64,000 nt of DNA from NCBI RefSeq assembly GCF_000384255.1, contig NZ_KB913035.1, positions 1,029,362 through 1,093,361 of the forward strand, given 5' to 3'. The DNA is from Methylotenera mobilis 13. GTDB taxonomy: Bacteria; Pseudomonadota; Gammaproteobacteria; Burkholderiales; Methylophilaceae. The notes under the pieces are model-generated. The model was not told the DNA's origin. It made no database searches and saw only the letters and a list, made by a program, of their open reading frames with translations. Below are positions 1 to 64,000 of this stretch, in pieces (within the stretch, counting starts at the first letter, position 1; every line of letters begins with the position of its first letter). The translations under genes were made by a program, and so were the position numbers.

Positions 1-1193
1 TCGACAACATCGGTTAGCTCATCTCTGTGTGTTGATCTAGGCACTAGCTTGTTGTTCATCTCCTCAGCGCTTTCTCGCAAGTTACTGCCAATCGCACGCA
101 AGCGTGGAATAATCGAGCGATTGAGGTTCCAGCCAAGTAATCCACATATCATGAGTGCGACAATAATAAATGCAATCGCGTAATTTCTATGCTTTATGTA
201 ATTAAGTTGTGTCGTTTCATATTCAGTGGCAACACCAGCATAGTGCAGATTAATCAGTTGGTTGAGGCTTTCAGTCAGAGGGTCAATCGCTTTATAAACA
301 TCGGAGGTATTGAAGGTCATCAGTCGTTCTATGTCATCAGCGCGGATAATTCCTTGCAGTAAAACAGCAGATTCTAATGCTGTATCAAATAGAGGTTGAA
401 TTTCTTTCGCTAATTGTGACTCTGCTTCGTCATGAGGGCTTGCTAAATACTCTTTCCACTGCTTATCTAATACTAGCAGCGCTTGGTCAACATTAGCTGC
501 CGCGTCGCTGGATGCAATAATGCCTCTTTGTAACTTCTGAGCAGTGCTTACAATATTGTTGCTGTACATGTCGTTGATGATTTTTAATTGTTTTAATGGC
601 AATACTCTGTTCTTGTAAACGTTTTCTAAACCATTGTTACTTTCTTTAATCCCAGATACGCCACTAAAGCCAAGCATACAAGTGGTGAGTGCAACCATCA
701 TAAAAATACATGCAATTTTATTGTTAATGGTGATGCGATTACTAAACTCTCTCACTCTTCTTAACATTGCCGTATGCCAGCGCTCTTCATGTTTGATTGC
801 GCGGTAGTGCTCACGTGCTTTTTCAACTTGCTCAGAACTTGCTTTTTTGCTTACAGAGATATAGCCAACCACTACTCCTTTTTCACGGACAGCCGTGACG
901 CAGGAGTAAACCCAAAAGTGGTCACCATTTTTACAGAGGCCAAGCTCTACACCAATCCATGGTTTTTTAGCTTGTAGTGTCTTCCATATATCAGTCAGTA
1001 CTTCTGATGGCATATCCGGGTGATGGATGATGCTTTGCTTTTGTCCAATTAAGTCTTGCTCACTAAACCCGCTCACTTCCATAAAGTCGCGGTTGATGTA
1101 AGTGATTTTTCCTTCTAAATCAGTTTTTAAGACGATGGAAACTGATTCGTTAATCTCACGTTCACTTTGCGTTAATGTGATATCTTTTTTCAT
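1..1193 (-). CDS. PAS-containing methyl-accepting chemotaxis receptor (Aer-like), 3' part outside window
   Basis: About 397 N-terminal residues are visible; the frame is open to the window edge, so the signalling domain lies outside. The start ATG (1191-1193) is preceded by AAAGGTG at good spacing. Residues ~10-115 form an N-terminal PAS domain of the Aer type, with an HHPDMP stretch like the FAD/redox PAS of Aer. Two hydrophobic segments follow (around IACIFMMVALTT and YAIAFIIVALMI) and enclose a helical four-helix-bundle-like periplasmic or sensing region; a HAMP-like linker begins after the second. The family transduces energy or redox state, or a ligand, to the CheA/CheW flagellar pathway. 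What is seen: PAS, two membrane segments, HAMP start. The methyl-accepting domain is inferred. Confidence 0.85.
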   Translation of the reverse strand, partial: MKKDITLTQSEREINESVSIVLKTDLEGKITYINRDFMEVSGFSEQDLIGQKQSIIHHPDMPSEVLTDIWKTLQAKKPWIGVELGLCKNGDHFWVYSCVTAVREKGVVVGYISVSKKASSEQVEKAREHYRAIKHEERWHTAMLRRVREFSNRITINNKIACIFMMVALTTCMLGFSGVSGIKESNNGLENVYKNRVLPLKQLKIINDMYSNNIVSTAQKLQRGIIASSDAAANVDQALLVLDKQWKEYLASPHDEAESQLAKEIQPLFDTALESAVLLQGIIRADDIERLMTFNTSDVYKAIDPLTESLNQLINLHYAGVATEYETTQLNYIKHRNYAIAFIIVALMICGLLGWNLNRSIIPRLRAIGSNLRESAEEMNNKLVPRSTHRDELTDVV

Positions 1194-1300
1194 TACACAC
1201 CTTTTATTATTTGAGTAACTAACAATTGAATAGATCTGGTTGATGACGATGGCTTGGCAATTTCTTTGTACTCGCTAATGTGCCGTCATGGTTGATGTGG

Positions 1301-3103
1301 TTATGCTGCCATTTCCACCATAGATTCTTGTGGGCTGCGCCGCTCTATGAAAAGGCTATTGCCTGAAATGGCCTTGGCTTGTTTTTTTGCATTGACGCAC
1401 GCGGTTGAAACCTCGTGGTGTGAGTGATAAAGCGTCGAGTCAACAATCAGCGCACCAATAGAAAGGCTAATAAATGGATGAAATCGTTGATCACCTTGAC
1501 GGTCTTGTGTAGTGATCCCGCCATTTGTTTGATCTTGTGCTGAGTAAAATGATGGGAATGTTTTTGCAATATGAGATAACAATGTATCGCAACGACTTTC
1601 CCAATTTCTGCTTTGAAACAACACGATAAAATCATCACCGCCAATGTGCCCAACAAAGTCATACGGGCCACAGGCATCTGAAAGTAGCTGACCTGTTTTC
1701 TGGATGACTTCATCGCCTTTTTTATAGCCATACACATCATTAAAAGGCTTAAAGTGATCCAAATCGCAATAGCAAGCAACAAATGGCGTCCCTGATTGTA
1801 ATAAGCTATCAATTTGCTCACTAATCGGTACATTGCCAGGCAATAAAGTCAGTGGATTAGCGTAGCGTGCAGTGTCTATCTGCATTTTAGTAATCAACCT
1901 AAGTAAGTCATGACCACTGGCCATGCCGATATATTGGGTATTTTCTGTAATGATGAACCCAGCAGAAAGATGGTGCGGTTTGCTTTGCAATATTAAGTCG
2001 CTGAGGTCTTTAAGACTGGTATCTTTGTCTACGATGAGTGCAGATTTGTCCATCATCATTTCACATGGGCGCTGGCCATATAGTTCCCTGCGAAAAGGAC
2101 GTGCATAATCGTTAATCATGACTGAGCGATTGATTAGCCCAACAGGCTTTCCATCCAGTACTACAGGGATAGAGTAAAGCTCTGCATTTTCGTCGAACAT
2201 TTTAAACACATCTTCGTTATGGCATTGGGGGCCAACAGGCGCCATTTGTTTCAGCAGTTTTTCGACAGTCGCTCTATTTTGTAATAGATTCTCACGCTCT
2301 ATTTCAAATCTAACCAGTTGATTAGTGATATCTGGTGATGCCTGATGTAAAGGATCGGCATGCGGTCTAGCAATGTGATAACCTTGGCTATAGGCGATAC
2401 CTAAGTCTCTAATTGCCATCAGTTGTTCATGGGTTTCTATTCCCTCGGCGATCACTTTGGCGCCTGATTTAGCAGCAATCTCTTGAATTGATCGAGCAAA
2501 CTGCATTTTCACTGGGTCTAGATGAATGTTTTGCGTGAAATGTTTGTCTATTTTCACGTAGTCAGGACGAATCTCAGACCATAAGCGTAGCCCAGAAAAA
2601 CCTTCACCTAGGTCATCGATGGCAATTTCAAAGCCCATATTTCGATAGTGGTGGGTTGCATCACGCATAAGCTGGTAATCCAGTGTTTGTGCGTTTTCTG
2701 TTAGCTCAATAATGACTTGATTAGGCTGTAGGCCAAGTGCTTGGATGTATTTAAGTGTTTCGCCTGATTTTGAGTATTTATGTAATAAGATATCAGGGCT
2801 AATATTAAGAAATATTTTGCCAGGTAGTTGGAGGCTGGCAAAAGCTTCTAGTACGGTTTGGCGAGCAAGGTACTCTAACTCTGCAACCAAGCCACATTTT
2901 CTCGCCATCGCAAATAAAGCCATTGGCGTGTGAAGCACACTGTTAATTGGGCCTCTGATTAGGCCTTCATAACCAATAAACTTGCTTTGCTGCATATCGA
3001 GTATTGGTTGAAAAACAGCGGTGAGCTGTTTGCCTTGGATAATGTCATGTAGGTGTAGGCAGGCAGCCTCATGAGAGCATGCTGTATCAGTCAGGGTACT
3101 CAT
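1301..3103 (-). CDS. EAL-CBS-GGDEF protein, cyclic-di-GMP turnover
   Basis: A 600-residue cytoplasmic protein without membrane segments. An N-terminal EAL phosphodiesterase domain (about 20-265) has YEGLIRGP with Glu46, ELTEN, IDDLGEGFSGL, VKIDKHF, AEGIET and QGYHIARP, so the metal and catalytic residues appear complete. A CBS pair (about 290-400) could bind an adenine nucleotide or other ligand. A C-terminal GGDEF domain carries GGDDF at about 488-492, a tolerated variant of the cyclase site. The predicted role is regulated c-di-GMP synthesis and/or breakdown; which activity dominates cannot be read from sequence. The start is supported by AAGAGA upstream. It lies next to the Aer-like receptor on the same strand with a 107-bp gap, which suggests a shared motility or taxis theme. 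Confidence 0.92.
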   Translation of the reverse strand: MSTLTDTACSHEAACLHLHDIIQGKQLTAVFQPILDMQQSKFIGYEGLIRGPINSVLHTPMALFAMARKCGLVAELEYLARQTVLEAFASLQLPGKIFLNISPDILLHKYSKSGETLKYIQALGLQPNQVIIELTENAQTLDYQLMRDATHHYRNMGFEIAIDDLGEGFSGLRLWSEIRPDYVKIDKHFTQNIHLDPVKMQFARSIQEIAAKSGAKVIAEGIETHEQLMAIRDLGIAYSQGYHIARPHADPLHQASPDITNQLVRFEIERENLLQNRATVEKLLKQMAPVGPQCHNEDVFKMFDENAELYSIPVVLDGKPVGLINRSVMINDYARPFRRELYGQRPCEMMMDKSALIVDKDTSLKDLSDLILQSKPHHLSAGFIITENTQYIGMASGHDLLRLITKMQIDTARYANPLTLLPGNVPISEQIDSLLQSGTPFVACYCDLDHFKPFNDVYGYKKGDEVIQKTGQLLSDACGPYDFVGHIGGDDFIVLFQSRNWESRCDTLLSHIAKTFPSFYSAQDQTNGGITTQDRQGDQRFHPFISLSIGALIVDSTLYHSHHEVSTACVNAKKQAKAISGNSLFIERRSPQESMVEMAA

Positions 3104-3358
3104 TCAAATCTCTTATTTATTAATTTGAGTAGGCATGTTGACTTACCAATATGACATAAAAGTGACAGTTTGATGAATATTGCAAGTGTTCTGAGTTAGC
3201 TGAGGTGTGATGCCGAAACGTAGTATTTTTTAATGCATAATTCAACTCAGTATTTAAATTAAAGCGTATTTAAAAGTCAGATTAGTCACGAGTTAAGTGC
3301 TTTCATTTGAGCGTGATAGGTTAAAATCAAACTTAATTAAAAATCTGTGAATTGTTGA

Positions 3359-5983
3359 ATGACTATCGCACCATCTTCTAATGTTTCTGGCTCTTTAACT
3401 CCCAACGAAAGCCATACGCCTATGATGCGCCAGTACCTTGGCTTAAAGGCACAGCATCCTGATATGTTGCTGTTTTATCGCATGGGAGACTTCTATGAGC
3501 TGTTTTTTGAAGATGCTGAAAAAGCGGCTAGGTTGCTTGGTATTACCTTAACGCATCGTGGAAGCAGTAATGGGCAACCCATCAAAATGGCAGGGGTGCC
3601 TTATCATGCGGCTGAGCAATATTTAGCTAAACTCGCGAAAATGGGTGAGGCGGTCGCTATCTGCGAGCAAGTGGGTGATCCCGCCACCAGTAAAGGCCCC
3701 GTGGCACGTGAAGTGGCACGTATTTTAACGCCAGGTACGCTCACCGATGCTGCATTGTTAGATGAATCTCGTGATAACCAATTACTGAGTATTTTTCAGG
3801 CGAATGGTGTTGTTGGACTGGCGCGCCTGAATCTAGCTTCAGGCAGTTTTATTCTGAGCGAAATTGCCGTAGGTCTATTGGGGCAGGAGCTCGAGCGTAT
3901 CGCGCCTAGTGAAGTATTACTTTCGGATGATTTTCAACACAGCTCGTTAAGTGCTAGCAAAGTGGCTACACGTCGCTTAAGTACATGGCAGTTTGATTTT
4001 GATAGTGCATTTACTACGCTGACTAAACAATTTAATACTTACGATTTAAATGGTTTTGGCTGTGCTGATATGCATCCTGCGATTTGTGCGGCAGGCGCCT
4101 TGCTTGATTATGTGAAACATACACAACGCACCACTTTGCCACATATTAATGCTTTAAGCGTAGAAACGACCACCGCTTATTTGCAACTAGATGCCGCAAC
4201 TAGACGCAACCTTGAAATTGACATGACCTTACGCGGTGAGGCTAGCCCCACGCTGTATTCATTGCTTAATACTACACAAACCGCAATGGGTGCACGCCTG
4301 TTAAGACATTGGTTGCACCATCCCTTGCAAGACCGTAGTTTAGTCATGAAGCGTCATGAGGCTGTTGCTGATTTAATACATACCAACCAATACATTCATA
4401 TAAGACAGACCTTAAAGTCTGTGGCTGACATTGAACGTATCACGGCACGTGTTGCCCTTAAAACAGCTCGCCCTAGAGATTTATCTGGTTTGGCTGTTAG
4501 CCTACAACAGTTACCTTTATTGCAAGCGCAACTTAATCTGCAATCTGCCAGTTTATTGCAAACTTTAGCGGCCAATCTAATGCCACCAGCAGTTGTAATG
4601 AACCTGCTTGTCACCGCTATTAAAACGGAGCCTAGTGTGGTGCTTCGTGAGGGCAGTGTGATCGCGGATGGCTATGATGCGGAGTTGGATGAGCTACGTG
4701 CGATGCAAACGAATCATGGTGAATTTTTGTTGCGATTTGAAGCGGCAGAAAAAGAGCGAACAGGTATTACTAACCTGAAGGTGGAGTATAACAGTGTGCA
4801 TGGTTTCTATATTGAAATGAGCCGTGCACAGGCGGAAAGTGCACCAGCAGAGTACAGACGCCGCCAAACCTTAAAAAATGTTGAGCGCTTCATTACGCCA
4901 GAGCTCAAAGCATTTGAAGATAAAGTATTGAGTGCAAATGAACGTGCATTAGCTCGTGAAAAAATGTTGTATGAACAAGTGTTAGTGCAGCTTGGGCAGT
5001 ATATCTTGGCACTGCAAACCAATGCAGGCGCTGTGGCTAGTTTAGATGTGCTATGTTGTTTTACTGAGCGTGCGATCACCTTAAACTATGTAGCGCCTAC
5101 TTTTATAATAGAAGCTGGATTAGAAGTCGTGAACGGTCGACACCCTGTTGTTGAGCAGATTTCTGTGCAAACTTCAGGTCAGCCGTTTATTGCTAATGAT
5201 GTGACACTTAATCCATACCGCCAACTATTGCTGATTACTGGGCCGAATATGGGCGGTAAATCTACCTTTATGCGTCAAACCGCATTGATTGTATTGCTGG
5301 CGTACTGTGGCTGTTATGTACCAGCGACTTCAGTAAAAATTGGTGAGATTGACCGTATCATGACACGTATCGGTGCATCAGATGACTTGGCGGGAGGGCG
5401 TTCGACCTTTATGGTGGAAATGACCGAAACGGCGAATATTCTACATAACTCAACAGATAAGAGTTTAGTGCTGTTAGATGAAATCGGGCGCGGCACCTCT
5501 ACATTTGACGGATTAAGCCTAGCTTGGGCGGTTGCCAAGCAGTTATTAGAGAAAAATCGTGCCTATACTTTGTTTGCAACGCATTATTTTGAGCTAACAC
5601 GTATTGTTGATGAGTTTAAATATGCAGCGAATGTACATTTAGATGCAGTTGAACATGGCAATAGCATAGTGTTTATGCATAAAGTAGAAGAAGGCGCGGC
5701 TAATCAGAGTTATGGATTACAAGTTGCTCAGTTGGCGGGGATTCCTAAGCCCGTTATTAGTGCAGCAAAAAGAAAATTAGCGCAATTAGAGTTAAATCAA
5801 GTCGCAAATCAAGATGCAACAGCAGTGCCGCAAGTTGATATGTTCATGATGAACGAGCAAGTCGTAGAGGTCCCATTGCATCCTGTACTCACTGAATTGG
5901 AGTCATTGCAAGTGGATGATCTCACGCCTAAGCAGGCTTTAGATCTGCTATATAGGCTAAAAGCGACTGTTAATCAAACATGA
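3359..5983 (+). CDS. mutS: DNA mismatch repair protein MutS
   Basis: An 874-residue MutS of normal length. The N-terminal mismatch-reading motif is GDFYEL (Phe45-x-Glu47), which inserts at mispairs. The C-terminal ABC-type ATPase has Walker [10 protein letters not shown] at about 628, the [16 protein letters not shown] segment, Walker [15 protein letters not shown] and a late ATHYFEL segment. It recognises base mismatches and small loops and recruits MutL. It is transcribed alone: the next gene starts about 260 bp later with its own sigma-54 promoter. The start ATG has no strong Shine-Dalgarno, but no better in-frame start exists before the conserved domain. There is no sign of truncation. 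Confidence 0.98.
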
Positions 5984-6084
5984 GTATAGATTCTCTGCTT
6001 TCTTGAAAGTTGGCAGACATAAAAAGCGATACGTATTAATCTTGGTGCGCATCATTGAAGTGCGTTCTATCTGGATACAAGACT

Positions 6085-6107
6085 GTGCATTTGCACCTTA
6101 TTTGTGC
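6085..6107. promoter_or_regulatory. Candidate NtrC enhancer dyads upstream of nasT
   Basis: Two overlapping inverted repeats: GTGCA-TT-TGCAC (6085-6096) and GCACC-TTATT-TGTGC (6093-6107). The second matches the NtrC-type arrangement GCACy-N5-rGTGC except for one base. They lie about 90 bp upstream of a perfect sigma-54 promoter, where an enhancer-binding activator is expected. NtrC binding is inferred; no protein evidence exists in the window. Confidence 0.55.
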
Positions 6108-6193
6108 GAACAATCATCACTGAAGTTATTTTCTGAATCTCCTGCAGCGCGCTATTCCATATTAAACAAGTGGTTATGCTGGTATTAAATAGT

Positions 6194-6209
6194 TGGCACA
6201 CCTATTGCT
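6194..6209 (+). promoter_or_regulatory. Sigma-54 (-24/-12) promoter of nasT
   Basis: The sequence reads TGGCAC-acctA-TTGCT. It matches the RpoN consensus TGGCAC-N5-TTGCW at every fixed base, with exactly 10 bp between the GG (6195-6196) and GC (6207-6208) dinucleotides. Transcription would start near 6220, about 20 bases before the nasT ATG at 6242. It indicates nitrogen-limitation control through an enhancer-binding protein such as NtrC. Confidence 0.85.
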
Positions 6210-6241
6210 TATACTAGATTAGTCGATTGAGTTAAGCAGCT

Positions 6242-6817
6242 ATGTTAAAAGTAATGATTGTTGATAATAATTTGGAGCGTGTTAAACCACTCAAGCAGTC
6301 TTTGCTTGATAACGGTTACGATGTCATCGCTCATCTTAGAGATACCATCAACTTAAATGATGCATGCAGTAAATTACAACCAGATGTGGTGGTGATTGAT
6401 ACAGACTCACCAAGTCGTGACACATTAGAGCACATTTGTGTCATGACAATGAATGACCCTCGTCCTGTGATGATGTTTACACATGATGGCGATAAAGAGC
6501 AGATTAAATTGGCAACGCAGGCAGGTGTGTGTGCTTATGTGGTGGGTACTTTACCAAATGAGCGTTTGCAACCAGTGATTGATGCGGCGGTTGCTAGGTT
6601 TGAGGAATTTAAGAATTTACGGACTGCCTTGCAGGAGGCAAATACCAAGTTAAGCGAACGTAAAGTGATTGAACGTGCAAAAGGTTTGATCATGAAACAG
6701 CGCAACGTTGATGAAAACGAAGCGTATAGCATGTTAAGAAAAATGGCGATGGAAAAGCATACGCGCATCGGGTCTTTAGCAGCACAGATAGTTGAAGCGG
6801 CACAATTGCTACTTTAG
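6242..6817 (+). CDS. nasT: NasT-type ANTAR response regulator / transcription antiterminator
   Basis: 191 residues. Residues 1-125 form a receiver fold with Asp53 in VIDTDSP at the phosphoacceptor position, but the conserved Lys near the end of the receiver is replaced (YVVGTLP), suggesting a pseudo-receiver as in known NasT proteins. Residues ~132-190 form an ANTAR RNA-binding domain (ERKVIERAKGLIMKQ, then an EAYSMLRKMAM helix). The family binds paired hexaloop hairpins in nascent leaders and prevents termination. Exactly such a leader lies immediately downstream, before nrtA. The gene is driven by a perfect sigma-54 promoter. In Azotobacter and Pseudomonas NasT is held inactive by the nitrate sensor NasS; no nasS is adjacent here. 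The role is well supported; the signal input is unknown. Confidence 0.92.
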   Translation: MLKVMIVDNNLERVKPLKQSLLDNGYDVIAHLRDTINLNDACSKLQPDVVVIDTDSPSRDTLEHICVMTMNDPRPVMMFTHDGDKEQIKLATQAGVCAYVVGTLPNERLQPVIDAAVARFEEFKNLRTALQEANTKLSERKVIERAKGLIMKQRNVDENEAYSMLRKMAMEKHTRIGSLAAQIVEAAQLLL

Positions 6818-6853
6818 CTGGTAACTAAGAATTTGGTGGTGGTTGAGTCCAAA

Positions 6854-6915
6854 AGTCCAATGAAGGACTAGTGAGCTAAATCATCCAAGCAGTAAAAAAG
6901 AGCCAATGGTGGCTC
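6854..6915 (+). promoter_or_regulatory. Dual-hexaloop ANTAR RNA target in nrtA leader
   Basis: Two RNA hairpins lie in tandem. P1 has stem AGTCC/GGACT (6854-6858 with 6865-6869) and loop AATGAA (6859-6864). P2 has stem GAGCC/GGCTC (6900-6904 with 6911-6915) and loop AATGGT (6905-6910). Both loops are six bases with A at position 1 and G at position 4, the signature recognised by ANTAR domains. The linker is about 30 bases. They sit between nasT and a strong terminator that precedes nrtA, so NasT binding should relieve termination of the nrt operon. Confidence 0.85.
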
Positions 6916-6934
6916 AGATCATGTAATACAAGAC

Positions 6935-7003
6935 AAAGGCGTCTTGATAAGCAATCAACTCTTTTATTTAAGAGCTGGTTCAACTTATCAGACGCCTTTT
7001 TTT
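6935..7003 (+). terminator. Leader terminator (attenuator) upstream of nrtA
   Basis: The left arm at 6935-6951 pairs with the right arm at 6984-6999 over 16 base pairs with one bulged T, and a T run follows (6997-7003). A small internal hairpin CTCTT/AAGAG (6959-6974) sits in the loop. It lies between the two ANTAR hairpins and the nrtA ribosome-binding site. It is therefore read as the conditional terminator of an antitermination leader rather than the end of nasT alone. Confidence 0.85.
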
Positions 7004-7045
7004 ATGAATTTTTTAGATTGTTTGGATTATTTTAGGAGAACTAAG

Positions 7046-8350
7046 ATGGGCAATGACAATATCAGTAACAAAGAAAGTAAATTAGGTCAGCAATCGAATT
7101 TGGTGGTTGATTCAGCACGTCGTGACTTTTTTAAAATGAGTGCAATGGGTGCACTAGGTGCTGCAGCGATGATGGGTTTAGTGCCAAATGGTATTCGCAC
7201 ACAAGCTTACGCGGCAGGTTCTGACGCCCCAGAAATTACCAATGTCAAAATTGGTTTTATTCCACTCACAGACTGTGCACCAATTATCGTGGCAGCTGAA
7301 ATGGGTTTTGATAAGAAATACGGCATCAAAATTACCCCTTCAAAAGAAGCGTCTTGGGCCGCCGTGCGCGATAAAGTTTCTAATGGCGAGTTACATGCAG
7401 CACATATTCTGTACGGTATGGTATACGGTGTACAGCTAGGTATTGGTGGACAGCAAAAAGATATGGCGGTCTTGATGGGCTTAAACCATAACGGTCAAGG
7501 CATCACGCTTTCTAATCAGCTCAAAGAAAAAGGTGTGAAAGACGGTAAAAGTCTTAAGCGCTTAATTGATAACGAAAACCGTGACTATACATTTGCACAA
7601 ACATTCCCAACAGGTACCCATGCAATGTGGTTGAACTATTGGCTAGCTGCAAATGGTATTCACCCAGTGAAAGATGTTAAAAATATTGTCGTACCACCGC
7701 CACAAATGGTGGCCAATATGCGTATCGGCAATATGGATGGCTACTGCGTGGGTGAGCCTTGGAATGCTAGGGCAATTTTCGACAAAGTAGGCTTCACTGT
7801 TGCAACAACGCAAGATATCTGGGTAGATCACCCTGAAAAAGTATTGGGAGCTACAGCGGAGTTTGTAGAGAAAAACCCAAATACTGCACGTGCCATGATG
7901 ATGGCGATTCTTGATGCATGTCGTTATATCGATGCCGCAGAAAATCGTGCAAAAGTGGCTAAGTTAATTTCAGGTAAAGCCTACGTCAATGCACCAGAGC
8001 AAGTGATTGCAGGCCGCTTTGTGGGTGATTACGACAATGGTAACGGTAAGGTATGGAAAGATCCTAACTACATGAAGTTCTTTGATGATGGCAAAGTGAA
8101 CTATCCATTCTTATCAGATGGCATGTGGTTCTTAACACAACACAAACGTTGGGGCTTGCTCAAATCTGACCCTGATTACTTAGGTGTTGCAACGAAGATC
8201 AACCAAGTAAAACTTTACTCAGAGGCCGCATCGCAATTAGGTATTAATGTTCCAAAAAGCGCAATGCGCAGTAGTAAGTTAATGGATGGCGTAGTGTGGG
8301 ATGGTTCTAACCCAGCTGCTTATGCTGCATCGTTCAAGATTAAAGTGTAG
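7046..8350 (+). CDS. nrtA: Nitrate ABC transporter substrate-binding protein (NrtA family), Tat signal
   Basis: 434 residues from ATG 7046, which has TTTAGGAG at good spacing. The frame is open further upstream to 6944, but that part overlaps the leader terminator and is not expected to be translated. Residues 24-31 read ARRDFFKM, a twin-arginine export motif, followed by a hydrophobic Ala/Gly/Met segment and a cleavage region near AYA. The mature protein is a CynA/NrtA/SsuA-like binding protein (TDCAPIIVAAEMGF near its N-terminus, then FPTGTHAMWLNYWLAANG and YCVGEPWNARAIF). It would capture nitrate (or nitrite) in the periplasm and pass it to NrtB. Tat export implies folding before export. 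It might also double as a nitrate sensor, but its export signal argues against a cytoplasmic NasS role. Confidence 0.93.
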   Translation: MGNDNISNKESKLGQQSNLVVDSARRDFFKMSAMGALGAAAMMGLVPNGIRTQAYAAGSDAPEITNVKIGFIPLTDCAPIIVAAEMGFDKKYGIKITPSKEASWAAVRDKVSNGELHAAHILYGMVYGVQLGIGGQQKDMAVLMGLNHNGQGITLSNQLKEKGVKDGKSLKRLIDNENRDYTFAQTFPTGTHAMWLNYWLAANGIHPVKDVKNIVVPPPQMVANMRIGNMDGYCVGEPWNARAIFDKVGFTVATTQDIWVDHPEKVLGATAEFVEKNPNTARAMMMAILDACRYIDAAENRAKVAKLISGKAYVNAPEQVIAGRFVGDYDNGNGKVWKDPNYMKFFDDGKVNYPFLSDGMWFLTQHKRWGLLKSDPDYLGVATKINQVKLYSEAASQLGINVPKSAMRSSKLMDGVVWDGSNPAAYAASFKIKV

Positions 8351-8395
8351 GCCATGATGTATTGCACAAATAGAGTTGCGCCTTAAGGAGTTGAA

Positions 8396-9232
8396 ATGAC
8401 AAATACTACTGTAAATAAAATAATGCCTACCGCTAAATCTTTCTCTTTAAGCAGTTTAAACACGCAGGCTTATCGTTTTTTTAGATGGGTGCTACCGCCA
8501 ATTTTTGGATTGTTCTTGCTGGTTGTGATTTGGGCCTTAATTTCAGAGAAAACACCAGAGTTGCCAGGGCCAATTAAAACTTGGGCCTCAGCGGTTGAGT
8601 TGTTTAGTGACCCGTTTTATGACCACGGTATCAATGATAAAGGGGTGGGTTGGAATATCCTGGCATCATTGCAACGTGTTGGTTTGGGTTTTGGTTTAGC
8701 TGCACTGATTGGAATTCCGCTTGGTTTTATCATTGGTCGTTTTGAGTTTATTTCAAGAATGACCGCACCAGTGATTAGTTTGTTACGTCCGGTCTCTCCA
8801 CTTGCGTGGTTGCCGATTGGGCTTCTGGTGTTTAAAGCGGCAAATCCAGCAGCGATATGGGTAATCTTTATTTCGGCAGTATGGCCCATGATTATCAACA
8901 CGGCAGTTGGTGTAGGTAAAGTGCCACAAGACTACATGAACGTGGCTAAAGTGTTGAACTTAAGTGAATGGAAAATCGTGACCAAAATACTGTTTCCGTT
9001 TGTGTTGCCTTATATGATGACCGGTGTGCGCCTTTCTATCGGTGTTGCATGGTTAGTGATTGTTGCAGCAGAAATGCTAACGGGTGGCGTTGGTATCGGT
9101 TTCTGGGTGTGGGATGAGTGGAATAACTTAAATGTTGAACACATCATCATCGCGATTTTTGTTGTAGGTATTGTTGGTTTATTGCTTGAGTTAATTCTCA
9201 CGCAAATTGCTAAACGATTTAGCTACGAATAA
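8396..9232 (+). CDS. nrtB: Nitrate ABC transporter permease
   Basis: 278 residues with about six membrane segments. The first is near residues 33-50; later ones include VGLGFGLAALIGIPLGFIIG and an AIWVIFISAVWPMIINTAVG stretch. The cytoplasmic coupling loop (KILFPFVLPYMMTGVRLSIG) matches the EAA-type motif of NrtB/SsuC/TauC permeases. SD AAGGAG lies before ATG 8396. It is 45 bp after nrtA and 28 bp before nrtD, clearly in one operon. It forms the inner-membrane channel that moves nitrate using energy from the NrtD ATPase. Confidence 0.94.
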   Translation: MTNTTVNKIMPTAKSFSLSSLNTQAYRFFRWVLPPIFGLFLLVVIWALISEKTPELPGPIKTWASAVELFSDPFYDHGINDKGVGWNILASLQRVGLGFGLAALIGIPLGFIIGRFEFISRMTAPVISLLRPVSPLAWLPIGLLVFKAANPAAIWVIFISAVWPMIINTAVGVGKVPQDYMNVAKVLNLSEWKIVTKILFPFVLPYMMTGVRLSIGVAWLVIVAAEMLTGGVGIGFWVWDEWNNLNVEHIIIAIFVVGIVGLLLELILTQIAKRFSYE

Positions 9233-9260
9233 CCCATTTAAATATCCTTTAGGAACGATC

Positions 9261-10064
9261 ATGGAAAAAGCAAACGCTGACAAATATGTACAATTAGAGC
9301 ACGTGGATATGACCTTTCATACCAAAAAAGGGACATTCAATGCACTTAAAGGTATTAATCTTAATATTAAAGAAGGCGAGTTCATTTCAATTATTGGGCA
9401 CTCTGGTTGCGGTAAATCTACAGTGCTGAATTTAATCGCGGGCTTGTTACAACCATCTGAAGGCTTGTTATTTTGTGCGGGCCGTGAAATTGCAGGACCG
9501 GGACCTGAGCGAGCCGTAGTGTTCCAAAATCACTCTTTATTACCATGGCTAACTTGTTTTGAAAACGTGTATCTCGCAGTAGAACGCGTATTTAGCACCG
9601 AGACCAAAGCACAACTTGAGGCGCGCACGCATGCCGCTATCGAGTTGGTAGGGCTGTCACACTCTAGCGACAAACGACCTAATGAAATATCAGGTGGGAT
9701 GAAGCAGCGTGTTGGCATTGCCCGCGCTTTGGCCATGGAGCCCAAAGTGCTACTGCTGGATGAGCCATTTGGTGCGTTAGATGCGCTCACTCGCGCTAAC
9801 TTGCAAGATGAGTTAATGAAGATTATGGCGAAGTCAGGTTGTACAGCAGTGATGGTAACGCATGATGTGGATGAGGCTGTGTTGTTATCAGATCGCGTAG
9901 TGATGATGACGAATGGTCCAAGTGCAACTATCGGTGAGATACTGGAAGTTAACTTACCACGTCCAAGAGCACGTTTAGAATTAGCTGAAGATAAAGAATA
10001 CAACCATTTACGTAGTGAAGTATTGCGCTTCTTATATGAGCGCCATGCTAAGAAATCGGCATAA
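9261..10064 (+). CDS. nrtD: Nitrate ABC transporter ATP-binding protein (NrtD-type)
   Basis: 267 residues from ATG 9261, with AGGAACG upstream. An in-frame extension to 9207 would overlap nrtB and lacks support. Walker A GHSGCGKST (46-54), Q-loop QNHSLLPW, signature SGGMKQR, Walker B LLLDEPFGALDA and H-loop VTHD are all intact. The protein is a single nucleotide-binding domain and lacks the C-terminal NrtA-like regulatory domain found on cyanobacterial NrtC, so it is the NrtD type and probably works as a homodimer. It energises nitrate import with NrtA and NrtB. Confidence 0.94.
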   Translation: MEKANADKYVQLEHVDMTFHTKKGTFNALKGINLNIKEGEFISIIGHSGCGKSTVLNLIAGLLQPSEGLLFCAGREIAGPGPERAVVFQNHSLLPWLTCFENVYLAVERVFSTETKAQLEARTHAAIELVGLSHSSDKRPNEISGGMKQRVGIARALAMEPKVLLLDEPFGALDALTRANLQDELMKIMAKSGCTAVMVTHDVDEAVLLSDRVVMMTNGPSATIGEILEVNLPRPRARLELAEDKEYNHLRSEVLRFLYERHAKKSA

Positions 10065-10119
10065 AAGACACTGATTTAAATTTACTACATCAATATTATT
10101 ATTTAAAAAAGGGATTAAC

Positions 10120-11553
10120 ATGAAAACCAAAACAGTATTCAAAATGAATATGGTCATGGCCTGTACTGTGCTAGCATTGGCTGGTATGGCACACTCAGCT
10201 TACGCAGCAGAGGAAGAGGCCGTTGCTGAATATACATTTTTAGATGCGATCAAAGACGGCAAGCAAATGACCAACTTCCGTTTACGTTATGAAAATGTGA
10301 ACCAGGAAGCATTTAGTAGCGGTAGCAAGCTTAAGACTGGCGAAGCATTTACTTTGCGTAGTTTAATCGGTTGGCAAACTGCACCATACAAAAATTTTAG
10401 TATTGGTGCACAAATCACCGACGTACATGAGTTTAACGATGACTTTAATGATCGTAGAAACAATCTGTCAGAACACAGCAATGGTGGCGCAGCAGGTGCT
10501 GGTCTAAATAAAGCGCAATATCCAAATATTGTAGACCCTGGCTTTACTGATATTAATCAACTTTATGTGGATTGGACTGGTATCAAAAACACTAAAGTAC
10601 GCTTAGGCCGCCAACAGCTCAACTTAGATAATGTTCGCTTTATCGGTGACATTGCATTTAGACAAAATATGCAAGTGTTTGACGGTGTTTCTGTATTGAA
10701 TAAGAGCATTCAAGATGTGGAGCTTTTCGCAGCTCACTTTGATAAAGTGCGTCAAATTACGACCAAAGACCGTCATGGCAATATCGATATCGTGAATGCA
10801 AAATACCGCATTTCGCCTTCAGAGTCGTTGGTTGGTTACGGCTATTTAATTGATGTCGCTAACTTGGGTCAAAACAATGGTAATCCAGCCGCAATCGGTA
10901 CTGCTGCACAAGGTGGTAACGGTCTTGGTGCTAGCCAAGATACGACTAAATCAGCAACTACGGATGCTAGTAGTAAAACTTTTGGTACACGCTTAGATGG
11001 TGTACGTGCAGTTAACCCTGATTGGAAAGTATTGTACACAGCAGAATACGCTAAGCAAACAGATATGAGTGGTGGTAGTCCGTTAATCGACGCACACTAT
11101 TTCAAATTAGGTGGTGGTGCGGCATACGGTGCTTGGTCTGTTCGTTTAGATCATGAAAAGCTTTCTAGTAACGATGGTCAGTATGCATTTCAGACGCCAT
11201 TAGGGACTAACCATCTATTCCAAGGTTGGGCAGATCACTTTCTAGCAACGCCACGTCAAGGGATGGAAGATACCTTTGTCACAGTAGCTGGTGCTATCGA
11301 TAAGGTGAAACTTTATGCTGAGTATCATGTGTTCAAGTCTGATGTTAAATATCAGTCTACCGGCGGGCGCTTGGGTGACAAATACGGTAGCGAATTTGAC
11401 ATCAGTGCAACTTATCCTTTCAGCGATAAGGTGTTAGGGAAAGTTGAATATGCAAACTTTAATGAAAGTGATATTTATGGCACTACTTTACAAAATGCCG
11501 CACGTAAGGGCGACAAGGAAATTATTTGGGTAACTGGCATGTACACATTTTAA
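10120..11553 (+). CDS. Outer-membrane beta-barrel porin, alginate-export-like family, in nitrate operon
   Basis: 477 residues with an N-terminal signal peptide (cleavage near AHSAYA-AEE). The body alternates polar and hydrophobic residues with many aromatic girdle residues and ends in GMYTF, a C-terminal phenylalanine typical of outer-membrane barrels. The segments FRLRYENVNQEAF and VRLGRQQLNLDNVRFIGD resemble the alginate-export porin family. It is 55 bp after nrtD on the same strand, so probably co-transcribed. Its location suggests it lets nitrate, or another small anion, cross the outer membrane. The barrel and location are read from sequence; substrate is inferred from context. Confidence 0.8.
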   Translation: MKTKTVFKMNMVMACTVLALAGMAHSAYAAEEEAVAEYTFLDAIKDGKQMTNFRLRYENVNQEAFSSGSKLKTGEAFTLRSLIGWQTAPYKNFSIGAQITDVHEFNDDFNDRRNNLSEHSNGGAAGAGLNKAQYPNIVDPGFTDINQLYVDWTGIKNTKVRLGRQQLNLDNVRFIGDIAFRQNMQVFDGVSVLNKSIQDVELFAAHFDKVRQITTKDRHGNIDIVNAKYRISPSESLVGYGYLIDVANLGQNNGNPAAIGTAAQGGNGLGASQDTTKSATTDASSKTFGTRLDGVRAVNPDWKVLYTAEYAKQTDMSGGSPLIDAHYFKLGGGAAYGAWSVRLDHEKLSSNDGQYAFQTPLGTNHLFQGWADHFLATPRQGMEDTFVTVAGAIDKVKLYAEYHVFKSDVKYQSTGGRLGDKYGSEFDISATYPFSDKVLGKVEYANFNESDIYGTTLQNAARKGDKEIIWVTGMYTF

Positions 11554-11601
11554 GTCTTAGCGATAAGTAAAATTGCCTACAAAAAGTGCAATTAAAAATA
11601 A

Positions 11602-11631
11602 TGCACCATTATGGAATTCCATAATGGTGCA
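11602..11631. repeat. 30-bp perfect palindrome upstream of nirB
   Basis: Bases 11602-11631 are a perfect inverted repeat. Each half begins TGCACCATTATGG and the centre is GAATTC. No T tract follows in either direction, so a simple intrinsic terminator is unlikely. The outer TGCACC...GGTGCA bases resemble NtrC half-sites, and the element lies about 100 bp upstream of a sigma-54-like promoter, an enhancer-like distance. It may be an operator or enhancer for the nirB operon, or it may form a strong hairpin ending the nrt-porin transcript. Confidence 0.7.
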
Positions 11632-11732
11632 CTGGCACTGTTAAAGAGCCCATTGTAATAATATGGTTATTGTGTAGTGAAAATAAGTATCTGTTTTGAA
11701 TAGAAAAAAATATTTTAATGAATTGTTAAAGT

Positions 11733-11748
11733 TGGCATGATTACTGCC
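11733..11748 (+). promoter_or_regulatory. Sigma-54-like promoter of nirB operon
   Basis: The sequence reads TGGCAT-gatta-CTGCC. GG (11734-11735) and GC (11746-11747) are separated by 10 bp as required. Two consensus positions differ (C to T in the -24 box, T to C in the -12 box). The start would fall near 11759, about 35 bases before nirB. With the matching promoter before nasT this supports common RpoN control. Confidence 0.6.
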
Positions 11749-11793
11749 TATATGTGAGCGAAACGACAATTTAGATTAATTGATGGTGAAAAC

Positions 11794-14223
11794 ATGCAAA
11801 AGATGAAATTAGTAGTAATTGGTAACGGTATGGCCGGGATGCGTACAGTAGAAGAGTTGCTGAAAATAGCACCTGATCTTTACGATATCGCCGTGTTTGG
11901 CGATGAACCTTACCCTAATTACAACCGCATTATGTTGTCTCCAGTGCTTGCAAATGAGCAAACGATTGATGACATCATTTTAAATACCAGAGAATGGTAT
12001 GCAGAGAACAATATCACCCTGCACACAAGTGCGCGGGTGAATAAAATCGATCGTAAAAACCGTGTGGTTTATACAGAAGACGGTATCAGTGCTGAATATG
12101 ACCGACTCTTAATCGCGACAGGCTCTAAGCCGTTTATGCCACCAATCCCAGGCAACGAGTTTGAGGGTGTGTTGGGTTACCGTGATATTAAAGATACGAA
12201 CGACATGATTGAGGCTGCAAAAGTCTATAAACATGCTGTGGTAATCGGTGGCGGTTTATTAGGTCTAGAAGCAGCAAACGGCTTAAAAATTCAGGGCATG
12301 GATGTAACAGTTATCCATAAAAACGAGTGGTTGTTAGAGCGTCAGTTAGATAAAACTGCAGGTGGAATGCTGCAAAAAAATCTAGAAGCTAAAGGCCTTA
12401 GTTTCTTATTAAATAAAAATACAGAGCAGTTGGTTGGCGATGAAAAAGGTCGCGTGAAGTCTGTGAGATTTAGCGATGGTCAAGAGATCCCAGCAGACTT
12501 GGTAGTGTGGGCAGTTGGTATCCGCCCAAATTACGCATTAGCTGAGTCGGCAGGTATTTATTGCAATAGAGGTATTGTGGTCAATGACACCATGCAAACT
12601 TATGATCCACGCGTGTATTCAGTGGGTGAGTGCGTAGCGCACCGTGGTATCTCTTACGGACTTGTTGCACCATTATTTGAAATGGCTAAAGTGTGTGCTA
12701 CGCACTTGGCTAACTTTGGCATAGGCCAATATAAAGGATCAGTCACATCAACTAAACTTAAAGTAACAGGTATTGATTTGTTCAGTGCCGGTGACTTTAT
12801 GGGCGGTGATGATACAGAAGAAATTGTTTTGCACGATGCAGTTGGTGGGATTTACAAAAAGCTCATCATCAAAAATGACAAAATCGTTGGTAGCGTGCTT
12901 TATGGGGATACCACGGATGGTTCGTGGTATTTTCAGATGTTAAGAGATGGTAAGGCCATCCACGAGATTCGTGATCACCTCATGTTCGGCCAAGATTCAC
13001 TAGGTAATAGTGGTCATCAAGGCCAAGATAAAGCAGCTTCCATGACCAATGAAATGGAAGTGTGTGGCTGTAATGGCGTATGTAAAGGCACGATTGTTAA
13101 AGCCATTCAAGATAAAGGTTTATTCACGATTGATGATGTGAAGAAACAAACTAAAGCTGGTTCTAGCTGTGGTTCTTGCGTGGGCTTGGTTGAGCAGATT
13201 CTGGCATCTACTTTAGGTGGTGGTTATGCGCCTCCATCTACAAGTAAAGCAGTGTGTGGATGTACTACAAAGAGCCATGAAGAGGTGCGTGCAGAAATCC
13301 GCACCCATAAATACTTGAACATTCCAGATGCTATGCAAGGCATGGCTTGGTCTACACCAAACGGTTGTGCAACTTGCAGACCAGCACTTAACTACTATTT
13401 ACTTTCAACTTGGCCACACGAGGCAAAAGATGACCCGCAATCACGTTTTATTAATGAACGTGTGCATGCAAATATCCAAAAAGATGGTACATATTCCGTG
13501 ATTCCACGTATGTACGGTGGTGTAACTACCCCTGATCAGCTTAGAAAAATTGCAGACGTTGCAGATAAATATGCAGTGCCGATGGTGAAGGTAACTGGCG
13601 GTCAGCGTATTGACTTACTTGGCGTGAAAAAAGATGACTTGGTCGACATGTGGAAAGACTTAGACATGCCATCAGGCTATGCTTATGGTAAGAGTATCCG
13701 TACTGTGAAGACCTGTGTAGGTTCAGAGTTCTGCCGTTTTGGAACACAAAACTCTACCCAATTAGGCATTGATATCGAAAAAGCATTCGACCATATGTGG
13801 GCACCACATAAAGTGAAGTTTGCGGTTTCTGGATGTCCACGTAACTGTGCTGAGTCTGGTGTTAAAGATGTCGGTATTATTGGTGTGGATTCAGGCTGGG
13901 AAATTTATGTAGGCGGCAACGGTGGTATTAAAACTGAAGCAGCACAGTTTCTATGTAAAGTAAAAACCTCAGATGAAGTCATGGAGTACTCAGGTGCATT
14001 TATTCAGATTTATCGCGAAGAAGCGCGCTACTTAGATCGTACGGTGCATTGGATTGAACGTGTTGGTTTAGAGTATGTAAAACAACGTATTCTTGAAGAT
14101 GCAGAAGGACGCAAAGCGGCATATGAGCGCTTAATTTATGCGTTGCAAGGTGCATCAGATCCTTGGGCTGAGCGTGTGCAAAATCGTGAGCAACATAAAG
14201 AATACGAAACTATTACTGTTTAA
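11794..14223 (+). CDS. nirB: Assimilatory nitrite reductase [NAD(P)H] large subunit
   Basis: 809 residues, close to the usual NirB length. The N-terminal FAD/NAD(P)H oxidoreductase module (about 1-400) has VIGNGMAGMRTVEELL and VIGGGLLGLEAANGL. The middle has BFD-like [2Fe-2S] cysteines (VCGCNGVCKGT, then SSCGSC). The C-terminal sulfite/nitrite reductase domain has the siroheme-[4Fe-4S] cysteines CVGSEFCRFG and SGCPRNCAES. It reduces nitrite to ammonium with NirD as partner. It heads the nirB-narK-PP2C/kinase-nirD-nasA run. The start has a weak GGTG ribosome site; a second Met three codons later is possible. Confidence 0.97.
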   Translation: MQKMKLVVIGNGMAGMRTVEELLKIAPDLYDIAVFGDEPYPNYNRIMLSPVLANEQTIDDIILNTREWYAENNITLHTSARVNKIDRKNRVVYTEDGISAEYDRLLIATGSKPFMPPIPGNEFEGVLGYRDIKDTNDMIEAAKVYKHAVVIGGGLLGLEAANGLKIQGMDVTVIHKNEWLLERQLDKTAGGMLQKNLEAKGLSFLLNKNTEQLVGDEKGRVKSVRFSDGQEIPADLVVWAVGIRPNYALAESAGIYCNRGIVVNDTMQTYDPRVYSVGECVAHRGISYGLVAPLFEMAKVCATHLANFGIGQYKGSVTSTKLKVTGIDLFSAGDFMGGDDTEEIVLHDAVGGIYKKLIIKNDKIVGSVLYGDTTDGSWYFQMLRDGKAIHEIRDHLMFGQDSLGNSGHQGQDKAASMTNEMEVCGCNGVCKGTIVKAIQDKGLFTIDDVKKQTKAGSSCGSCVGLVEQILASTLGGGYAPPSTSKAVCGCTTKSHEEVRAEIRTHKYLNIPDAMQGMAWSTPNGCATCRPALNYYLLSTWPHEAKDDPQSRFINERVHANIQKDGTYSVIPRMYGGVTTPDQLRKIADVADKYAVPMVKVTGGQRIDLLGVKKDDLVDMWKDLDMPSGYAYGKSIRTVKTCVGSEFCRFGTQNSTQLGIDIEKAFDHMWAPHKVKFAVSGCPRNCAESGVKDVGIIGVDSGWEIYVGGNGGIKTEAAQFLCKVKTSDEVMEYSGAFIQIYREEARYLDRTVHWIERVGLEYVKQRILEDAEGRKAAYERLIYALQGASDPWAERVQNREQHKEYETITV

Positions 14224-14252
14224 TGCATTGTTAAAGATTAGGAAACAATATA

Positions 14253-15458
14253 ATGAAATCTAGTTTTTGGAAATCAGGTCATACACCGACCTTGCTATCA
14301 TCTTTTTTATATTTTGATTTAAGCTTTATGGTGTGGGTGCTGTTGGGGCCGTTAGCTGTGCAGATTGCGACAGACCTACAATTGACACCAGCAGAAAAAG
14401 GCTTAATGGTGGCAACCCCTGTGTTGGCGGGTGCACTATTACGTATCGTGATGGGTGTTTTAGTTGACCAGATTAAACCTAAAATGGCAGGCTTAATCGG
14501 TCAAGTGATTGTGCTTGCTAGCTTATTGGTAGCATGGTTACATGGCTTACAAACTTTCCAGCACACGTTAATGTTAGGTTTAGGACTAGGCTTTGCGGGT
14601 GCTGCGTTTGCTGTTGCATTGCCGTTAGCAAGTCGTTGGTATCCACCAGAGCATCAGGGTACAGCATTGGGTATTGCTGGCGCAGGTAACTCTGGTACAG
14701 TGTTTGCTGCATTGTTTGCACCTGGTTTAGCCGTGGCATATGGTTGGAATAACGTATTTGGTCTAGCGTTAATTCCATTAAGTATCGCAATGTTTATTTA
14801 TATCATTTTTGCAAAAGACGCACCTGATGCGCCAGCAGCAAAATCGTTAAGTCAATACGTACAAATTCTTAAAGATAAAGATGCTTGGTGGTTCATGTTT
14901 TTCTACAGCGTTACCTTTGGTGGTTTTGTAGGTCTTGCGTCATCTCTTACTATTTATTTCAATGACTTATATGCATTAGGGCCTGTGGTCGCTGGCTACT
15001 GTACCGCAGCGTGCGTGTTTGCAGGTTCGCTTGTGCGTCCTTTAGGTGGATGGTTAGCTGACCGTGTGGGCGGTATTCGTACTTTGCTTACAATGTATAT
15101 ATTAGCTTCTGTATTGTTGGTGGTGATGAGCTTTGGTCAGCCAACTTATCAATTGGCGTTATGGGTAATCGTGCCAACAATGGCGATTCTAGGTATGGGT
15201 AACGGTGCAGTATTCCAGTTAGTGCCACAACGCTTCCGTAAAGAAATTGGCGTAATGACCGGTTTGGTTGGTATGGCAGGTGGGGTTGGTGGTTTTTACT
15301 TAGCATCAAGCTTAGGGATTATTAAACAAGCGACTGGTAGCTACCAAGTTGGTATACTGATTTTTGCAGGGTTAGCTGCTTTGGCTGTGCTTGGTTTAGT
15401 TGGCGTTAAAACTCGCTGGCGTACCACTTGGGGAGCAGCAACAACTGCTAAAGTATAG
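14253..15458 (+). CDS. narK: Nitrate/nitrite MFS transporter (NarK/NasA family)
   Basis: 401 residues with about 12 membrane segments. Conserved NarK-type features include an FDLSFMVWVLLGPLA first helix, GNSGTVFAALFAPGL (the nitrate signature region of helix 5) and NGAVFQLVPQRF with GMAGGVGGF late in the protein (second signature). It lies 29 bp after nirB. It would import nitrate or exchange nitrate and nitrite, giving the cell a second uptake route beside the Nrt ABC system. The direction of transport cannot be told from sequence. Confidence 0.94.
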   Translation: MKSSFWKSGHTPTLLSSFLYFDLSFMVWVLLGPLAVQIATDLQLTPAEKGLMVATPVLAGALLRIVMGVLVDQIKPKMAGLIGQVIVLASLLVAWLHGLQTFQHTLMLGLGLGFAGAAFAVALPLASRWYPPEHQGTALGIAGAGNSGTVFAALFAPGLAVAYGWNNVFGLALIPLSIAMFIYIIFAKDAPDAPAAKSLSQYVQILKDKDAWWFMFFYSVTFGGFVGLASSLTIYFNDLYALGPVVAGYCTAACVFAGSLVRPLGGWLADRVGGIRTLLTMYILASVLLVVMSFGQPTYQLALWVIVPTMAILGMGNGAVFQLVPQRFRKEIGVMTGLVGMAGGVGGFYLASSLGIIKQATGSYQVGILIFAGLAALAVLGLVGVKTRWRTTWGAATTAKV

Positions 15459-15515
15459 CGCTTGTCTTAACTAACTATACTAAACCAAGTATAAAACTAG
15501 GTATAAAAGTCAACT

Positions 15516-17210
15516 ATGTCACTTCAATTCACTGTGGGCCAATCTAGCCTTACTGGCCCTAGATCACGTAATGAAGATTATGTTGGCTTAGTAACGCCAT
15601 CAGGTGAGCAATTGAGTGTAAAAGGTGCACTTTTTGCAATCGCCGATGGCGTAAGTGGCAATGCTGGCGGTGGTGAAGCTTCTGAGATGACGGTGCGTAC
15701 CGTCACGACAGATTACTATGCCACACCAGATACTTGGGAGCCGCTTACTTCTTTAGATAAGGTGCTAACGGCTGCAAACCGTTGGCTCATTGCACAGGCG
15801 AATGCGAATAGTGATATGGTGGGGATGGCGACAACCTTGTCATTGCTCGTGTTGCGTGGACAGCGCTACTATGCAGCGCATGTGGGCGACACCCGTATCT
15901 ATCTACTGCGAAATGGCGTGCTGAAACAACTGACGACTGACCACGTTTGGGACAGACCTGATATGCGTCATGTTTTAAAGCGCGCAGTTGGTTTAGATCG
16001 ACATCTAGAAGTAGACTTTTCTGAAGGAGCATTGCAAGAAGGTGATGTGTTTGCTTTAATGAGCGACGGCGTGTGGGACAGCGTAGGCGAGCAAACTATC
16101 CATAAGCTTTTGGGCTTATACAATAACCCTCAAATGATTTGCGATCATCTCACTAAAACGGCGATTGAAAAAGGCAGCCAGGATAATTCTACTGCAGTTG
16201 CGTTAAGAGTTACCGCATTAGGTGAGGATACCTTATTAGAGCTTTTAGCAGGTGGTAAGCACCTTACAGTACCTGATAAGTTAAGTGTGGGTGCCCATAT
16301 TGACGACTTTGAAGTACTTGAGTTGATGTATGAGTCACGAGCTAGTTTGCTGTATAAAGTGAGGCATACGACAACTAAGCAACTGTTTGTATTAAAAACC
16401 CTGCAACCAGCATTAGCAACAGACACGGAGAGTTGTCATGGCTTGCTGAATGAGGAGTGGTTAGCAAAACGGGTGGTTTCTCAGTACGTGCCCCAAGTGT
16501 TTCCAGTTTCAGTTGAGAAGCGAAGCAAGCTTTATTATGTGATGAGCTGGCATGAAGGTGCAACCTTACAACAAAGATTAGATAGCGGACACCACTTTAC
16601 GGTAGCTGGTATTCTTAAAGTTGGCATCGATATGATGCGCGGTATTGGTGCCTTGCATCGTCTAAATATTGTGCATAGAGATATTAAACCTGCTAATGTG
16701 CATCAAGGCAGTGATCAGCGACTACGTATCCTAGATTTAGGCGTTGCATCGAGCATGCAAACAAATAAATCAGATGTGGTACAAAATCCAGGCACACCTA
16801 GTTATATGGCGCCGGAATTGTTTGAAGGTGAAACGGCAACGCCTCAGAGTGATATTTATGCGGCAGGTGTTACGCTGTATCATTTACTAACACGTAAATA
16901 TCCACATGGCGAAATTGAGCCTTTTCAGCATCCTAAGTTTGGTAGCCCTACGGCACCGACCAGATACCGCCCGGATATTCCATATTGGTTAGAAAATATT
17001 GTATTAAAAGCAATTGCAACAGACCCTAAAGTGCGGTTTGAAACAGCTGAGGAAATGCTAATCGCACTAGAACATGGTGAGTTAAAGCCTATTTTGCCAC
17101 CAGTACGTACACCTTTGATTGCCCGCGCTCGGTTAGTTAAGTGGCAATGGATAGCGATTTTTTCGTTAATCTTAAATTTTTTATTGATTTATTTGTTAGT
17201 AGTTTCGTGA
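15516..17210 (+). CDS. Bifunctional PP2C phosphatase / Ser-Thr protein kinase, membrane anchored
   Basis: 564 residues. The N-terminal PP2C domain (about 5-235) keeps metal-binding motifs RNEDYVG, FAIADGVSG, HVGDTRIYLL, LMSDGVWDS and DNSTA. The C-terminal Hanks-type kinase (about 265-530) has an ATP-site Lys in LFVLKTL, catalytic HRDIKPANV at about 386, DLG in place of DFG, and GTPSYMAPEL. One terminal membrane helix (about 542-562) ends the protein, leaving both enzymes in the cytoplasm. It is placed between narK and nirD, so likely co-expressed with nitrate assimilation. Similar fusions are known in proteobacterial nitrate operons, but substrates are not defined to my knowledge. A role in switching transport or reductase activity is inference. 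Confidence 0.9.
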   Translation: MSLQFTVGQSSLTGPRSRNEDYVGLVTPSGEQLSVKGALFAIADGVSGNAGGGEASEMTVRTVTTDYYATPDTWEPLTSLDKVLTAANRWLIAQANANSDMVGMATTLSLLVLRGQRYYAAHVGDTRIYLLRNGVLKQLTTDHVWDRPDMRHVLKRAVGLDRHLEVDFSEGALQEGDVFALMSDGVWDSVGEQTIHKLLGLYNNPQMICDHLTKTAIEKGSQDNSTAVALRVTALGEDTLLELLAGGKHLTVPDKLSVGAHIDDFEVLELMYESRASLLYKVRHTTTKQLFVLKTLQPALATDTESCHGLLNEEWLAKRVVSQYVPQVFPVSVEKRSKLYYVMSWHEGATLQQRLDSGHHFTVAGILKVGIDMMRGIGALHRLNIVHRDIKPANVHQGSDQRLRILDLGVASSMQTNKSDVVQNPGTPSYMAPELFEGETATPQSDIYAAGVTLYHLLTRKYPHGEIEPFQHPKFGSPTAPTRYRPDIPYWLENIVLKAIATDPKVRFETAEEMLIALEHGELKPILPPVRTPLIARARLVKWQWIAIFSLILNFLLIYLLVVS

Positions 17211-17238
17211 TTAATCTAGATATAAAGGTAGGACAAAA

Positions 17239-17553
17239 ATGAGTAATTGGGTAAGAGTTGCACCTCTTGAAGAAATCCCTAAGTTAGGCGCACGTGTTGT
17301 GCGCAGTAAAGATATTGATATCGGTGTGTTTCGTTTAGAAGATGACCGTATTTATGCTGTGAATAATAGTTGCCCACACAAAGGCGGCCCACTATCAGAG
17401 GGGATTGTGTATGGTGACAAAATTGCTTGTCCATTACATAGCTGGAAAATCAGTTTAGTCGATGGCAAAGCTGATGAGCCAGATGAAGGTGCGACAGCAT
17501 GTTTCAATACTAAGATTGAAGATGGCGTAGTTTATTTAGAATTAAAAGAGTAA
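17239..17553 (+). CDS. nirD: Nitrite reductase small subunit, Rieske-type
   Basis: 104 residues. The Rieske [2Fe-2S] ligands are present: Cys45-x-His47 (CPHKGGPL) and Cys64-x2-His67 (CPLHSW). Many NirD proteins of enteric bacteria lack these ligands, so this one is the cluster-binding type. It associates with NirB and may pass electrons to the siroheme. SD AGG lies before ATG. The kinase gene is 28 bp upstream and nasA starts only 5 bases after its stop. Confidence 0.95.
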   Translation: MSNWVRVAPLEEIPKLGARVVRSKDIDIGVFRLEDDRIYAVNNSCPHKGGPLSEGIVYGDKIACPLHSWKISLVDGKADEPDEGATACFNTKIEDGVVYLELKE

Positions 17554-17558
17554 TTGAT

Positions 17559-20276
17559 TTGATTAAGCAAACTAAAAGTACTTGTTGTTACTGCGGCGTT
17601 GGCTGCGGGGTGATTATTCATTCTGAAAATGACAAAATTATCGATGTTAAAGGTGATCCACAACATCCAGCAAACTTTGGACGTTTGTGTACCAAAGGGT
17701 CAACACTACATCTATCAGCTAAGCTGGATAATCGACTTCTGTACCCTGAGATACGCACGAATCGTGATTTACCTCGGAAGCGAGCGACATGGGATGAGTC
17801 ACTCAACTTAGTGGTTGAGAAGTTTGCAACATTAATAGAAACACACGGTCCTGATAGTGTTGCTTTTTATATTTCTGGGCAATTGCTGACAGAAGATTAT
17901 TATGTCTTCAATAAATTAGCCAAAGGCTTGATTGGTACCAATAATATTGATACAAACTCAAGGCTTTGCATGAGCTCAGCCGTTGCCGGTTACAAGTTAA
18001 CGCTTGGCGCTGATGCTCCGCCGGCTTGTTATGAAGACATTGATCATACTGATTGTTTATTTATTGCCGGCTCTAACACTGCATTTGCACATCCGATTAT
18101 TTATCGTCGTATTGAAGATGCAAAAGAGAAGAATCCTAATTTAAAAATAGTCGTCGTCGATCCACGCCAGACGGATACCGCTAAGGCAGCAGATTTGCAC
18201 TTAGCAATCTTGCCGGGTACGGATGTGGCGCTGTTCAACGGTATGTTGCATGTCATGTTATGGGAAGGCATGTTAGATAACGCCTATATTGATGCCTATA
18301 CCAATGGCTTTGCTGAGCTCAAAGAAACTGTTCGTGAATATACGCCTAAAATGGTGGCCGATATTTGCGGTATTAAAGAAGCAGACATTATTACTGCAGC
18401 AAAGTGGTTTGGTAAAGGCCCAACGCTTTCTATGTACTGCCAAGGCTTGAATCAGTCGGTAAATGGTAGCGATAAAAACGCAGCCTTGATTAATCTGCAT
18501 TTAGCCACAGGTCAAATTGGTAAACTCGGAGCAGGGCCGTTCTCATTGACTGGCCAGCCTAATGCGATGGGTGGGCGTGAGGTTGGCGGAATGGCTAACT
18601 TGTTATCTGGTCACCGTGACTTAGCTAATCCAGAGCATCGTGCTGAAGTCGCTAGTTTGTGGGGTATTGAAAGTGTACCTGATGTACCAGGTAAGTCCGC
18701 TGTTGATATGTTTAAGGCAGTTAAAGATGGCAGTATTAAAGCAATCTGGATTGCCTGTACAAATCCTGCACAGTCTATGCCTGATCTTAATGAGGTATTA
18801 GAAGCGTTAGAAAATGCTGAGCTAGTGGTTGTGCAAGATGCCTTCGATAATACTGAAACTTGCCAATATGCTGATGTCTTACTACCAGCTAGCACATGGG
18901 GTGAAAAAGAAGGGTCGGTTACCAATTCTGAGCGCCGCATTACACGTGTTAATCCTGCTGTCATCCCACCAGCCGAAGCACGCCATGATTGGGCAATTGT
19001 TGTAGATTTTGCACAACGTTTAGAACAAAGACTCGCAAAAAATACCAAGTTGTTTCCATACGCGACAACTGAACAGATCTTTGATGAGCATCGTGAAACT
19101 ACGCGCGGGCGAGATTTAGACATTACTGGCCTCAGCTACACATTACTTAATGAGCAGGGCCCGCAACAATGGCCGTTTAAAACTGGTGATGTAACAGGTA
19201 AGGCACGTTTGTATGCAGACGGTGTGTTCCAGAAGCCTGATGGGAAAGCACAGTTCCTGAATGCTACTTATAAAGGCACTGCAGATAAAACAGATGCACG
19301 TTATCCACTGCACCTATTGACGGGTCGTCTACGCGACCAGTGGCATGGTATGAGTCGTACTGGTAATGTTGCGCAGTTATTTAACCATGCAGAAGAGCCT
19401 GTGATTCATATGAGCGCTGATGATATGATGCGCCGCTCCATTAAAAATGGAGATATTGTCAGAGTGAGCAATAAACGCGGTAGCTTGGTATTACCTGCTC
19501 AAACGTCAGATGAGGTGAAACCCTCCCAGACCTTTATTCCGATGCACTGGGGTAGCCAGTATATGCATGGTTTAGGCGTTAATGCATTAATGCCTTCGGC
19601 TTATGACAAAGTTTCTAAGCAACCCGAGCTTAAGCATACTGCGATTAAGTTAGAAAAGTTAGAACTGCCCTGGCGCATGACCGTGATGCGCACGATACAT
19701 AATCTAGAAGTGTTGCAAAAGTTAAAAGGATTTTTATCTCATTTTGAGTACGCTAGTTGTGGCTTGTTTGGGCGTGAGACAGAAAACCATTGTGGCATGC
19801 TCATCCTAAGAGCAGCGCACACAGAGGCACCTGATGAGCAAGTGATTCAGGACATCGATGCGCTGCTGGGCATGACGGGGGATGCTCCATTGCTTAATTA
19901 TCTCGATGCTAAGCGTGGCATCAGTAAACGTATTCTGGTTGAAACCAACTTAGAAAATAAGGCAGAGGTCACTGGGGTTAGATTAGTGGGTGAGACCTTA
20001 GCTGCTGCTTGGCTTAAAGATGTCATGGGAACTGGCGAGTTTAGCCCTGAGCTACGTCGCTGGGCATTAGCGCCGTTAAGTGCACCGCCAGCTGGTCAGC
20101 GTAGCCGCGGCAAGATTGTATGTAACTGCTTGGATGTTGCAGAGAATGAAATTATCGATAATATTCAATTGGGCGCAGATTTGCTCACATTGCAGAATAA
20201 GCTCAAATGCGGTACACAGTGCGGGTCTTGTGTGCCTGAGTTAAAACAGTTGGTGCGCATACATGCTAAACATTAA
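17559..20276 (+). CDS. nasA: Assimilatory nitrate reductase, molybdopterin catalytic subunit
   Basis: 905 residues. N-terminal [4Fe-4S] ligands are Cys9, Cys12, Cys16 and Cys44 (CCYCGVGCG, GRLCTKG). A bis-MGD molybdopterin oxidoreductase body follows (NIDTNSRLCMSSAVAGY, QNAMGGREVGGMANLL in altered form). A C-terminal BFD-like [2Fe-2S] domain has IVCNCLDV and KCGTQCGSC. It reduces nitrate to nitrite in the cytoplasm. The start codon is TTG at 17559, 5 bases after nirD; AAGAG at the end of nirD serves as ribosome site, so translation is probably coupled. No NasC-type NADH reductase subunit is nearby, so the electron donor may be ferredoxin, flavodoxin or a protein encoded elsewhere. Confidence 0.96.
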   Translation: MIKQTKSTCCYCGVGCGVIIHSENDKIIDVKGDPQHPANFGRLCTKGSTLHLSAKLDNRLLYPEIRTNRDLPRKRATWDESLNLVVEKFATLIETHGPDSVAFYISGQLLTEDYYVFNKLAKGLIGTNNIDTNSRLCMSSAVAGYKLTLGADAPPACYEDIDHTDCLFIAGSNTAFAHPIIYRRIEDAKEKNPNLKIVVVDPRQTDTAKAADLHLAILPGTDVALFNGMLHVMLWEGMLDNAYIDAYTNGFAELKETVREYTPKMVADICGIKEADIITAAKWFGKGPTLSMYCQGLNQSVNGSDKNAALINLHLATGQIGKLGAGPFSLTGQPNAMGGREVGGMANLLSGHRDLANPEHRAEVASLWGIESVPDVPGKSAVDMFKAVKDGSIKAIWIACTNPAQSMPDLNEVLEALENAELVVVQDAFDNTETCQYADVLLPASTWGEKEGSVTNSERRITRVNPAVIPPAEARHDWAIVVDFAQRLEQRLAKNTKLFPYATTEQIFDEHRETTRGRDLDITGLSYTLLNEQGPQQWPFKTGDVTGKARLYADGVFQKPDGKAQFLNATYKGTADKTDARYPLHLLTGRLRDQWHGMSRTGNVAQLFNHAEEPVIHMSADDMMRRSIKNGDIVRVSNKRGSLVLPAQTSDEVKPSQTFIPMHWGSQYMHGLGVNALMPSAYDKVSKQPELKHTAIKLEKLELPWRMTVMRTIHNLEVLQKLKGFLSHFEYASCGLFGRETENHCGMLILRAAHTEAPDEQVIQDIDALLGMTGDAPLLNYLDAKRGISKRILVETNLENKAEVTGVRLVGETLAAAWLKDVMGTGEFSPELRRWALAPLSAPPAGQRSRGKIVCNCLDVAENEIIDNIQLGADLLTLQNKLKCGTQCGSCVPELKQLVRIHAKH

Positions 20277-20356
20277 GGTTAGATGTTAAGTCGACTCACT
20301 ATATTGGCTGCTGTTTCTTAGCCTTAATGTTTTGGCTTAATAGCGGCTGTCACTAA

Positions 20357-20400
20357 AATAGAAAAGCGCGCTATGAGCATTCATGGCGCGCTTTTCTATT
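20357..20400. terminator. Bidirectional terminator between nasA and DUF4202 gene
   Basis: A 20-bp stem (20357-20376 with 20381-20400, one G-T pair) encloses a 4-base loop. The core is GAAAAGCGCGC...GCGCGCTTTTC, so each strand has a T-rich 3' arm. It lies 80 bp after nasA and 50 bp after the convergent minus-strand gene, and would end both transcripts. Confidence 0.85.
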
Positions 20401-20449
20401 CATCGTTTCTTGATATCGCAGTGATTGCTGGGTGATAGTTCGACTTTTT

Positions 20450-21064
20450 TTAAAAGTGTTCTGTGACTAATTTTTTTACCATTGGCGCTAATGCTGTTGG
20501 TAAGGTAGTCATCGTGAGGATAAACTGGCGAGCCTCCTTAGAAGTTTTTCTTAAAGACTTCACTAAGATGTCTATGAATTTTGATTCTTCATAGTCGCTG
20601 TGTGTCGCAACAAATTGTTCAAGATAATGTTCAAGAAAGACTAGCACGATCACGTCTTCCAATGTTTGTGCTTCACGATCAGTGCTTAACAGTTCCTTTT
20701 TCACTAGCACACAAACGCGTTCTATCAGCGAAGTATCATATTCCAGCTCTTTTAAAATGCTTCGTGCGGTATCTGCATGGAACGTTTTTAGCGCATTTCG
20801 CCACTGATGGTATCCAGCTTTAGTCATTGGGTAGTCAGTACGAGGTGTTTTCCAACGGCCAATATGCTGACATCTCGCAGCAAGCTGCAAAGCTTCCGAT
20901 GCGTTTGCTGTGTAACGATTGAGCATTGCTGTCATCCGCTGCGCATAAAGCAACTCTTTTGCATAAGTCATGCCGTCAGCAACCTCTAAGTTAGGGTCCG
21001 CCTCATTAAATGCATCGAAGCGCTCAATCGCTTGGGCAAGTTTTGATGAGTTTGAGATATTCAT
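20450..21064 (-). CDS. DUF4202 domain protein, linked to nitrate assimilation genes
   Basis: 204 residues, soluble, mostly helical. The conserved DUF4202 features are visible: an early DPN and YAKELLYAQRMTAML helix, LAARCQHIGRWKTPR, YPMTKAGYHQWRNALKTFHA, and a late EDVIVLVFLEHYLEQF. The His, Arg and Trp pattern resembles an enzyme active site and an all-helical HD-like fold is possible, but the function is not known. It is convergent with nasA and shares its terminator. The family often sits near sulfate or nitrate assimilation genes, so a role in siroheme or inorganic nitrogen metabolism is a reasonable guess only. Confidence 0.85.
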   Translation of the reverse strand: MNISNSSKLAQAIERFDAFNEADPNLEVADGMTYAKELLYAQRMTAMLNRYTANASEALQLAARCQHIGRWKTPRTDYPMTKAGYHQWRNALKTFHADTARSILKELEYDTSLIERVCVLVKKELLSTDREAQTLEDVIVLVFLEHYLEQFVATHSDYEESKFIDILVKSLRKTSKEARQFILTMTTLPTALAPMVKKLVTEHF

Positions 21065-21303
21065 TTGTTGAAGAATGTCCTGATGAATTGAATCTACGTT
21101 TTAACATAACCAATGAGTTAACTCTTAGTATATTTCGCTTAAGGTATTTAACCTCTTTAAATTGGGCGATGAGTGAAGTCGGTTGCTAGCATCCAGTTAG
21201 GATAAGCCATCTATGCGTTTATCGTGGCTTGCTCAATACGCCAGAGTCAAGCGCAAGGTTGAGTTAATCGTTGATCAATGATTGGTACTGGGATTGCCTG
21301 TGG

Positions 21304-21795
21304 TTAATATTTTTCTGATGCAGTATTGCCAGAAGGGGTGTATGGCGTTTTCTTCAGCCGCTTCGCTTCTTTTAACAGTTCTTCAGCAAGCTTATTTTGC
21401 TCTTTTTGCTGCATGCATGATTGCTCAATCGCATTTTTTACTTCTAAAGTAGTGCCTCGGTTGTTGTAAACCTCGTTCACTAGTGCCTGAGCCTGCTCGT
21501 CTTGTGCACTTTCCAATTGCTCTTCTTTTGTCTTACCTGTCTGACGAAGCCACATCATTTTTTTTGCTGCATCACCACGTTGTTTACAGTCTGCATCTAC
21601 TTGATATGGAGATAAATCCCCACTTTTCGCTACAGTACTACTTGCTTTGGCTGCTTTTATTGTCTTACTGTAGTTCTGGTTAGCACAAGGGGTGTCTTGA
21701 AAACTATTGCCACAACGATACATTGTGGCAGCCGTTGTCACCTGCGTATAACATAACACCACGCAGGTGGTGATGCTAAGCAAAAATAGTTTCAT
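21304..21795 (-). CDS. Secreted DUF4124-like protein of unknown function
   Basis: 163 residues with a signal peptide (cleavage near TTAA). The short motif MYRCGN-x-FQDTPCA after the signal is typical of DUF4124-type periplasmic proteins. The remainder is charged and helical with two more cysteines (DADCKQRGD, EQSCMQQKEQ), which could form disulfides, and a lysine-rich tail. No enzymatic motif is seen. It is 45 bp downstream of slyD on the same strand and might be co-transcribed with it. Confidence 0.75.
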   Translation of the reverse strand: MKLFLLSITTCVVLCYTQVTTAATMYRCGNSFQDTPCANQNYSKTIKAAKASSTVAKSGDLSPYQVDADCKQRGDAAKKMMWLRQTGKTKEEQLESAQDEQAQALVNEVYNNRGTTLEVKNAIEQSCMQQKEQNKLAEELLKEAKRLKKTPYTPSGNTASEKY

Positions 21796-21840
21796 ATGAA
21801 TAAGCAGTGGGCGTTTTTTGTAATAAATGATACTAACTTA

Positions 21841-22320
21841 TTAGTGGTGGTGGCCGCCTGCACCATGTACGTGTTGGTGCGCTACTTCTTCTTTATTTGC
21901 AGGGCGAACATCTTTAATGGTGGCAGTAAATACAACACGCTCGCCAGCCCAAGGGTGGTTTCCGTCAACAATCACCTTGCCGTCAGCAATTTCTGTTACT
22001 GTGTATAGTACAACATCACCAGTTTCATCTTCACCTTCAAACTGCATGCCTACTTTTAACTCAGCAGCAGGAAAGGCACTGGCTGGTTCAATTTGCACTA
22101 GCTCTTCATCGTACTCACCAAAAGCATCCGCTGGTTGTAAGTCCACAATCACAACATCGCCGACATCTTTACCATGCATGGCTTCTTCAACTTTTGGGAA
22201 AATATTGTCATAACCACCATGTAAATATGCTACTGGGTCATTGCTTGATTCAAGCACGTTGCCATCAGCATCTTTAAGTTCGTAAGTCATTGTGACAACA
22301 GTGTTCATAGCAATTTGCAT
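21841..22320 (-). CDS. slyD: FKBP-type peptidyl-prolyl isomerase, SlyD family
   Basis: 159 residues. FKBP halves (MTYELKDADGNVLESS, PADAFGEYDEELV) flank an insert-in-flap chaperone domain (residues ~75-130). The C-terminus is short and His-rich (HQHVHGAGGHHH), a likely Ni/Zn-binding tail, shorter than that of E. coli SlyD. It catalyses proline isomerisation and acts as a folding chaperone; in enterics it also supplies nickel to hydrogenase. The start at 22320 has AGAGGAT eight bases upstream. Confidence 0.94.
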   Translation of the reverse strand: MQIAMNTVVTMTYELKDADGNVLESSNDPVAYLHGGYDNIFPKVEEAMHGKDVGDVVIVDLQPADAFGEYDEELVQIEPASAFPAAELKVGMQFEGEDETGDVVLYTVTEIADGKVIVDGNHPWAGERVVFTATIKDVRPANKEEVAHQHVHGAGGHHH

Positions 22321-22410
22321 GGTGAAATCCTCTACCTAGGTTTTTTAAAAATAATGTTGAAATTTTAATCTATATTTTTGAAATTGCTTAAATGTAGGCA
22401 ATATTTATTT

Positions 22411-22875
22411 TCAGGCTTGCACGTTCTTCAGGTGTTTAGCGATTAGTCTATCTAGTGACGCAGCAAAAGCTTGTCTGTCACCTTGGTTAAAAGCTGATTG
22501 CCCACTGATTTCTACACCATTACTACGCAGCTCTTCCATTAGGTTACGCATACTTAGGCGTTCCTTAATATTGGCTTCGGTATAGAGTTCACCGCGTGGA
22601 TTTAGGGCATAAGCCCCTTTTTCAACGACCTGTGCTGCAAGTGGAATATCCGCCGTAATCACCAAGTCTCCAGCTTCTAGCGCAAGCACAATGTGATTGT
22701 CTGCGACATCAAAACCACTCGGAACTTGTATGGTTTTAATGTACGCAGAAGGTGGCGTGCGTAAAAACTGATTAGCGACGAGTGTCGTCGTGATTTTTGT
22801 GCGCTCAGCTGCTCTAAATAAAATCTCTTTAATCACAACTGGGCATGCATCTGCATCAACCCAAATCTTCATCAT
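22411..22875 (-). CDS. yaiI: YaiI/YqxD family protein (DUF188, PIN-like)
   Basis: 154 residues. The N-terminal [16 protein letters not shown] and central [27 protein letters not shown] segments are the family signatures; acidic residues in both could bind metal as in PIN-type nucleases. The biochemical function is not established for the family. It starts 10 bp after the rhlE stop on the same strand, so it is probably co-transcribed with that helicase gene. Two ATG codons are adjacent; the first is taken. Confidence 0.9.
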
Positions 22876-22885
22876 TTATATTGCG

Positions 22886-24376
22886 TTAGCGACCTCTGCC
22901 ACCAGTTCTTTGTTGGCTGCCTGAATTCGCCGTAGCCCTGTTTTGCTGACCACGCGGAGCATGGCTACGGTTGCCGTTGTTAGTAGGTTTCGGTGCAAAT
23001 ATCGCCGCTTGCGGCATGGCTTGATGTCTAGCCGCCTCAGACATTGGTTTTTGTGATCTAGGCTGAGCAGGTGCAGGCGGTGTACGTTTAGGTTGTTGGC
23101 CTTGAGGTGATGCACCATTTTTTTGTGGCGCAGCTTGTCTGCCATTTTCTTGAGGTTTACGACGTTGGCCTTGTTGCGGGCGAGGGGCGCGTGGCGCTTC
23201 TGGCTCTGGGTTGGCTGCTGGTGTAAATCCTTCAACGCTAACTCTTGGAATTTCGCGTTTAATCAGTTTTTCAATGTCTTTTAATAACTTAATTTCTTCT
23301 CTATCGACTAACGAAACTGCTGCACCACTACTGCCAGCGCGGCCAGTACGGCCAATACGATGGACGTAGTCTTCTGGTACGTTTGGTAATTCAAAGTTAA
23401 CCACTTGCGGCAATTGGTCAATATCTAAGCCACGCGCTGCAATGTCGGTTGCCACTAATACGCGCATACTACCGTCTTTAAATTGTGCAAGCGCCTTGGT
23501 ACGAGCGCCTTGGCTCTTATTGCCATGAATCGCAGCTGCCTGAATGTCGTCTTTGATTAGCTTCTCAGCTAAACGATTTGCGCCGTGCTTGGTGCGAGTG
23601 AATACTAACACTTGCTTCCAGTCGTGGTGTTTAATCAAGTGGCTCACTAAGTCACGTTTATGTGCTTGTGGCACCATATGTACCGTTTGCTCAACAAGTT
23701 CTGATGCTGTATTGCGACGCGCAACTTCAACAAAACCTGGGTTGTGCAGTAAGCCATCGGCCAATGTTTTAATTTCTTCAGAGAATGTTGCTGAGAACAG
23801 TAGGTTTTGGCGTTGTTTTGGTAACATCGCGAGTATTTTCTTGATGTCACGGATAAAGCCCATGTCTAACATGCGGTCAGCTTCATCTAGCACTAAAATT
23901 TCAATTCCTGACAAATCAACATTCTTCTGATTGGCATGGTCTAGTAAGCGGCCTGGTGTTGCGACTAGAATATCGAGTGGTTTTTTCAGTCTAGCTATTT
24001 GCGGATTAGCGTTAACGCCACCAAAAATGACAGTAGAACTCAGTGGTAAGTATTTACCATAAGTTTTTACTGATTCTTCAATCTGTGCAGCAAGTTCACG
24101 TGTGGGTGTGAGCATTAAGCAGCGCGGGCGGCTTTTTGCCACTTCTGCTAATGGCTTTTGGCTGAGTAGGTGCAAAATTGGTAAGGTAAAGCCTGCTGTT
24201 TTGCCTGTGCCTGTTTGTGCGCCAGCCAATAAGTCGCCACCAGTTAATACGAGTGGAATGGCATTGGCCTGAATTGGGGTTGGTGATGTGTAGCCTGCAT
24301 CGCTAATTGCGCGCAAGATAGGTTCAGATAAACCTAACGCATCAAAGTTAAGTGTGTTTGTTGTTTCAATAGTCAA
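22886..24376 (-). CDS. rhlE: DEAD-box ATP-dependent RNA helicase, RhlE type
   Basis: 496 residues. The helicase core (1-380) has Q motif, Walker [31 protein letters not shown] (FSATFS), RGLD and HRIGRTGR motifs. A low-complexity tail from about 385 is rich in Pro, Gln, Arg and Ala, a likely RNA-contacting disordered extension. The start is TTG at 24374-24376, supported by GGAG seven bases upstream; there is no ATG near. It unwinds RNA duplexes in ribosome assembly or RNA decay, often in the cold. Confidence 0.93.
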
Positions 24377-24794
24377 AGTGTAGCTCCAGCTTGGAAATTT
24401 AGCGAAGTTCTGTATGAGTGGTTGAACGGTTAAACAGCTTGAGGCTAAGTGAAAAATGCCTGACGTAGTATTTTTGTACAGTGTTCAGGTTTATTGCACG
24501 ATGCTATTTATTTCGCTCGCTGACTTTTTCAGCGCTTCTATCGCCAACCTATCACTATCAAAGCAACACCAATCGAGGGAGGCAACAGTAATCATCATTT
24601 ATTTGTGTGAATAAAGATGAGAGATAAAAAGACCGCTACGCTGATTGGTTGCGTAGGGCATTAGATTTTTTGTGATTATACGGTAGATTGAAATTAAAGC
24701 TAGATAAAAATATTTGGTCAAATGCCGGATGCGAATGAAGTCATGCTAACGGCACAGGTGATGAGTGTTGTAGGTTTATACTCAGCACTTGTTG
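24377..24794. other. Non-coding gap between rhlE and nadB
   Basis: A stretch of 418 bases with no gene that I can support. It holds the rhlE leader on the minus strand and, nearer nadB, a small hairpin followed by T residues that may end nadB transcription. No repeat, tRNA or small ORF of recognisable family was seen. Confidence 0.6.
24626..24656 (-). terminator. Candidate terminator of nadB
   Basis: On the minus strand a CTACGC/GCGTAG stem (24651-24656 with 24636-24641) with a 9-base loop is followed by GCGGTCTTTTTATC. The stem is only six pairs and lies about 140 bases after the nadB stop, so the call is tentative. Confidence 0.4.
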
Positions 24795-26435
24795 CTAGTG
24801 GTTGGCATGGTTATGACCATGCTCACGATCTAATATGCTGTAATAGTTTGAAGGTTCAAGCACTGTAGGAATGGGGTCTTCGTCATTGTTGGGATGGTCT
24901 TTGCTGAAATGTAAGCCTCTGCTCTCTTTACGTTCAATCGCGCTTCTGACAATCAATTCAGCAACTTGTAGTAGATTTCTGAGTTCTATGAGGTCGTTAC
25001 TGATTTTAAAGTTGCTATAAAACTCATGTACTTCATCACGCAGCATGTGGATGCGGTGCAATGCGCGGCTCAGGCGTTTATCCGTGCGCACTATCCCCAC
25101 ATAGTTCCACATAAATCGACGAAGTTCATCCCAAGTGTGCGTAATCAGCACTTCTTCATCGGCATCGGTCACTCGGCTCTCATCCCAATAGGGCAAGTTA
25201 GGTATTTTACGTGGTGGTTGATTGAGAATGTCTTCGGCCGCTGCTTTGCCAAACACTAAGCATTCCAATAAAGAGTTGCTTGCTAATCGGTTTGCACCAT
25301 GTAAGCCAGTGCAAGAGGTCTCGCCTATCGCATATAAATGCTTAACGTCAGTTTGGCCTTTGTCATCTGTCATTACCCCCCCGCAGGTGTAGTGCGCTGC
25401 CGGGACAACAGGAATAGGCGTCTTGCTAATATCGATACCTAATTCCAAACAGCGCTTATAGATGTTTGGAAAATGTTCTTGAATGAAGTTGAGTGGTTTG
25501 TGTGAAATATCTAGATAAACACAGTCAAGCCCGCGTTTTTTCATTTCAAAGTCAATCGCGCGCGCCACGATGTCTCTTGATGCAAGTTCAGCGCGAGAGT
25601 CATGCTCAGGCATGAATCTAGTACCGTCTGGCAGTTTGAGCAAGCCACCTTCACCTCGTACAACTTCAGAGATTAAAAATGATTTAGCATGCGGATGAAA
25701 TAAACAAGTGGGGTGAAACTGGATAAACTCCATGTTTGCAACACGGCAACCAGCGCGCCATGCCATTGCCATGCCGTCGCCAGTGCTAACATCTGGATTA
25801 GTGGTGTATAGATATACTTTTCCTGCACCGCCTGTGGCTAGTACAGTATTCTGCGCACCAATTGTAATTACTTTTCCAGTGCTGTTGTCCAGCACGTAAG
25901 CGCCAAGACATGCGTTGTCATCTGCAATGGTTTGATTGGGATTTTTCACCTTGTGTGTCGTAATTAAATCTACGGCAATATGGTTCTCAAGCAAGGTGAT
26001 ATTGGGATGTTGTCTGACTTGGTCGGCGAGCGTGGTTTGAACCGCATTGCCGGTTGCATCTGCTGCATGGATAATGCGACGGTGGCTGTGGCCACCTTCA
26101 CGGGTTAAATGGTAATTGCTGTTGTCATTTTCACGCGTGAATTTGACGCCTTGTTCTATTAACCATTCAACTGTTTCTTTTCCGTGTTCAACGACTTTTT
26201 TGGTGACTGCTTCGTCACAAAGTCCCGCACCTGCGATTAGCGTGTCCTGAATATGCGCGTCTAATGAATCCTCATTGTTAAGCACTGCGGCGATGCCGCC
26301 TTGCGCCCAATTGCTGGCAGTATCGTTAATGCGACGTTTACTGACCAAGCAGATCTTTTTATGATCAGCCGTCCTCAGTGCAAGCGAAAGTCCTGCTAGG
26401 CCACTGCCAATAATTAAAACATCAAATTGCTGCAT
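24795..26435 (-). CDS. nadB: L-aspartate oxidase
   Basis: 546 residues, full length. The N-terminal FAD-binding fold has [16 protein letters not shown]. The succinate-dehydrogenase-like body has [47 protein letters not shown] and [21 protein letters not shown]. It oxidises L-aspartate to iminoaspartate, the first step of de novo NAD synthesis, with NadA. The C-terminal tail ends in a His-rich segment ([10 protein letters not shown]). It is divergent from rpoE, with both promoters in the 160-bp gap. Confidence 0.96.
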
Positions 26436-26473
26436 AATTTACGAGGATTGAGTGGAGGAGAATTGAATTATTA

Positions 26474-26502
26474 GGAACTTCTGAGAGTGTATCGTGGTCA
26501 TT
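26474..26502 (+). promoter_or_regulatory. Sigma-E-type promoter upstream of rpoE
   Basis: GGAACTT (26474-26480) is a perfect extracytoplasmic-function sigma -35 box. After a 17-bp spacer, TCATT (26498-26502) fits the -10 element. It lies about 95 bp before the rpoE start and implies that rpoE activates its own operon. Confidence 0.75.
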
Positions 26503-26595
26503 ATAAAAGGCAATAGAAATAACGTTGTAAACATAAATAAAGTAATCGTTTAATTTTATTTAAATGAAAAATTCTAAGCTGTGGAGGCGAACATA

Positions 26596-27354
26596 ATGAT
26601 ACAACCCAGTAAAATTCAGGAATTAGCCCAATTTAACTTCATTCAACCTGCTAGCCAAGGTTATACTTATAGAAGTGAGAAATTTGATAATAAAATTGGA
26701 CAAGCTAAAGTGGGTCTGGCAGAAGGGTTGCAAGTAGTGGCTACTGCGCCAGTTTCTGGTAATCGTGAAATTGATCACGAGCTTGTTTTGCGCGCGCAGC
26801 GTGGGGATAAGCGTGCGTTCGGACTGCTCGTTGATAAATATCAACGTAAATTGGCTCGTTTATTGTCACGCATGATTCGTGACCAAGCTGAAATTGAAGA
26901 CGTGGTACAAGAGTCCTTCATTAAAGCCTACCGTGCATTGCCAAATTTTAGGGGCGATAGTGCCTTTTATACTTGGTTGTATCGTATTGGCATCAATACG
27001 GCAAAAAATTACTTAGTTTCTATGGGTCGTCGCCCAACTGTATCTACTGACATTGAAATCGAAGATGCTGAAAACTTTGATAGTGGTGATGAGTTACGTA
27101 CGACAGAAACACCAGAATCTAGCATGATGACCAAGCAGATAGCACAAACCGTCAATGATACCGTTGAGGGCCTGCCTGAAGAGTTGAAAACGGCGATTAC
27201 CTTACGAGAGATTGAAGGCTTGAGCTATGAAGAAATTGCCACGATCATGGGTTGCCCAATAGGTACAGTACGTTCAAGAATATTTAGAGCGCGCGAAACG
27301 ATCTCGCTAAAATTAAGACCTTTATTGGATACGCCAGATAACAAACGCTGGTAA
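26596..27354 (+). CDS. rpoE: RNA polymerase sigma-E factor (AlgU/RpoE) with N-terminal extension
   Basis: 252 residues from ATG 26596, which has GGAGG eight bases upstream; a GTG at 26581 is in frame but overlaps the ribosome site region and is less likely. Sigma region 2 (QRGDKRAFGLLVDKYQRKL, EDVVQESFIKAYRALPNFRGDSAFYTWLYRIGINTAKN) and region 4 (LREIEGLSYEEIATIMGCPIGTVRSRIFRARE) are typical of AlgU/RpoE. The family usually has ~195 residues and begins near the NREIDHELV segment, so about 55 extra N-terminal residues are present here, of unknown role. It directs the envelope-stress regulon. The next genes rseA, rseB, rseC and degP are its regulators and a classic target. Confidence 0.94.
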   Translation: MIQPSKIQELAQFNFIQPASQGYTYRSEKFDNKIGQAKVGLAEGLQVVATAPVSGNREIDHELVLRAQRGDKRAFGLLVDKYQRKLARLLSRMIRDQAEIEDVVQESFIKAYRALPNFRGDSAFYTWLYRIGINTAKNYLVSMGRRPTVSTDIEIEDAENFDSGDELRTTETPESSMMTKQIAQTVNDTVEGLPEELKTAITLREIEGLSYEEIATIMGCPIGTVRSRIFRARETISLKLRPLLDTPDNKRW

Positions 27355-27410
27355 TTGTACAGAAGCCAAAAGTAACAATGCATTGCTTGAGTGTGTATTA
27401 GGAGTTAATA

Positions 27411-27902
27411 ATGAGTGAACAAATATCTGCTTTAATGGATGATGAAATCGCGGTAGAAAATGCTGAGTTTCTGATTACGTCTATCCATGTCAATAAGCAA
27501 GCTTCTCAGACTTGGAATCATTACCATTTAATTGGGGATGCGATGCGCGGAGATGTTGCTCTTCCTTCCGACTTTAAACAAAAGCTAATGCAGAAGATTG
27601 AGCAAGAACCTACTGTATTGGCGCCAAGCGCTTCACAACCCAGTGTAAATAGAACAGAAATGCTTAAAGATAAATTGCCTGCGCGATGGTCAATCGCTGC
27701 ATCTTTTGCTGCTGTGATGGTGGTGGGCTGGATGGCACTGCAGCAACAGTCTCAAACTGATAGTCCATCGGCGGTGATAGAGGTGGCTGAGGTGTCAACA
27801 ACGACCAATGAATCAATCCCCGCGGAGTATTTAACTGCACATCAATCATCAGCACCATCAACAAGTTCATACTATATACAATCGGTGAATTATTCAGAAT
27901 GA
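27411..27902 (+). CDS. rseA: Anti-sigma-E factor RseA/MucA
   Basis: 163 residues. An N-terminal anti-sigma domain (MSEQISALMDDEIAVENAEFL start shown in part, then WNHYHLIGDAMRGD) holds sigma-E. A single membrane helix (about 88-105, SIAASFAAVMVVGWMAL) is followed by a Ser/Thr-rich periplasmic tail ending in YYIQSVNYSE. Proteolysis of the membrane protein releases sigma-E in stress. The start has AGGAG upstream. Its stop overlaps the rseB start as ATGA, so translation is coupled. Confidence 0.92.
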   Translation: MSEQISALMDDEIAVENAEFLITSIHVNKQASQTWNHYHLIGDAMRGDVALPSDFKQKLMQKIEQEPTVLAPSASQPSVNRTEMLKDKLPARWSIAASFAAVMVVGWMALQQQSQTDSPSAVIEVAEVSTTTNESIPAEYLTAHQSSAPSTSSYYIQSVNYSE

Positions 27903-28894
27903 TTTTAACCAGTCGAGTTGTTTGGGCTAAATTTCTCGCAGGAATTACGCTATTTGCTTTGTGTGCGATGAGCTTGACTGGTCATGCTTCCACAGACGAT
28001 GAGCTTTGGATTGTGTTGCAAAAAGCTGCGGTTGCAGCGCGTGCTTTAAGTTATGAAGGTATTTTCGTCTGTCAAACTGCTCAGCAGTCTAAGTCTGTAC
28101 AGATCACACATTTATTTGATGGGAAAAACGAATTTGCAAGAAACGTTGTCCTAGATGGTGCAACCCGTGAAGTATTAAGTCAGGGTAACAATCTGATTAT
28201 ATACAACCAAAAAAATGAAAAAATAGTCATTGAAAAAAGACGTGGTCAGAACATGTTCCCGGCCATATTGCCGCTGAATTTTGATTCGATACGTGATAAT
28301 TACACCCTGCATTCAAGTACTCAAGAACGAGTGGCTGATCGACAAGCGCGAGTGCTATTCTTAGAGCCAAAGGATAGGCTACGTTATAGCTACAAATTCT
28401 GGATAGATAGTGAGTATGGCTTACTGTTAAAGTCTGTCAGGTTTAATCAGCGTAGTGAGATCATTGAAAGCATTGGATTTAACCGCTTGTCATTGTTAAA
28501 CTCAATAGCATTAGATTGGTTTACACCGAAAATCGATAGCAAAAAGAACTACGTGATGGAGGATGAGCCAGTCATTCTTCCTGATGGAAAGCTATCGGTT
28601 ACTTGGGAGATTAAAGAGTTGCCCGCAGGCTATCGTAAAGTAGATCAGATGGTGCGTATGGTGCCGGGTAAGCCTTATCCTATCATGCACATGATTTTTT
28701 CTGATGGTTTAGCATCAGTTTCCTTATTCATAGAGCCTACAAATAAAAGTGGTAAAACCAAGGTGGCACTCGTCACAACTGGAAGTACAAGCTTTTATGC
28801 GGGTGTTAATAATGGACATCTCGTCACAGCGGTAGGTGAAGTGCCCGAGGCAACTGTCGTGCAGATTGCAAACGCAGTGGTCATCAGTAAATAA
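27899..28894 (+). CDS. rseB: Periplasmic sigma-E regulator RseB/MucB
   Basis: 331 residues with a signal peptide (cleavage near LTGHAS). The MucB/RseB lipid-sensing domain begins at ARALSYEGIFV and contains RVLFLEPKDRLRYSYKFWID; a smaller C-terminal domain binds RseA. The protein shields RseA from cleavage until it senses mislocalised lipoprotein or LPS. It overlaps rseA by four bases (ATGA). Confidence 0.93.
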   Translation: MILTSRVVWAKFLAGITLFALCAMSLTGHASTDDELWIVLQKAAVAARALSYEGIFVCQTAQQSKSVQITHLFDGKNEFARNVVLDGATREVLSQGNNLIIYNQKNEKIVIEKRRGQNMFPAILPLNFDSIRDNYTLHSSTQERVADRQARVLFLEPKDRLRYSYKFWIDSEYGLLLKSVRFNQRSEIIESIGFNRLSLLNSIALDWFTPKIDSKKNYVMEDEPVILPDGKLSVTWEIKELPAGYRKVDQMVRMVPGKPYPIMHMIFSDGLASVSLFIEPTNKSGKTKVALVTTGSTSFYAGVNNGHLVTAVGEVPEATVVQIANAVVISK

Positions 28895-28919
28895 ATGTAA
28901 GGTTAGTTTTAGTCACACT

Positions 28920-29384
28920 ATGATAGAAGAATATGCGGTAGTGCTTCATTGCAAACAGGATGTCGCGGAGTTGGAAATTGAACGCAGGACTGCATGCGGC
29001 ATTTGTGGGCAAAAACGAGGTTGTGGCAATGCAACTTGGGGAAAGTTGCTTGGTCATAAAAGTCACACATTTCAAGCGCAAAATACCATAGATGCAAAAG
29101 TGGGTGACAATGTCATTGTTGGCATCGATGAGCAGGTTGCGTTGAAATCTGTTTTTTTTCTTTATGTAGTGCCGTTGTTGAGCCTAATCATTTTTTCAGT
29201 GTTAGCTGAAGCATTATTTGATCACCAGTTATACGTGGTATTTGCTGCGATAATAGGGCTGTTGATTGGTTTTGTCTGGGTTAAATCACATCTGGCCGGT
29301 CGTGATAGGCATCACGCAATTATATTGCGCCAGGCGGAGGCTATGCCATCTTGTGGTGCTAATAAAGAGGTTAAGGATATTTGA
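28920..29384 (+). CDS. rseC: RseC/MucC family membrane protein
   Basis: 154 residues from ATG 28920; the open frame extends upstream to 28836 but there overlaps rseB and does not resemble the family. A cytoplasmic or redox Cys motif (RRTACGICGQKRGCG) lies at about 22-36. Two membrane segments follow (VFFLYVVPLLSLIIFSVLA and LYVVFAAIIGLLIGFVWV). The C-terminus is soluble. RseC is a minor modulator of sigma-E and is also tied to Fe-S or thiamine-related redox functions in some species. The gene is part of the rpoE-rseABC-degP operon. Confidence 0.88.
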   Translation: MIEEYAVVLHCKQDVAELEIERRTACGICGQKRGCGNATWGKLLGHKSHTFQAQNTIDAKVGDNVIVGIDEQVALKSVFFLYVVPLLSLIIFSVLAEALFDHQLYVVFAAIIGLLIGFVWVKSHLAGRDRHHAIILRQAEAMPSCGANKEVKDI

Positions 29385-29432
29385 TCCCTGGTGTGTTAAT
29401 TATTTGATTTTTAAACTAAACGAGGTGAGTGG

Positions 29433-30842
29433 ATGATGAGAAGTTGGCTTGCTGCAATGGCAGTTGTTTTGTTTTCTGCAGTGAATGTGAATGCTAAAGA
29501 TTTGCCAGATTTTACCGAGTTGGCCGAAAAGCAAGGACCTGCTGTTGTTAACATTAGTATCACGCAAAGTATGCGCGCAAGTAATGTGCAGCTTCCTGGC
29601 ATGTTAGGCGATGAGCAAATGCAAGAGTTCTTTAAACGCTTTGGTATTCCTAATCTTCCTGGTCAAAATGGCGGCGCACAGCCTGAGTATAAATCTCAAT
29701 CTTTAGGTTCAGGTTTTATTATCAGTCATGATGGTTATATTCTAACCAATGCGCACGTGGTGTCTGAAGCTGATGAAGTGATTGTTAAATTGTCAGACAA
29801 GCGCGAGTTTAAAGCAAAGATTATTGGTGCAGATAAACGTACTGATGTTGCATTAGTTAAAATTGAAGCAACAGGTTTGCCAAAAGTCGTGACTGGCGAT
29901 CCAAACAAGTTAAAAGTGGGTGAGTGGGTAGCAGCGATTGGCTCTCCATTTGGTCTTGAGAACACCATGACTGCTGGTATCGTAAGTGCAAAAGGTAGAG
30001 CTTTGCCACAAGAAAACTTTGTACCTTTTATTCAAACCGATGTGGCCATTAATCCAGGTAACTCTGGTGGTCCATTGTTTAATCTCGCGGGTGAAGTAGT
30101 GGGGATTAATTCACAAATTTATAGTCGTAGCGGTGGTTCAATGGGCTTGTCATTCAGCATCCCCATTGATGTGGCGCTAGAGGTGACTAATCAGCTGAAA
30201 GCTTCTGGCAAAGTGACTAGAGGTTGGTTGGGTGTTGTGATTCAAGAGTTAAGTAAAGAACTCGCAGAATCATTCGGCATGAGAAATACGAATGGCGCTT
30301 TGGTGGCTGGTGTTGAAAAAGGTGGGCCAGCGGACAAGGGTGGCTTAGAAGCTGGTGATGTGATTACTAAGTTTGATGGTAAGACGATTTCGAGCTCTTC
30401 TGATTTGCCTCGCGCGGTGGGTGTTGCTAAGCCAGGTAAAGCGGTACCTGTAGAAATATTGCGTAAAGGTAATGAAAAGACATTGAGTGTCGCGATTGGT
30501 GAAATGCCATCGGATTCATCAGAGTCTGTACAAGCGAGTAAGCCTTCAGCGAAACAAGATGTGGATCGTATAGGTTTGATTCTAAAGGAACTAACGCCTC
30601 AGCAAAAGAAAAAGCTTAACGGTAAGAGTGGTCTGTTAGTCATTGATGCTCAGGGCGCAGTCGCTCAGGCTGGTATTCGTCGCGGTGATGTCGTATTGGG
30701 CTTGAATAATACTGAAGTGCAAAGTCTTGAGCAGTTTAATAAGCAGTTGTCTAGTTTTGGCGCCGGTAAGACGATTGCCTTGCTAGTGCTGCGTGGCGAA
30801 AATACATTGTATGTACCAGTGAAAATTCCAGCCGCTAAGTAA
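29433..30842 (+). CDS. degP: Periplasmic serine protease DegP/MucD (Do family)
   Basis: 469 residues with a signal peptide (about 1-22, cleaved near NVNA). The trypsin-like catalytic triad is intact: His108 (TNAHVV), Asp138 (KRTDVALV) and Ser211 (GNSGGPL). Two PDZ domains follow (about 260-350 and 375-465). It degrades or refolds damaged periplasmic proteins. GAGGTGAG lies before the double ATG; the first is taken. It ends the rpoE operon, so it is part of the sigma-E response. Confidence 0.95.
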   Translation: MMRSWLAAMAVVLFSAVNVNAKDLPDFTELAEKQGPAVVNISITQSMRASNVQLPGMLGDEQMQEFFKRFGIPNLPGQNGGAQPEYKSQSLGSGFIISHDGYILTNAHVVSEADEVIVKLSDKREFKAKIIGADKRTDVALVKIEATGLPKVVTGDPNKLKVGEWVAAIGSPFGLENTMTAGIVSAKGRALPQENFVPFIQTDVAINPGNSGGPLFNLAGEVVGINSQIYSRSGGSMGLSFSIPIDVALEVTNQLKASGKVTRGWLGVVIQELSKELAESFGMRNTNGALVAGVEKGGPADKGGLEAGDVITKFDGKTISSSSDLPRAVGVAKPGKAVPVEILRKGNEKTLSVAIGEMPSDSSESVQASKPSAKQDVDRIGLILKELTPQQKKKLNGKSGLLVIDAQGAVAQAGIRRGDVVLGLNNTEVQSLEQFNKQLSSFGAGKTIALLVLRGENTLYVPVKIPAAK

Positions 30843-30914
30843 ATGTCATCTCACAGCATAATTAAGGGCATGCATAATCTATAGATGTTAATACTTTGAA
30901 TTTGCTGTAAAATC

Positions 30915-30992
30915 CGAGCTGTTCGGTTAACAATAAGGGCGCCTAGTGCGCCCTTATTGTTAAGGCCGTATCTGTTCTACTTGAACAGCTCG
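30915..30992. repeat. Nested inverted repeats between degP and lepA
   Basis: Outer arms CGAGCTGTTC (30915-30924) and GAACAGCTCG (30983-30992) enclose an inner perfect 16-bp hairpin (30927-30942 with 30948-30963, loop CTAGT). The inner stem core is AAGGGCGC/GCGCCCTT. No T run follows the inner stem on the plus strand, so it is not a textbook terminator; it may end degP transcripts or structure the lepA leader. Confidence 0.75.
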
Positions 30993-31027
30993 TTAGTCGT
31001 CAATTTAGTCATTATTAAAAATTAAAC

Positions 31028-32821
31028 ATGAAAAATATTCGTAACTTTTCCATTATTGCTCACATCGATCACGGTAAATCCACCTTGGCTGACCGCATTA
31101 TTCACTTGTGTGGTGGCTTGGCAGATCGTGAGATGGAAGCGCAAGTGCTTGATTCTATGGATATTGAGCGTGAGCGTGGTATTACGATTAAAGCGCAAAC
31201 GGCAGCTTTGGAATATAAAGCAGATGATGGACAGATTTACCATCTGAATTTAATTGACACGCCAGGTCACGTGGATTTTAGCTACGAGGTTTCGCGGTCA
31301 CTGTCAGCTTGCGAAGGCGCACTGCTGGTGGTTGATGCCAGCCAAGGAGTTGAGGCACAAAGTGTAGCTAACTGCTATACCGCATTAGATTTGGGTGTTG
31401 AGGTGACAGCAGTACTGAATAAAATTGACTTGCCGTCAGCAGACCCTGATCGCGTGATTCAGGAAATTGAAGATGTAATAGGTGTGGATGCCTCTGATGC
31501 TGTGCGCTGTTCTGCAAAAACCGGTGTAGGTGTTCGTGATGTATTAGAAGCAGTGATTGCTAAAGTACCACCACCTGTAGGTGATGTCACTAAGCCACTA
31601 AAGGCCTTAGTCATTGATGCATGGTTTGATAACTATGTGGGGGTCGTGATGCTAGTGCGCGTGGTAGACGGCATACTTAAACCTAAAGATAAGATACGCT
31701 TGATGGCGACAGGATCTGAGCATCTGTGTGAGCAGGTGGGTGTGTTTACACCAAAATCGCTACAAAAAACATCATTGTCAGCGGGTGAGGTAGGCTTTGT
31801 GATTGCCGGTATTAAAGAGTTGGCTGCCGCTAAAGTGGGTGATACTGTGACTTTGGCTGGTAAGCCAGCAGCAGAACCGTTGGCAGGCTTTAAAGAAGTG
31901 AAGCCGCAAGTGTTTGCGGGCTTATATCCTGTTGAGTCAAATCAGTTTGAAGCTTTGCGTACCGCGCTGGAAAAGTTGAGTTTGAATGATGCGTCTTTGC
32001 TGTTTGAGGCGGAAAACTCAACGGCATTGGGTTTTGGTTTCCGATGCGGTTTCTTAGGCTTGTTGCACATGGAGATTGTGCAAGAACGCTTAGAGCGCGA
32101 ATATGACATGGACCTGATTACCACAGCGCCAACAGTTGTATATGAGCTACTACTCAAAAATGGCGAGGTGCAGCAAATTGAAAATCCATCACGCTTGCCT
32201 GAGCCATCACGTATTGAAGAAATTCGTGAGCCTGTGATTATCGTAAATTTGTTGATGCCACAAGATTATGTTGGCCCAGTGATGACCTTATGTAATGGCA
32301 AGCGAGGTATTCAGCGCAATATGCAGTACTTGGGTCGTCAGGTGATGTTGAGCTATGAAATGCCATTGAATGAAGTTGTATTAGATTTCTTTGATCGATT
32401 GAAATCTGTATCACGTGGTTATGCAAGTATGGATTACGAGTTTTTAGAGTTCCGTGCGGCTGATTTGGTTAAGTTAGATATCATGGTGAATGGTGAGCGT
32501 GTTGATGCCTTGAGTTTAATTGTACATCGCAGTAATAGTGTTTATCGAGGTCGTGAAGTGGCGGCAAAAATGCGTGAATTGATTCCGCGTCAAATGTTTG
32601 ATGTGGCAATTCAGGCGTCGATAGGCGCTAATATCATTGCGCGTGAAACTGTGAAAGCGATGCGTAAAAACGTGATTGCAAAATGTTATGGTGGTGATAT
32701 TACACGTAAGCGTAAGTTGCTTGAGAAACAAAAAGAAGGTAAGAAACGCATGAAGCAAGTGGGTAACGTTGAAATCCCACAAGAGGCGTTTTTAGCCATT
32801 TTAAGAGTTGAAGATAAATAA
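31028..32821 (+). CDS. lepA: Translation elongation factor 4 (LepA), GTPase
   Basis: 597 residues, normal length. The GTPase domain has [10 protein letters not shown] (G1), RERGITIKA (G2), DTPGHVDF (G3) and NKIDLPSAD (G4). The EF-G-like domains II, III and V follow, and the C-terminal domain ([24 protein letters not shown] tail in part) is specific for LepA. It acts on stalled or pausing ribosomes, favouring fidelity in initiation or back-translocation. It is followed 67 bp later by lepB, the classic lepA-lepB order. Confidence 0.97.
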
Positions 32822-32888
32822 AAGCTATTGAAACAAAAGCCATATACAAACCAAAGTTAAAACAAATAAGAAAATAGGGTAAAACGCC

Positions 32889-33668
32889 ATGATGTTCGCG
32901 CTTTTCATGATAATCGTATTGCTGGTAACAGGGCTAATATGGCTATTGGATAGTTTAGTATTAAGTAAAAAACGCCCAGCGGGGGTGGATGAGCCAGTTA
33001 TCGTTGAATATGCCAAAAGCTTTTTCCCTGTCATTCTCGTGGTTTTTTTAATTCGCTCATTTGTTGTCGAGCCATTCAAAATACCATCAGGTTCGATGAT
33101 GCCTACTTTGCTGGCAGGCGATTTTATTTTAGTAAACAAGTTTACTTATGGATTACGTGTTCCAATTTTAAACAATACTTTCTTAAAAGTTAATCAACCC
33201 GCGCGAGGTGATGTGATTGTGTTTCACTATCCACCTAACCCTTCTATTGATTACATCAAGCGTGTTGTTGGCTTGCCTGGTGATAAAGTTGGCTACCAAG
33301 ACAAGCGTTTAACCATTAATGGGCGTCCAGTCGAGGTTGAAGATGCCGGTTATTACGAGTATGTCATGTCTGGCCTTAATGTCGTTGAAGCCAAGCAATA
33401 TCATGAGCAGTTAGGCGCAAAAAAACATGATATTTTAGTGCATGATGTGATCGGTAGTTATGACGTAGACACAATTGGTGCTAAATTTGCAGAGGGTGAA
33501 GAAGTGACTGTCCCAGATGGACATTATCTAGCGATGGGGGATAATCGTGACAATAGTTCGGATAGCCGTGTATGGGGGTTTGTACCTGAACAGAACCTTG
33601 TTGGTAAGGCGTTTTTTATCTGGATGAACTTTGATCAGGGGTCTAGAATTGGTAATAAAATAAATTAA
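32889..33668 (+). CDS. lepB: Signal peptidase I
   Basis: 259 residues. Two N-terminal membrane segments (about 3-20 and 44-62) precede the catalytic domain. The Ser/Lys dyad is Ser69 (IPSGSMMPT) and Lys124 (DYIKRVVGLPGD), and the family box MGDNRDNSSDSR is intact near 210. It cleaves signal peptides of exported proteins on the periplasmic face. It lies between lepA and a DUF4845 gene, as in many betaproteobacteria. Confidence 0.96.
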   Translation: MMFALFMIIVLLVTGLIWLLDSLVLSKKRPAGVDEPVIVEYAKSFFPVILVVFLIRSFVVEPFKIPSGSMMPTLLAGDFILVNKFTYGLRVPILNNTFLKVNQPARGDVIVFHYPPNPSIDYIKRVVGLPGDKVGYQDKRLTINGRPVEVEDAGYYEYVMSGLNVVEAKQYHEQLGAKKHDILVHDVIGSYDVDTIGAKFAEGEEVTVPDGHYLAMGDNRDNSSDSRVWGFVPEQNLVGKAFFIWMNFDQGSRIGNKIN

Positions 33669-33707
33669 TTTTAAGCTGTATCAACGTCAATCAGTATGGA
33701 GATAAGC

Positions 33708-34094
33708 ATGATAAACAAATTGATGAATATGAAAAGTGCAAAAAATCAACATGGCGCAACACTACTTGGCATGCTCATAGTTGGCGTGTTTATCGTATTT
33801 GTTGCTTTAATTGTCATGAAAGTGACACCAGCTTATATTGAGTTTATGTCGGTAAAAAAAGTATTAAAATCGATGCAGGATGAATCACTAGCTACAATGA
33901 CTAATAAAGAAATCAAAGACTCATTTAATAAGCGTGCCTCTACTTCCTATGTAGAGGTAGTGACCGGCGCTGATCTTGTGATTGAAAAAGGTTCGAGTGG
34001 TACGGTAGTGATGGTTGACTATGAGGTCGTCAAGCCTATTATTGGTAATGTGAGTGTGCTGATTGATTTTTCAGCCCGTAGTGATGGTAAGTAG
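33708..34094 (+). CDS. DUF4845 domain membrane protein
   Basis: 128 residues from ATG 33708, with GGAGA seven bases upstream; an in-frame ATG at 33696 overlaps that ribosome site. A single N-terminal membrane helix (LLGMLIVGVFIVFVALIVMKV, shown in part) resembles a pilin-like or signal-anchor segment, preceded by a QHGATLLG start reminiscent of type IV pilin processing sites. The rest is a small periplasmic domain. It sits between lepB and rnc in many betaproteobacteria. Function is unknown. Confidence 0.85.
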   Translation: MINKLMNMKSAKNQHGATLLGMLIVGVFIVFVALIVMKVTPAYIEFMSVKKVLKSMQDESLATMTNKEIKDSFNKRASTSYVEVVTGADLVIEKGSSGTVVMVDYEVVKPIIGNVSVLIDFSARSDGK

Positions 34095-34139
34095 TGTATT
34101 TTAGAAATATAAATAAGCAGCGAATTTTTGGTGGTGTTG

Positions 34140-34832
34140 ATGTCTAAACAAGACTTATTAAAGCGCTTGTCGCATCAATTTGTGAATGAAAACTTGTTAA
34201 CCCAAGCGCTCACTCACAGGAGTTACGCTGGACTCAATAATGAGCGTCTTGAGTTCTTGGGTGATGGCGCTCTAAACTTTATTATTGCCCATCAGTTGTA
34301 TCAGCGGTTTCCAAAACTGGCAGAGGGCGATCTTAGTCGACTGAGAGCACAGTTGGTGAAAGAGGCAACTTTGTCAGAAATTGCCTTATCACTCAATCTT
34401 GGTGATGCTTTGTTATTAGGTGAAGGCGAGCTTAAAAGTGCAGGTTGGCGCAGGCCTTCCATCTTAGCCGATGCGCTCGAGGCGATTATCGGCGCAGTTT
34501 ATCTAGATAGTGGCTTTGAAGCCGCCCAGACCTTTGTACTAGGGCTTTATGCAAATAAGTTAGAGACGATTGATCCTAAAGTGATTGATAAAGATCCTAA
34601 GTCCTTGTTGCAAGAGTTGTTGCAGAGTAGAAAAATCGCAGTTCCTGAATATACAGTGACCCATACCAGCGGTGAAGCGCATGAGCAAAAGTTCGTCGTG
34701 GAATGCTTGGTTGAGAAACATCAAATTCGCACAGTAGGTGAGGGACGTAGCCGTCGCATTGCTGAACAGCAGGCAGCAGAACTCGCTTTGCTTGCGTTAA
34801 ATAAACTCCATATTGGAAAAGTTAAAAAATGA
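34140..34832 (+). CDS. rnc: Ribonuclease III
   Basis: 230 residues from ATG 34140; upstream in-frame TTG/GTG codons are unlikely starts. The catalytic signature NERLEFLGDGALN (about 33-45) carries the acidic metal ligands; a second acidic site is in ALEAIIGAVYLDSG. A C-terminal double-stranded-RNA-binding domain (about 150-225) is present. It processes rRNA and regulates mRNA. Its stop overlaps era as ATGA, the usual rnc-era coupling. Confidence 0.96.
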   Translation: MSKQDLLKRLSHQFVNENLLTQALTHRSYAGLNNERLEFLGDGALNFIIAHQLYQRFPKLAEGDLSRLRAQLVKEATLSEIALSLNLGDALLLGEGELKSAGWRRPSILADALEAIIGAVYLDSGFEAAQTFVLGLYANKLETIDPKVIDKDPKSLLQELLQSRKIAVPEYTVTHTSGEAHEQKFVVECLVEKHQIRTVGEGRSRRIAEQQAAELALLALNKLHIGKVKK

Positions 34833-35758
34833 CAGATATTAATCAAGAGCTTGAAGTGCAGGCTGTGACTGCTTTCAACGGTCCCTATAAGTGCGGTACG
34901 GTGGCCATTGTAGGGCGTCCGAATGTGGGTAAATCCACGTTACTAAACCATATTTTAGGCATGAAGCTCGCTATTACTTCACGCAAGGCACAAACAACAC
35001 GCCACCGCTTATTGGGGATACACACCACAGATGATACGCAGTATTTATTTGTGGATACGCCTGGTTTTCAGCAAAAGCACTTAAACACATTAAACAAAGG
35101 TCTTAATAAGACAGTCACACAAGTACTGACAGAAGTAGATGTCGTGCTGTTTGTGATTGAGCCAATGAAGTTGGGCGAAGCAGATCGCAAAGTGTTGCAG
35201 TTGTTATCAGATAAAACACCAACTATTTTAGTGGTCAATAAGTTAGATTTGATGGGTGATAAAGGCAATGTATTGCCATTGATTCAAGATTTTGACTTGG
35301 AGTTCCCGTTTTCAGAAATCGTGCCAGTGAGTGCCAAGAAGAGCCTGAATTTAGATGAGTTATTAAAATCTATCCGCACTTATTTGCCTGAGCAAGAGGC
35401 AATATATTCTGAAGATGAGTTGACTGATAAGAATGAGCGTTTTCTTGCGGCAGAACTAGTGCGTGAGAAAATATTTAGGTTGCTAGGCGATGAAATTCCA
35501 TATTCAGTCGCTGTGGAAGTTGAAAAATTTGAAGTGGTAGGTAAATTGCGCCGTATTTTTTGCGCCATTATTGTGGACAAAGAAAGCCAAAAACCAATGT
35601 TGATTGGTAAAAACGGCGAGAAGCTCAAGCAAATTTCCACTGAAGCCAGACAAGACATGGAAAAATTGTTTGGTGGTAAAGTGTACTTGGAAACTTGGGT
35701 AAAAGTTAAGGGCGGTTGGGCTGATGATGCCCGTGCGCTAAAATCCTTAGGCTATTAA
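34829..35758 (+). CDS. era: GTPase Era, 30S ribosome assembly
   Basis: 309 residues. G1 GRPNVGKSTL, G3 DTPGFQQK and G4 NKLDLMG are present, and the C-terminal KH domain (GKNGEKLKQISTEARQDME, in part) binds the 3' end of 16S rRNA. It overlaps rnc by four bases. It acts in late 30S maturation and cell-cycle coordination. Confidence 0.96.
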   Translation: MTDINQELEVQAVTAFNGPYKCGTVAIVGRPNVGKSTLLNHILGMKLAITSRKAQTTRHRLLGIHTTDDTQYLFVDTPGFQQKHLNTLNKGLNKTVTQVLTEVDVVLFVIEPMKLGEADRKVLQLLSDKTPTILVVNKLDLMGDKGNVLPLIQDFDLEFPFSEIVPVSAKKSLNLDELLKSIRTYLPEQEAIYSEDELTDKNERFLAAELVREKIFRLLGDEIPYSVAVEVEKFEVVGKLRRIFCAIIVDKESQKPMLIGKNGEKLKQISTEARQDMEKLFGGKVYLETWVKVKGGWADDARALKSLGY

Positions 35759-35788
35759 TACGCTAGTAGAGATGTAAGTAGAGACCCT

Positions 35789-36523
35789 ATGGCCTCGGTG
35801 AGTACACATCGTCAGGATAATCAAGCCGTTTACGTGCTGCATACTTATCCTTTTAAAGAAACCAGCTTAGTGGTTGAGTTGTTTGCGCGTGACTTTGGGC
35901 GCGTAGCAACCACAGCCAAAGGCGCAAGGCGCCCACGTTCTGCTATGCGCGGTATGCTGCAAGCGTTTCAACCGATGCTCGCTACTTGGTCTGGTAAATT
36001 AGAGCTTAAGACATTACACAGTCTTGAATGGAACGGTGTGCTACTTCTGTTACAAGGGGAGGCGTTGATGTGTGGTTTTTACCTCAATGAGTTACTGTTG
36101 AGGTTATTGCCACGAGAAGACCCGCATGAAGCTTTGTTTGAGTACTATGCCGATACATTAAAGACCTTGGCGATTAGTCATGATTTAGCCACAACACTGC
36201 GCCGTTTTGAGTTGAAATTTTTGCAAGAATTGGGTTACGCAATACCACTGCATGTAGATGCCAACGATACGCCTGTAGTAATACAGCAGCATTATCGTTA
36301 CGAAGCCGAGCATGGTGCATACCCATTACGTGGTGCATTAACACGCCATGAAAACGGTGTGCAACTATCGGGTAAAACATTAATTGATATGTCAAACGAT
36401 GATTATCGTGATGAGCAAACACAACAGCAAAGTAAGCAATTGATGCGTTATTTATTAGCGCATTACTTAGGTGACAAGCCTTTGCATACTCGACAATTGT
36501 TAATTGATTTACAGGGCTACTGA
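35789..36523 (+). CDS. recO: DNA repair protein RecO
   Basis: 244 residues. The N-terminal OB fold (QAVYVLHTYPFKETSLVVELF, in part) and a middle helical region with GFYLNELLLRLLPREDPH are family signatures. The zinc cysteines found in some RecO proteins are absent, as is common in proteobacteria. It loads RecA on SSB-coated gaps with RecR. It follows era by 30 bp in the conserved rnc-era-recO-pdxJ order. Confidence 0.95.
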   Translation: MASVSTHRQDNQAVYVLHTYPFKETSLVVELFARDFGRVATTAKGARRPRSAMRGMLQAFQPMLATWSGKLELKTLHSLEWNGVLLLLQGEALMCGFYLNELLLRLLPREDPHEALFEYYADTLKTLAISHDLATTLRRFELKFLQELGYAIPLHVDANDTPVVIQQHYRYEAEHGAYPLRGALTRHENGVQLSGKTLIDMSNDDYRDEQTQQQSKQLMRYLLAHYLGDKPLHTRQLLIDLQGY

Positions 36524-36600
36524 CTAACTTATTGAGGCAGCTCAATGCTAACTTAGTATCAGGGCTGGCATAATATTACGATTTATAAGGTTATAAACTC

Positions 36601-37329
36601 ATGATTAAATTAGGTGTTAATATTGATCACGTTGCAACAATTCGTCAGGCACGTGGCACTAAATATCCTAGTGTAGTACAAGCGGCATTGCGTGCAGAAC
36701 AATCTGGTGCGGATAGTATCACGCTACATTTGCGCGAAGATCGTCGCCACATGCAAGATGCAGACATCTTTGCATTGCGTCCACTATTGCAAACCAAAAT
36801 GAATCTAGAGTGTGCAGTAACCGATGAAATGCTGAATATCGCGATTAAAGTGATGCCACAAGATGTATGTTTAGTGCCAGAGCGTCGTGAAGAGCGCACT
36901 ACTGAAGGTGGGCTGGATGTGGTTACCCATTTTGACAAAGTTAAACATGCGGTACAAAAACTAAGCGATGTGGGTATTCGTGTATCATTATTTATAGCAC
37001 CTGATTTAGCGCAGATCGACGCAGCGGTTAAGACTGGTGCGCCAGTGATTGAGTTGCATACTGGGACTTTTGCAGATGCCGAAATCGAGCGTGTGCAAAT
37101 TGCAGAACTTGATCGTATCGAGCGCGCACTGCATCATGCAAAGGATGCGCGTTTGGTGGTTAATGCCGGTCATGGTCTGCACTATCATAATGTACATCAT
37201 GTTGCGCGCATGTATGGCTTTGAAGAGCTGAATATAGGCCATGCGATTGTGGCGCATGCCTTATTTGTCGGTTGGGATAATGCTGTACGTGAAATGAAAT
37301 CTTTGATGAAAGAGTTTGCACCTAAGTAG
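36601..37329 (+). CDS. pdxJ: Pyridoxine 5'-phosphate synthase
   Basis: 242 residues. The start [17 protein letters not shown], the [18 protein letters not shown] segment and the phosphate-site GHGLHYHNV are classic. It condenses 1-deoxyxylulose 5-phosphate with aminoacetone phosphate to form pyridoxine 5'-phosphate in vitamin B6 synthesis. It precedes acpS by 28 bp. Confidence 0.97.
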
Positions 37330-37357
37330 CACTCTGGTAAAAGCTAAAAGGCGATTA

Positions 37358-37735
37358 ATGATTTTTGGAATTGGTACAGATGTGGTTGAAGTCGCACGCA
37401 TTAACGACTCTGTTGCAGAGTTTGGTGATACGTTCGCAAAAAAGATTTTGGCAGAAAGTGAAATGCTAAGTTATCAGCAGTCCAATATTAAATCTCGTTT
37501 TTTAGCAAAACGGTTTGCTGCAAAAGAGGCTTTTTCTAAGGCGCTCGGCACCGGGTTAAGAGCTCCTGCCACTTTGCAGAATATCGCAGTTTCCCATGAT
37601 GATTTGGGTAAGCCTATTTTAGTGCTGGCGCCCGTGCTACAAGCATTTTTAGATTCAAAAAATATCAATAAAACACACATTAGTATTAGCGATGAGAAAA
37701 ATTTAGCTGCTGCATTTGTTGTGTTGGAAATGTAA
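37358..37735 (+). CDS. acpS: Holo-[acyl-carrier-protein] synthase
   Basis: 125 residues from ATG 37358 with AAAAGGCG upstream; an in-frame ATG at 37316 lies inside pdxJ and is not used. Family motifs are GIGTDVVEVARI at the start (Asp8) and RFAAKEAFSKALGTG (metal-binding Glu and Lys). It transfers 4'-phosphopantetheine from CoA to acyl carrier protein. Its stop overlaps the next start by one base. Confidence 0.95.
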   Translation: MIFGIGTDVVEVARINDSVAEFGDTFAKKILAESEMLSYQQSNIKSRFLAKRFAAKEAFSKALGTGLRAPATLQNIAVSHDDLGKPILVLAPVLQAFLDSKNINKTHISISDEKNLAAAFVVLEM

Positions 37736-38535
37736 TGGCAGCAACTACGATCGATTTGAATGTACCAGATATTGCGCGTCGTTTTGGAGGCGTTGCTAGG
37801 CTGTATGGTGCAGATGGTTTGGCTAAGTTGCAGTCATCGCATGTTTGTGTCATTGGTATTGGTGGCGTGGGAAGTTGGGCTGCCGAGGCTTTAGCACGCA
37901 ATGCGGTAGGGACAATTACTTTAATCGATCTGGATAACGTAGCGGAGTCTAATGTTAACCGTCAGCTCCATGCCTTAGATCATACCTTCGGCAAAGCTAA
38001 GGTCACTGCAATGCGCGAGCGTATTTTGAGTATTAACCCGTTCGCACAGGTGCATGAAATTGAAGATTTTGTGACTGTTGAAAATGTCAGTGTGATGCTA
38101 AATCCGCCGTATGATTATGTCATTGATTGTATTGATGATGCCAAAGCCAAAATAGCAATCGTGGCTTATTGTCGACAGCACATGCTGGGCTTAGTCACAG
38201 TAGGTGCAGCAGGTGGTAGGCTAGACCCTACACGTATTCAAGTGGCTGATTTGGCTCATGTGTCTGGTGATCGTTTATTGGCGAAAGTGCGTAACCAGTT
38301 GCGTCGAGACCATCAGTTTCCTAAAGCGACTAATTCAAAAAAATCTGATAAATTTGGAATACAGGCAGTCTATTCCGATGAAGAGGTAATTAAACCTAAT
38401 AGCACTTGCGATATAGAGTCTAATGCTGGAGTGACAGGGCTTAACTGTGCGGGTTATGGGTCTAGTGTGTGTGTCACAGCACCATTTGGTTTTACTGCCA
38501 CAGCTTTTGTCCTTAAAGCTTTATTAGCTAAGTAA
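37735..38535 (+). CDS. tcdA: tRNA threonylcarbamoyladenosine dehydratase (TcdA/CsdL)
   Basis: 266 residues. ThiF/E1-like adenylation fold with GIGGVGSWAAEALARN, DLDNVAESNVNRQ and a C-terminal hydrophobic helix. The length and the SNAGVTGLNCAGYGSS segment match TcdA rather than MoeB or ThiF. It dehydrates t6A37 in tRNA to the cyclic form. Translationally linked to acpS by a one-base overlap. Confidence 0.92.
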   Translation: MAATTIDLNVPDIARRFGGVARLYGADGLAKLQSSHVCVIGIGGVGSWAAEALARNAVGTITLIDLDNVAESNVNRQLHALDHTFGKAKVTAMRERILSINPFAQVHEIEDFVTVENVSVMLNPPYDYVIDCIDDAKAKIAIVAYCRQHMLGLVTVGAAGGRLDPTRIQVADLAHVSGDRLLAKVRNQLRRDHQFPKATNSKKSDKFGIQAVYSDEEVIKPNSTCDIESNAGVTGLNCAGYGSSVCVTAPFGFTATAFVLKALLAK

Positions 38536-38634
38536 ATATAGGCTGATTTAATATCTCTGTATTTTCTTTAGCTAAGCGCGCATGATTGATACACATCGTC
38601 GCCCGATAGATGTAAATCATAAATGGGTGGATAT

Positions 38635-39621
38635 ATGAAATTAAGTGACTTCTTAAATCAGTCTTGCGCGAACCTGAATCATGCTGGTCAGTTATCACCG
38701 TTAATCTTGAGCATTGCCGATGCTGGTAAGCAGATTGCAGTTTTGGTTGCAAAAGGTAAGCTAGCCGGCGTTACAAATAAGCTTGATAGTATCAACGTGC
38801 AAGGCGAAGCCCAAATGCAGTTGGATATTAGCAGCCATGATATTTTCATCGATTGTTTATCAACCACTAAATTAGTGGTTGGTGCAGTATCTGAAGAGTT
38901 AGCTTCCCCTTATTACTTTGATGGCTACGCTGTAGATGCCCCATATTTAGTATGTTTTGACCCGCTTGATGGTTCTTCAAATGTTGCATTTGATGGTGTG
39001 GTTGGTTCTATTTTTTCTGTACTACCTGCACCCTTGAATGCTGAGCGCAGTGAGGCCATGTTTTTACAACAAGGTATTCATCAGATTGCCGCTGGCTATG
39101 TGCTGTATGGGCCTGCTACCATGCTAGTGATTACGCTAGGGGCTGGCACACATGCGTTTACCTTAGATCCAGAGACACAGGTATTTGAATTAACGCACCC
39201 TGATTTACAGATTCCAGCACATTATCCAGAGTTTGCAATTAACGCCAGTCGGCAACGCTTTTGGGAGGCGCCTATGCAGCAATATATTGCTGACTGTATC
39301 GCCGGTGAAGAGGGTGTTAGGCAATGTAATTTTAATATGCGATGGATGGCCAGCATGGTGGCGGATATCCACCGCATATTAATGCGAGGTGGCGTATTTC
39401 TTTATCCAAAAGATCGCCAAGTAACAGACCGAGCAGGTCGGTTAAGATTATTATATGAAGTGAACCCGATGAGTATGTTAATTGAGCAGGCTGGCGGGAA
39501 AGCCAGCACGGGTCGTGCATCTGTGTTAGGTTTACAACCGACACAGATTCATCAGCGTGTACCTGCAATATTAGGGTCTATACAAGAAGTCGATTTAATT
39601 GAGCAGTATCATCAGCGGTGA
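38635..39621 (+). CDS. fbp: Fructose-1,6-bisphosphatase class I
   Basis: 328 residues from ATG 38635, with GGTGG just upstream; an in-frame ATG at 38623 overlaps that site. The metal and substrate motifs FDPLDGSSNV and the late LLYEVNPMSMLIEQAGGKAS are intact. It removes the 1-phosphate of fructose 1,6-bisphosphate in gluconeogenesis or sugar-phosphate cycling. It stands 35 bp before a class II aldolase, forming a small sugar-phosphate cluster with tpiA. In a RuMP-cycle methylotroph these steps feed hexose phosphate regeneration. Confidence 0.96.
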   Translation: MKLSDFLNQSCANLNHAGQLSPLILSIADAGKQIAVLVAKGKLAGVTNKLDSINVQGEAQMQLDISSHDIFIDCLSTTKLVVGAVSEELASPYYFDGYAVDAPYLVCFDPLDGSSNVAFDGVVGSIFSVLPAPLNAERSEAMFLQQGIHQIAAGYVLYGPATMLVITLGAGTHAFTLDPETQVFELTHPDLQIPAHYPEFAINASRQRFWEAPMQQYIADCIAGEEGVRQCNFNMRWMASMVADIHRILMRGGVFLYPKDRQVTDRAGRLRLLYEVNPMSMLIEQAGGKASTGRASVLGLQPTQIHQRVPAILGSIQEVDLIEQYHQR

Positions 39622-39656
39622 GGTTTTTAAACTGAGTTGTCATTAAGGGGCGTTCT

Positions 39657-40700
39657 ATGGCGATGATATCTTTAAGGCAATTATTAGATCATGCCGCCGA
39701 GCATGATTATGGGTTGCCTGCATTTAATATCAATAATATGGAACAGATACATTCGATTCTGCTGGCAGCCAATGAGGTAGATAGTCCTGTTATTTTACAA
39801 GCTTCTGCTGGTGCACGCGGGTATGCAGGTGAGCCGTTTTTAAGGAAAATGGTTGAGGCTGCGATTGAGCAATACCCGCATATCCCTATTTGTATGCATC
39901 AAGATCACGGTGCATCACCTGCGGTGTGCCAAATGGCTATTCGGAGCGGATTTTCTAGTGTGATGATGGATGGGTCATTATTGTCTGATGCTAAGACCCC
40001 AGCTAGCTATGAATACAATGTGGAGGTAACTAAGCGCGTGGTCGAGTTTGCACACGCCGTGGGCGTTTCTGTTGAGGGTGAACTGGGCTGTTTAGGCTCG
40101 TTAGAAACTGGGCAGGCAGGTGATGAAGATGGTAGTGGTGCAGTAGGCATGTTGAGTGAATCGCAATTGCTGACAGATCCTGATGAGGCGGCGGCCTTTG
40201 TGGCTGCAACTAAAGTGGATGCCTTAGCCATTGCCATCGGAACCAGTCACGGCGCTTATAAATTCAGCAGGCCACCCACAGGAGATACACTTGCTATTGA
40301 TCGCATTAAAGCGATTCATGCACGCATCCCTAATACACATTTAGTGATGCATGGCTCCTCAAGCGTTTCACAAGACTCATTGGAGATGATTAGGAAATAT
40401 GGCGGGAAAATCAAAGAAACCTATGGAGTGCCAGTATCGCAAATTGTAGAAGGCATTAAAAATGGCGTGAGAAAAGTGAATATAGATACAGATATACGCT
40501 TAGCCATGACGGCAGCCATTAGAGAAAGCATGGCCTTGCACCCAGAGGATTTTGATCCACGTATCTATTTTAAATCTGCCATCTTGGCAGCACAGCAATT
40601 ATGTAAAGACCGTTTTGAAGCGTTTGGAAGCGCTGGGCGTGCTAGCCAGATTAAAGTGGTATCAATGGAACAGATGGCTGCGCGCTATACCAAGGATTAA
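39657..40700 (+). CDS. fba: Fructose-bisphosphate aldolase class II (Calvin-cycle subtype)
   Basis: 347 residues. The zinc and substrate residues occur in [27 protein letters not shown] and the late MHGSSSVS and [13 protein letters not shown] segments. The sequence pattern matches the CbbA/Fba subtype of class II enzymes. It cleaves or forms fructose 1,6-bisphosphate. The start has AAGGGGCG upstream; the gene ends 3 bases before tpiA. Confidence 0.95.
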
Positions 40701-40703
40701 TCA

Positions 40704-41504
40704 ATGAACAGTTCGCGGCGAGGCTTGATTGTAGGTAATTGGAAACTGCATGGAACCCTTGAAGGTAATCGTGATTTATTGTTGCAATTAATAGCCAACT
40801 TTAAAGATTTGAATGCAGTCGATTTTGCAGTATGTTTACCTTATGTGTATCTGTTTCAGGCGCAACAGCTACTGGCTGGTAGTAATATTCTGTGGGGATC
40901 GCAGAATGTGAGTCAATATGATGAAGGTGCCTACACCTCTTGCATTTCAGCCGCCATGATTGCAGAATTTGGTTGTCAATATGTGATTCTTGCGCACTCT
41001 GAGCGACGAATGCTTAGGCTGGAAAGTTATGAAGTGACTGCTCAGCGTCTTTTACGCGCATTAGAGGGCGGCTTAACGCCAATTTACTGTGTAGGTGAGG
41101 CGCAAGCTGAACGTGATGCAGGGTTGGCTGAAGATACGGTTAAGAAGCAGGTGCTCAACATGTTGCACAGTTTGGATGACGATGCGTTTGCTCGTGCCAA
41201 ACAATATAATATGGTTGTGGCTTATGAGCCAGTCTGGGCGATCGGTACGGGTCAACATGCAAGCCCGCAACAAGCACAATCAATGCATGCTTATATCCGG
41301 CAACTGATTGCCACCAGAGCGCCTGATTTTGCACAGCACATACGGATTATTTATGGCGGAAGCCTAAGCGCTGATAATGCAGATGCAATGCTGAAAATGC
41401 CTGATATTGATGGTGCATTACTTGGGCGCTCTGCATTAGTAGCAGAAGCGTTTACAGAAATTGGCCGTATCGCTAATGACTTAGCTTTAGAAGCGCATCA
41501 GTAA
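40704..41504 (+). CDS. tpiA: Triosephosphate isomerase, divergent
   Basis: 266 residues. The catalytic residues are present: Asn and Lys in GNWKLHG, His in LAHSERR, Glu in AYEPVWAIGTG, and the phosphate loop YGGSLSADNA. Several usual positions differ: LAHSERRML replaces the common GHSERR, and the following segment lacks the usual GE dipeptide. This suggests a divergent or second tpiA copy. It starts 3 bases after fba, so the two are co-translated. Its predicted role is interconversion of the aldolase products. Confidence 0.9.
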   Translation: MNSSRRGLIVGNWKLHGTLEGNRDLLLQLIANFKDLNAVDFAVCLPYVYLFQAQQLLAGSNILWGSQNVSQYDEGAYTSCISAAMIAEFGCQYVILAHSERRMLRLESYEVTAQRLLRALEGGLTPIYCVGEAQAERDAGLAEDTVKKQVLNMLHSLDDDAFARAKQYNMVVAYEPVWAIGTGQHASPQQAQSMHAYIRQLIATRAPDFAQHIRIIYGGSLSADNADAMLKMPDIDGALLGRSALVAEAFTEIGRIANDLALEAHQ

Positions 41505-41547
41505 GCCTAAATACTGAACCTATAGTAAAGGCAGTAGTCATTGTTAA

Positions 41548-41712
41548 ATGTCTCAAGCCACCCATCTCTCATTTAAAGGTAATAAATCTTATCTTCCTAG
41601 CAAACTTTGCGTGCAATGTGGACGCACCATGACATGGCGTAAGTCATGGTCTAAAAATTGGGATTCTGTTAAATACTGTTCAAACACATGTAAGCAAAGC
41701 GCAAAAAAATGA
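41548..41712 (+). CDS. DUF2256 small zinc-ribbon-like protein
   Basis: 54 residues, short enough to be missed by simple ORF cut-offs. Cysteines form a CVQCGR...YCSNTC pattern (Cys21, Cys24, Cys43, Cys47), and the WRKSWSKNWDSVKYCS segment is the DUF2256 signature. A small metal-binding domain is likely. The stop codon overlaps the ATG of the photolyase-like gene as ATGA, so the two are translationally coupled. DUF2256 often stands next to such photolyase-related genes; the functional link is not known. Confidence 0.9.
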   Translation: MSQATHLSFKGNKSYLPSKLCVQCGRTMTWRKSWSKNWDSVKYCSNTCKQSAKK

Positions 41713-43256
41713 TGAGAAATGTAATCGTGATATTGGGTGACCAACTCAATTTGGATAACCCAGCATTAGAAGGGTTTAACCATCAGCAGGATATGGTGTT
41801 GATGATAGAGGCGCCAAATGAGTCGACGCATGTATGGTCACACAAAGCACGTATTGCATTGTTTTTATCAGCGATGCGTCATTTTGCAGAAACCTTGCAA
41901 GGTCAGCATTATCCCTTACGCTATTTAAAGCTAGGTGATCATGATTATATTGATTTAGCCAGTGCATGGTTAGCTTTGCTATCAGAATATGACCCGCAAC
42001 AAATCATCGTTTGTGAGACGGGAGATTATAGGGTTTTAAAAGTGCTAGAGGATTGTGCATCAACATTAAATAAACGGCTGATCGTGCGAGATGATACGTT
42101 TTTCTTATGTAGCCAGGCGGACTTTAAGCGTTGGACCGGACAAGGTAAACAGTTGCGCATGGAGTATTTCTATCGATACATGCGCAAACGCTACCAAGTG
42201 TTGATGGCGGGTGAAGAGCCTATTGGTGGAAAGTGGAATTATGACCACGAAAACCGGAAATCTTTTAGTAAGGATGGCCCACAAAACATTCCAGCTGTTC
42301 CCCAGTTCGAAATAGACCAAATTACTCAAGCAGTTTTTGCTGATGTTGAGCGATTCTTTCCAGAGCACCCTGGTAAGCTGGATCATTTCTGTTGGCCAGT
42401 CACACGAGCGCAAGCACTATTATTTTTGCAATACTTTATAGCGACTAAATTAGTTGATTTTGGTGTGCATCAAGATGCAATGTGGCAAAGTGATTTAGCC
42501 TCAGGTGCGTTTTTATGGCACTCATTACTAGCCTCATCCCTCAATTTAAAACTGCTGCACCCAAAAGAAGTGATTGACGCAGTAGAGCAAGCTTATGAAA
42601 AAAACAATTTACCTTTAGCCAGCGTAGAGGGGTTTGTTCGGCAAATACTAGGGTGGCGAGAGTTTATCCGCGGACTATATTGGCTAGATATGCCTGCCAT
42701 GGCTCAAGCTAACCACTATGAGCATCAGCGAGATTTACCAAATTGGTACTGGACAGGTAAAACCAATATGAATTGCATGCGTCAAACTATTACGCAGACT
42801 ATGCAGTATGGATACGCACATCATATTCAGCGCCTCATGGTAACGGGCATGTTCGGTTTATTAGCAGAAATTGAGCCTAAACAAGTTGCAGATTGGTATT
42901 TAGCAGTCTATGTTGATGCGGTCGATTGGGTTGAGTTACCCAATGTAATCGGTATGGCTTTACACGCAAATGGTGGAAGATTTACAAGCAAACCTTACAT
43001 TGCCAGTGGCGCTTACATTAAGCGCATGAGTAATTACTGCAATAGTTGCAGTTACCAGCCAGAGATTAAAACTTCTGCAAAAGCTTGCCCTGTGACTACG
43101 CTATACTGGAACTTTCTCATCAAGCATGAGCAAGTGATGCTCAATAATCCAAGAACAGTGCTAATGGTTAAAAATCTTAATCGATTTAATCATGAAGAAA
43201 AGATATTGATTCAACAGAAAGCCCAGCAGGTCTTAGATGCACTTGATGAAATTTAA
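41709..43256 (+). CDS. phrB: FeS-type cryptochrome/photolyase-related protein (FeS-BCP, CryPro group)
   Basis: 515 residues. The N-terminal LGDQLNLDNPAL segment, the FAD-binding helical domain (MRQTITQTMQYGYAHHIQRLMVTGMFGLL, in part) and VDWVELPNVIGMALHANGG are typical of the deoxyribodipyrimidine photolyase-related family. Late cysteines (YCNSCSYQ and KACPV) plus an upstream one give ligands for a [4Fe-4S] cluster. Members repair (6-4) photoproducts or act as blue-light sensors. The gene is coupled to a DUF2256 partner upstream. Which activity applies here cannot be told from sequence. Confidence 0.9.
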   Translation: MMRNVIVILGDQLNLDNPALEGFNHQQDMVLMIEAPNESTHVWSHKARIALFLSAMRHFAETLQGQHYPLRYLKLGDHDYIDLASAWLALLSEYDPQQIIVCETGDYRVLKVLEDCASTLNKRLIVRDDTFFLCSQADFKRWTGQGKQLRMEYFYRYMRKRYQVLMAGEEPIGGKWNYDHENRKSFSKDGPQNIPAVPQFEIDQITQAVFADVERFFPEHPGKLDHFCWPVTRAQALLFLQYFIATKLVDFGVHQDAMWQSDLASGAFLWHSLLASSLNLKLLHPKEVIDAVEQAYEKNNLPLASVEGFVRQILGWREFIRGLYWLDMPAMAQANHYEHQRDLPNWYWTGKTNMNCMRQTITQTMQYGYAHHIQRLMVTGMFGLLAEIEPKQVADWYLAVYVDAVDWVELPNVIGMALHANGGRFTSKPYIASGAYIKRMSNYCNSCSYQPEIKTSAKACPVTTLYWNFLIKHEQVMLNNPRTVLMVKNLNRFNHEEKILIQQKAQQVLDALDEI

Positions 43257-43358
43257 GAGTATATTGACGCTAGCTAGGTATTGATGGCTTATGTGAATTT
43301 TCATGATACTGTCATAATTGGCAACTATGCTGAATGAAATAATTAATTAAAAAATATC

Positions 43359-45437
43359 ATGCGTTCAGTTAACTCTCCTCTCAAATTACTCAATCGAGAT
43401 ATCAGCATACTTGCGTTCAATGCGCGTGTGTTGAGTCTTGCGCAAAACACAGAGTATCCTCTGTTAGAGCGTTTACGTTTTCTTTGTATCGTATCATCTA
43501 ATCTGGATGAGTTTTTTGAAGTGCGCGCTGCACCACATGTGGATGCTATGCGTGATAATGAAAAAAAGACAGATGTTAATGTCCAAAGCTATTTAGAGAT
43601 ATCTAAAGCTGCCCATACTCTAGTGGAAAAACAGTATGAAATCTTTAACACAGATTTAATGCCTGCTTTAGCTAGTCAGGGTGTACATTTGGTCTCTCAT
43701 GGTGACCGCACAATCGAGCAAAAGCGTTGGGTAGCACGTTATTTTGAGTCTAATGTCCGTCCTTTATTGGTGCCGGTTGCACTTGACCCGTCTCATCCTT
43801 TTCCGCAAGTTGCTAACAAATCACTCAACTTTATTGTGTCATTAGGTGGCACAGATGCTTTTGGTCGCAATAATAATATTGCCATTGTGAAAGTCCCAAG
43901 AGCGCTACCTCGATTAATTAAACTGCCCAAAAATCTCAGCGGCAAGCAACAAAAATTTGTTTCATTGTCTAGCATCATACGTGCGCACTTAGCTAGCTTA
44001 TTCGCCGGCCGAGAAGTGCTGTGCTTCTCACAGTTTAGAGTGACCCGACACTCAGACTTAGCCGTTGATGAAGAGGATGTTAAAAACTTGCGTACTGCCC
44101 TCCGAAAAGGCTTAGTGCAACGGCACTTTGGTGAGGCCGTGAGGCTAGAGGTATCACATGGATGTGATGAAAAGTTAGCGAAATTACTCTTACAACAATT
44201 TGACTTACCTAAGCAATCGCTTTATCGCGTGAATGGTTTGGTGAACTTAGCGCGCTTGATGCAATTAGCAGATTTAGCTGAGGGTGATCATCTTAAATTT
44301 AAGCCTTATGAGCCACAAATCAGCCAGCAGTTAGTGCCAAATCAATCATTTTTCACCCAGCTTAAACAGCAAGATATTCTGATTCATCAGCCCTACGAGA
44401 GCTTTGAATCGGTGATTGATTTCTTGCGTGAAGCGGTGAACGACCCGGATGTACTTTCCATCCAGCAAACTATCTACCGCACAGGTTCAGACCCGCGCAT
44501 GCTGAAACTACTACAAGAGGCTGTGCGTCGTGGTAAAGAGGTAATGGCTGTTGTTGAACTGAAAGCTAGGTTTGATGAAGAGGCAAATATTAACTGGGCA
44601 GAAGATTTAGAGTCTGTAGGCGCACAAGTAGTTTATGGTATTGTAGGGCTGAAAACACATGCAAAAATGTTGCTGGTCATGCGCCGTGAGGCAGGTGGAC
44701 TTAAATATTATGGACATGTTTCTACTGGCAACTATAACCCACGCACAGCGCGTTTATATACCGATGTGAGTATGCTGACGGCCGATGCGCAGATTACTCG
44801 TGATATGGAGCATTTGTTTAGACATATCGCTAGCCAAGTAAAACTACCTCGCATGCAGAAACTGTTGGTTGCACCTTTTAATTTGCATAAACAGATGCTT
44901 GCCAAGATTAGGTCTGCCGAGCTTAGTGCAAAAGCTGGCAATGCTGCTTCCATTATTTTAAAAATGAATGCATTAACTGATGAAGCTCTAGTGAAGGCAT
45001 TGGTAAAAGCAGGGCGTGCCGGTGTACAAATTGATCTGATTCTACGCGGTGCTTGTATTTTACCGATTGATGCGCCTGGACTAGAGGGGCGCATTCGTGT
45101 CCGTTCAGTCATTGGGCGATTGCTAGAACATTCCCGCGTGTTTTATTTCAAAATTGCAGAGGTTGAGCACATGTGGCTATCCAGCGCAGACTGGATGAAT
45201 CGTAACATGATGCGTCGCGTAGAAATTGCATGGCCAATTACTGATGCAAAAAATCGCGGGCGTATCTTGCAAGAGTGCTGCCAAATGTACTTAGACGATA
45301 ATCATGATGCTTGGATATTAAATGCCGATGGTAGTTACCAGCCTATTGCATCACAGATGCATAGTCGAACCAAATCTGGTGAGCCTGTTCGTATTTATAG
45401 CGCACAATTACAACTTTTGCAGAAATATACGGATTAA
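43359..45437 (+). CDS. ppk1: Polyphosphate kinase 1
   Basis: 692 residues, full length. Motifs include SSNLDEFFEVRA near the start, the FLREAVNDPDVLSIQQTIYRTG segment, and the phospho-histidine region GLKTHAKMLLV. Late ATP-site segments such as YGHVSTGNYNPRTARLYTD are intact. It makes inorganic polyphosphate from ATP. The downstream sixA, and a Ppx exopolyphosphatase about 2.9 kb further on the other strand, complete a polyphosphate neighbourhood. Confidence 0.97.
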   Translation: MRSVNSPLKLLNRDISILAFNARVLSLAQNTEYPLLERLRFLCIVSSNLDEFFEVRAAPHVDAMRDNEKKTDVNVQSYLEISKAAHTLVEKQYEIFNTDLMPALASQGVHLVSHGDRTIEQKRWVARYFESNVRPLLVPVALDPSHPFPQVANKSLNFIVSLGGTDAFGRNNNIAIVKVPRALPRLIKLPKNLSGKQQKFVSLSSIIRAHLASLFAGREVLCFSQFRVTRHSDLAVDEEDVKNLRTALRKGLVQRHFGEAVRLEVSHGCDEKLAKLLLQQFDLPKQSLYRVNGLVNLARLMQLADLAEGDHLKFKPYEPQISQQLVPNQSFFTQLKQQDILIHQPYESFESVIDFLREAVNDPDVLSIQQTIYRTGSDPRMLKLLQEAVRRGKEVMAVVELKARFDEEANINWAEDLESVGAQVVYGIVGLKTHAKMLLVMRREAGGLKYYGHVSTGNYNPRTARLYTDVSMLTADAQITRDMEHLFRHIASQVKLPRMQKLLVAPFNLHKQMLAKIRSAELSAKAGNAASIILKMNALTDEALVKALVKAGRAGVQIDLILRGACILPIDAPGLEGRIRVRSVIGRLLEHSRVFYFKIAEVEHMWLSSADWMNRNMMRRVEIAWPITDAKNRGRILQECCQMYLDDNHDAWILNADGSYQPIASQMHSRTKSGEPVRIYSAQLQLLQKYTD

Positions 45438-45457
45438 ATAAACTGGTTAAATCAATC

Positions 45458-45931
45458 ATGGCGAACTTAATCATTTGGCGACATGCCGAGGCAGAGGCGC
45501 AAAGTGAATCAGGTCACGATAGTGACCGTGCATTAACCAAACGCGGTCATAAGGATGCTGCCAAAGTTGCCAAATGGCTACATAAACACATGCCGGATCA
45601 AGTAGACCTACTGTGCAGTCCTGCGCAACGTTGTTTGCAAACTGCACAAGCTTTGCATGATTTAAACCATGCTGAAATCAAAATAGCTGATTTTTTAAGT
45701 GTGGATAGCAATGTTGCGCGCATCATTAAAGATATATCAAATCTGAGTGACACTCAAACCATCTTAATGGTAGGGCATCAGCCTAACCTTGGTTGGTTAA
45801 TCAGTAAGTTTTTGGGCGCAAACGAAAGTGCATGTACGGTTAAAAAAGGCGCTGTTTGGTGGTTAAAGCAGCGCAAAGTTGGTCACTCGTCACATTATTA
45901 TATTCATGCGGTTATTCAGCCTCATTTTTAA
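45458..45931 (+). CDS. sixA: Phosphohistidine phosphatase SixA-like
   Basis: 157 residues, a histidine phosphatase of the phosphoglycerate mutase-like superfamily. The active site is WRHAEAE with His9, and MVGHQPNLG supplies the second His. It lies 20 bp after ppk1. SixA removes phosphate from histidine phosphotransfer proteins, but members next to ppk1 may have another phosphate-related role. Substrate is not predictable. Confidence 0.9.
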   Translation: MANLIIWRHAEAEAQSESGHDSDRALTKRGHKDAAKVAKWLHKHMPDQVDLLCSPAQRCLQTAQALHDLNHAEIKIADFLSVDSNVARIIKDISNLSDTQTILMVGHQPNLGWLISKFLGANESACTVKKGAVWWLKQRKVGHSSHYYIHAVIQPHF

Positions 45932-46175
45932 ACACTCAGTATTGTTTCTTGAGATAATCTCATCGATACGCGTGCTAGTTATCTAGCCGCACATACTTGT
46001 ATACACTAATGTTTAACTGTGTTAACTTAGAGCTGTAGGCATATTACGATGCATCTATTTGATGATCTTAATAGCTGACCTATTTATACCATTTCAGTGA
46101 GCTAAAAGATTTAAAGCGTCTTTCTAACTAAATTTTATGGATGTTTAGAAATTTTAATGATAAGGAGTACTTACT

Positions 46176-46571
46176 ATGGTTTTAGTTAAACGTTTTTTCA
46201 GTGCCTTTCTTGCGGCTTCAATTTTATTTACAGGGTCTATTCAAACAGTGCAAGCTGCGATGATTAGTTCAGAGCAAGTGGCTGAGCAAGCTTTTACAGG
46301 GTCTGCTGATCAAGATCGTGCGCGTATTATCAGTGCATTGTCACGTGAAGACGTTCAGGTTGCGCTAGTAGAGCGTGGCATTGATCCAGTACAAGCGCGT
46401 GAGCGTGTTGCGTCTTTAACAGACGAAGAAGCGAGTGCAATGGCATCACAAATTGAAAATGCACCTGCTGGCGGTATTATTGGTGCGATTGTCTTAGTGT
46501 TCCTCGTGTTGTTGTTAACTGATATTTTAGGCTTTACTAAAATCTTCCCGTTCACACGTTCTATTCGTTAA
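46176..46571 (+). CDS. PA2779 family small membrane protein
   Basis: 131 residues. A signal peptide (cleavage near QAAM) and a C-terminal membrane helix (GGIIGAIVLVFLVLLLTDILG, in part) with a charged end (FPFTRSIR) flank a helical domain (ISALSREDVQVALVERGIDP). AAGGAG lies before the start. This matches the PA2779-type proteins found next to the PA2778-type peptidase in many bacteria, as here. Function is unknown; the pair may act together at the envelope. Confidence 0.85.
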   Translation: MVLVKRFFSAFLAASILFTGSIQTVQAAMISSEQVAEQAFTGSADQDRARIISALSREDVQVALVERGIDPVQARERVASLTDEEASAMASQIENAPAGGIIGAIVLVFLVLLLTDILGFTKIFPFTRSIR

Positions 46572-46603
46572 TCAAAAGCGCATTTAGCTTTAGGTAGTGT
46601 AGA

Positions 46604-47563
46604 TTGTTAGCCAGCATGTTTCGCAATGTACTCATGCTGGCTTTCTTTTTGTTATTGAATGCATGTGCAGCAACAGGTGTGCGTGAGACAGTGCAAAATA
46701 AAGACCTCCCTAGGCAACACGAGCTAACAAAAACACCATTTTTCCCACAAGAGCTATATCATTGCGGTCCAGCCGCATTAGCAACTGCACTCAATGCGAT
46801 TGATATCAATGTGACACCAGATCAACTGGTGCCAGAAGTCTACATCCCAGCTCGTCAAGGTAGTTTACAAATTGAAATGTTGGCTGCGTCGCGTAGGCAC
46901 GGCGCTTTATCTGTCAAAGTTGCACCTAGGTTAGATGCTGTTTTGAAAGAGGTTGCTGCAGGTAACGTAGTAGTGGTGATGCAAAATTTGGGCTTATCAT
47001 GGGCCCCATCTTGGCATTATGCAGTGGTCGTTGGCTACAATCTTGAGCAGGAGAAAATCTGGTTACGCTCTGGAACATTCGAGCGGTTCGAAATGACATT
47101 AAGTACCTTCCAAAGGACTTGGGCGCGAAGTGAGTATTGGGCATTCGTTGCATTAAAACCAGGTAGCTTACCTGCAAGTGATGACCCAGATGCAGTCGCA
47201 AAGGCAATCGTCGCTTTCGAAAAGAATTCAAATAAGAAAGATGCTTATTTATCCTATGATGCTGCAGTTAAGCGATGGCCCGATCATTTGGTCCTACTCA
47301 TGGGGCTTGGTAACAGTGCCTATGCGCTAGGAAACTATTCACATGCAACTAGCGCTTTTCGTGATGCAACTACTGCACATCCTGACTCTGCAGCAGCACA
47401 CAATAATTTAGCCAATATGCTGATGATACTAGGAGATGCTAAGGCTGCCAAACTTGCTGCAGAAAAGGCACTAGCGTTAGCTGGTGCTGATCAAGCAATG
47501 CGGGTGCAAATTGTAAAAACGATTGAAGAGATAAACAGCTACACGGCTAAAAATCCGCATTAA
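46604..47563 (+). CDS. PA2778-family C39-like cysteine peptidase with TPRs, lipoprotein
   Basis: 319 residues from TTG 46604, which has AGGT about nine bases upstream; an internal ATG at 46616 is the other candidate. A lipobox (LLLNACAATG) follows a hydrophobic segment. A papain-like C39 domain has Cys in LYHCGPAALATAL and His in SWHYAVVVGY. Two or more TPR-like repeats (about 195-310, LVLLMGLGNSAYALGNYSHA, AHNNLANMLMILGDA) form the C-terminus. It probably cleaves a peptide or protein at the outer membrane with PA2779; the substrate is unknown. Confidence 0.85.
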   Translation: MLASMFRNVLMLAFFLLLNACAATGVRETVQNKDLPRQHELTKTPFFPQELYHCGPAALATALNAIDINVTPDQLVPEVYIPARQGSLQIEMLAASRRHGALSVKVAPRLDAVLKEVAAGNVVVVMQNLGLSWAPSWHYAVVVGYNLEQEKIWLRSGTFERFEMTLSTFQRTWARSEYWAFVALKPGSLPASDDPDAVAKAIVAFEKNSNKKDAYLSYDAAVKRWPDHLVLLMGLGNSAYALGNYSHATSAFRDATTAHPDSAAAHNNLANMLMILGDAKAAKLAAEKALALAGADQAMRVQIVKTIEEINSYTAKNPH

Positions 47564-47685
47564 TTACATTCGAATTGCTGCCAGAAGTGATTTGATATGA
47601 TTGTGCTGTGACTACAGTATTACACTAGAGTGTTGCTGAGATGTATCACTCTATTGCCAGCATTCTGATTAAATGCGTCTTGCAG

Positions 47686-47723
47686 CGCGCGATTCAGGTG
47701 GATTAACCCGTACCAATCGCGCG
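47686..47723. terminator. Hairpin between PA2778 and H1-like gene
   Basis: A 9-bp GC-rich stem (CGCGCGATT at 47686-47694 with AATCGCGCG at 47715-47723), extended by GGT/ACC inside, lies between convergent genes. There is no T run on the plus strand, so the terminator role is probable, not certain. Confidence 0.45.
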
Positions 47724-47742
47724 ACATACAACATTACTTCAT

Positions 47743-48222
47743 TTATTTCTTTTTTGGTCTGCCTGTTTTAATCGCAGGCACTTTGCTCATGGCGGCTTTT
47801 AATGCTGCATCTGTCATTGCAGTCAATTGCATGATGCCTGCACGTAGTAACTCGCTTTTTTTGGCAGGTTGTCCTAATTTAGTTAGGCGCTCTTTTAATA
47901 CAGAGAATTGTGCGTACTCTGTTTTAGGCATAGTAAAGCTGTCACGCTCCATTTTCAGTTTAGGAGTTTTTTCTTTCACCGTTTTTGTTTTCTCAGTTTT
48001 TTTAGGCATAGCAACTGATGCTTTTACAGTTGTCTTGCTTGCTGGCGTAGTTTTTACTGTTGTAGATTTTGTAACTGTCGCTTTAGTTGGTGTAGATTTT
48101 ACTGCTGGCTTTGCTGTAGGCGTTTTCGCGGCTGCTGCTTTAGTCGGCGTGATGCTTGTAGTTTCAGATTTTTCTGTACTTGATTTTAAGGCTTCAGCTT
48201 GAGTGGCATTGATTTTTGACAT
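47743..48222 (-). CDS. Histone H1-like lysine-rich protein with C-terminal helical domain
   Basis: 159 residues, very basic. Residues ~25-90 are a low-complexity Lys/Thr/Ala/Pro tract (repeated KT/AK/TP units) like bacterial H1-type or AlgP-like DNA-binding tails. The C-terminal part (about 93-150; DSFTMPKTEYAQFSVLKERL and KKSELLRAGIMQLTAMTD) resembles a ribbon-helix-helix DNA-binding fold, and the end is RPKKK. GGAGAA lies before the start. It may bind DNA and influence nucleoid structure or expression. The function is inferred from composition and is not established. Confidence 0.75.
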   Translation of the reverse strand: MSKINATQAEALKSSTEKSETTSITPTKAAAAKTPTAKPAVKSTPTKATVTKSTTVKTTPASKTTVKASVAMPKKTEKTKTVKEKTPKLKMERDSFTMPKTEYAQFSVLKERLTKLGQPAKKSELLRAGIMQLTAMTDAALKAAMSKVPAIKTGRPKKK

Positions 48223-48301
48223 GGCTTTTCTCCGAATAAACGATATAAACAGTTTATACTGTTTATATTTGAACGCAAATGAATTTTTTGTGACAGTTTT
48301 A

Positions 48302-49822
48302 TCATGCGCTAATCAGTTCAAAATGCCAGTTAATTTTCTGCCATGCTAAGGTTTCTTCGTCCAATAGATAGTGAGATTGAGGATATTTCGTTGCCCATGA
48401 TTTTGGCAGTGTCAGTTTAAAACTGTTGTTGTTTAATGCTAACTGTATACCGCGCAGATTCGGCATTTGTCGTGCATGGCATAAAATGACAGCCAGCCGC
48501 ATACAGATTAGCTGCATGACAAATACTCGGTCAGAAAAGTCTGCTTCTAGTCGTTTCAGCTTCCCGCGGTGACCTAAAATAATTAAGCTTAAGCAATGCA
48601 ATTCACTTTGTGAGAAGCCAACAGGTTCTGTGTGATCTAATATATAGGCGCCATGCAAATGAGCATCTACTGGAGAGATAACGCCACCGATTTCATGCAG
48701 AAGTGCTGCCCAACGCAGTTTACGCGCATGTTTAAAACGTTCACCGTCTGCAAATGTAACGTTTTCGCCGATTTTTTCAAACAATTTTTCAGCGACTTCA
48801 GCAACCGTTTTTGCATGTGTTTCATCTACATCAAACTTACGTGCTAAACGTTGGATAGAAGCGTTTCTTAAATCTAACATGTCGTTCTCACGTGCTAACA
48901 TGTCGTAGAGTAGGCCGTGGCGAAGGGCGCCTTTGGCTACATTTAGCGTATCAATGTTTAAAAACTCAAACACAGCAATTAAAATTGATAGACCGCCACC
49001 AATGACGGGTTTGCGATCTTCTTTTAAACCATTCAGGCGTAGTTTGTCTGCGTAACGTGCTTTCAGTAACTCTTCACGTAACCAATATAAACTTTCTTTG
49101 CTGACAGAGTCTGCAGGTTTTCCATATTGCACTAGCACGTCGGCAACAGCACCGACTGTCCCAGATGCACCATACGCAATATCCCAATGCTGATGGTTAA
49201 AGTTTTCACCTAGGGTTTCAAAAATAGATTCAGCAGATATTTCTGCACGTGTGAATGCTTTCTCTGTAAACTCACCATTGGCAAAGTGTTTAAGTGACCA
49301 TGCAACTGAGCCTACGTGTAAAGATGCTGTATGTGTCGATTCAAAGCCATGACCAAGGATAAACTCAGTTGATCGTCCTCCAATATCGATGACTAATCTT
49401 TTTTCGTCCGATTGTGGAAGAAAGCGGCTTACACCTTGATAAATAAGGCGAGCCTCTTCAACGCCAGAGATAACCTCAACTTCAAAGCCGAGTGCTTTTT
49501 TCGCGAGTTTTAGAAAATAGTCACGGTTGTTCGCTTCTCGTAATGTTTGCGTAGCAACAGCACGCACATGTGTTGCATCAAAACCTTGTAAGCGCTCACC
49601 AAACCTAGATAAGCAACGAATACCACGTTCAATCGCCTCAGTGGTCAAGTTACGGTCTTCATCTAGGTCGCCACCCTGACGCACAGCTTCTTTAATGTAC
49701 TCTACTCGTTCAATATGGCCACTATCTAGTCTGCCAATTTCAAGTCTAAAGCTATTAGAGCCTAAATCGATTGCAGCGAGTAAAGCTTTATCTGCGGGTG
49801 GGTTGCTGGATTGATTGTTCAT
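48302..49822 (-). CDS. ppx: Exopolyphosphatase (Ppx/GppA family)
   Basis: 506 residues. The N-terminal sugar-kinase-like ATPase fold has AAIDLGSNSFRLEIGR, GVEEARLIYQGV and IDIGGRSTEFILG. The C-terminal part (about 310-500) is the HD-like domain of Ppx/GppA. It hydrolyses terminal phosphate from polyphosphate, or from pppGpp. It is close to ppk1 but on the opposite strand, so synthesis and breakdown genes are neighbours. Confidence 0.94.
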   Translation of the reverse strand: MNNQSSNPPADKALLAAIDLGSNSFRLEIGRLDSGHIERVEYIKEAVRQGGDLDEDRNLTTEAIERGIRCLSRFGERLQGFDATHVRAVATQTLREANNRDYFLKLAKKALGFEVEVISGVEEARLIYQGVSRFLPQSDEKRLVIDIGGRSTEFILGHGFESTHTASLHVGSVAWSLKHFANGEFTEKAFTRAEISAESIFETLGENFNHQHWDIAYGASGTVGAVADVLVQYGKPADSVSKESLYWLREELLKARYADKLRLNGLKEDRKPVIGGGLSILIAVFEFLNIDTLNVAKGALRHGLLYDMLARENDMLDLRNASIQRLARKFDVDETHAKTVAEVAEKLFEKIGENVTFADGERFKHARKLRWAALLHEIGGVISPVDAHLHGAYILDHTEPVGFSQSELHCLSLIILGHRGKLKRLEADFSDRVFVMQLICMRLAVILCHARQMPNLRGIQLALNNNSFKLTLPKSWATKYPQSHYLLDEETLAWQKINWHFELISA

Positions 49823-49950
49823 AAATGATGAGGAGTTTTTGAGCGAGTTTTATGTAAAACAATAATACTGTTTATTTGGTGATTATAGTTTGAAACTTTA
49901 GTGACAATTTCTAAATTTATTAATAATTGATAAAGTCATCAAGCATATTG

Positions 49951-49978
49951 CTTGAAAAATTGTGAGTAATCCCCACAT
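49951..49978 (+). promoter_or_regulatory. Sigma-32 heat-shock promoter of htpG
   Basis: CTTGAAA (49951-49957), a 13-bp spacer, then CCCCACAT (49971-49978). This matches the RpoH consensus with a single change in the -10 box (CCCCATnT). It lies 42 bp before htpG, so heat-shock induction is expected. Confidence 0.85.
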
Positions 49979-50020
49979 ACCAACTATTGTTTTTCATTCT
50001 TAACATTAGGAGCTTAATTT

Positions 50021-51922
50021 ATGTCCACTGCGACAGCACAACAAGAAATTCATCCAAAAGAGTCAATGGCTTTTCAAGCTGAGGTGAAACAACTGTTACA
50101 GCTAATGATTCACTCTTTGTATAGCAATAAAGAAATTGTATTGCGTGAGTTGATTTCAAATGCATCTGATGCGGCAGATAAATTACGTTTTGAAGCATTA
50201 GCGAATGGTACGCTATATGAAAATGACAGTGAGTTAAAAATCCGTCTGGCTTTTGATAAAGAAGCGCGCACCTTAACCATTACTGATAATGGCATCGGCA
50301 TGAGCCGTGACGAAGTGATTGCAAACATCGGCACCATAGCGAAATCAGGCACTAAAGAATTTTTTAATGGACTCACTGGCGACCAAGCCAAAGATGCTAA
50401 CTTAATCGGCCAGTTCGGTGTGGGTTTCTATTCAGCATTTATCATTGCAGATAAAGTAACATTGACGACGCGACGTGCTGGAGCAACAGAGGCTGTTCGT
50501 TGGGAGTCTGCTGGTGAAGGTGACTTTACGATTGAAGCTGCAGATAAAACCAGCCGCGGTACTGAAATTACCTTGCATTTGCGTGAAGGTGAAGATGAGT
50601 TCTTAAGTGACTGGAAATTAAAGACCATCATTCGTAAATATTCAGACCACATTACGTTGCCGATTGTGATGAAAAAGTCTGAATGGAAAGATGGCGCTGA
50701 AGTGGCGACCGATGAAGAAGAGACTGTTAATAAAGCTTCAGCATTATGGGCGCGTAGTAAAAACGATATTACAGAAGAAGAGTATCAAGAGTTTTACAAA
50801 CATGTGTCACATGATTTTGAAAACCCGTTAGCCTATACGCATAGCCGTGTAGAAGGTAAGCAAGAGTATATTTCGTTACTCTATGTGCCTAGCAAAGCGC
50901 CGTTTGATTTATATGACCGTGATCGTCGTCATGGCATTAAACTTTATGTGAAGCGCGTATTTATCATGGAAGACGCTGAAAAGTTGATGCCACAATACCT
51001 ACGCTTTGTTCGTGGGGTGATTGATACCTCTGATTTGCCATTAAATGTCTCGCGCGAGATTTTACAATCAAGCCGTGATGTGGATGCGATTAAAGCTGGT
51101 TCAGTGAAAAAAGTGCTTGGTTTGTTAGAAGACATGGCCGAAAACAAACCTGAAGATTACGCTAAGTTTTACCAAGAGTTTGGCCGTGTACTCAAAGAAG
51201 GTCCAGGTGAAGATTTTGCTAACAAAGATAAAATCGCTGGCTTGCTACGCTTTGCCTCAACTAAGGCGGATACTGATGTTCAAGAGGTGTCGTTTAAAGA
51301 TTACATCTCACGCATGCAGCCAGAGCAAGATGTGATCTACTACATCACAGCAGATAGCTTTGCAGCAGCCCAACATAGCCCGCACTTGGAGATCTTCCGT
51401 AAAAAAGGCATTGAAGTATTGCTGATGAGCGACCGTGTGGATGAGTGGTTGTTAGGTAGCTTGACCGAGTTTGAAGGCAAAAAACTCCAATCAATCGCTA
51501 AAGGTGATTTAGATTTGGGTAAGCTCGAATCTGAAACTGAAAAAGAGATTCAGAAGAAAATCGAAGAAGAATCTAAAACCTTGGTAGAAAAAATCAAGCA
51601 AACATTGGGTAGCCAAGTAAAAGATGTGCGCGTGACGCATCGCTTGACGGACTCTCCAGCTTGCTTGGTGAGTGATGCGCACGACTTATCAGGTAATTTA
51701 GCGCGTATTTTAAAAGCGGCTGGTCAAAATGCACCAGAAAGTAAACCAATATTGGAAATCAATCCAACACATAAGCTGGTAAAACGACTTGAAACTGAAT
51801 CTGCAGAAACTGTCTTTGCAGATTTAACACACGTACTATTTGATCAGGCGCTTCTCGCTGAAGGTGGTACATTGGAAGATCCTGCTAGTTTTGTAAAGCG
51901 TATGAATAGTTTGATTAGCTAA
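50021..51922 (+). CDS. htpG: Chaperone HtpG (Hsp90)
   Basis: 633 residues, full length. The N-terminal GHKL ATPase shows [24 protein letters not shown] and [12 protein letters not shown]. The middle and C-terminal dimerisation domains are complete and there is no eukaryotic MEEVD end. It folds or remodels client proteins with DnaK. GGAGC lies before the start. A sigma-32 promoter precedes it. Confidence 0.97.
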
Positions 51923-51940
51923 GCTGTTGTTATAAAAAAC

Positions 51941-51974
51941 AAAAGCCGCCAAACGTAAGTTTGGCGGCTTTTTT
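51941..51974 (+). terminator. Intrinsic terminator after htpG
   Basis: A 14-bp perfect stem (51941-51954 with 51959-51972, loop GTAA), core GCCGCCAAAC/GTTTGGCGGC, is followed by TTTTTT. It lies 18 bp after the htpG stop. Confidence 0.93.
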
Positions 51975-52084
51975 ATTGGTGTTTAAAATACATGACTGAA
52001 ATGTAACATTCAAACATCTGTCATAAAGCTGGCTCATTTTTTGCTAAAATAACAATACCATTCAATAATTTAAGACTCACTCAT

Positions 52085-54604
52085 ATGAAAACGCCAGCCG
52101 AAACGAAAGCCAAACCTAAGAAAACCGTTAAAGCTAAGTCAGGCGCAATACCTAAACTTGCTCCAATTGACCAGGCTTTACAAAATCATTTGATATTTTC
52201 TAGCTTCAAGACTAGCGATGCAGCCACGCCTAGAGACTGGTATGACGCCGCAAGTTACACCGTGCGTGATCACGTGGTTGAGCGGTGGGTAAAAACAGCG
52301 GAGTCTTATTATCGTGATGATCCTAAGCGCGTTTACTACTTATCACTAGAGTTCTTAATTGGGCGCATGTTGAGTAATGCTGCACTAAACTTGGGCATCA
52401 GTGATGAGCTTAAGGCTGGAATGGCAACCTTGGGCCATGATCTAGAAAATACCATAGAGTTGGAAACAGATGCGGCACTAGGTAATGGTGGTTTGGGTCG
52501 TTTAGCAGCTTGCTTTTTAGATTCAATGGCAACGATGGATATCCCAGCTGCGGGATATGGTATTCGCTATGAGTATGGCATGTTCAGACAGTCCATTGAA
52601 AACGGACGTCAGGTAGAGAATCCAGATAATTGGCTACGTTACGGCAATATTTGGGAGTTCCAGCGCCCAGAGGCAACCTACAATATTAAATTTCACGGAC
52701 ATGTTGTTAAGTTTCCTAATGACAGAGGTGAAGAGGTTCAGCATTGGGTAGATGCAGAGCATGTGATTGCGATGGCACACGATGTACCTGTGCCTGGATA
52801 TGGTACTGAAACAGTCAATAATTTGCGTTTATGGTCAGCCAAAGCGGCGCGCGAGTTTGACTTGAGCCATTTTAATGATGGTAATTACGAAAAAGCAGTT
52901 GAAGAGCGCAACGCAACAGAAAACATCTCAAAAGTACTATACCCTAATGACACTTCTGTACTGGGTAAAGAGTTACGACTAAAACAACAATACTTTTTTG
53001 TTTCAGCCTCTATTCAAGACATTTTGCGTCGATTCTTAAGCACACATGAGATTAAAACCCAAGATGACTGGAAGATGTTGCCAGAGAAAATTGCGATACA
53101 GTTAAACGATACGCACCCATCAATCGGTGTGGCGGAGATGATGTATCAGTTAGTGGATGTACACCAACTGCCATGGGCGTTTGCGTGGGAGCAAGTCGTC
53201 AAGATTTTTGCTTACACCAATCATACCTTAATGCCAGAAGCACTTGAGACATGGACAGTAGATTTGTTTGGCCGATTATTGCCGCGTCACCTAGAAATTA
53301 TTTATCAAATCAACTACGAGTTCTTACACATGGTCAATCACCATTTCCCTGGTGATCCTGAGTTGTTAAGACGTGTATCGATTATCGATGAAGATCACGG
53401 ACGTCGCGTAAGAATGGCGCATTTGGCAGTTGTTGGTAGCCATACGGTCAATGGTGTGGCTGCACTTCATAGTGAACTACTCAAAAGCACATTGTTTGCT
53501 GATTTTGATCGTATCCTTCCAGGGAAGTTGACCAACGTCACCAATGGGATTACACCACGCCGCTGGTTAAATCAAGCGAACCCTGGGCTCACCAATTTGA
53601 TTGAAAAAGCGATTGGCGCTGAGTTTAAAAAAGACTTGGCACAAATTAAAAAAATTACGCCATTGGCTGATGATGCCGATTTTAGAAAAGCATTCGCACA
53701 AGTAAAGCTTGCAAACAAAAAACGTCTGGCTGCAAAAATCGAAGCTAAAACGGGAGTTAAGTTGAATGTAAATAGCTTGTTTGATGTACAAATCAAGCGT
53801 ATTCATGAATACAAACGCCAATTACTCAATGTGTTGCATGTGATTACCTTATATAACCGTATTCGTCGAGGTGAACAAGGAATTACACCACGTACGATTA
53901 TTTTTGGTGGTAAAGCAGCACCTGGTTATTGGATGGCAAAACATATTATTCGTTTGATCAATGACGTTGCTACTATCGTGAATGAAGATGTTGCCGTGGG
54001 TGATAAGCTGAAAGTGGTGTATTACCCTAACTATGAGGTTTCTGCCGCTGAGATTTTATTCCCAGGTAGTGATTTATCAGAACAAATTTCAACTGCAGGT
54101 ACCGAGGCAAGCGGTACTGGTAATATGAAAATGGCCTTGAATGGCGCATTAACCATCGGCACGCTCGATGGTGCTAACGTAGAAATTAAAGAAGAAGTGG
54201 GTGATGAAAATATTTTTATCTTTGGTTTAACTACGCCGCAAGTCGCAGAGTTAAAGGCAAGTGGTTACAAGCCGCGTGATTACTACAATAACAATCCAGA
54301 GCTTAAGCAAGTGTTAGATATGATTGCGGATGGATATTTTTCTATCGATGAGCCAAATCGTTATCAAGTGATTGTTGATAATTTGCTGAATAATGACCAA
54401 TATTTATTATTAGCAGACTACGCAAGCTACATTGAAGCACAAGAGCGCGTAGGTAAACTATACCAACATCAGGATGATTGGACACGTATGGCGATACTGA
54501 ATGTAGCGAATATGGCTAAGTTCTCAAGTGACCGCGCGATTGGTGATTATGCTAAAAACATTTGGCATGTAACACCTCATACAAATGTTAAAGCTAAAAA
54601 ATAA
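52085..54604 (+). CDS. glgP: Glycogen/starch/alpha-glucan phosphorylase
   Basis: 839 residues, normal length. The early YLSLEFLIGRML, NGGLGRLAACFLDS and late IHEYKRQLLN and EASGTGNMKMALNGA (pyridoxal-phosphate Lys) motifs are conserved. It releases glucose 1-phosphate from alpha-1,4-glucan by phosphorolysis. A lysine-rich N-terminal tail (KPKKTVKAKSG) of about 20 residues precedes the fold. No glycogen synthesis genes are in the window, so substrate supply is unknown. Confidence 0.96.
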   Translation: MKTPAETKAKPKKTVKAKSGAIPKLAPIDQALQNHLIFSSFKTSDAATPRDWYDAASYTVRDHVVERWVKTAESYYRDDPKRVYYLSLEFLIGRMLSNAALNLGISDELKAGMATLGHDLENTIELETDAALGNGGLGRLAACFLDSMATMDIPAAGYGIRYEYGMFRQSIENGRQVENPDNWLRYGNIWEFQRPEATYNIKFHGHVVKFPNDRGEEVQHWVDAEHVIAMAHDVPVPGYGTETVNNLRLWSAKAAREFDLSHFNDGNYEKAVEERNATENISKVLYPNDTSVLGKELRLKQQYFFVSASIQDILRRFLSTHEIKTQDDWKMLPEKIAIQLNDTHPSIGVAEMMYQLVDVHQLPWAFAWEQVVKIFAYTNHTLMPEALETWTVDLFGRLLPRHLEIIYQINYEFLHMVNHHFPGDPELLRRVSIIDEDHGRRVRMAHLAVVGSHTVNGVAALHSELLKSTLFADFDRILPGKLTNVTNGITPRRWLNQANPGLTNLIEKAIGAEFKKDLAQIKKITPLADDADFRKAFAQVKLANKKRLAAKIEAKTGVKLNVNSLFDVQIKRIHEYKRQLLNVLHVITLYNRIRRGEQGITPRTIIFGGKAAPGYWMAKHIIRLINDVATIVNEDVAVGDKLKVVYYPNYEVSAAEILFPGSDLSEQISTAGTEASGTGNMKMALNGALTIGTLDGANVEIKEEVGDENIFIFGLTTPQVAELKASGYKPRDYYNNNPELKQVLDMIADGYFSIDEPNRYQVIVDNLLNNDQYLLLADYASYIEAQERVGKLYQHQDDWTRMAILNVANMAKFSSDRAIGDYAKNIWHVTPHTNVKAKK

Positions 54605-54730
54605 TCAATCAAAAAACACTGTTGTTTCTGCTTGGTTACTTAAATAACCACTCATTGTTAATTCCGATTGTTTGTCGTAAGATTAAGCCAATATTGGGGC
54701 CTAATTTTACAATAAAGAACGGAGTAGCAT

Positions 54731-55414
54731 ATGCGTCACCTAGTAGCAATTTTTGGGTTTGTGTTGTTTGCAACGCATGCTAACGCGTTAAGTGTTAATG
54801 AGTTAACCAATGCGGAAGCAAGTGGTGGCTTAAAAGAAGCATTGATTCAGGCTGCAGGTAAAGCGGTTGGTCAACTAAGTGCCGTAGATGGATTCTTAGG
54901 CAATAAAGAAGTCAAAATTCCCTTACCGGAAACGATGCAAAAAGCGGAAAAAGCCATGCGCATGTTTGGCATGGGTAAACAGGCTGATGAGCTAGTACTC
55001 AAAATGAACCGCGCTGCCGAAGCGGCGGTGCCAGAAGCTAAAGCCTTGCTGGTTGATTCAGTTAAAAAGATGAGCGTTGCTGATGCCAAAGCAATTTTGG
55101 CGGGTGGAGATGACGCGGCCACACAATATTTCAAAAAAACCACTTCAGCGCCTATGGCTGAAAAATTTCTGCCCATTGTAAAAAAAGCGACAGAGAACGT
55201 GCAACTCGCTCAGCAATATAACAAGTTTGCAGAAATGGGCAGTAAGTTTGGCGTTGTCAAAAAGGAGCAGGCTAATCTTGAGCAATACGTCACACAGAAA
55301 ACATTGGATGGTGTTTATTTGATGATGGCGAAAGAGGAGGCGGCTATCCGTAAAGATCCTGTAGGACAAGCAAGTAACTTACTTAAAAAAGTGTTTGGTA
55401 CCCTGATTCAGTAA
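54731..55414 (+). CDS. DUF4197 secreted protein
   Basis: 227 residues with a signal peptide (cleavage near THANA). The body is helical with many Ala and Lys residues; KIPLPETMQKAEKAMRMFGMG and DAATQYFKKTTSAPMAEKFLP are the DUF4197 signatures. It is a soluble periplasmic or outer-membrane-associated protein of unknown function. The start follows ACGGAG. Confidence 0.9.
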   Translation: MRHLVAIFGFVLFATHANALSVNELTNAEASGGLKEALIQAAGKAVGQLSAVDGFLGNKEVKIPLPETMQKAEKAMRMFGMGKQADELVLKMNRAAEAAVPEAKALLVDSVKKMSVADAKAILAGGDDAATQYFKKTTSAPMAEKFLPIVKKATENVQLAQQYNKFAEMGSKFGVVKKEQANLEQYVTQKTLDGVYLMMAKEEAAIRKDPVGQASNLLKKVFGTLIQ

Positions 55415-55560
55415 GTTAGGCGCAAAGTAACAGAAGGTAAAGCAGGGAGACCTAGAAAAGATGAGAGTTAATCCTGTTAAGTCCCCTACTACTTTATCAA
55501 TTTGAATAATGAGTAAAATCAAGTCGCCAAAACTAAGTTAAGTATTGTGCATTTATAAAT

Positions 55561-56958
55561 CTACTGATTAGCCATTTCTGCCCAAATCAAGGCCTCAGTT
55601 TGACAGATGGTGACCTGCGTTAAGCTCAATCCAACTTTGCATGATAAGTTTACTATCTGATCTTGATCAAAGGCTTCACAAGCAATCGCTAGCCCAAGAT
55701 ATGGCGCATATTTTCCGTTGTTATGTAGCAATGCTTCTACCACCAAAGGTGGAAGGTTCATCTGCTCAAGCACTTTATCCATAGGCAGGCGCAATAAAAC
55801 ATCGAGTAATGAAAAAATTCCTGTGATAAACAATTCATCTTGCTCGTTTTTAGAGAGTGAATCAGCAGCACATAATTCAGTAAAACGTGCACGTACTAAT
55901 GCATTTTCCATTAGTGCTAAATCTAGTGGGTTGCTATTGCCACTCGTGAAAAGTAATAAGGTAAGCCACCGATAAAGACTTTGGCGACCAAGTATAAGAA
56001 GCGCCTGATCAATACTATTAATTTTGCCTGCCAAACCAAATCCAGCACTATTGATATAACGAAGGATTTTGAAAGATAAAGCAGGATCCTGTTTAAAGAT
56101 TTGAACTAACTCAGTATTTTCAGCATCCTGCCGAAGAAGATTCAATAAATTAAGTATTTTAATACGTCCCGCGTCCAGCGCAGGTGCCTCCCACGCCTCC
56201 CTGTTAGTGATAAATGCCCCTTGAAAGTAACTAAAGGGTAATTTAGTACAAACATGGAACTCATCAAGCAACTTAACATTAATCGCAACCAAGTTTTTGT
56301 TCATTACTTGCTTGTTAACCTCATCAATTAAAGAATTGATTGTGGGCAAGTCATTAGCACCAATGTCGATCAAAACAAATTCGGCTAATTCTAAAAATGG
56401 CTGCAAATCAGGTAGCTTGAGATTCCCCTGCAAGCCAAAACGAAAACCTGCATTTTTAAGTGTGATAAGGCGAGTGAGATACTCACTACTGTTTTGCGTC
56501 AGCTCTTCAAGCGATGTCAGTACAAGGATAACCCCTTCTGTTGGTAACTTCTCAATGGGAGCACGCTTTAAAGAAGAAGGTAAAATTGGAATAAAAGCTA
56601 AACGTGACCCAAGTAGGCGTTTAATATCCATCCTGAGAATGCTTCCTAACAACACATCGTCATATAGATTACGCACCAACTCTGAAGACTTCCGCACGAG
56701 CTCGTTGACACTCCGAGTGAGTGTAAATGAATGCCCCACAACTTTTTGATCTTTATTTAAGACAGCTTCACGACAAACAAATGATGGCGTCGCTATATTT
56801 TCCTGAACTGGAAATTGTGATATTCCCACATTCTTTATTGGGGAAAGCTTATTGAGTTCAGCAAAATTTGCCTTATCTACCGCACTTTCTCTTTTTTTTG
56901 AATCTGGAGTGATCTGATTTTTCCTACCAGTTAGAAACTTAAAAAGAGAGCTCATCAT
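55561..56958 (-). CDS. HDOD-domain signalling protein with degenerate EAL-like N-terminus
   Basis: 465 residues. Residues ~60-255 have an EAL-like layout (YuxH type) but lack the EAL catalytic signature (FVCREAVLNK at its place), so phosphodiesterase activity is not expected. Residues ~260-460 form an HDOD domain (LVQIFKQDPALSFKILRYINSAGFG, in part, and IDQALLILGRQSLYRW). HDOD proteins lack the catalytic HD residues and act in signal output. The start has GGAATA. A decayed transposase remnant lies directly upstream, so its regulation may have been affected. Confidence 0.85.
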   Translation of the reverse strand: MMSSLFKFLTGRKNQITPDSKKRESAVDKANFAELNKLSPIKNVGISQFPVQENIATPSFVCREAVLNKDQKVVGHSFTLTRSVNELVRKSSELVRNLYDDVLLGSILRMDIKRLLGSRLAFIPILPSSLKRAPIEKLPTEGVILVLTSLEELTQNSSEYLTRLITLKNAGFRFGLQGNLKLPDLQPFLELAEFVLIDIGANDLPTINSLIDEVNKQVMNKNLVAINVKLLDEFHVCTKLPFSYFQGAFITNREAWEAPALDAGRIKILNLLNLLRQDAENTELVQIFKQDPALSFKILRYINSAGFGLAGKINSIDQALLILGRQSLYRWLTLLLFTSGNSNPLDLALMENALVRARFTELCAADSLSKNEQDELFITGIFSLLDVLLRLPMDKVLEQMNLPPLVVEALLHNNGKYAPYLGLAIACEAFDQDQIVNLSCKVGLSLTQVTICQTEALIWAEMANQ

Positions 56959-57409
56959 CTGTAATATTCCTAAAACTTATTTAATGCATGATTGATATCG
57001 ACAAAGGCCGATTCAACTTTGAGGTATAACGTCTGTAGACTAAATAAATATCTGATAAAGAGATTTAAATCCAAGCCATTTTCGATGTCGGCGATTTAAT
57101 CATCGAATCGCGGTGCCAATTTCTTCATCATTAATCGTTCTGAAGTCTCTATTTTTTGAGAAGTGCTGTCGAATTAAACCATTTGTATTTTCATCTATAC
57201 CATGCTCCCACTAATCATAGCGAGGCAAATAAAAAATATGGAATAGGCCACAACTGAAAGATTAAATTTAGGCAAACTAGACTATAAGGCTTAATCAAGC
57301 CTCGCTACAAATAGCATTACTATACCTAATGTTCCACAGCAAATCCTTAATATTGAATATTATCAATTGGTATCTGAGTAAATTAAATAGAAATACTTTT
57401 TTAATAAAG
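56959..57409. other. Gap between HDOD gene and msrA
   Basis: A stretch of 451 bases without an intact gene. Its middle holds the decayed IS30-type transposase remnant. The remainder is AT-rich and shows no other gene or repeat that I can support; the HDOD gene promoter should lie near 56960-57010. Confidence 0.6.
57013..57222 (-). pseudogene. IS30-family transposase remnant (C-terminal fragment)
   Basis: On the minus strand the frame from about 57210 to 57013 reads WEHGIDENTNGLIRQHFS, then KNRDFRTINDEEIG, a stop, then LNRRHRKWLGFKS, a second stop, and VIPQS with a terminal stop. This closely follows the C-terminus of IS30-family transposases (WERGxNENTNGLxRQxFPK, LNxRPRKxLGF). Two internal stops and a stop just before Trp show decay. 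The TTGAATCGGCC just after the final stop resembles an IS30 end. The N-terminal two-thirds and the other end are absent. Confidence 0.85.
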
Positions 57410-57949
57410 TTATTCTTGAATTAACTGCGCATATTTTGCCCGAATCTTTGCTGCTTTTGGTGCGGCGACTGCCATGCAATACGGTTGGTTGGGGTTCTTG
57501 TCAAAATAGTACTGATGGTAATCTTCAGCAGGGTAAAACACTTCAGCGGGGTTTACTTCAGTCACAATCGGGTTGGGCCAGATATGTTGCTGATTTAGTG
57601 CGGTAATCATATTAACCGTGGCGGTGCGTTGTGCTTCATTTTGGCAAAATACGGCCGAGCGATACTGCGTACCAACATCATTGCCTTGGCGGTTGGGTGT
57701 GGTGGGGTCGTGCGATACAAAAAATATTTCTAATAGTGTTTCAAAGCTGATTAAATCTGCATCGTAAGTGATTTGAATCGCCTCGGAGTGGCCTGTATCG
57801 CCATTGCAAATCTGCTTGTAGGTTGGGTTGGTGGTGTGGCCGCCGATGTAGCCTGATACGACTTTTTTTACGCCGTTCAGCTGGCTGAATACTGGCTCTG
57901 TGCACCAAAAGCAACCACCAGCAAATACTGCAATTTGTTCCTGACTCAT
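57410..57949 (-). CDS. msrA: Peptide methionine sulfoxide reductase A
   Basis: 179 residues. The catalytic motif is AGGCFWC (Cys13, with a second Cys at 16); GNDVGTQYRSAVF and YHQYYFDKNP are conserved. It reduces methionine-S-sulfoxide in proteins, with thioredoxin as donor. The start has AAGGAT upstream. It is divergent from the Y-family polymerase gene. Confidence 0.96.
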   Translation of the reverse strand: MSQEQIAVFAGGCFWCTEPVFSQLNGVKKVVSGYIGGHTTNPTYKQICNGDTGHSEAIQITYDADLISFETLLEIFFVSHDPTTPNRQGNDVGTQYRSAVFCQNEAQRTATVNMITALNQQHIWPNPIVTEVNPAEVFYPAEDYHQYYFDKNPNQPYCMAVAAPKAAKIRAKYAQLIQE

Positions 57950-58083
57950 GATGTAATCCTTATAATAATGCTTTGAGTGTTTAAGCTATATTTTATGCTT
58001 AGCGCTAATTATCCGCTGTGTTGTTAGTCCAAGTATCAGGCTAAACATTCATTTTTTCTCAATATTTCTCATCGCCATTATCC

Positions 58084-59313
58084 ATGCAGTTAAACGCTTT
58101 ATATGTAGATTTTAATTCTTACTTTGCTTCAGTTGAGCAGCAGTTGGTGCCTGAGCTTAGGGGTAAGCCTATTGGTGTGCTAGCTGTGATGGCAGAAACC
58201 ACTTGCTGCATTGCTGCGAGTTATGAAGCAAAAGCGTTTGGTATTAAAACCGGTACGCTGGTCAGTGAGGCACGTAAGCTTTGCCCAGATATCATTTTTG
58301 TAGAGGCGAGGCCGCCTGTTTATGTGCAGTACCACCATTTTTTAATTGATATTGTAGAAAGCTGTACGCATGTAGAAAAAGTACTTTCTATTGATGAGAT
58401 GGTGTGTAAGCTCACAGGTAGCCAACAGCAGCCAGAAAATGCACTTAAATTAGCAGCTAAGATTAAAGCATCGCTTGCGGAAAAAGCAGGGGATTTTATT
58501 CGATGCTCTATCGGCATTGCCCCTAATACTTTTTTGGCCAAAGTGGCGTCTAATATGCAAAAACCTGATGGCTGCGTAATGATAGAGCCACATGAGTTGC
58601 CTCAGCGTTTGTTTGGTTTGAAACTACGAGATTTAAACGGGATTGGAAAGCAGATGGAAGCGCGTTTAAACCGATATAAAATTAGTACTGTAGAACAGTT
58701 GTACGCAGCAAACCGTCAGCAGTTACAAGTAGCATGGGGTAGCGTAGAGGGGGAGCGCATGTATGATAAGTTGCGTGGTTTAGAGCCTTATTACGTTAAA
58801 AATGCGCGTAGCAGTTTAGGGCACTCCCATGTAATGCCGCCTGAACAGCGCAACGAAGTTGGCGTAAGGGCGGTGTTGCACAGATTGCTACAAAAAGCCT
58901 GTATGCGCATGCGAAGTTACGATTTGCTTGCTTCAAGAATTAGCGTTAAGGTGAAGTTTAGAAATAAGCCAAGCTGGCAAAAAGAAAGTGCGCTGTCTCC
59001 AACAGATAACACTTTAAGGCTGATTGAAGCACTAGAAACTTTTATGCAGCAGTATCCCAAAACTAATGCCGAACCTTATGCGGTAGGGGTGTCTTTTTCA
59101 GGCTTAGTCACAGCTGATGAAGTTGCGAGGGATTTGTTCCAAATTGCTCCGCTAGAGAGTGAGAAAAAGCTTAATCAGGCGATAGACACCCTCAATATGA
59201 AGTTTGGCAAAAATACCATTTACTTTGGCGGTGCGCATGAGGCGTTGAAAGATGCGCCGATGCGTATTGCGTTCAATCATATTCCAGACATTGATGTTGA
59301 AAGTGATGAGTAA
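58084..59313 (+). CDS. Y-family DNA polymerase (DinB/UmuC-like)
   Basis: 409 residues. The polymerase palm has YVDFNSYFASVEQQL (catalytic Asp) and VLSIDEMVCKL (second Asp-Glu), where most DinB proteins have SIDEAY. Fingers, thumb with the helix-hairpin-helix LRDLNGIGKQMEARL and a little-finger domain follow. It probably copies past damaged bases with low fidelity. It stands alone, without umuD or imuA neighbours, and no LexA-type CTGT-N8-ACAG box was seen nearby. The start has no clear Shine-Dalgarno. Confidence 0.88.
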   Translation: MQLNALYVDFNSYFASVEQQLVPELRGKPIGVLAVMAETTCCIAASYEAKAFGIKTGTLVSEARKLCPDIIFVEARPPVYVQYHHFLIDIVESCTHVEKVLSIDEMVCKLTGSQQQPENALKLAAKIKASLAEKAGDFIRCSIGIAPNTFLAKVASNMQKPDGCVMIEPHELPQRLFGLKLRDLNGIGKQMEARLNRYKISTVEQLYAANRQQLQVAWGSVEGERMYDKLRGLEPYYVKNARSSLGHSHVMPPEQRNEVGVRAVLHRLLQKACMRMRSYDLLASRISVKVKFRNKPSWQKESALSPTDNTLRLIEALETFMQQYPKTNAEPYAVGVSFSGLVTADEVARDLFQIAPLESEKKLNQAIDTLNMKFGKNTIYFGGAHEALKDAPMRIAFNHIPDIDVESDE

Positions 59314-59488
59314 TGCCTTCATTCATTCCTTCATTAGGGTATTGGCTAAGTAAAATCATTAGTTACAAAGCGTTAACAATTACAGGTAAGCCAATTTAAA
59401 ACAATCGCGTTATCTGATCATAGTCACCATCAATTTAATTTATGTAACTAGGTGACTTAATCAATGCTAGACATAGAGGAGAAGTAAA

Positions 59489-60169
59489 ATGCGTAATGTT
59501 AAGTTTAACCTTGTCAATGGTATGCGTGTAACGATGGCTCTGCCTGCATTAGTTGCAGTGGTGTTTGCAACCCCTGCATTAGCTACTGATCAATATATTG
59601 ATACTGCACGTGTGATTTCAGTAACGCCACAGACAGAGCGTATCAATGTGCCACAACAGGAATGTCGCACAGAATATCAACAGCAAAGTTACTCTCAAGG
59701 CGGAAGCTCAATCACAGGTGCGCTGATTGGCGGTATTGCAGGTGGTTTACTAGGTAATACTGTAGGTAAAGGCAGTGGTCGTGTTGCCGCTGCTGCCGTG
59801 GGTGCTGGTGTTGGTGCTATTGCCGGTGACCGAATTGCAAATAGCCGCCAAAATGTAGTGACACGTACCGTGCCAGTTCAAACTTGTTATCAGGTAGACC
59901 AATGGCAAACGGTCAATGCCGGTTACTTTGTTACTTACGAATACAATGGTAGAACATACAACACCGTAACGACTGAACATCCTGGCCGTTATGTAGATGT
60001 GAATGTTGCTATAGCACCAAACCGATATGCAGTTTCGCAAATTAGCTACCTTGCACCAGATCATCGTCGTGACGGTCAATGGAGAGGTCACCGCGCTCAT
60101 GGAAAGCAAGATTGGAAAGATAATGGACGCTATAATCGCCACGACCGGGATGATCGTCGATATTACTGA
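59489..60169 (+). CDS. Outer-membrane/periplasmic glycine-zipper 2TM-domain protein
   Basis: 226 residues with a signal peptide (cleavage near PALA). A glycine zipper of alternating Gly/Ala (ALIGGIAGGLLGNTVGKGSG and AAVGAGVGAIAGDRIA) at about 77-118 suggests membrane-associating helices as in SlyB/OmpA-like lipoproteins; no lipobox Cys is seen. A cysteine pair (Cys58 and the one in VQTCYQVD) may form a disulfide. The C-terminus is rich in Arg, His, Asp and Tyr. Function unknown. AGAGGAG lies before the start. Confidence 0.82.
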   Translation: MRNVKFNLVNGMRVTMALPALVAVVFATPALATDQYIDTARVISVTPQTERINVPQQECRTEYQQQSYSQGGSSITGALIGGIAGGLLGNTVGKGSGRVAAAAVGAGVGAIAGDRIANSRQNVVTRTVPVQTCYQVDQWQTVNAGYFVTYEYNGRTYNTVTTEHPGRYVDVNVAIAPNRYAVSQISYLAPDHRRDGQWRGHRAHGKQDWKDNGRYNRHDRDDRRYY

Positions 60170-60230
60170 GATAGACGTTTGAATAGCGTTGATGAGTATT
60201 TAATGTAGATAGGATTTAGCTGATCACGGA

Positions 60231-60262
60231 CCTAGTAGCAATCAAGACTACTAGGTTTTTTT
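60231..60262 (+). terminator. Intrinsic terminator after glycine-zipper gene
   Basis: An 8-bp stem CCTAGTAG/CTACTAGG (60231-60238 with 60248-60255) with a 9-base loop is followed by TTTTTTT. It ends transcription about 90 bp after the gene. Confidence 0.85.
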
Positions 60263-60334
60263 ACGTCATTTACTCCATACAAGTGCTGTTGCAAGTAAAA
60301 TTACTAACTAACCTAATCAATTGAAAATGACTGA

Positions 60335-61297
60335 GTGAAGCTTACTTTAGATTGTGTATCAACTGGACCGCTGTTCTCATTGCCCCACACTAGTGGGCTG
60401 GCATATTTGCTTTCCAAAGCGCATATTAGCTATGCACATTTACCCTTAGAAGCTTTGGTTTGTGAGCAACATCACCTAGCGCCAGTTCCAGATTACCCTA
60501 TTGCTGCAATTGCTGCCGCTGAAGATGGGTTGGATGTCGGTAACGCTTATTGGCTACGCGCACATCCTGTCCACTTGATGTTGCAAAGGGACAGCTTCAG
60601 TTTAAGCGAACCTTGCCCGCTTCGTGTGACTCAAGAACATGCGCAAGCGATGATGCTGACTTTGAATCAGCATTTTAAACAGGATGGTTTGAATTTTTGC
60701 TTAGGTGACTCCGGAGCATGGTATCTCACTTTGGCAGAGTCGCCTCAAATTAAAACCGCATTACCCGCCATGGCGATGGGTAAAAATATTGCACATTTTA
60801 TGCCGCAAGGTGCCAATGCTAGTCGTTGGGTTTCTTACCTAAATGAAGTGCAAATGTTGTTACATGGTCATCCAGCCAATGCAACGCGCGAGCAAGAGGG
60901 GGATGTTGTGGTCAACAGTGTTTGGCTTTCTGGAGGTGGTGCAATGCCAGCGCCATCAAATATGAAAGTTGGGTTTGATTGTTTTACTGGAGATGATATT
61001 TTTTATAAAGGGTTGGCTAAGCATTCTGGTGTTGTGTATCGGGCAGTATCTACATCTTTGCAAGACGCAATTTTACAATTGAGTAAGCAATCAAGTGTGC
61101 GTTTGCAGTTGGCGTATCAGACAATGCTGGATGATAATACCTTTCAAGTGTTACTTGATGGACTCAGAACGAAAAAAATTAGCCAATTAGTGATTAATTT
61201 GGCCTGTTATGAACAGACCCTAATTGCAAGAATTAAACCAATAGATTTTTATAAATTTTGGCGAAAAAGTAAACCGATGAGCGCATACCTAACATGA
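60335..61297 (+). CDS. RpfE-type / cofactor-independent phosphoglycerate mutase-like protein
   Basis: 320 residues from GTG 60335. No ATG or strong ribosome site is close, but a four-codon frame ATG-ACT-GAG-TGA (60327-60338) overlaps the start and may couple translation. The central DYPIAAIAAAEDGLDVGNAYWLRAHPVHL segment and the VVVNSVWLSGGGAMP stretch belong to the RpfE-type family annotated near recJ in Xanthomonas and betaproteobacteria. A metabolic role is unclear; the iPGM similarity is weak. The stop overlaps recJ as ATGA. Confidence 0.75.
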   Translation: MKLTLDCVSTGPLFSLPHTSGLAYLLSKAHISYAHLPLEALVCEQHHLAPVPDYPIAAIAAAEDGLDVGNAYWLRAHPVHLMLQRDSFSLSEPCPLRVTQEHAQAMMLTLNQHFKQDGLNFCLGDSGAWYLTLAESPQIKTALPAMAMGKNIAHFMPQGANASRWVSYLNEVQMLLHGHPANATREQEGDVVVNSVWLSGGGAMPAPSNMKVGFDCFTGDDIFYKGLAKHSGVVYRAVSTSLQDAILQLSKQSSVRLQLAYQTMLDDNTFQVLLDGLRTKKISQLVINLACYEQTLIARIKPIDFYKFWRKSKPMSAYLT

Positions 61298-62994
61298 CTT
61301 CGATTACTAAACGTAGCGCGCCAGTAGACGTCGTCCAAAGTCTGCAGTCATCAGGGCTCTCGCCCCTAATGTCCCATTTGTTAGCCGCACGCGGTGTGTC
61401 TAATGCTGCACAAACTAGTATTCATCTAAATGCCTTGCTACCACCCCAGCAGTTGACTAATAATCAGGCGATGGCTAAGTTATTGGCAGAAGCAATTAAG
61501 GCCAATAAAAAGTTATTAGTTGTTGGGGACTACGATGCCGATGGTGCTACAGCCACTGCAGTTGCTGTGAAAGGTTTGCGTATGTTTGGTGCAAACGTAG
61601 ACTTCTTAGTGCCTAATCGTTTTGAATATGGGTACGGACTCACGCCTGAAATTGTGAAGCTTGCAGCAACACAAGCACCAGACATTATTGTGACAGTAGA
61701 CAATGGTATCGCCAGTGTTGATGGTGTTGCAGTTGCTAACGCCATGGGGATGCAAGTATTGATTACAGATCACCATTTACCTGGGTCGCAAACGCCAGAG
61801 GCAGCATGTATTGTTAATCCTAATCAGCATGGATGTGCATTTTTAAGTAAAAATCTTGCTGGTGTAGGTGTTATGTTCTATTGCTTACTGGGCTTGCGAG
61901 CCGAGTTACGTGAGCAAGGTGCTTACCAATCAAAACCGGAGCCCAATTTAACAGAGTTATTAGATTTAGTCGCACTAGGCACAGTCGCCGATTTGGTTAG
62001 GTTGGATGAGAATAACCGCATTTTAGTGGAACAGGGCTTACGTAGAATCCGTGCCGGCGTATGTAGTCATGGTATATCAGCCATACTTAAGGTGGCAGGG
62101 CGAGAGCCATCAAAAGTGATGGCTCAAGATTTAGGTTTTTATGTAGGACCACGTCTTAATGCCGCAGGCAGGTTAGATGATATGACACTAGGCATTCAAT
62201 GCTTATTAGCAGAATCAGAGAAAGATGCTGTGGTGCTCGCTCAGCAACTGCATGATTTGAACAAACAAAGACGCAGTATAGAAGCTGATATGCAACAAAG
62301 CGCTAATATCTCTCTCGATGACATTACCGTTGCCGACCAATACTCCATTAGTATTTACGAGTCGGACTGGCATCAGGGTGTGATTGGCATTTTAGCTTCA
62401 CGGATTAAAGAACGTCATCATCGCCCAGTCATTGCTTTTGCCGATGGTGGAGCTGGACTGCTTAAAGGCTCCGGACGGTCAATTGCAGGCTTGCATCTGC
62501 GTGATGCTTTGGATTTGCTCAGCAAGCATCAGCCCGATTTGATATTGAAATTTGGCGGTCATGCCATGGCGGCAGGGCTAACCATCAAAGCTGAAGACTT
62601 TAACTTGTTCAAGTTAAGTTTTGAGGCTGTCGTTAAAAGTCTACTTACCGAGGCTGATTTAGAAGCAGTATTGGAAGTAGATGGAAGTTTGAGCGCGAGT
62701 GATATGACCTATGCAGTTGCTCAAACATTAGAAAATCAAGTATGGGGGCAGGGCTTTCCGCCACCTTTATTCTATGATGAGTTTGAAGTGGTGAATCAGC
62801 GTATTTTGGCTGAAAAGCATTTAAAACTCAGCTTGAAAGCCCGATCAGGCTCATCTTCAATTCTGATAGATGCCATTTATTTTAATCAAACACAGTTCCT
62901 AGATGGTCCGATTCTAGCGGCGTATCAATTGCAAACTAATGATTACAATGGCTCTCAAAAAGTACAATTAAATATCAGGCATGTAAACGTTTAA
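61294..62994 (+). CDS. recJ: Single-stranded-DNA-specific 5'-3' exonuclease RecJ
   Basis: 566 residues. The DHH phosphoesterase motifs are intact: VVGDYDADGATATA, VTVDNGIAS, LITDHHLPG, and the DHHA1 part with GGHAMAAGL. It degrades 5' ends of single-stranded DNA in recombination and mismatch repair. It overlaps the upstream gene by four bases (ATGA) and nnrD follows 7 bp after it. Confidence 0.96.
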   Translation: MTSITKRSAPVDVVQSLQSSGLSPLMSHLLAARGVSNAAQTSIHLNALLPPQQLTNNQAMAKLLAEAIKANKKLLVVGDYDADGATATAVAVKGLRMFGANVDFLVPNRFEYGYGLTPEIVKLAATQAPDIIVTVDNGIASVDGVAVANAMGMQVLITDHHLPGSQTPEAACIVNPNQHGCAFLSKNLAGVGVMFYCLLGLRAELREQGAYQSKPEPNLTELLDLVALGTVADLVRLDENNRILVEQGLRRIRAGVCSHGISAILKVAGREPSKVMAQDLGFYVGPRLNAAGRLDDMTLGIQCLLAESEKDAVVLAQQLHDLNKQRRSIEADMQQSANISLDDITVADQYSISIYESDWHQGVIGILASRIKERHHRPVIAFADGGAGLLKGSGRSIAGLHLRDALDLLSKHQPDLILKFGGHAMAAGLTIKAEDFNLFKLSFEAVVKSLLTEADLEAVLEVDGSLSASDMTYAVAQTLENQVWGQGFPPPLFYDEFEVVNQRILAEKHLKLSLKARSGSSSILIDAIYFNQTQFLDGPILAAYQLQTNDYNGSQKVQLNIRHVNV

Positions 62995-63001
62995 GGCCAT
63001 C

Positions 63002-63859
63002 ATGCAAACAGACTCACACTTACTTACTAAGCAAATGTTTCATCCGGCATTGCCTGCGCGCCCTACGGATGCCCACAAAGGAACATCTGGTAGTGTTGCA
63101 ATTATTGGTGGTGATCAGGGCATGTTGGGTGCAGTTTTATTGGCAGCGAGGGCTGCATTATTCTCTGGGGCAGGGCGTATTTATGCTGCAATGTTGTGCA
63201 AAACAGCGCTAACAATTGATTTTCTGCATCCGGAAATCATGATGCGAACACCCGAGAGTATTGCAAAGTTACCTCAGTTGAATGCGTTGGTCATCGGGCC
63301 TGGCTTGGGACAGTCAGACGTAGCCCTAGACTTGTTAACCTTTTGGCTTAAAAAAGAGCAGCTTTTAGTGCTGGATGCAGATGCACTAAATTTAATTGCT
63401 AAATACCCACATCTAGCTGACTTGGTGAGAGCTAGGCAAACTGACACGATTGTGACTCCTCATGTGGGTGAGGCAGCTAGGTTAATGTCTTTAAGCGTAG
63501 CAGCGATTCAAAAAAACAGAGTTGATGCTGCAATCGGATTAGCACAATCATTGCGGGTCATTTGTGTGCTTAAAGGGGCGGGTACTGTGATTGCCGAAAA
63601 AAATAAGCAGTATTGGATTAATTCAACAGGTAATCCAGGGCTTGCTGTTGGGGGTACTGGCGATGTGTTGACAGGTATTATTGCAAGTTTAATTGCGCAA
63701 GGTTTGTCACCAGTTGATGCTGCTAAGCTAGCTGTTTATGTGCACGGTGCCGCCGCAGATGTTTTGGTTGGTCAGGGAGTTGGGCCTGTCGGATTAACAG
63801 CCTCTGAGCTTTTGATTGAGGTGAGAACCCTGCTTAATCAACTCAATCAATTAATTTAA
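63002..63859 (+). CDS. nnrD: ADP-dependent NAD(P)H-hydrate dehydratase
   Basis: 285 residues. It has the carbohydrate-kinase-like fold motifs GTSGSVAIIGGDQGMLGA, VIGPGLGQS, DADALNLI and the catalytic GNPGLAVGGTGDVLTG. It repairs hydrated NADH or NADPH. The N-terminal epimerase (NnrE) domain present in the fused enzyme is missing, so the epimerase must be encoded elsewhere. It is 7 bp after recJ with AAGG upstream of ATG. Confidence 0.95.
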   Translation: MQTDSHLLTKQMFHPALPARPTDAHKGTSGSVAIIGGDQGMLGAVLLAARAALFSGAGRIYAAMLCKTALTIDFLHPEIMMRTPESIAKLPQLNALVIGPGLGQSDVALDLLTFWLKKEQLLVLDADALNLIAKYPHLADLVRARQTDTIVTPHVGEAARLMSLSVAAIQKNRVDAAIGLAQSLRVICVLKGAGTVIAEKNKQYWINSTGNPGLAVGGTGDVLTGIIASLIAQGLSPVDAAKLAVYVHGAAADVLVGQGVGPVGLTASELLIEVRTLLNQLNQLI

Positions 63860-64000
63860 TTTTTCACAATATTTTAGTTAGATATTAAAAGTATTGTATT
63901 TTAGTCTGCTCGATTAATTTACTTGCCATTTAATCCAAGTGAATAAGATGTTGCCATTTCCTTTCCCGCCAAAAATATAAGTAGATTGTAATGCTAGCTG

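Follow-up and report, generated by a model that had tools for sequence, protein, structure and literature searches.

The window (the whole stretch of 64,000 nucleotides analysed here) holds the regulator gene nasT, a short leader, the gene nrtA for a nitrate-binding protein and the rest of a probable nas cluster. The relevant features are as follows.

6092..6108, no strand assigned: NtrC-like palindrome TGCACCTTATTTGTGCG, 10 of 12 positions against the consensus
6194..6209, plus strand: sigma-54-type -24/-12 site TGGCAC-N5-TTGCT upstream of nasT
6242..6817, plus strand: nasT, a pseudo-receiver without Lys plus an ANTAR domain (Pfam PF00072 and PF03861)
6854..6869, plus strand: hexaloop H1, AGUCC-AAUGAA-GGACU, an extra upstream hexaloop
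6900..6915, plus strand: hexaloop H2, GAGCC-AAUGGU-GGCUC, P1 of the canonical dual motif
6929..6946, plus strand: hexaloop H3, CAAGAC-AAAGGC-GUCUUG, P2 and candidate antiterminator (from the A1/G4 loop scan and covariation)
6935..6951, plus strand: intrinsic terminator, 5' arm, paired in relatives
6984..7003, plus strand: terminator 3' arm and T tract (from pairing in relatives and three-way covariation)
7046..8350, plus strand: nrtA, encoding the sole NMT1_2 protein found in the genome
8396..10064, plus strand: nrtB permease and nrtC/D ATPase (TIGR01183, TIGR01184), probable target genes
10120..20276, plus strand: rest of the probable nas cluster, from domain matches

An earlier reading of this DNA, made from the sequence only, had placed nasT directly upstream of the leader, and this is correct: the 3' end of the gene, which encodes a REC-ANTAR protein, directly abuts the leader (6817 / 6818). 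The likely start of nrtA is ATG 7046, preceded by AGGAG at 7034-7038. The nrtA frame, which had been taken to extend back through the leader, covers just a part of it (first possible start TTG 6944, stop-free from about 6896). NrtA carries a Tat-type signal (SARRDFFKM, read by eye) and its nearest PDB sequence is NrtA 2g29. Further downstream, 10120..20276 encodes a porin, nirB, a NarK-type transporter, a PP2C-kinase fusion, a NirD-like Rieske protein and a nitrate reductase-like protein; the nas cluster presumably forms one operon.

Two hexaloop hairpins and a terminator had been described in the leader. H1, H2, the stem of about 16 bp (6935-6951 / 6984-6999) and the T tract (6997-7003) are indeed present, but a third hexaloop, H3, had been overlooked. 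Its loop and right arm are the start of the terminator 5' arm, so that H3 and the terminator are mutually exclusive, and it is the only hexaloop that shares bases with the terminator (neither H1 nor H2 overlaps it). In the EutV model, as given in the accessible parts of PMC8934654 and PMC3369931, it is likewise the second hexaloop that overlaps the terminator. H3 lies at that very place, and therefore the canonical pair should be H2 and H3, with H1 as an additional element. The spacing is 30 nt between H1 and H2 and 13 nt between H2 and H3, and varies widely among relatives; for the Enterococcus faecalis eut leaders a linker of 5-12 nt is described, and lengthening to 14 hurt induction (PMC3369931, in excerpt), which puts the linker found here just over that range. 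H3 is probably the actual switch of the leader. Mutagenesis of the two originally named loops alone would miss the hairpin that probably decides on termination.

The predicted fold of the 231 nt from 6818 to 7048 has an energy of -72.1 kcal/mol (shuffles -48.2, sd 4.1; z -5.8) and includes H1, H2 and the terminator. H3 is absent from it, as would be expected if the off state is the default. A simple terminator scan did not list a plus-strand terminator before nrtA, because its loop limit is 8 whereas the arms are 32 nt apart. An Rfam search, which the sequence-only reading had proposed as a check, was of little use here: no family reached its gathering score on the leader, and relaxing the limit to E 10 brought up just six weak matches (snoRNA, miRNA, RAGATH), all with E of at least 0.36. 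One could see in this an ordinary terminator after nasT, where the gene could end with one anyway, combined with chance stem-loops and a promoter of its own for nrtA. Yet the scans found neither a sigma-54 nor a plus-strand sigma-70-like site within the leader of the window, and the A1/G4 enrichment and covariation in relatives (see below) speak against chance, so we regard this account as highly improbable.

For comparison we used the stretch between the ANTAR gene and nrtA from genomes of the family, the order and a set of named genomes. The comparison of loop A and G positions across relatives, also proposed earlier, puts the hexaloops above chance level. Upstream of H3, the 44 family-set leaders together hold 55 A1/G4 hexaloops closed by 4 Watson-Crick pairs, where dinucleotide shuffling predicts 2.0 and never gave more than 5 in 30 rounds; this count was unselected for loop identity, though the relatives are not independent observations. 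The other 15 combinations of loop bases yield 0-7 hexaloops each in the same leaders, 6 of which have no upstream A1/G4 hexaloop at all. These 44 were picked by a regulator frame below 400 aa and include up to three edge-cut NasR-type cases (L050, L061, L099). Enrichment is weaker in NasR-type leaders (n=12; 7 against 0.8 expected, shuffle maximum 6, none in 5) and in order leaders (n=11; 6 against 0.4 expected, none in 6) than in the family set. A C-G closing pair, which was no search criterion, occurs in 10/10 distinct H3 stems, 17/17 H2-type stems and 28/33 H1-type stems; the NasR SELEX motif has the same closing pair (PMC7496416, in the portion available).

Under a looser rule, H3 together with at least one upstream hexaloop is found in 54 of 57 family-set REC-type leaders, a set that includes L083 (family not in its title) and the second-nasT loci L108 and L109. 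These are also the three exceptions: L108 and L109 have H3 with nothing upstream, and L083 has no H3. At least two hexaloops upstream of H3 occur in 32/57, hence three hexaloops are common in this group and not universal. Outside the family only 19/34 order rows have H3 (3 of the other 15 are NasT-NasS pairs without a leader). Among rows without a receiver match the upstream hexaloop is missing in 4/17. A strict rule, demanding an exact match to the terminator arm, found H3 in 67/108; the later rules differ from it, so that H3 counts are not interchangeable between rules. The A and G of H3 alone prove nothing, because pairing in the terminator also holds the H3 loop.

The leader alignment comprises 37 of 40 leaders (L033, L102 and L103 were omitted, their terminator end being assigned too far). 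Leaders were admitted to it if they had A1/G4 loops and H2/H3 stems that pair over the first four positions, which makes loop conservation and part of the paired share circular. Pairing is seen in 96.2% of the H2 and H3 stem cells (27.4-50.5% with slid partners) and in 99.5% of the terminator cells (31.6-76.5% when slid). For the H2 and H3 stems together, 43 cells show a double change against 9.3 after shuffling; H2 alone has 97.3% of its cells paired and changes on both sides in 4 of 5 pairs. Three other measures show no excess over shuffling: the number of H2 and H3 pairs changed on both sides (5 against 4.3, with 229/500 shuffles as high), their pair types (12 against 12.3) and the terminator pair types (5 against 6.2). 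At one position the left arm of H3, the shared arm and the right arm of the terminator change jointly, being A-U-A in 27/37 rows and G-C-G in 10/37, a three-way change that preserves pairing in both of the predicted alternative folds. A covariance model built from the alignment scores 93.3 bits at its own locus (the window sequence is among the training rows) and finds nothing convincing elsewhere in the window's genome (next match E 0.67). It matches 20 of 60 untrained order and phylum loci at E below 0.001, where some of the 60 have no such leader and the match position was checked for some only.

The regulator itself fits a role in RNA binding. The closest PDB sequences to NasT are 6wsh and 1s8n, which we take to be EutV and Rv1626. 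The EutV RNA-contact residues (numbers from PMC8934654, as far as accessible, mapped via the alignment of the PDB sequence with an inferred index shift) are largely kept in the 82 NasT rows whose gene is followed by a leader and nrtA: Met in 82, Lys in 80, Arg in 79 and Tyr in 76, while the place of Lys147 holds Arg in 64, Lys in 14 and Gln in 4. In the receiver pocket Asp8, Asp53 and Thr80 are present; position 9 is Asn and position 102 Gly. The phospho-acceptor pocket, which in full consists of an acidic pair, Asp, Thr/Ser and Lys, is thus incomplete in NasT, and it is unlikely to be phosphorylated in the normal way. Lys at 102 is absent from all 82 rows. Even so, the receiver does not look abandoned: it is about as conserved as the ANTAR domain in the 82 rows (0.534 against 0.541; mostly family) and somewhat less so in the 28 rows from outside the family (0.396 against 0.457), a relation like that in NasS-paired NasT (0.484 against 0.543).

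A sigma-54 site (at least 10/11 positions) lies shortly before nasT in 56/57 family-set REC-type loci, against a background of 11/1800 mononucleotide shuffles, and its distance to the gene mostly takes one of two preferred values; in just 2/57 (L041, L083) it lies inside the leader. Where no receiver was matched, we took the row as NasR-type, and 16/17 such rows have the site in the leader; the one exception, L009, is a NasT-type locus that has been cut. For the other families of the order the site is found before nasT in 21/33 rows and in the leader in 29/34, and these 34 include three NasT-NasS pairs that have no leader. The REC-type Methylophilaceae leader has apparently lost a promoter of its own. 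NtrC-like best sites of at least 9 are present in 51/57 family-set REC-type loci (67/1140 mononucleotide shuffles), most of them at a distance of 130-190 nt from nasT among the rows listed, and the genome encodes an rpoN-type protein. Given that the sigma-54 site precedes nasT and is not in the leader, nasT and the attenuator are probably on one transcript.

Taken as the whole explanation, a NasT-controlled transcription attenuator before nrtA has in our estimate a probability of roughly 0.83, and at the level of sequence this RNA mechanism is well supported. Nitrogen limitation, via sigma-54 and probably NtrC, would drive a single promoter before nasT; RNA polymerase would transcribe nasT and then reach the intrinsic terminator ahead of nrtA. 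The ANTAR domain of NasT is predicted to hold H2 and H3, with H1 as a further landing site. H3 would thereby capture the 5' arm of the terminator, the terminator would be blocked, and nrtA and the nas genes would be read. The earlier designation as an ANTAR antitermination leader is in line with the enrichment, the covariation, the NasT contact residues and the recurrence in relatives; the part that cast H1 and H2 as the binding pair was wrong in part, the hexaloop that overlaps the terminator having been overlooked.

What gates the switch is a separate matter, as the usual partner of NasT appears to be missing. Searches of the closed 2.80-Mb genome gave a single match each for ANTAR (NasT) and for NMT1_2; the latter is NrtA with its Tat-type signal, and no NasS was found. 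NasS proteins beside NasT in other genomes score 187-306 bits (G006 excepted, at 331). Because no NasS was found that could restrain NasT, the gate may be the dose of NasT, as a feed-forward from the shared promoter, or another ligand or partner.

Layouts were counted over part of the listed ANTAR places (79, 61 and 83 places, mostly the stronger ones). Among 69 short ANTAR genes in the phylum sample, 47 are directly followed by a NasS-like gene (187-257 bits), 11 are separated from a following NMT1_2 gene by a gap of leader size, and 11 show neither arrangement; at least 6 of the last group (G317, G352, G421, G437, G479, G523) have a same-strand NMT1_2 gene about 800 nt upstream, since the upstream limit of 700 nt misses a NasS placed before nasT. 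A second NMT1_2 match over 177 bits is absent in 10/11 phylum leader-type genomes, and in the remaining one (G532) it scores 280 bits and lies about 3 Mb away. The order sample has 32 leader-type places against 5 NasT-NasS pairs (29 instead of 32 without the weak G198, G186 and G271, which were retained and stand beside nrtA, a choice in favour of the leader class); 24/32 are in genomes with a single NMT1_2 protein, and 3/32 (G209, G252, G274) have a signal-less one. In the family sample 45 of 50 leader-type places are in single-NMT1_2 genomes and there is one adjacent pair (G006), where G137 is counted twice and its second place resembles the G006 pair though binned as leader-type. Frame length decided what was put in the short class, and at least one NasR-type regulator truncated at a contig end (G142) is among its members. 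NasT-NasS pairs dominate the sampled phylum, whereas the nasT-leader-nrtA layout dominates the order of the window. From these sampled counts the layout without NasS is common in the order rather than peculiar to a single genome.

In the open-licence literature, as far as its accessible parts go, NasT is portrayed only as half of a NasS-NasT pair, with no report of NasT acting without NasS other than in nasS mutants; nor did we find a report of such a leader in Methylophilaceae in that literature. Here, judging by the sampled genomes, many families of one order have NasT before a well-conserved RNA switch with no NasS found, and this layout lets one ask directly what switches an ANTAR protein.

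It might be argued that NasT is blind to nitrate and antiterminates whenever it is made, the switch merely adding a threshold or delay to sigma-54/NtrC control. We rate this as a real possibility, though at somewhat less than even odds. It agrees with the missing NasS, with the single sigma-54 site ahead of nasT and with Paracoccus, where nas expression becomes constitutive upon nasS deletion (PMC3795266, in excerpt); given that result, a response to nitrate is not assured here. On the other hand, little is gained by a terminator whose antiterminator is always made alongside, and the receiver comes close to the ANTAR domain in conservation. In addition, 15/65 family-sample leader-type places have a long, NasR-like regulator (by frame length), so that an input from nitrate seems to be wanted. 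Two of two long family regulators tested are NIT-ANTAR proteins by Pfam, that is, NasR. Another family of the order (f49) has two NIT-ANTAR proteins and two ANTAR proteins whose receiver match is weak and falls short of the Pfam cut-off. The frame length of L175 would suggest a NasR type, but Pfam shows REC-ANTAR. A separate NIT sensor feeding NasT was rejected as well: the sole NIT match of the genome carries HAMP and chemoreceptor signalling domains.

NrtA itself could be the sensor. Tat substrates fold before export, and an unexported, folded NrtA precursor would hold NasT until nitrate binds, like NasS does elsewhere. NrtA is the sole NasS homologue found in the genome, and NasS and the nasT-leader-nrtA layout are largely mutually exclusive in the samples. 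Signal-less NrtA-like proteins, defined from their N-termini, stand beside NasT in several places in the order (L108, L109, L182, L186, L188-L192, L249). In a tree of 162 NMT1_2 proteins, with one label for all signal-less ones, this label must have changed at least 4 times if the starred branches hold: L182 and the group L108/L109/L186/L133 nest within the NrtA clade, apart from the main NasS clade, and a third signal-less group is at the base of the NrtA clade, where it is joined by L213, a NasS from another family of the class. The 21/22 other adjacent NasS proteins form a separate clade. This suggests that an NrtA of this clade can become the partner of NasT, and permits that ordinary NrtA may be so already.

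Nonetheless, the tree carries long-branch warnings and one NasS (L213) joins the third group. Furthermore, the six leader-type loci that were taken from outside the order (L230, L233-L237) have Sec-like NrtA signals by eye, which makes a folded precursor unlikely in these; 4/6 of them have no receiver by phmmer, and in 2 of those Pfam finds none either. We hold NrtA as the sensor to be rather unlikely, and doubt slightly more that the binding protein of the transporter took over the sensor role in this lineage. If it did, a single transcript under control of the attenuator would encode both the transporter and the protein that inhibits the antiterminator, and the signal-less NrtA-like proteins beside NasT would be the same partnership made permanent.

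Finally, another ligand or a kinase might act on NasT, such as c-di-GMP or the Ser/Thr kinase-phosphatase of the cluster, which we consider quite improbable. The PP2C-kinase fusion is encoded in the nas cluster, but similar kinases occur also in nas clusters that have NasS, and a His-Asp phosphorelay is unlikely because the receiver of NasT lacks the usual Lys. Binding of c-di-GMP to Pseudomonas putida NasT, lowering its affinity for RNA, has been reported (PMC12830290, in the accessible part, citing Nie 2024).

Returning to the attenuator, its elements are recognizable in several known systems. The E. faecalis EutV eut leaders also have A1/G4 hexaloops, the second of which overlaps the terminator, and a REC-ANTAR regulator with the same RNA-contact residues (PMC3369931 and PMC8934654, in excerpt). 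Unlike in that system, as there described, we find three hexaloops, a regulator gene directly before its attenuator and a receiver that lacks the Lys expected of an active phospho-receiver, and a scan of ten neighbouring proteins gave no histidine kinase. The proposed likeness to Azotobacter NasT extends to the REC-ANTAR protein and the hairpin leader and stops at NasS. More generally, the NasS-NasT systems of Paracoccus, Azotobacter and Pseudomonas share the REC-ANTAR NasT, the nas target and the hairpin leader (PMC3795266, PMC5424462, PMC12830290, in their available parts), and the P. putida leader shares the feature of a sigma-54 promoter (PMC12830290); they differ from this locus, where no NasS is found in the genome, nasT stands directly before the leader and the pattern of receiver residues is another. 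With the Klebsiella NasR-nasF leader (PMC7496416, in excerpt) a hexaloop leader, a terminator and a nas operon are shared, but the proposed likeness to NasR itself fails: Pfam finds no NIT domain in NasT, as the one-component NasR type would have, and the sigma-54 site is before the regulator gene and not in the leader. In sum, the locus combines an ANTAR antitermination leader that has one hexaloop more than usual, a NasT for which no NasS was found and its own arrangement of the promoter. The sigma-54 promoter of Klebsiella nasF differs in place from a site before the regulator gene. A parallel outside the ANTAR proteins is the E. coli bgl operon, where a single transcript likewise carries the antiterminator gene and, after it, one of the terminators that its product controls; unlike NasT, BglG belongs to the PRD/CAT proteins and has a different RNA target.

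At three of the fetched loci (L186, L191 and L192) the leader model, a covariance model built from the family leaders, matches 3' of the gene for the signal-less NrtA-like protein, so that the gene order here is nasT, nasS-like gene, leader. Two loci from the window's genus (L108 and L109, in genomes G137 and G006) carry an additional nasT with an NrtA-like gene lacking a signal sequence behind it, and both H3 (the A1/G4 hexaloop overlapping the terminator 5' arm) and a terminator are located between these genes. At L153 (G172) nrtA has a nasT-like gene on either side, and the leader model yields two weak matches inside the same 9.5 kb as both of these genes.

Four loci (L233-L236; G529, G514, G475 and G391) belong to the same class as the window's organism and to a different order. 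The ANTAR regulators encoded there are short and show no receiver match, and the nrtA genes that come after them code for proteins with Sec-like signals; these short regulators are perhaps another kind of NasS-less regulator.

The window's nitrate assimilation cluster also contains a PP2C phosphatase-Ser/Thr kinase fusion (15516-17210, + strand), whose neighbours encode a transporter of the NarK type on one side and a NirD-like Rieske protein on the other. Between nrtC/D and nirB lies a gene for a porin-like outer-membrane protein of the Alginate_exp/Opr family (10120-11553, + strand), which might be an outer-membrane nitrate channel.

The sole NIT-domain match of the window's own genome (G000:C1:1993529-1994263) falls in a protein of 1041 aa (L255, 778-3903) that also has HAMP and chemoreceptor signalling domains, and is possibly a nitrate chemoreceptor.
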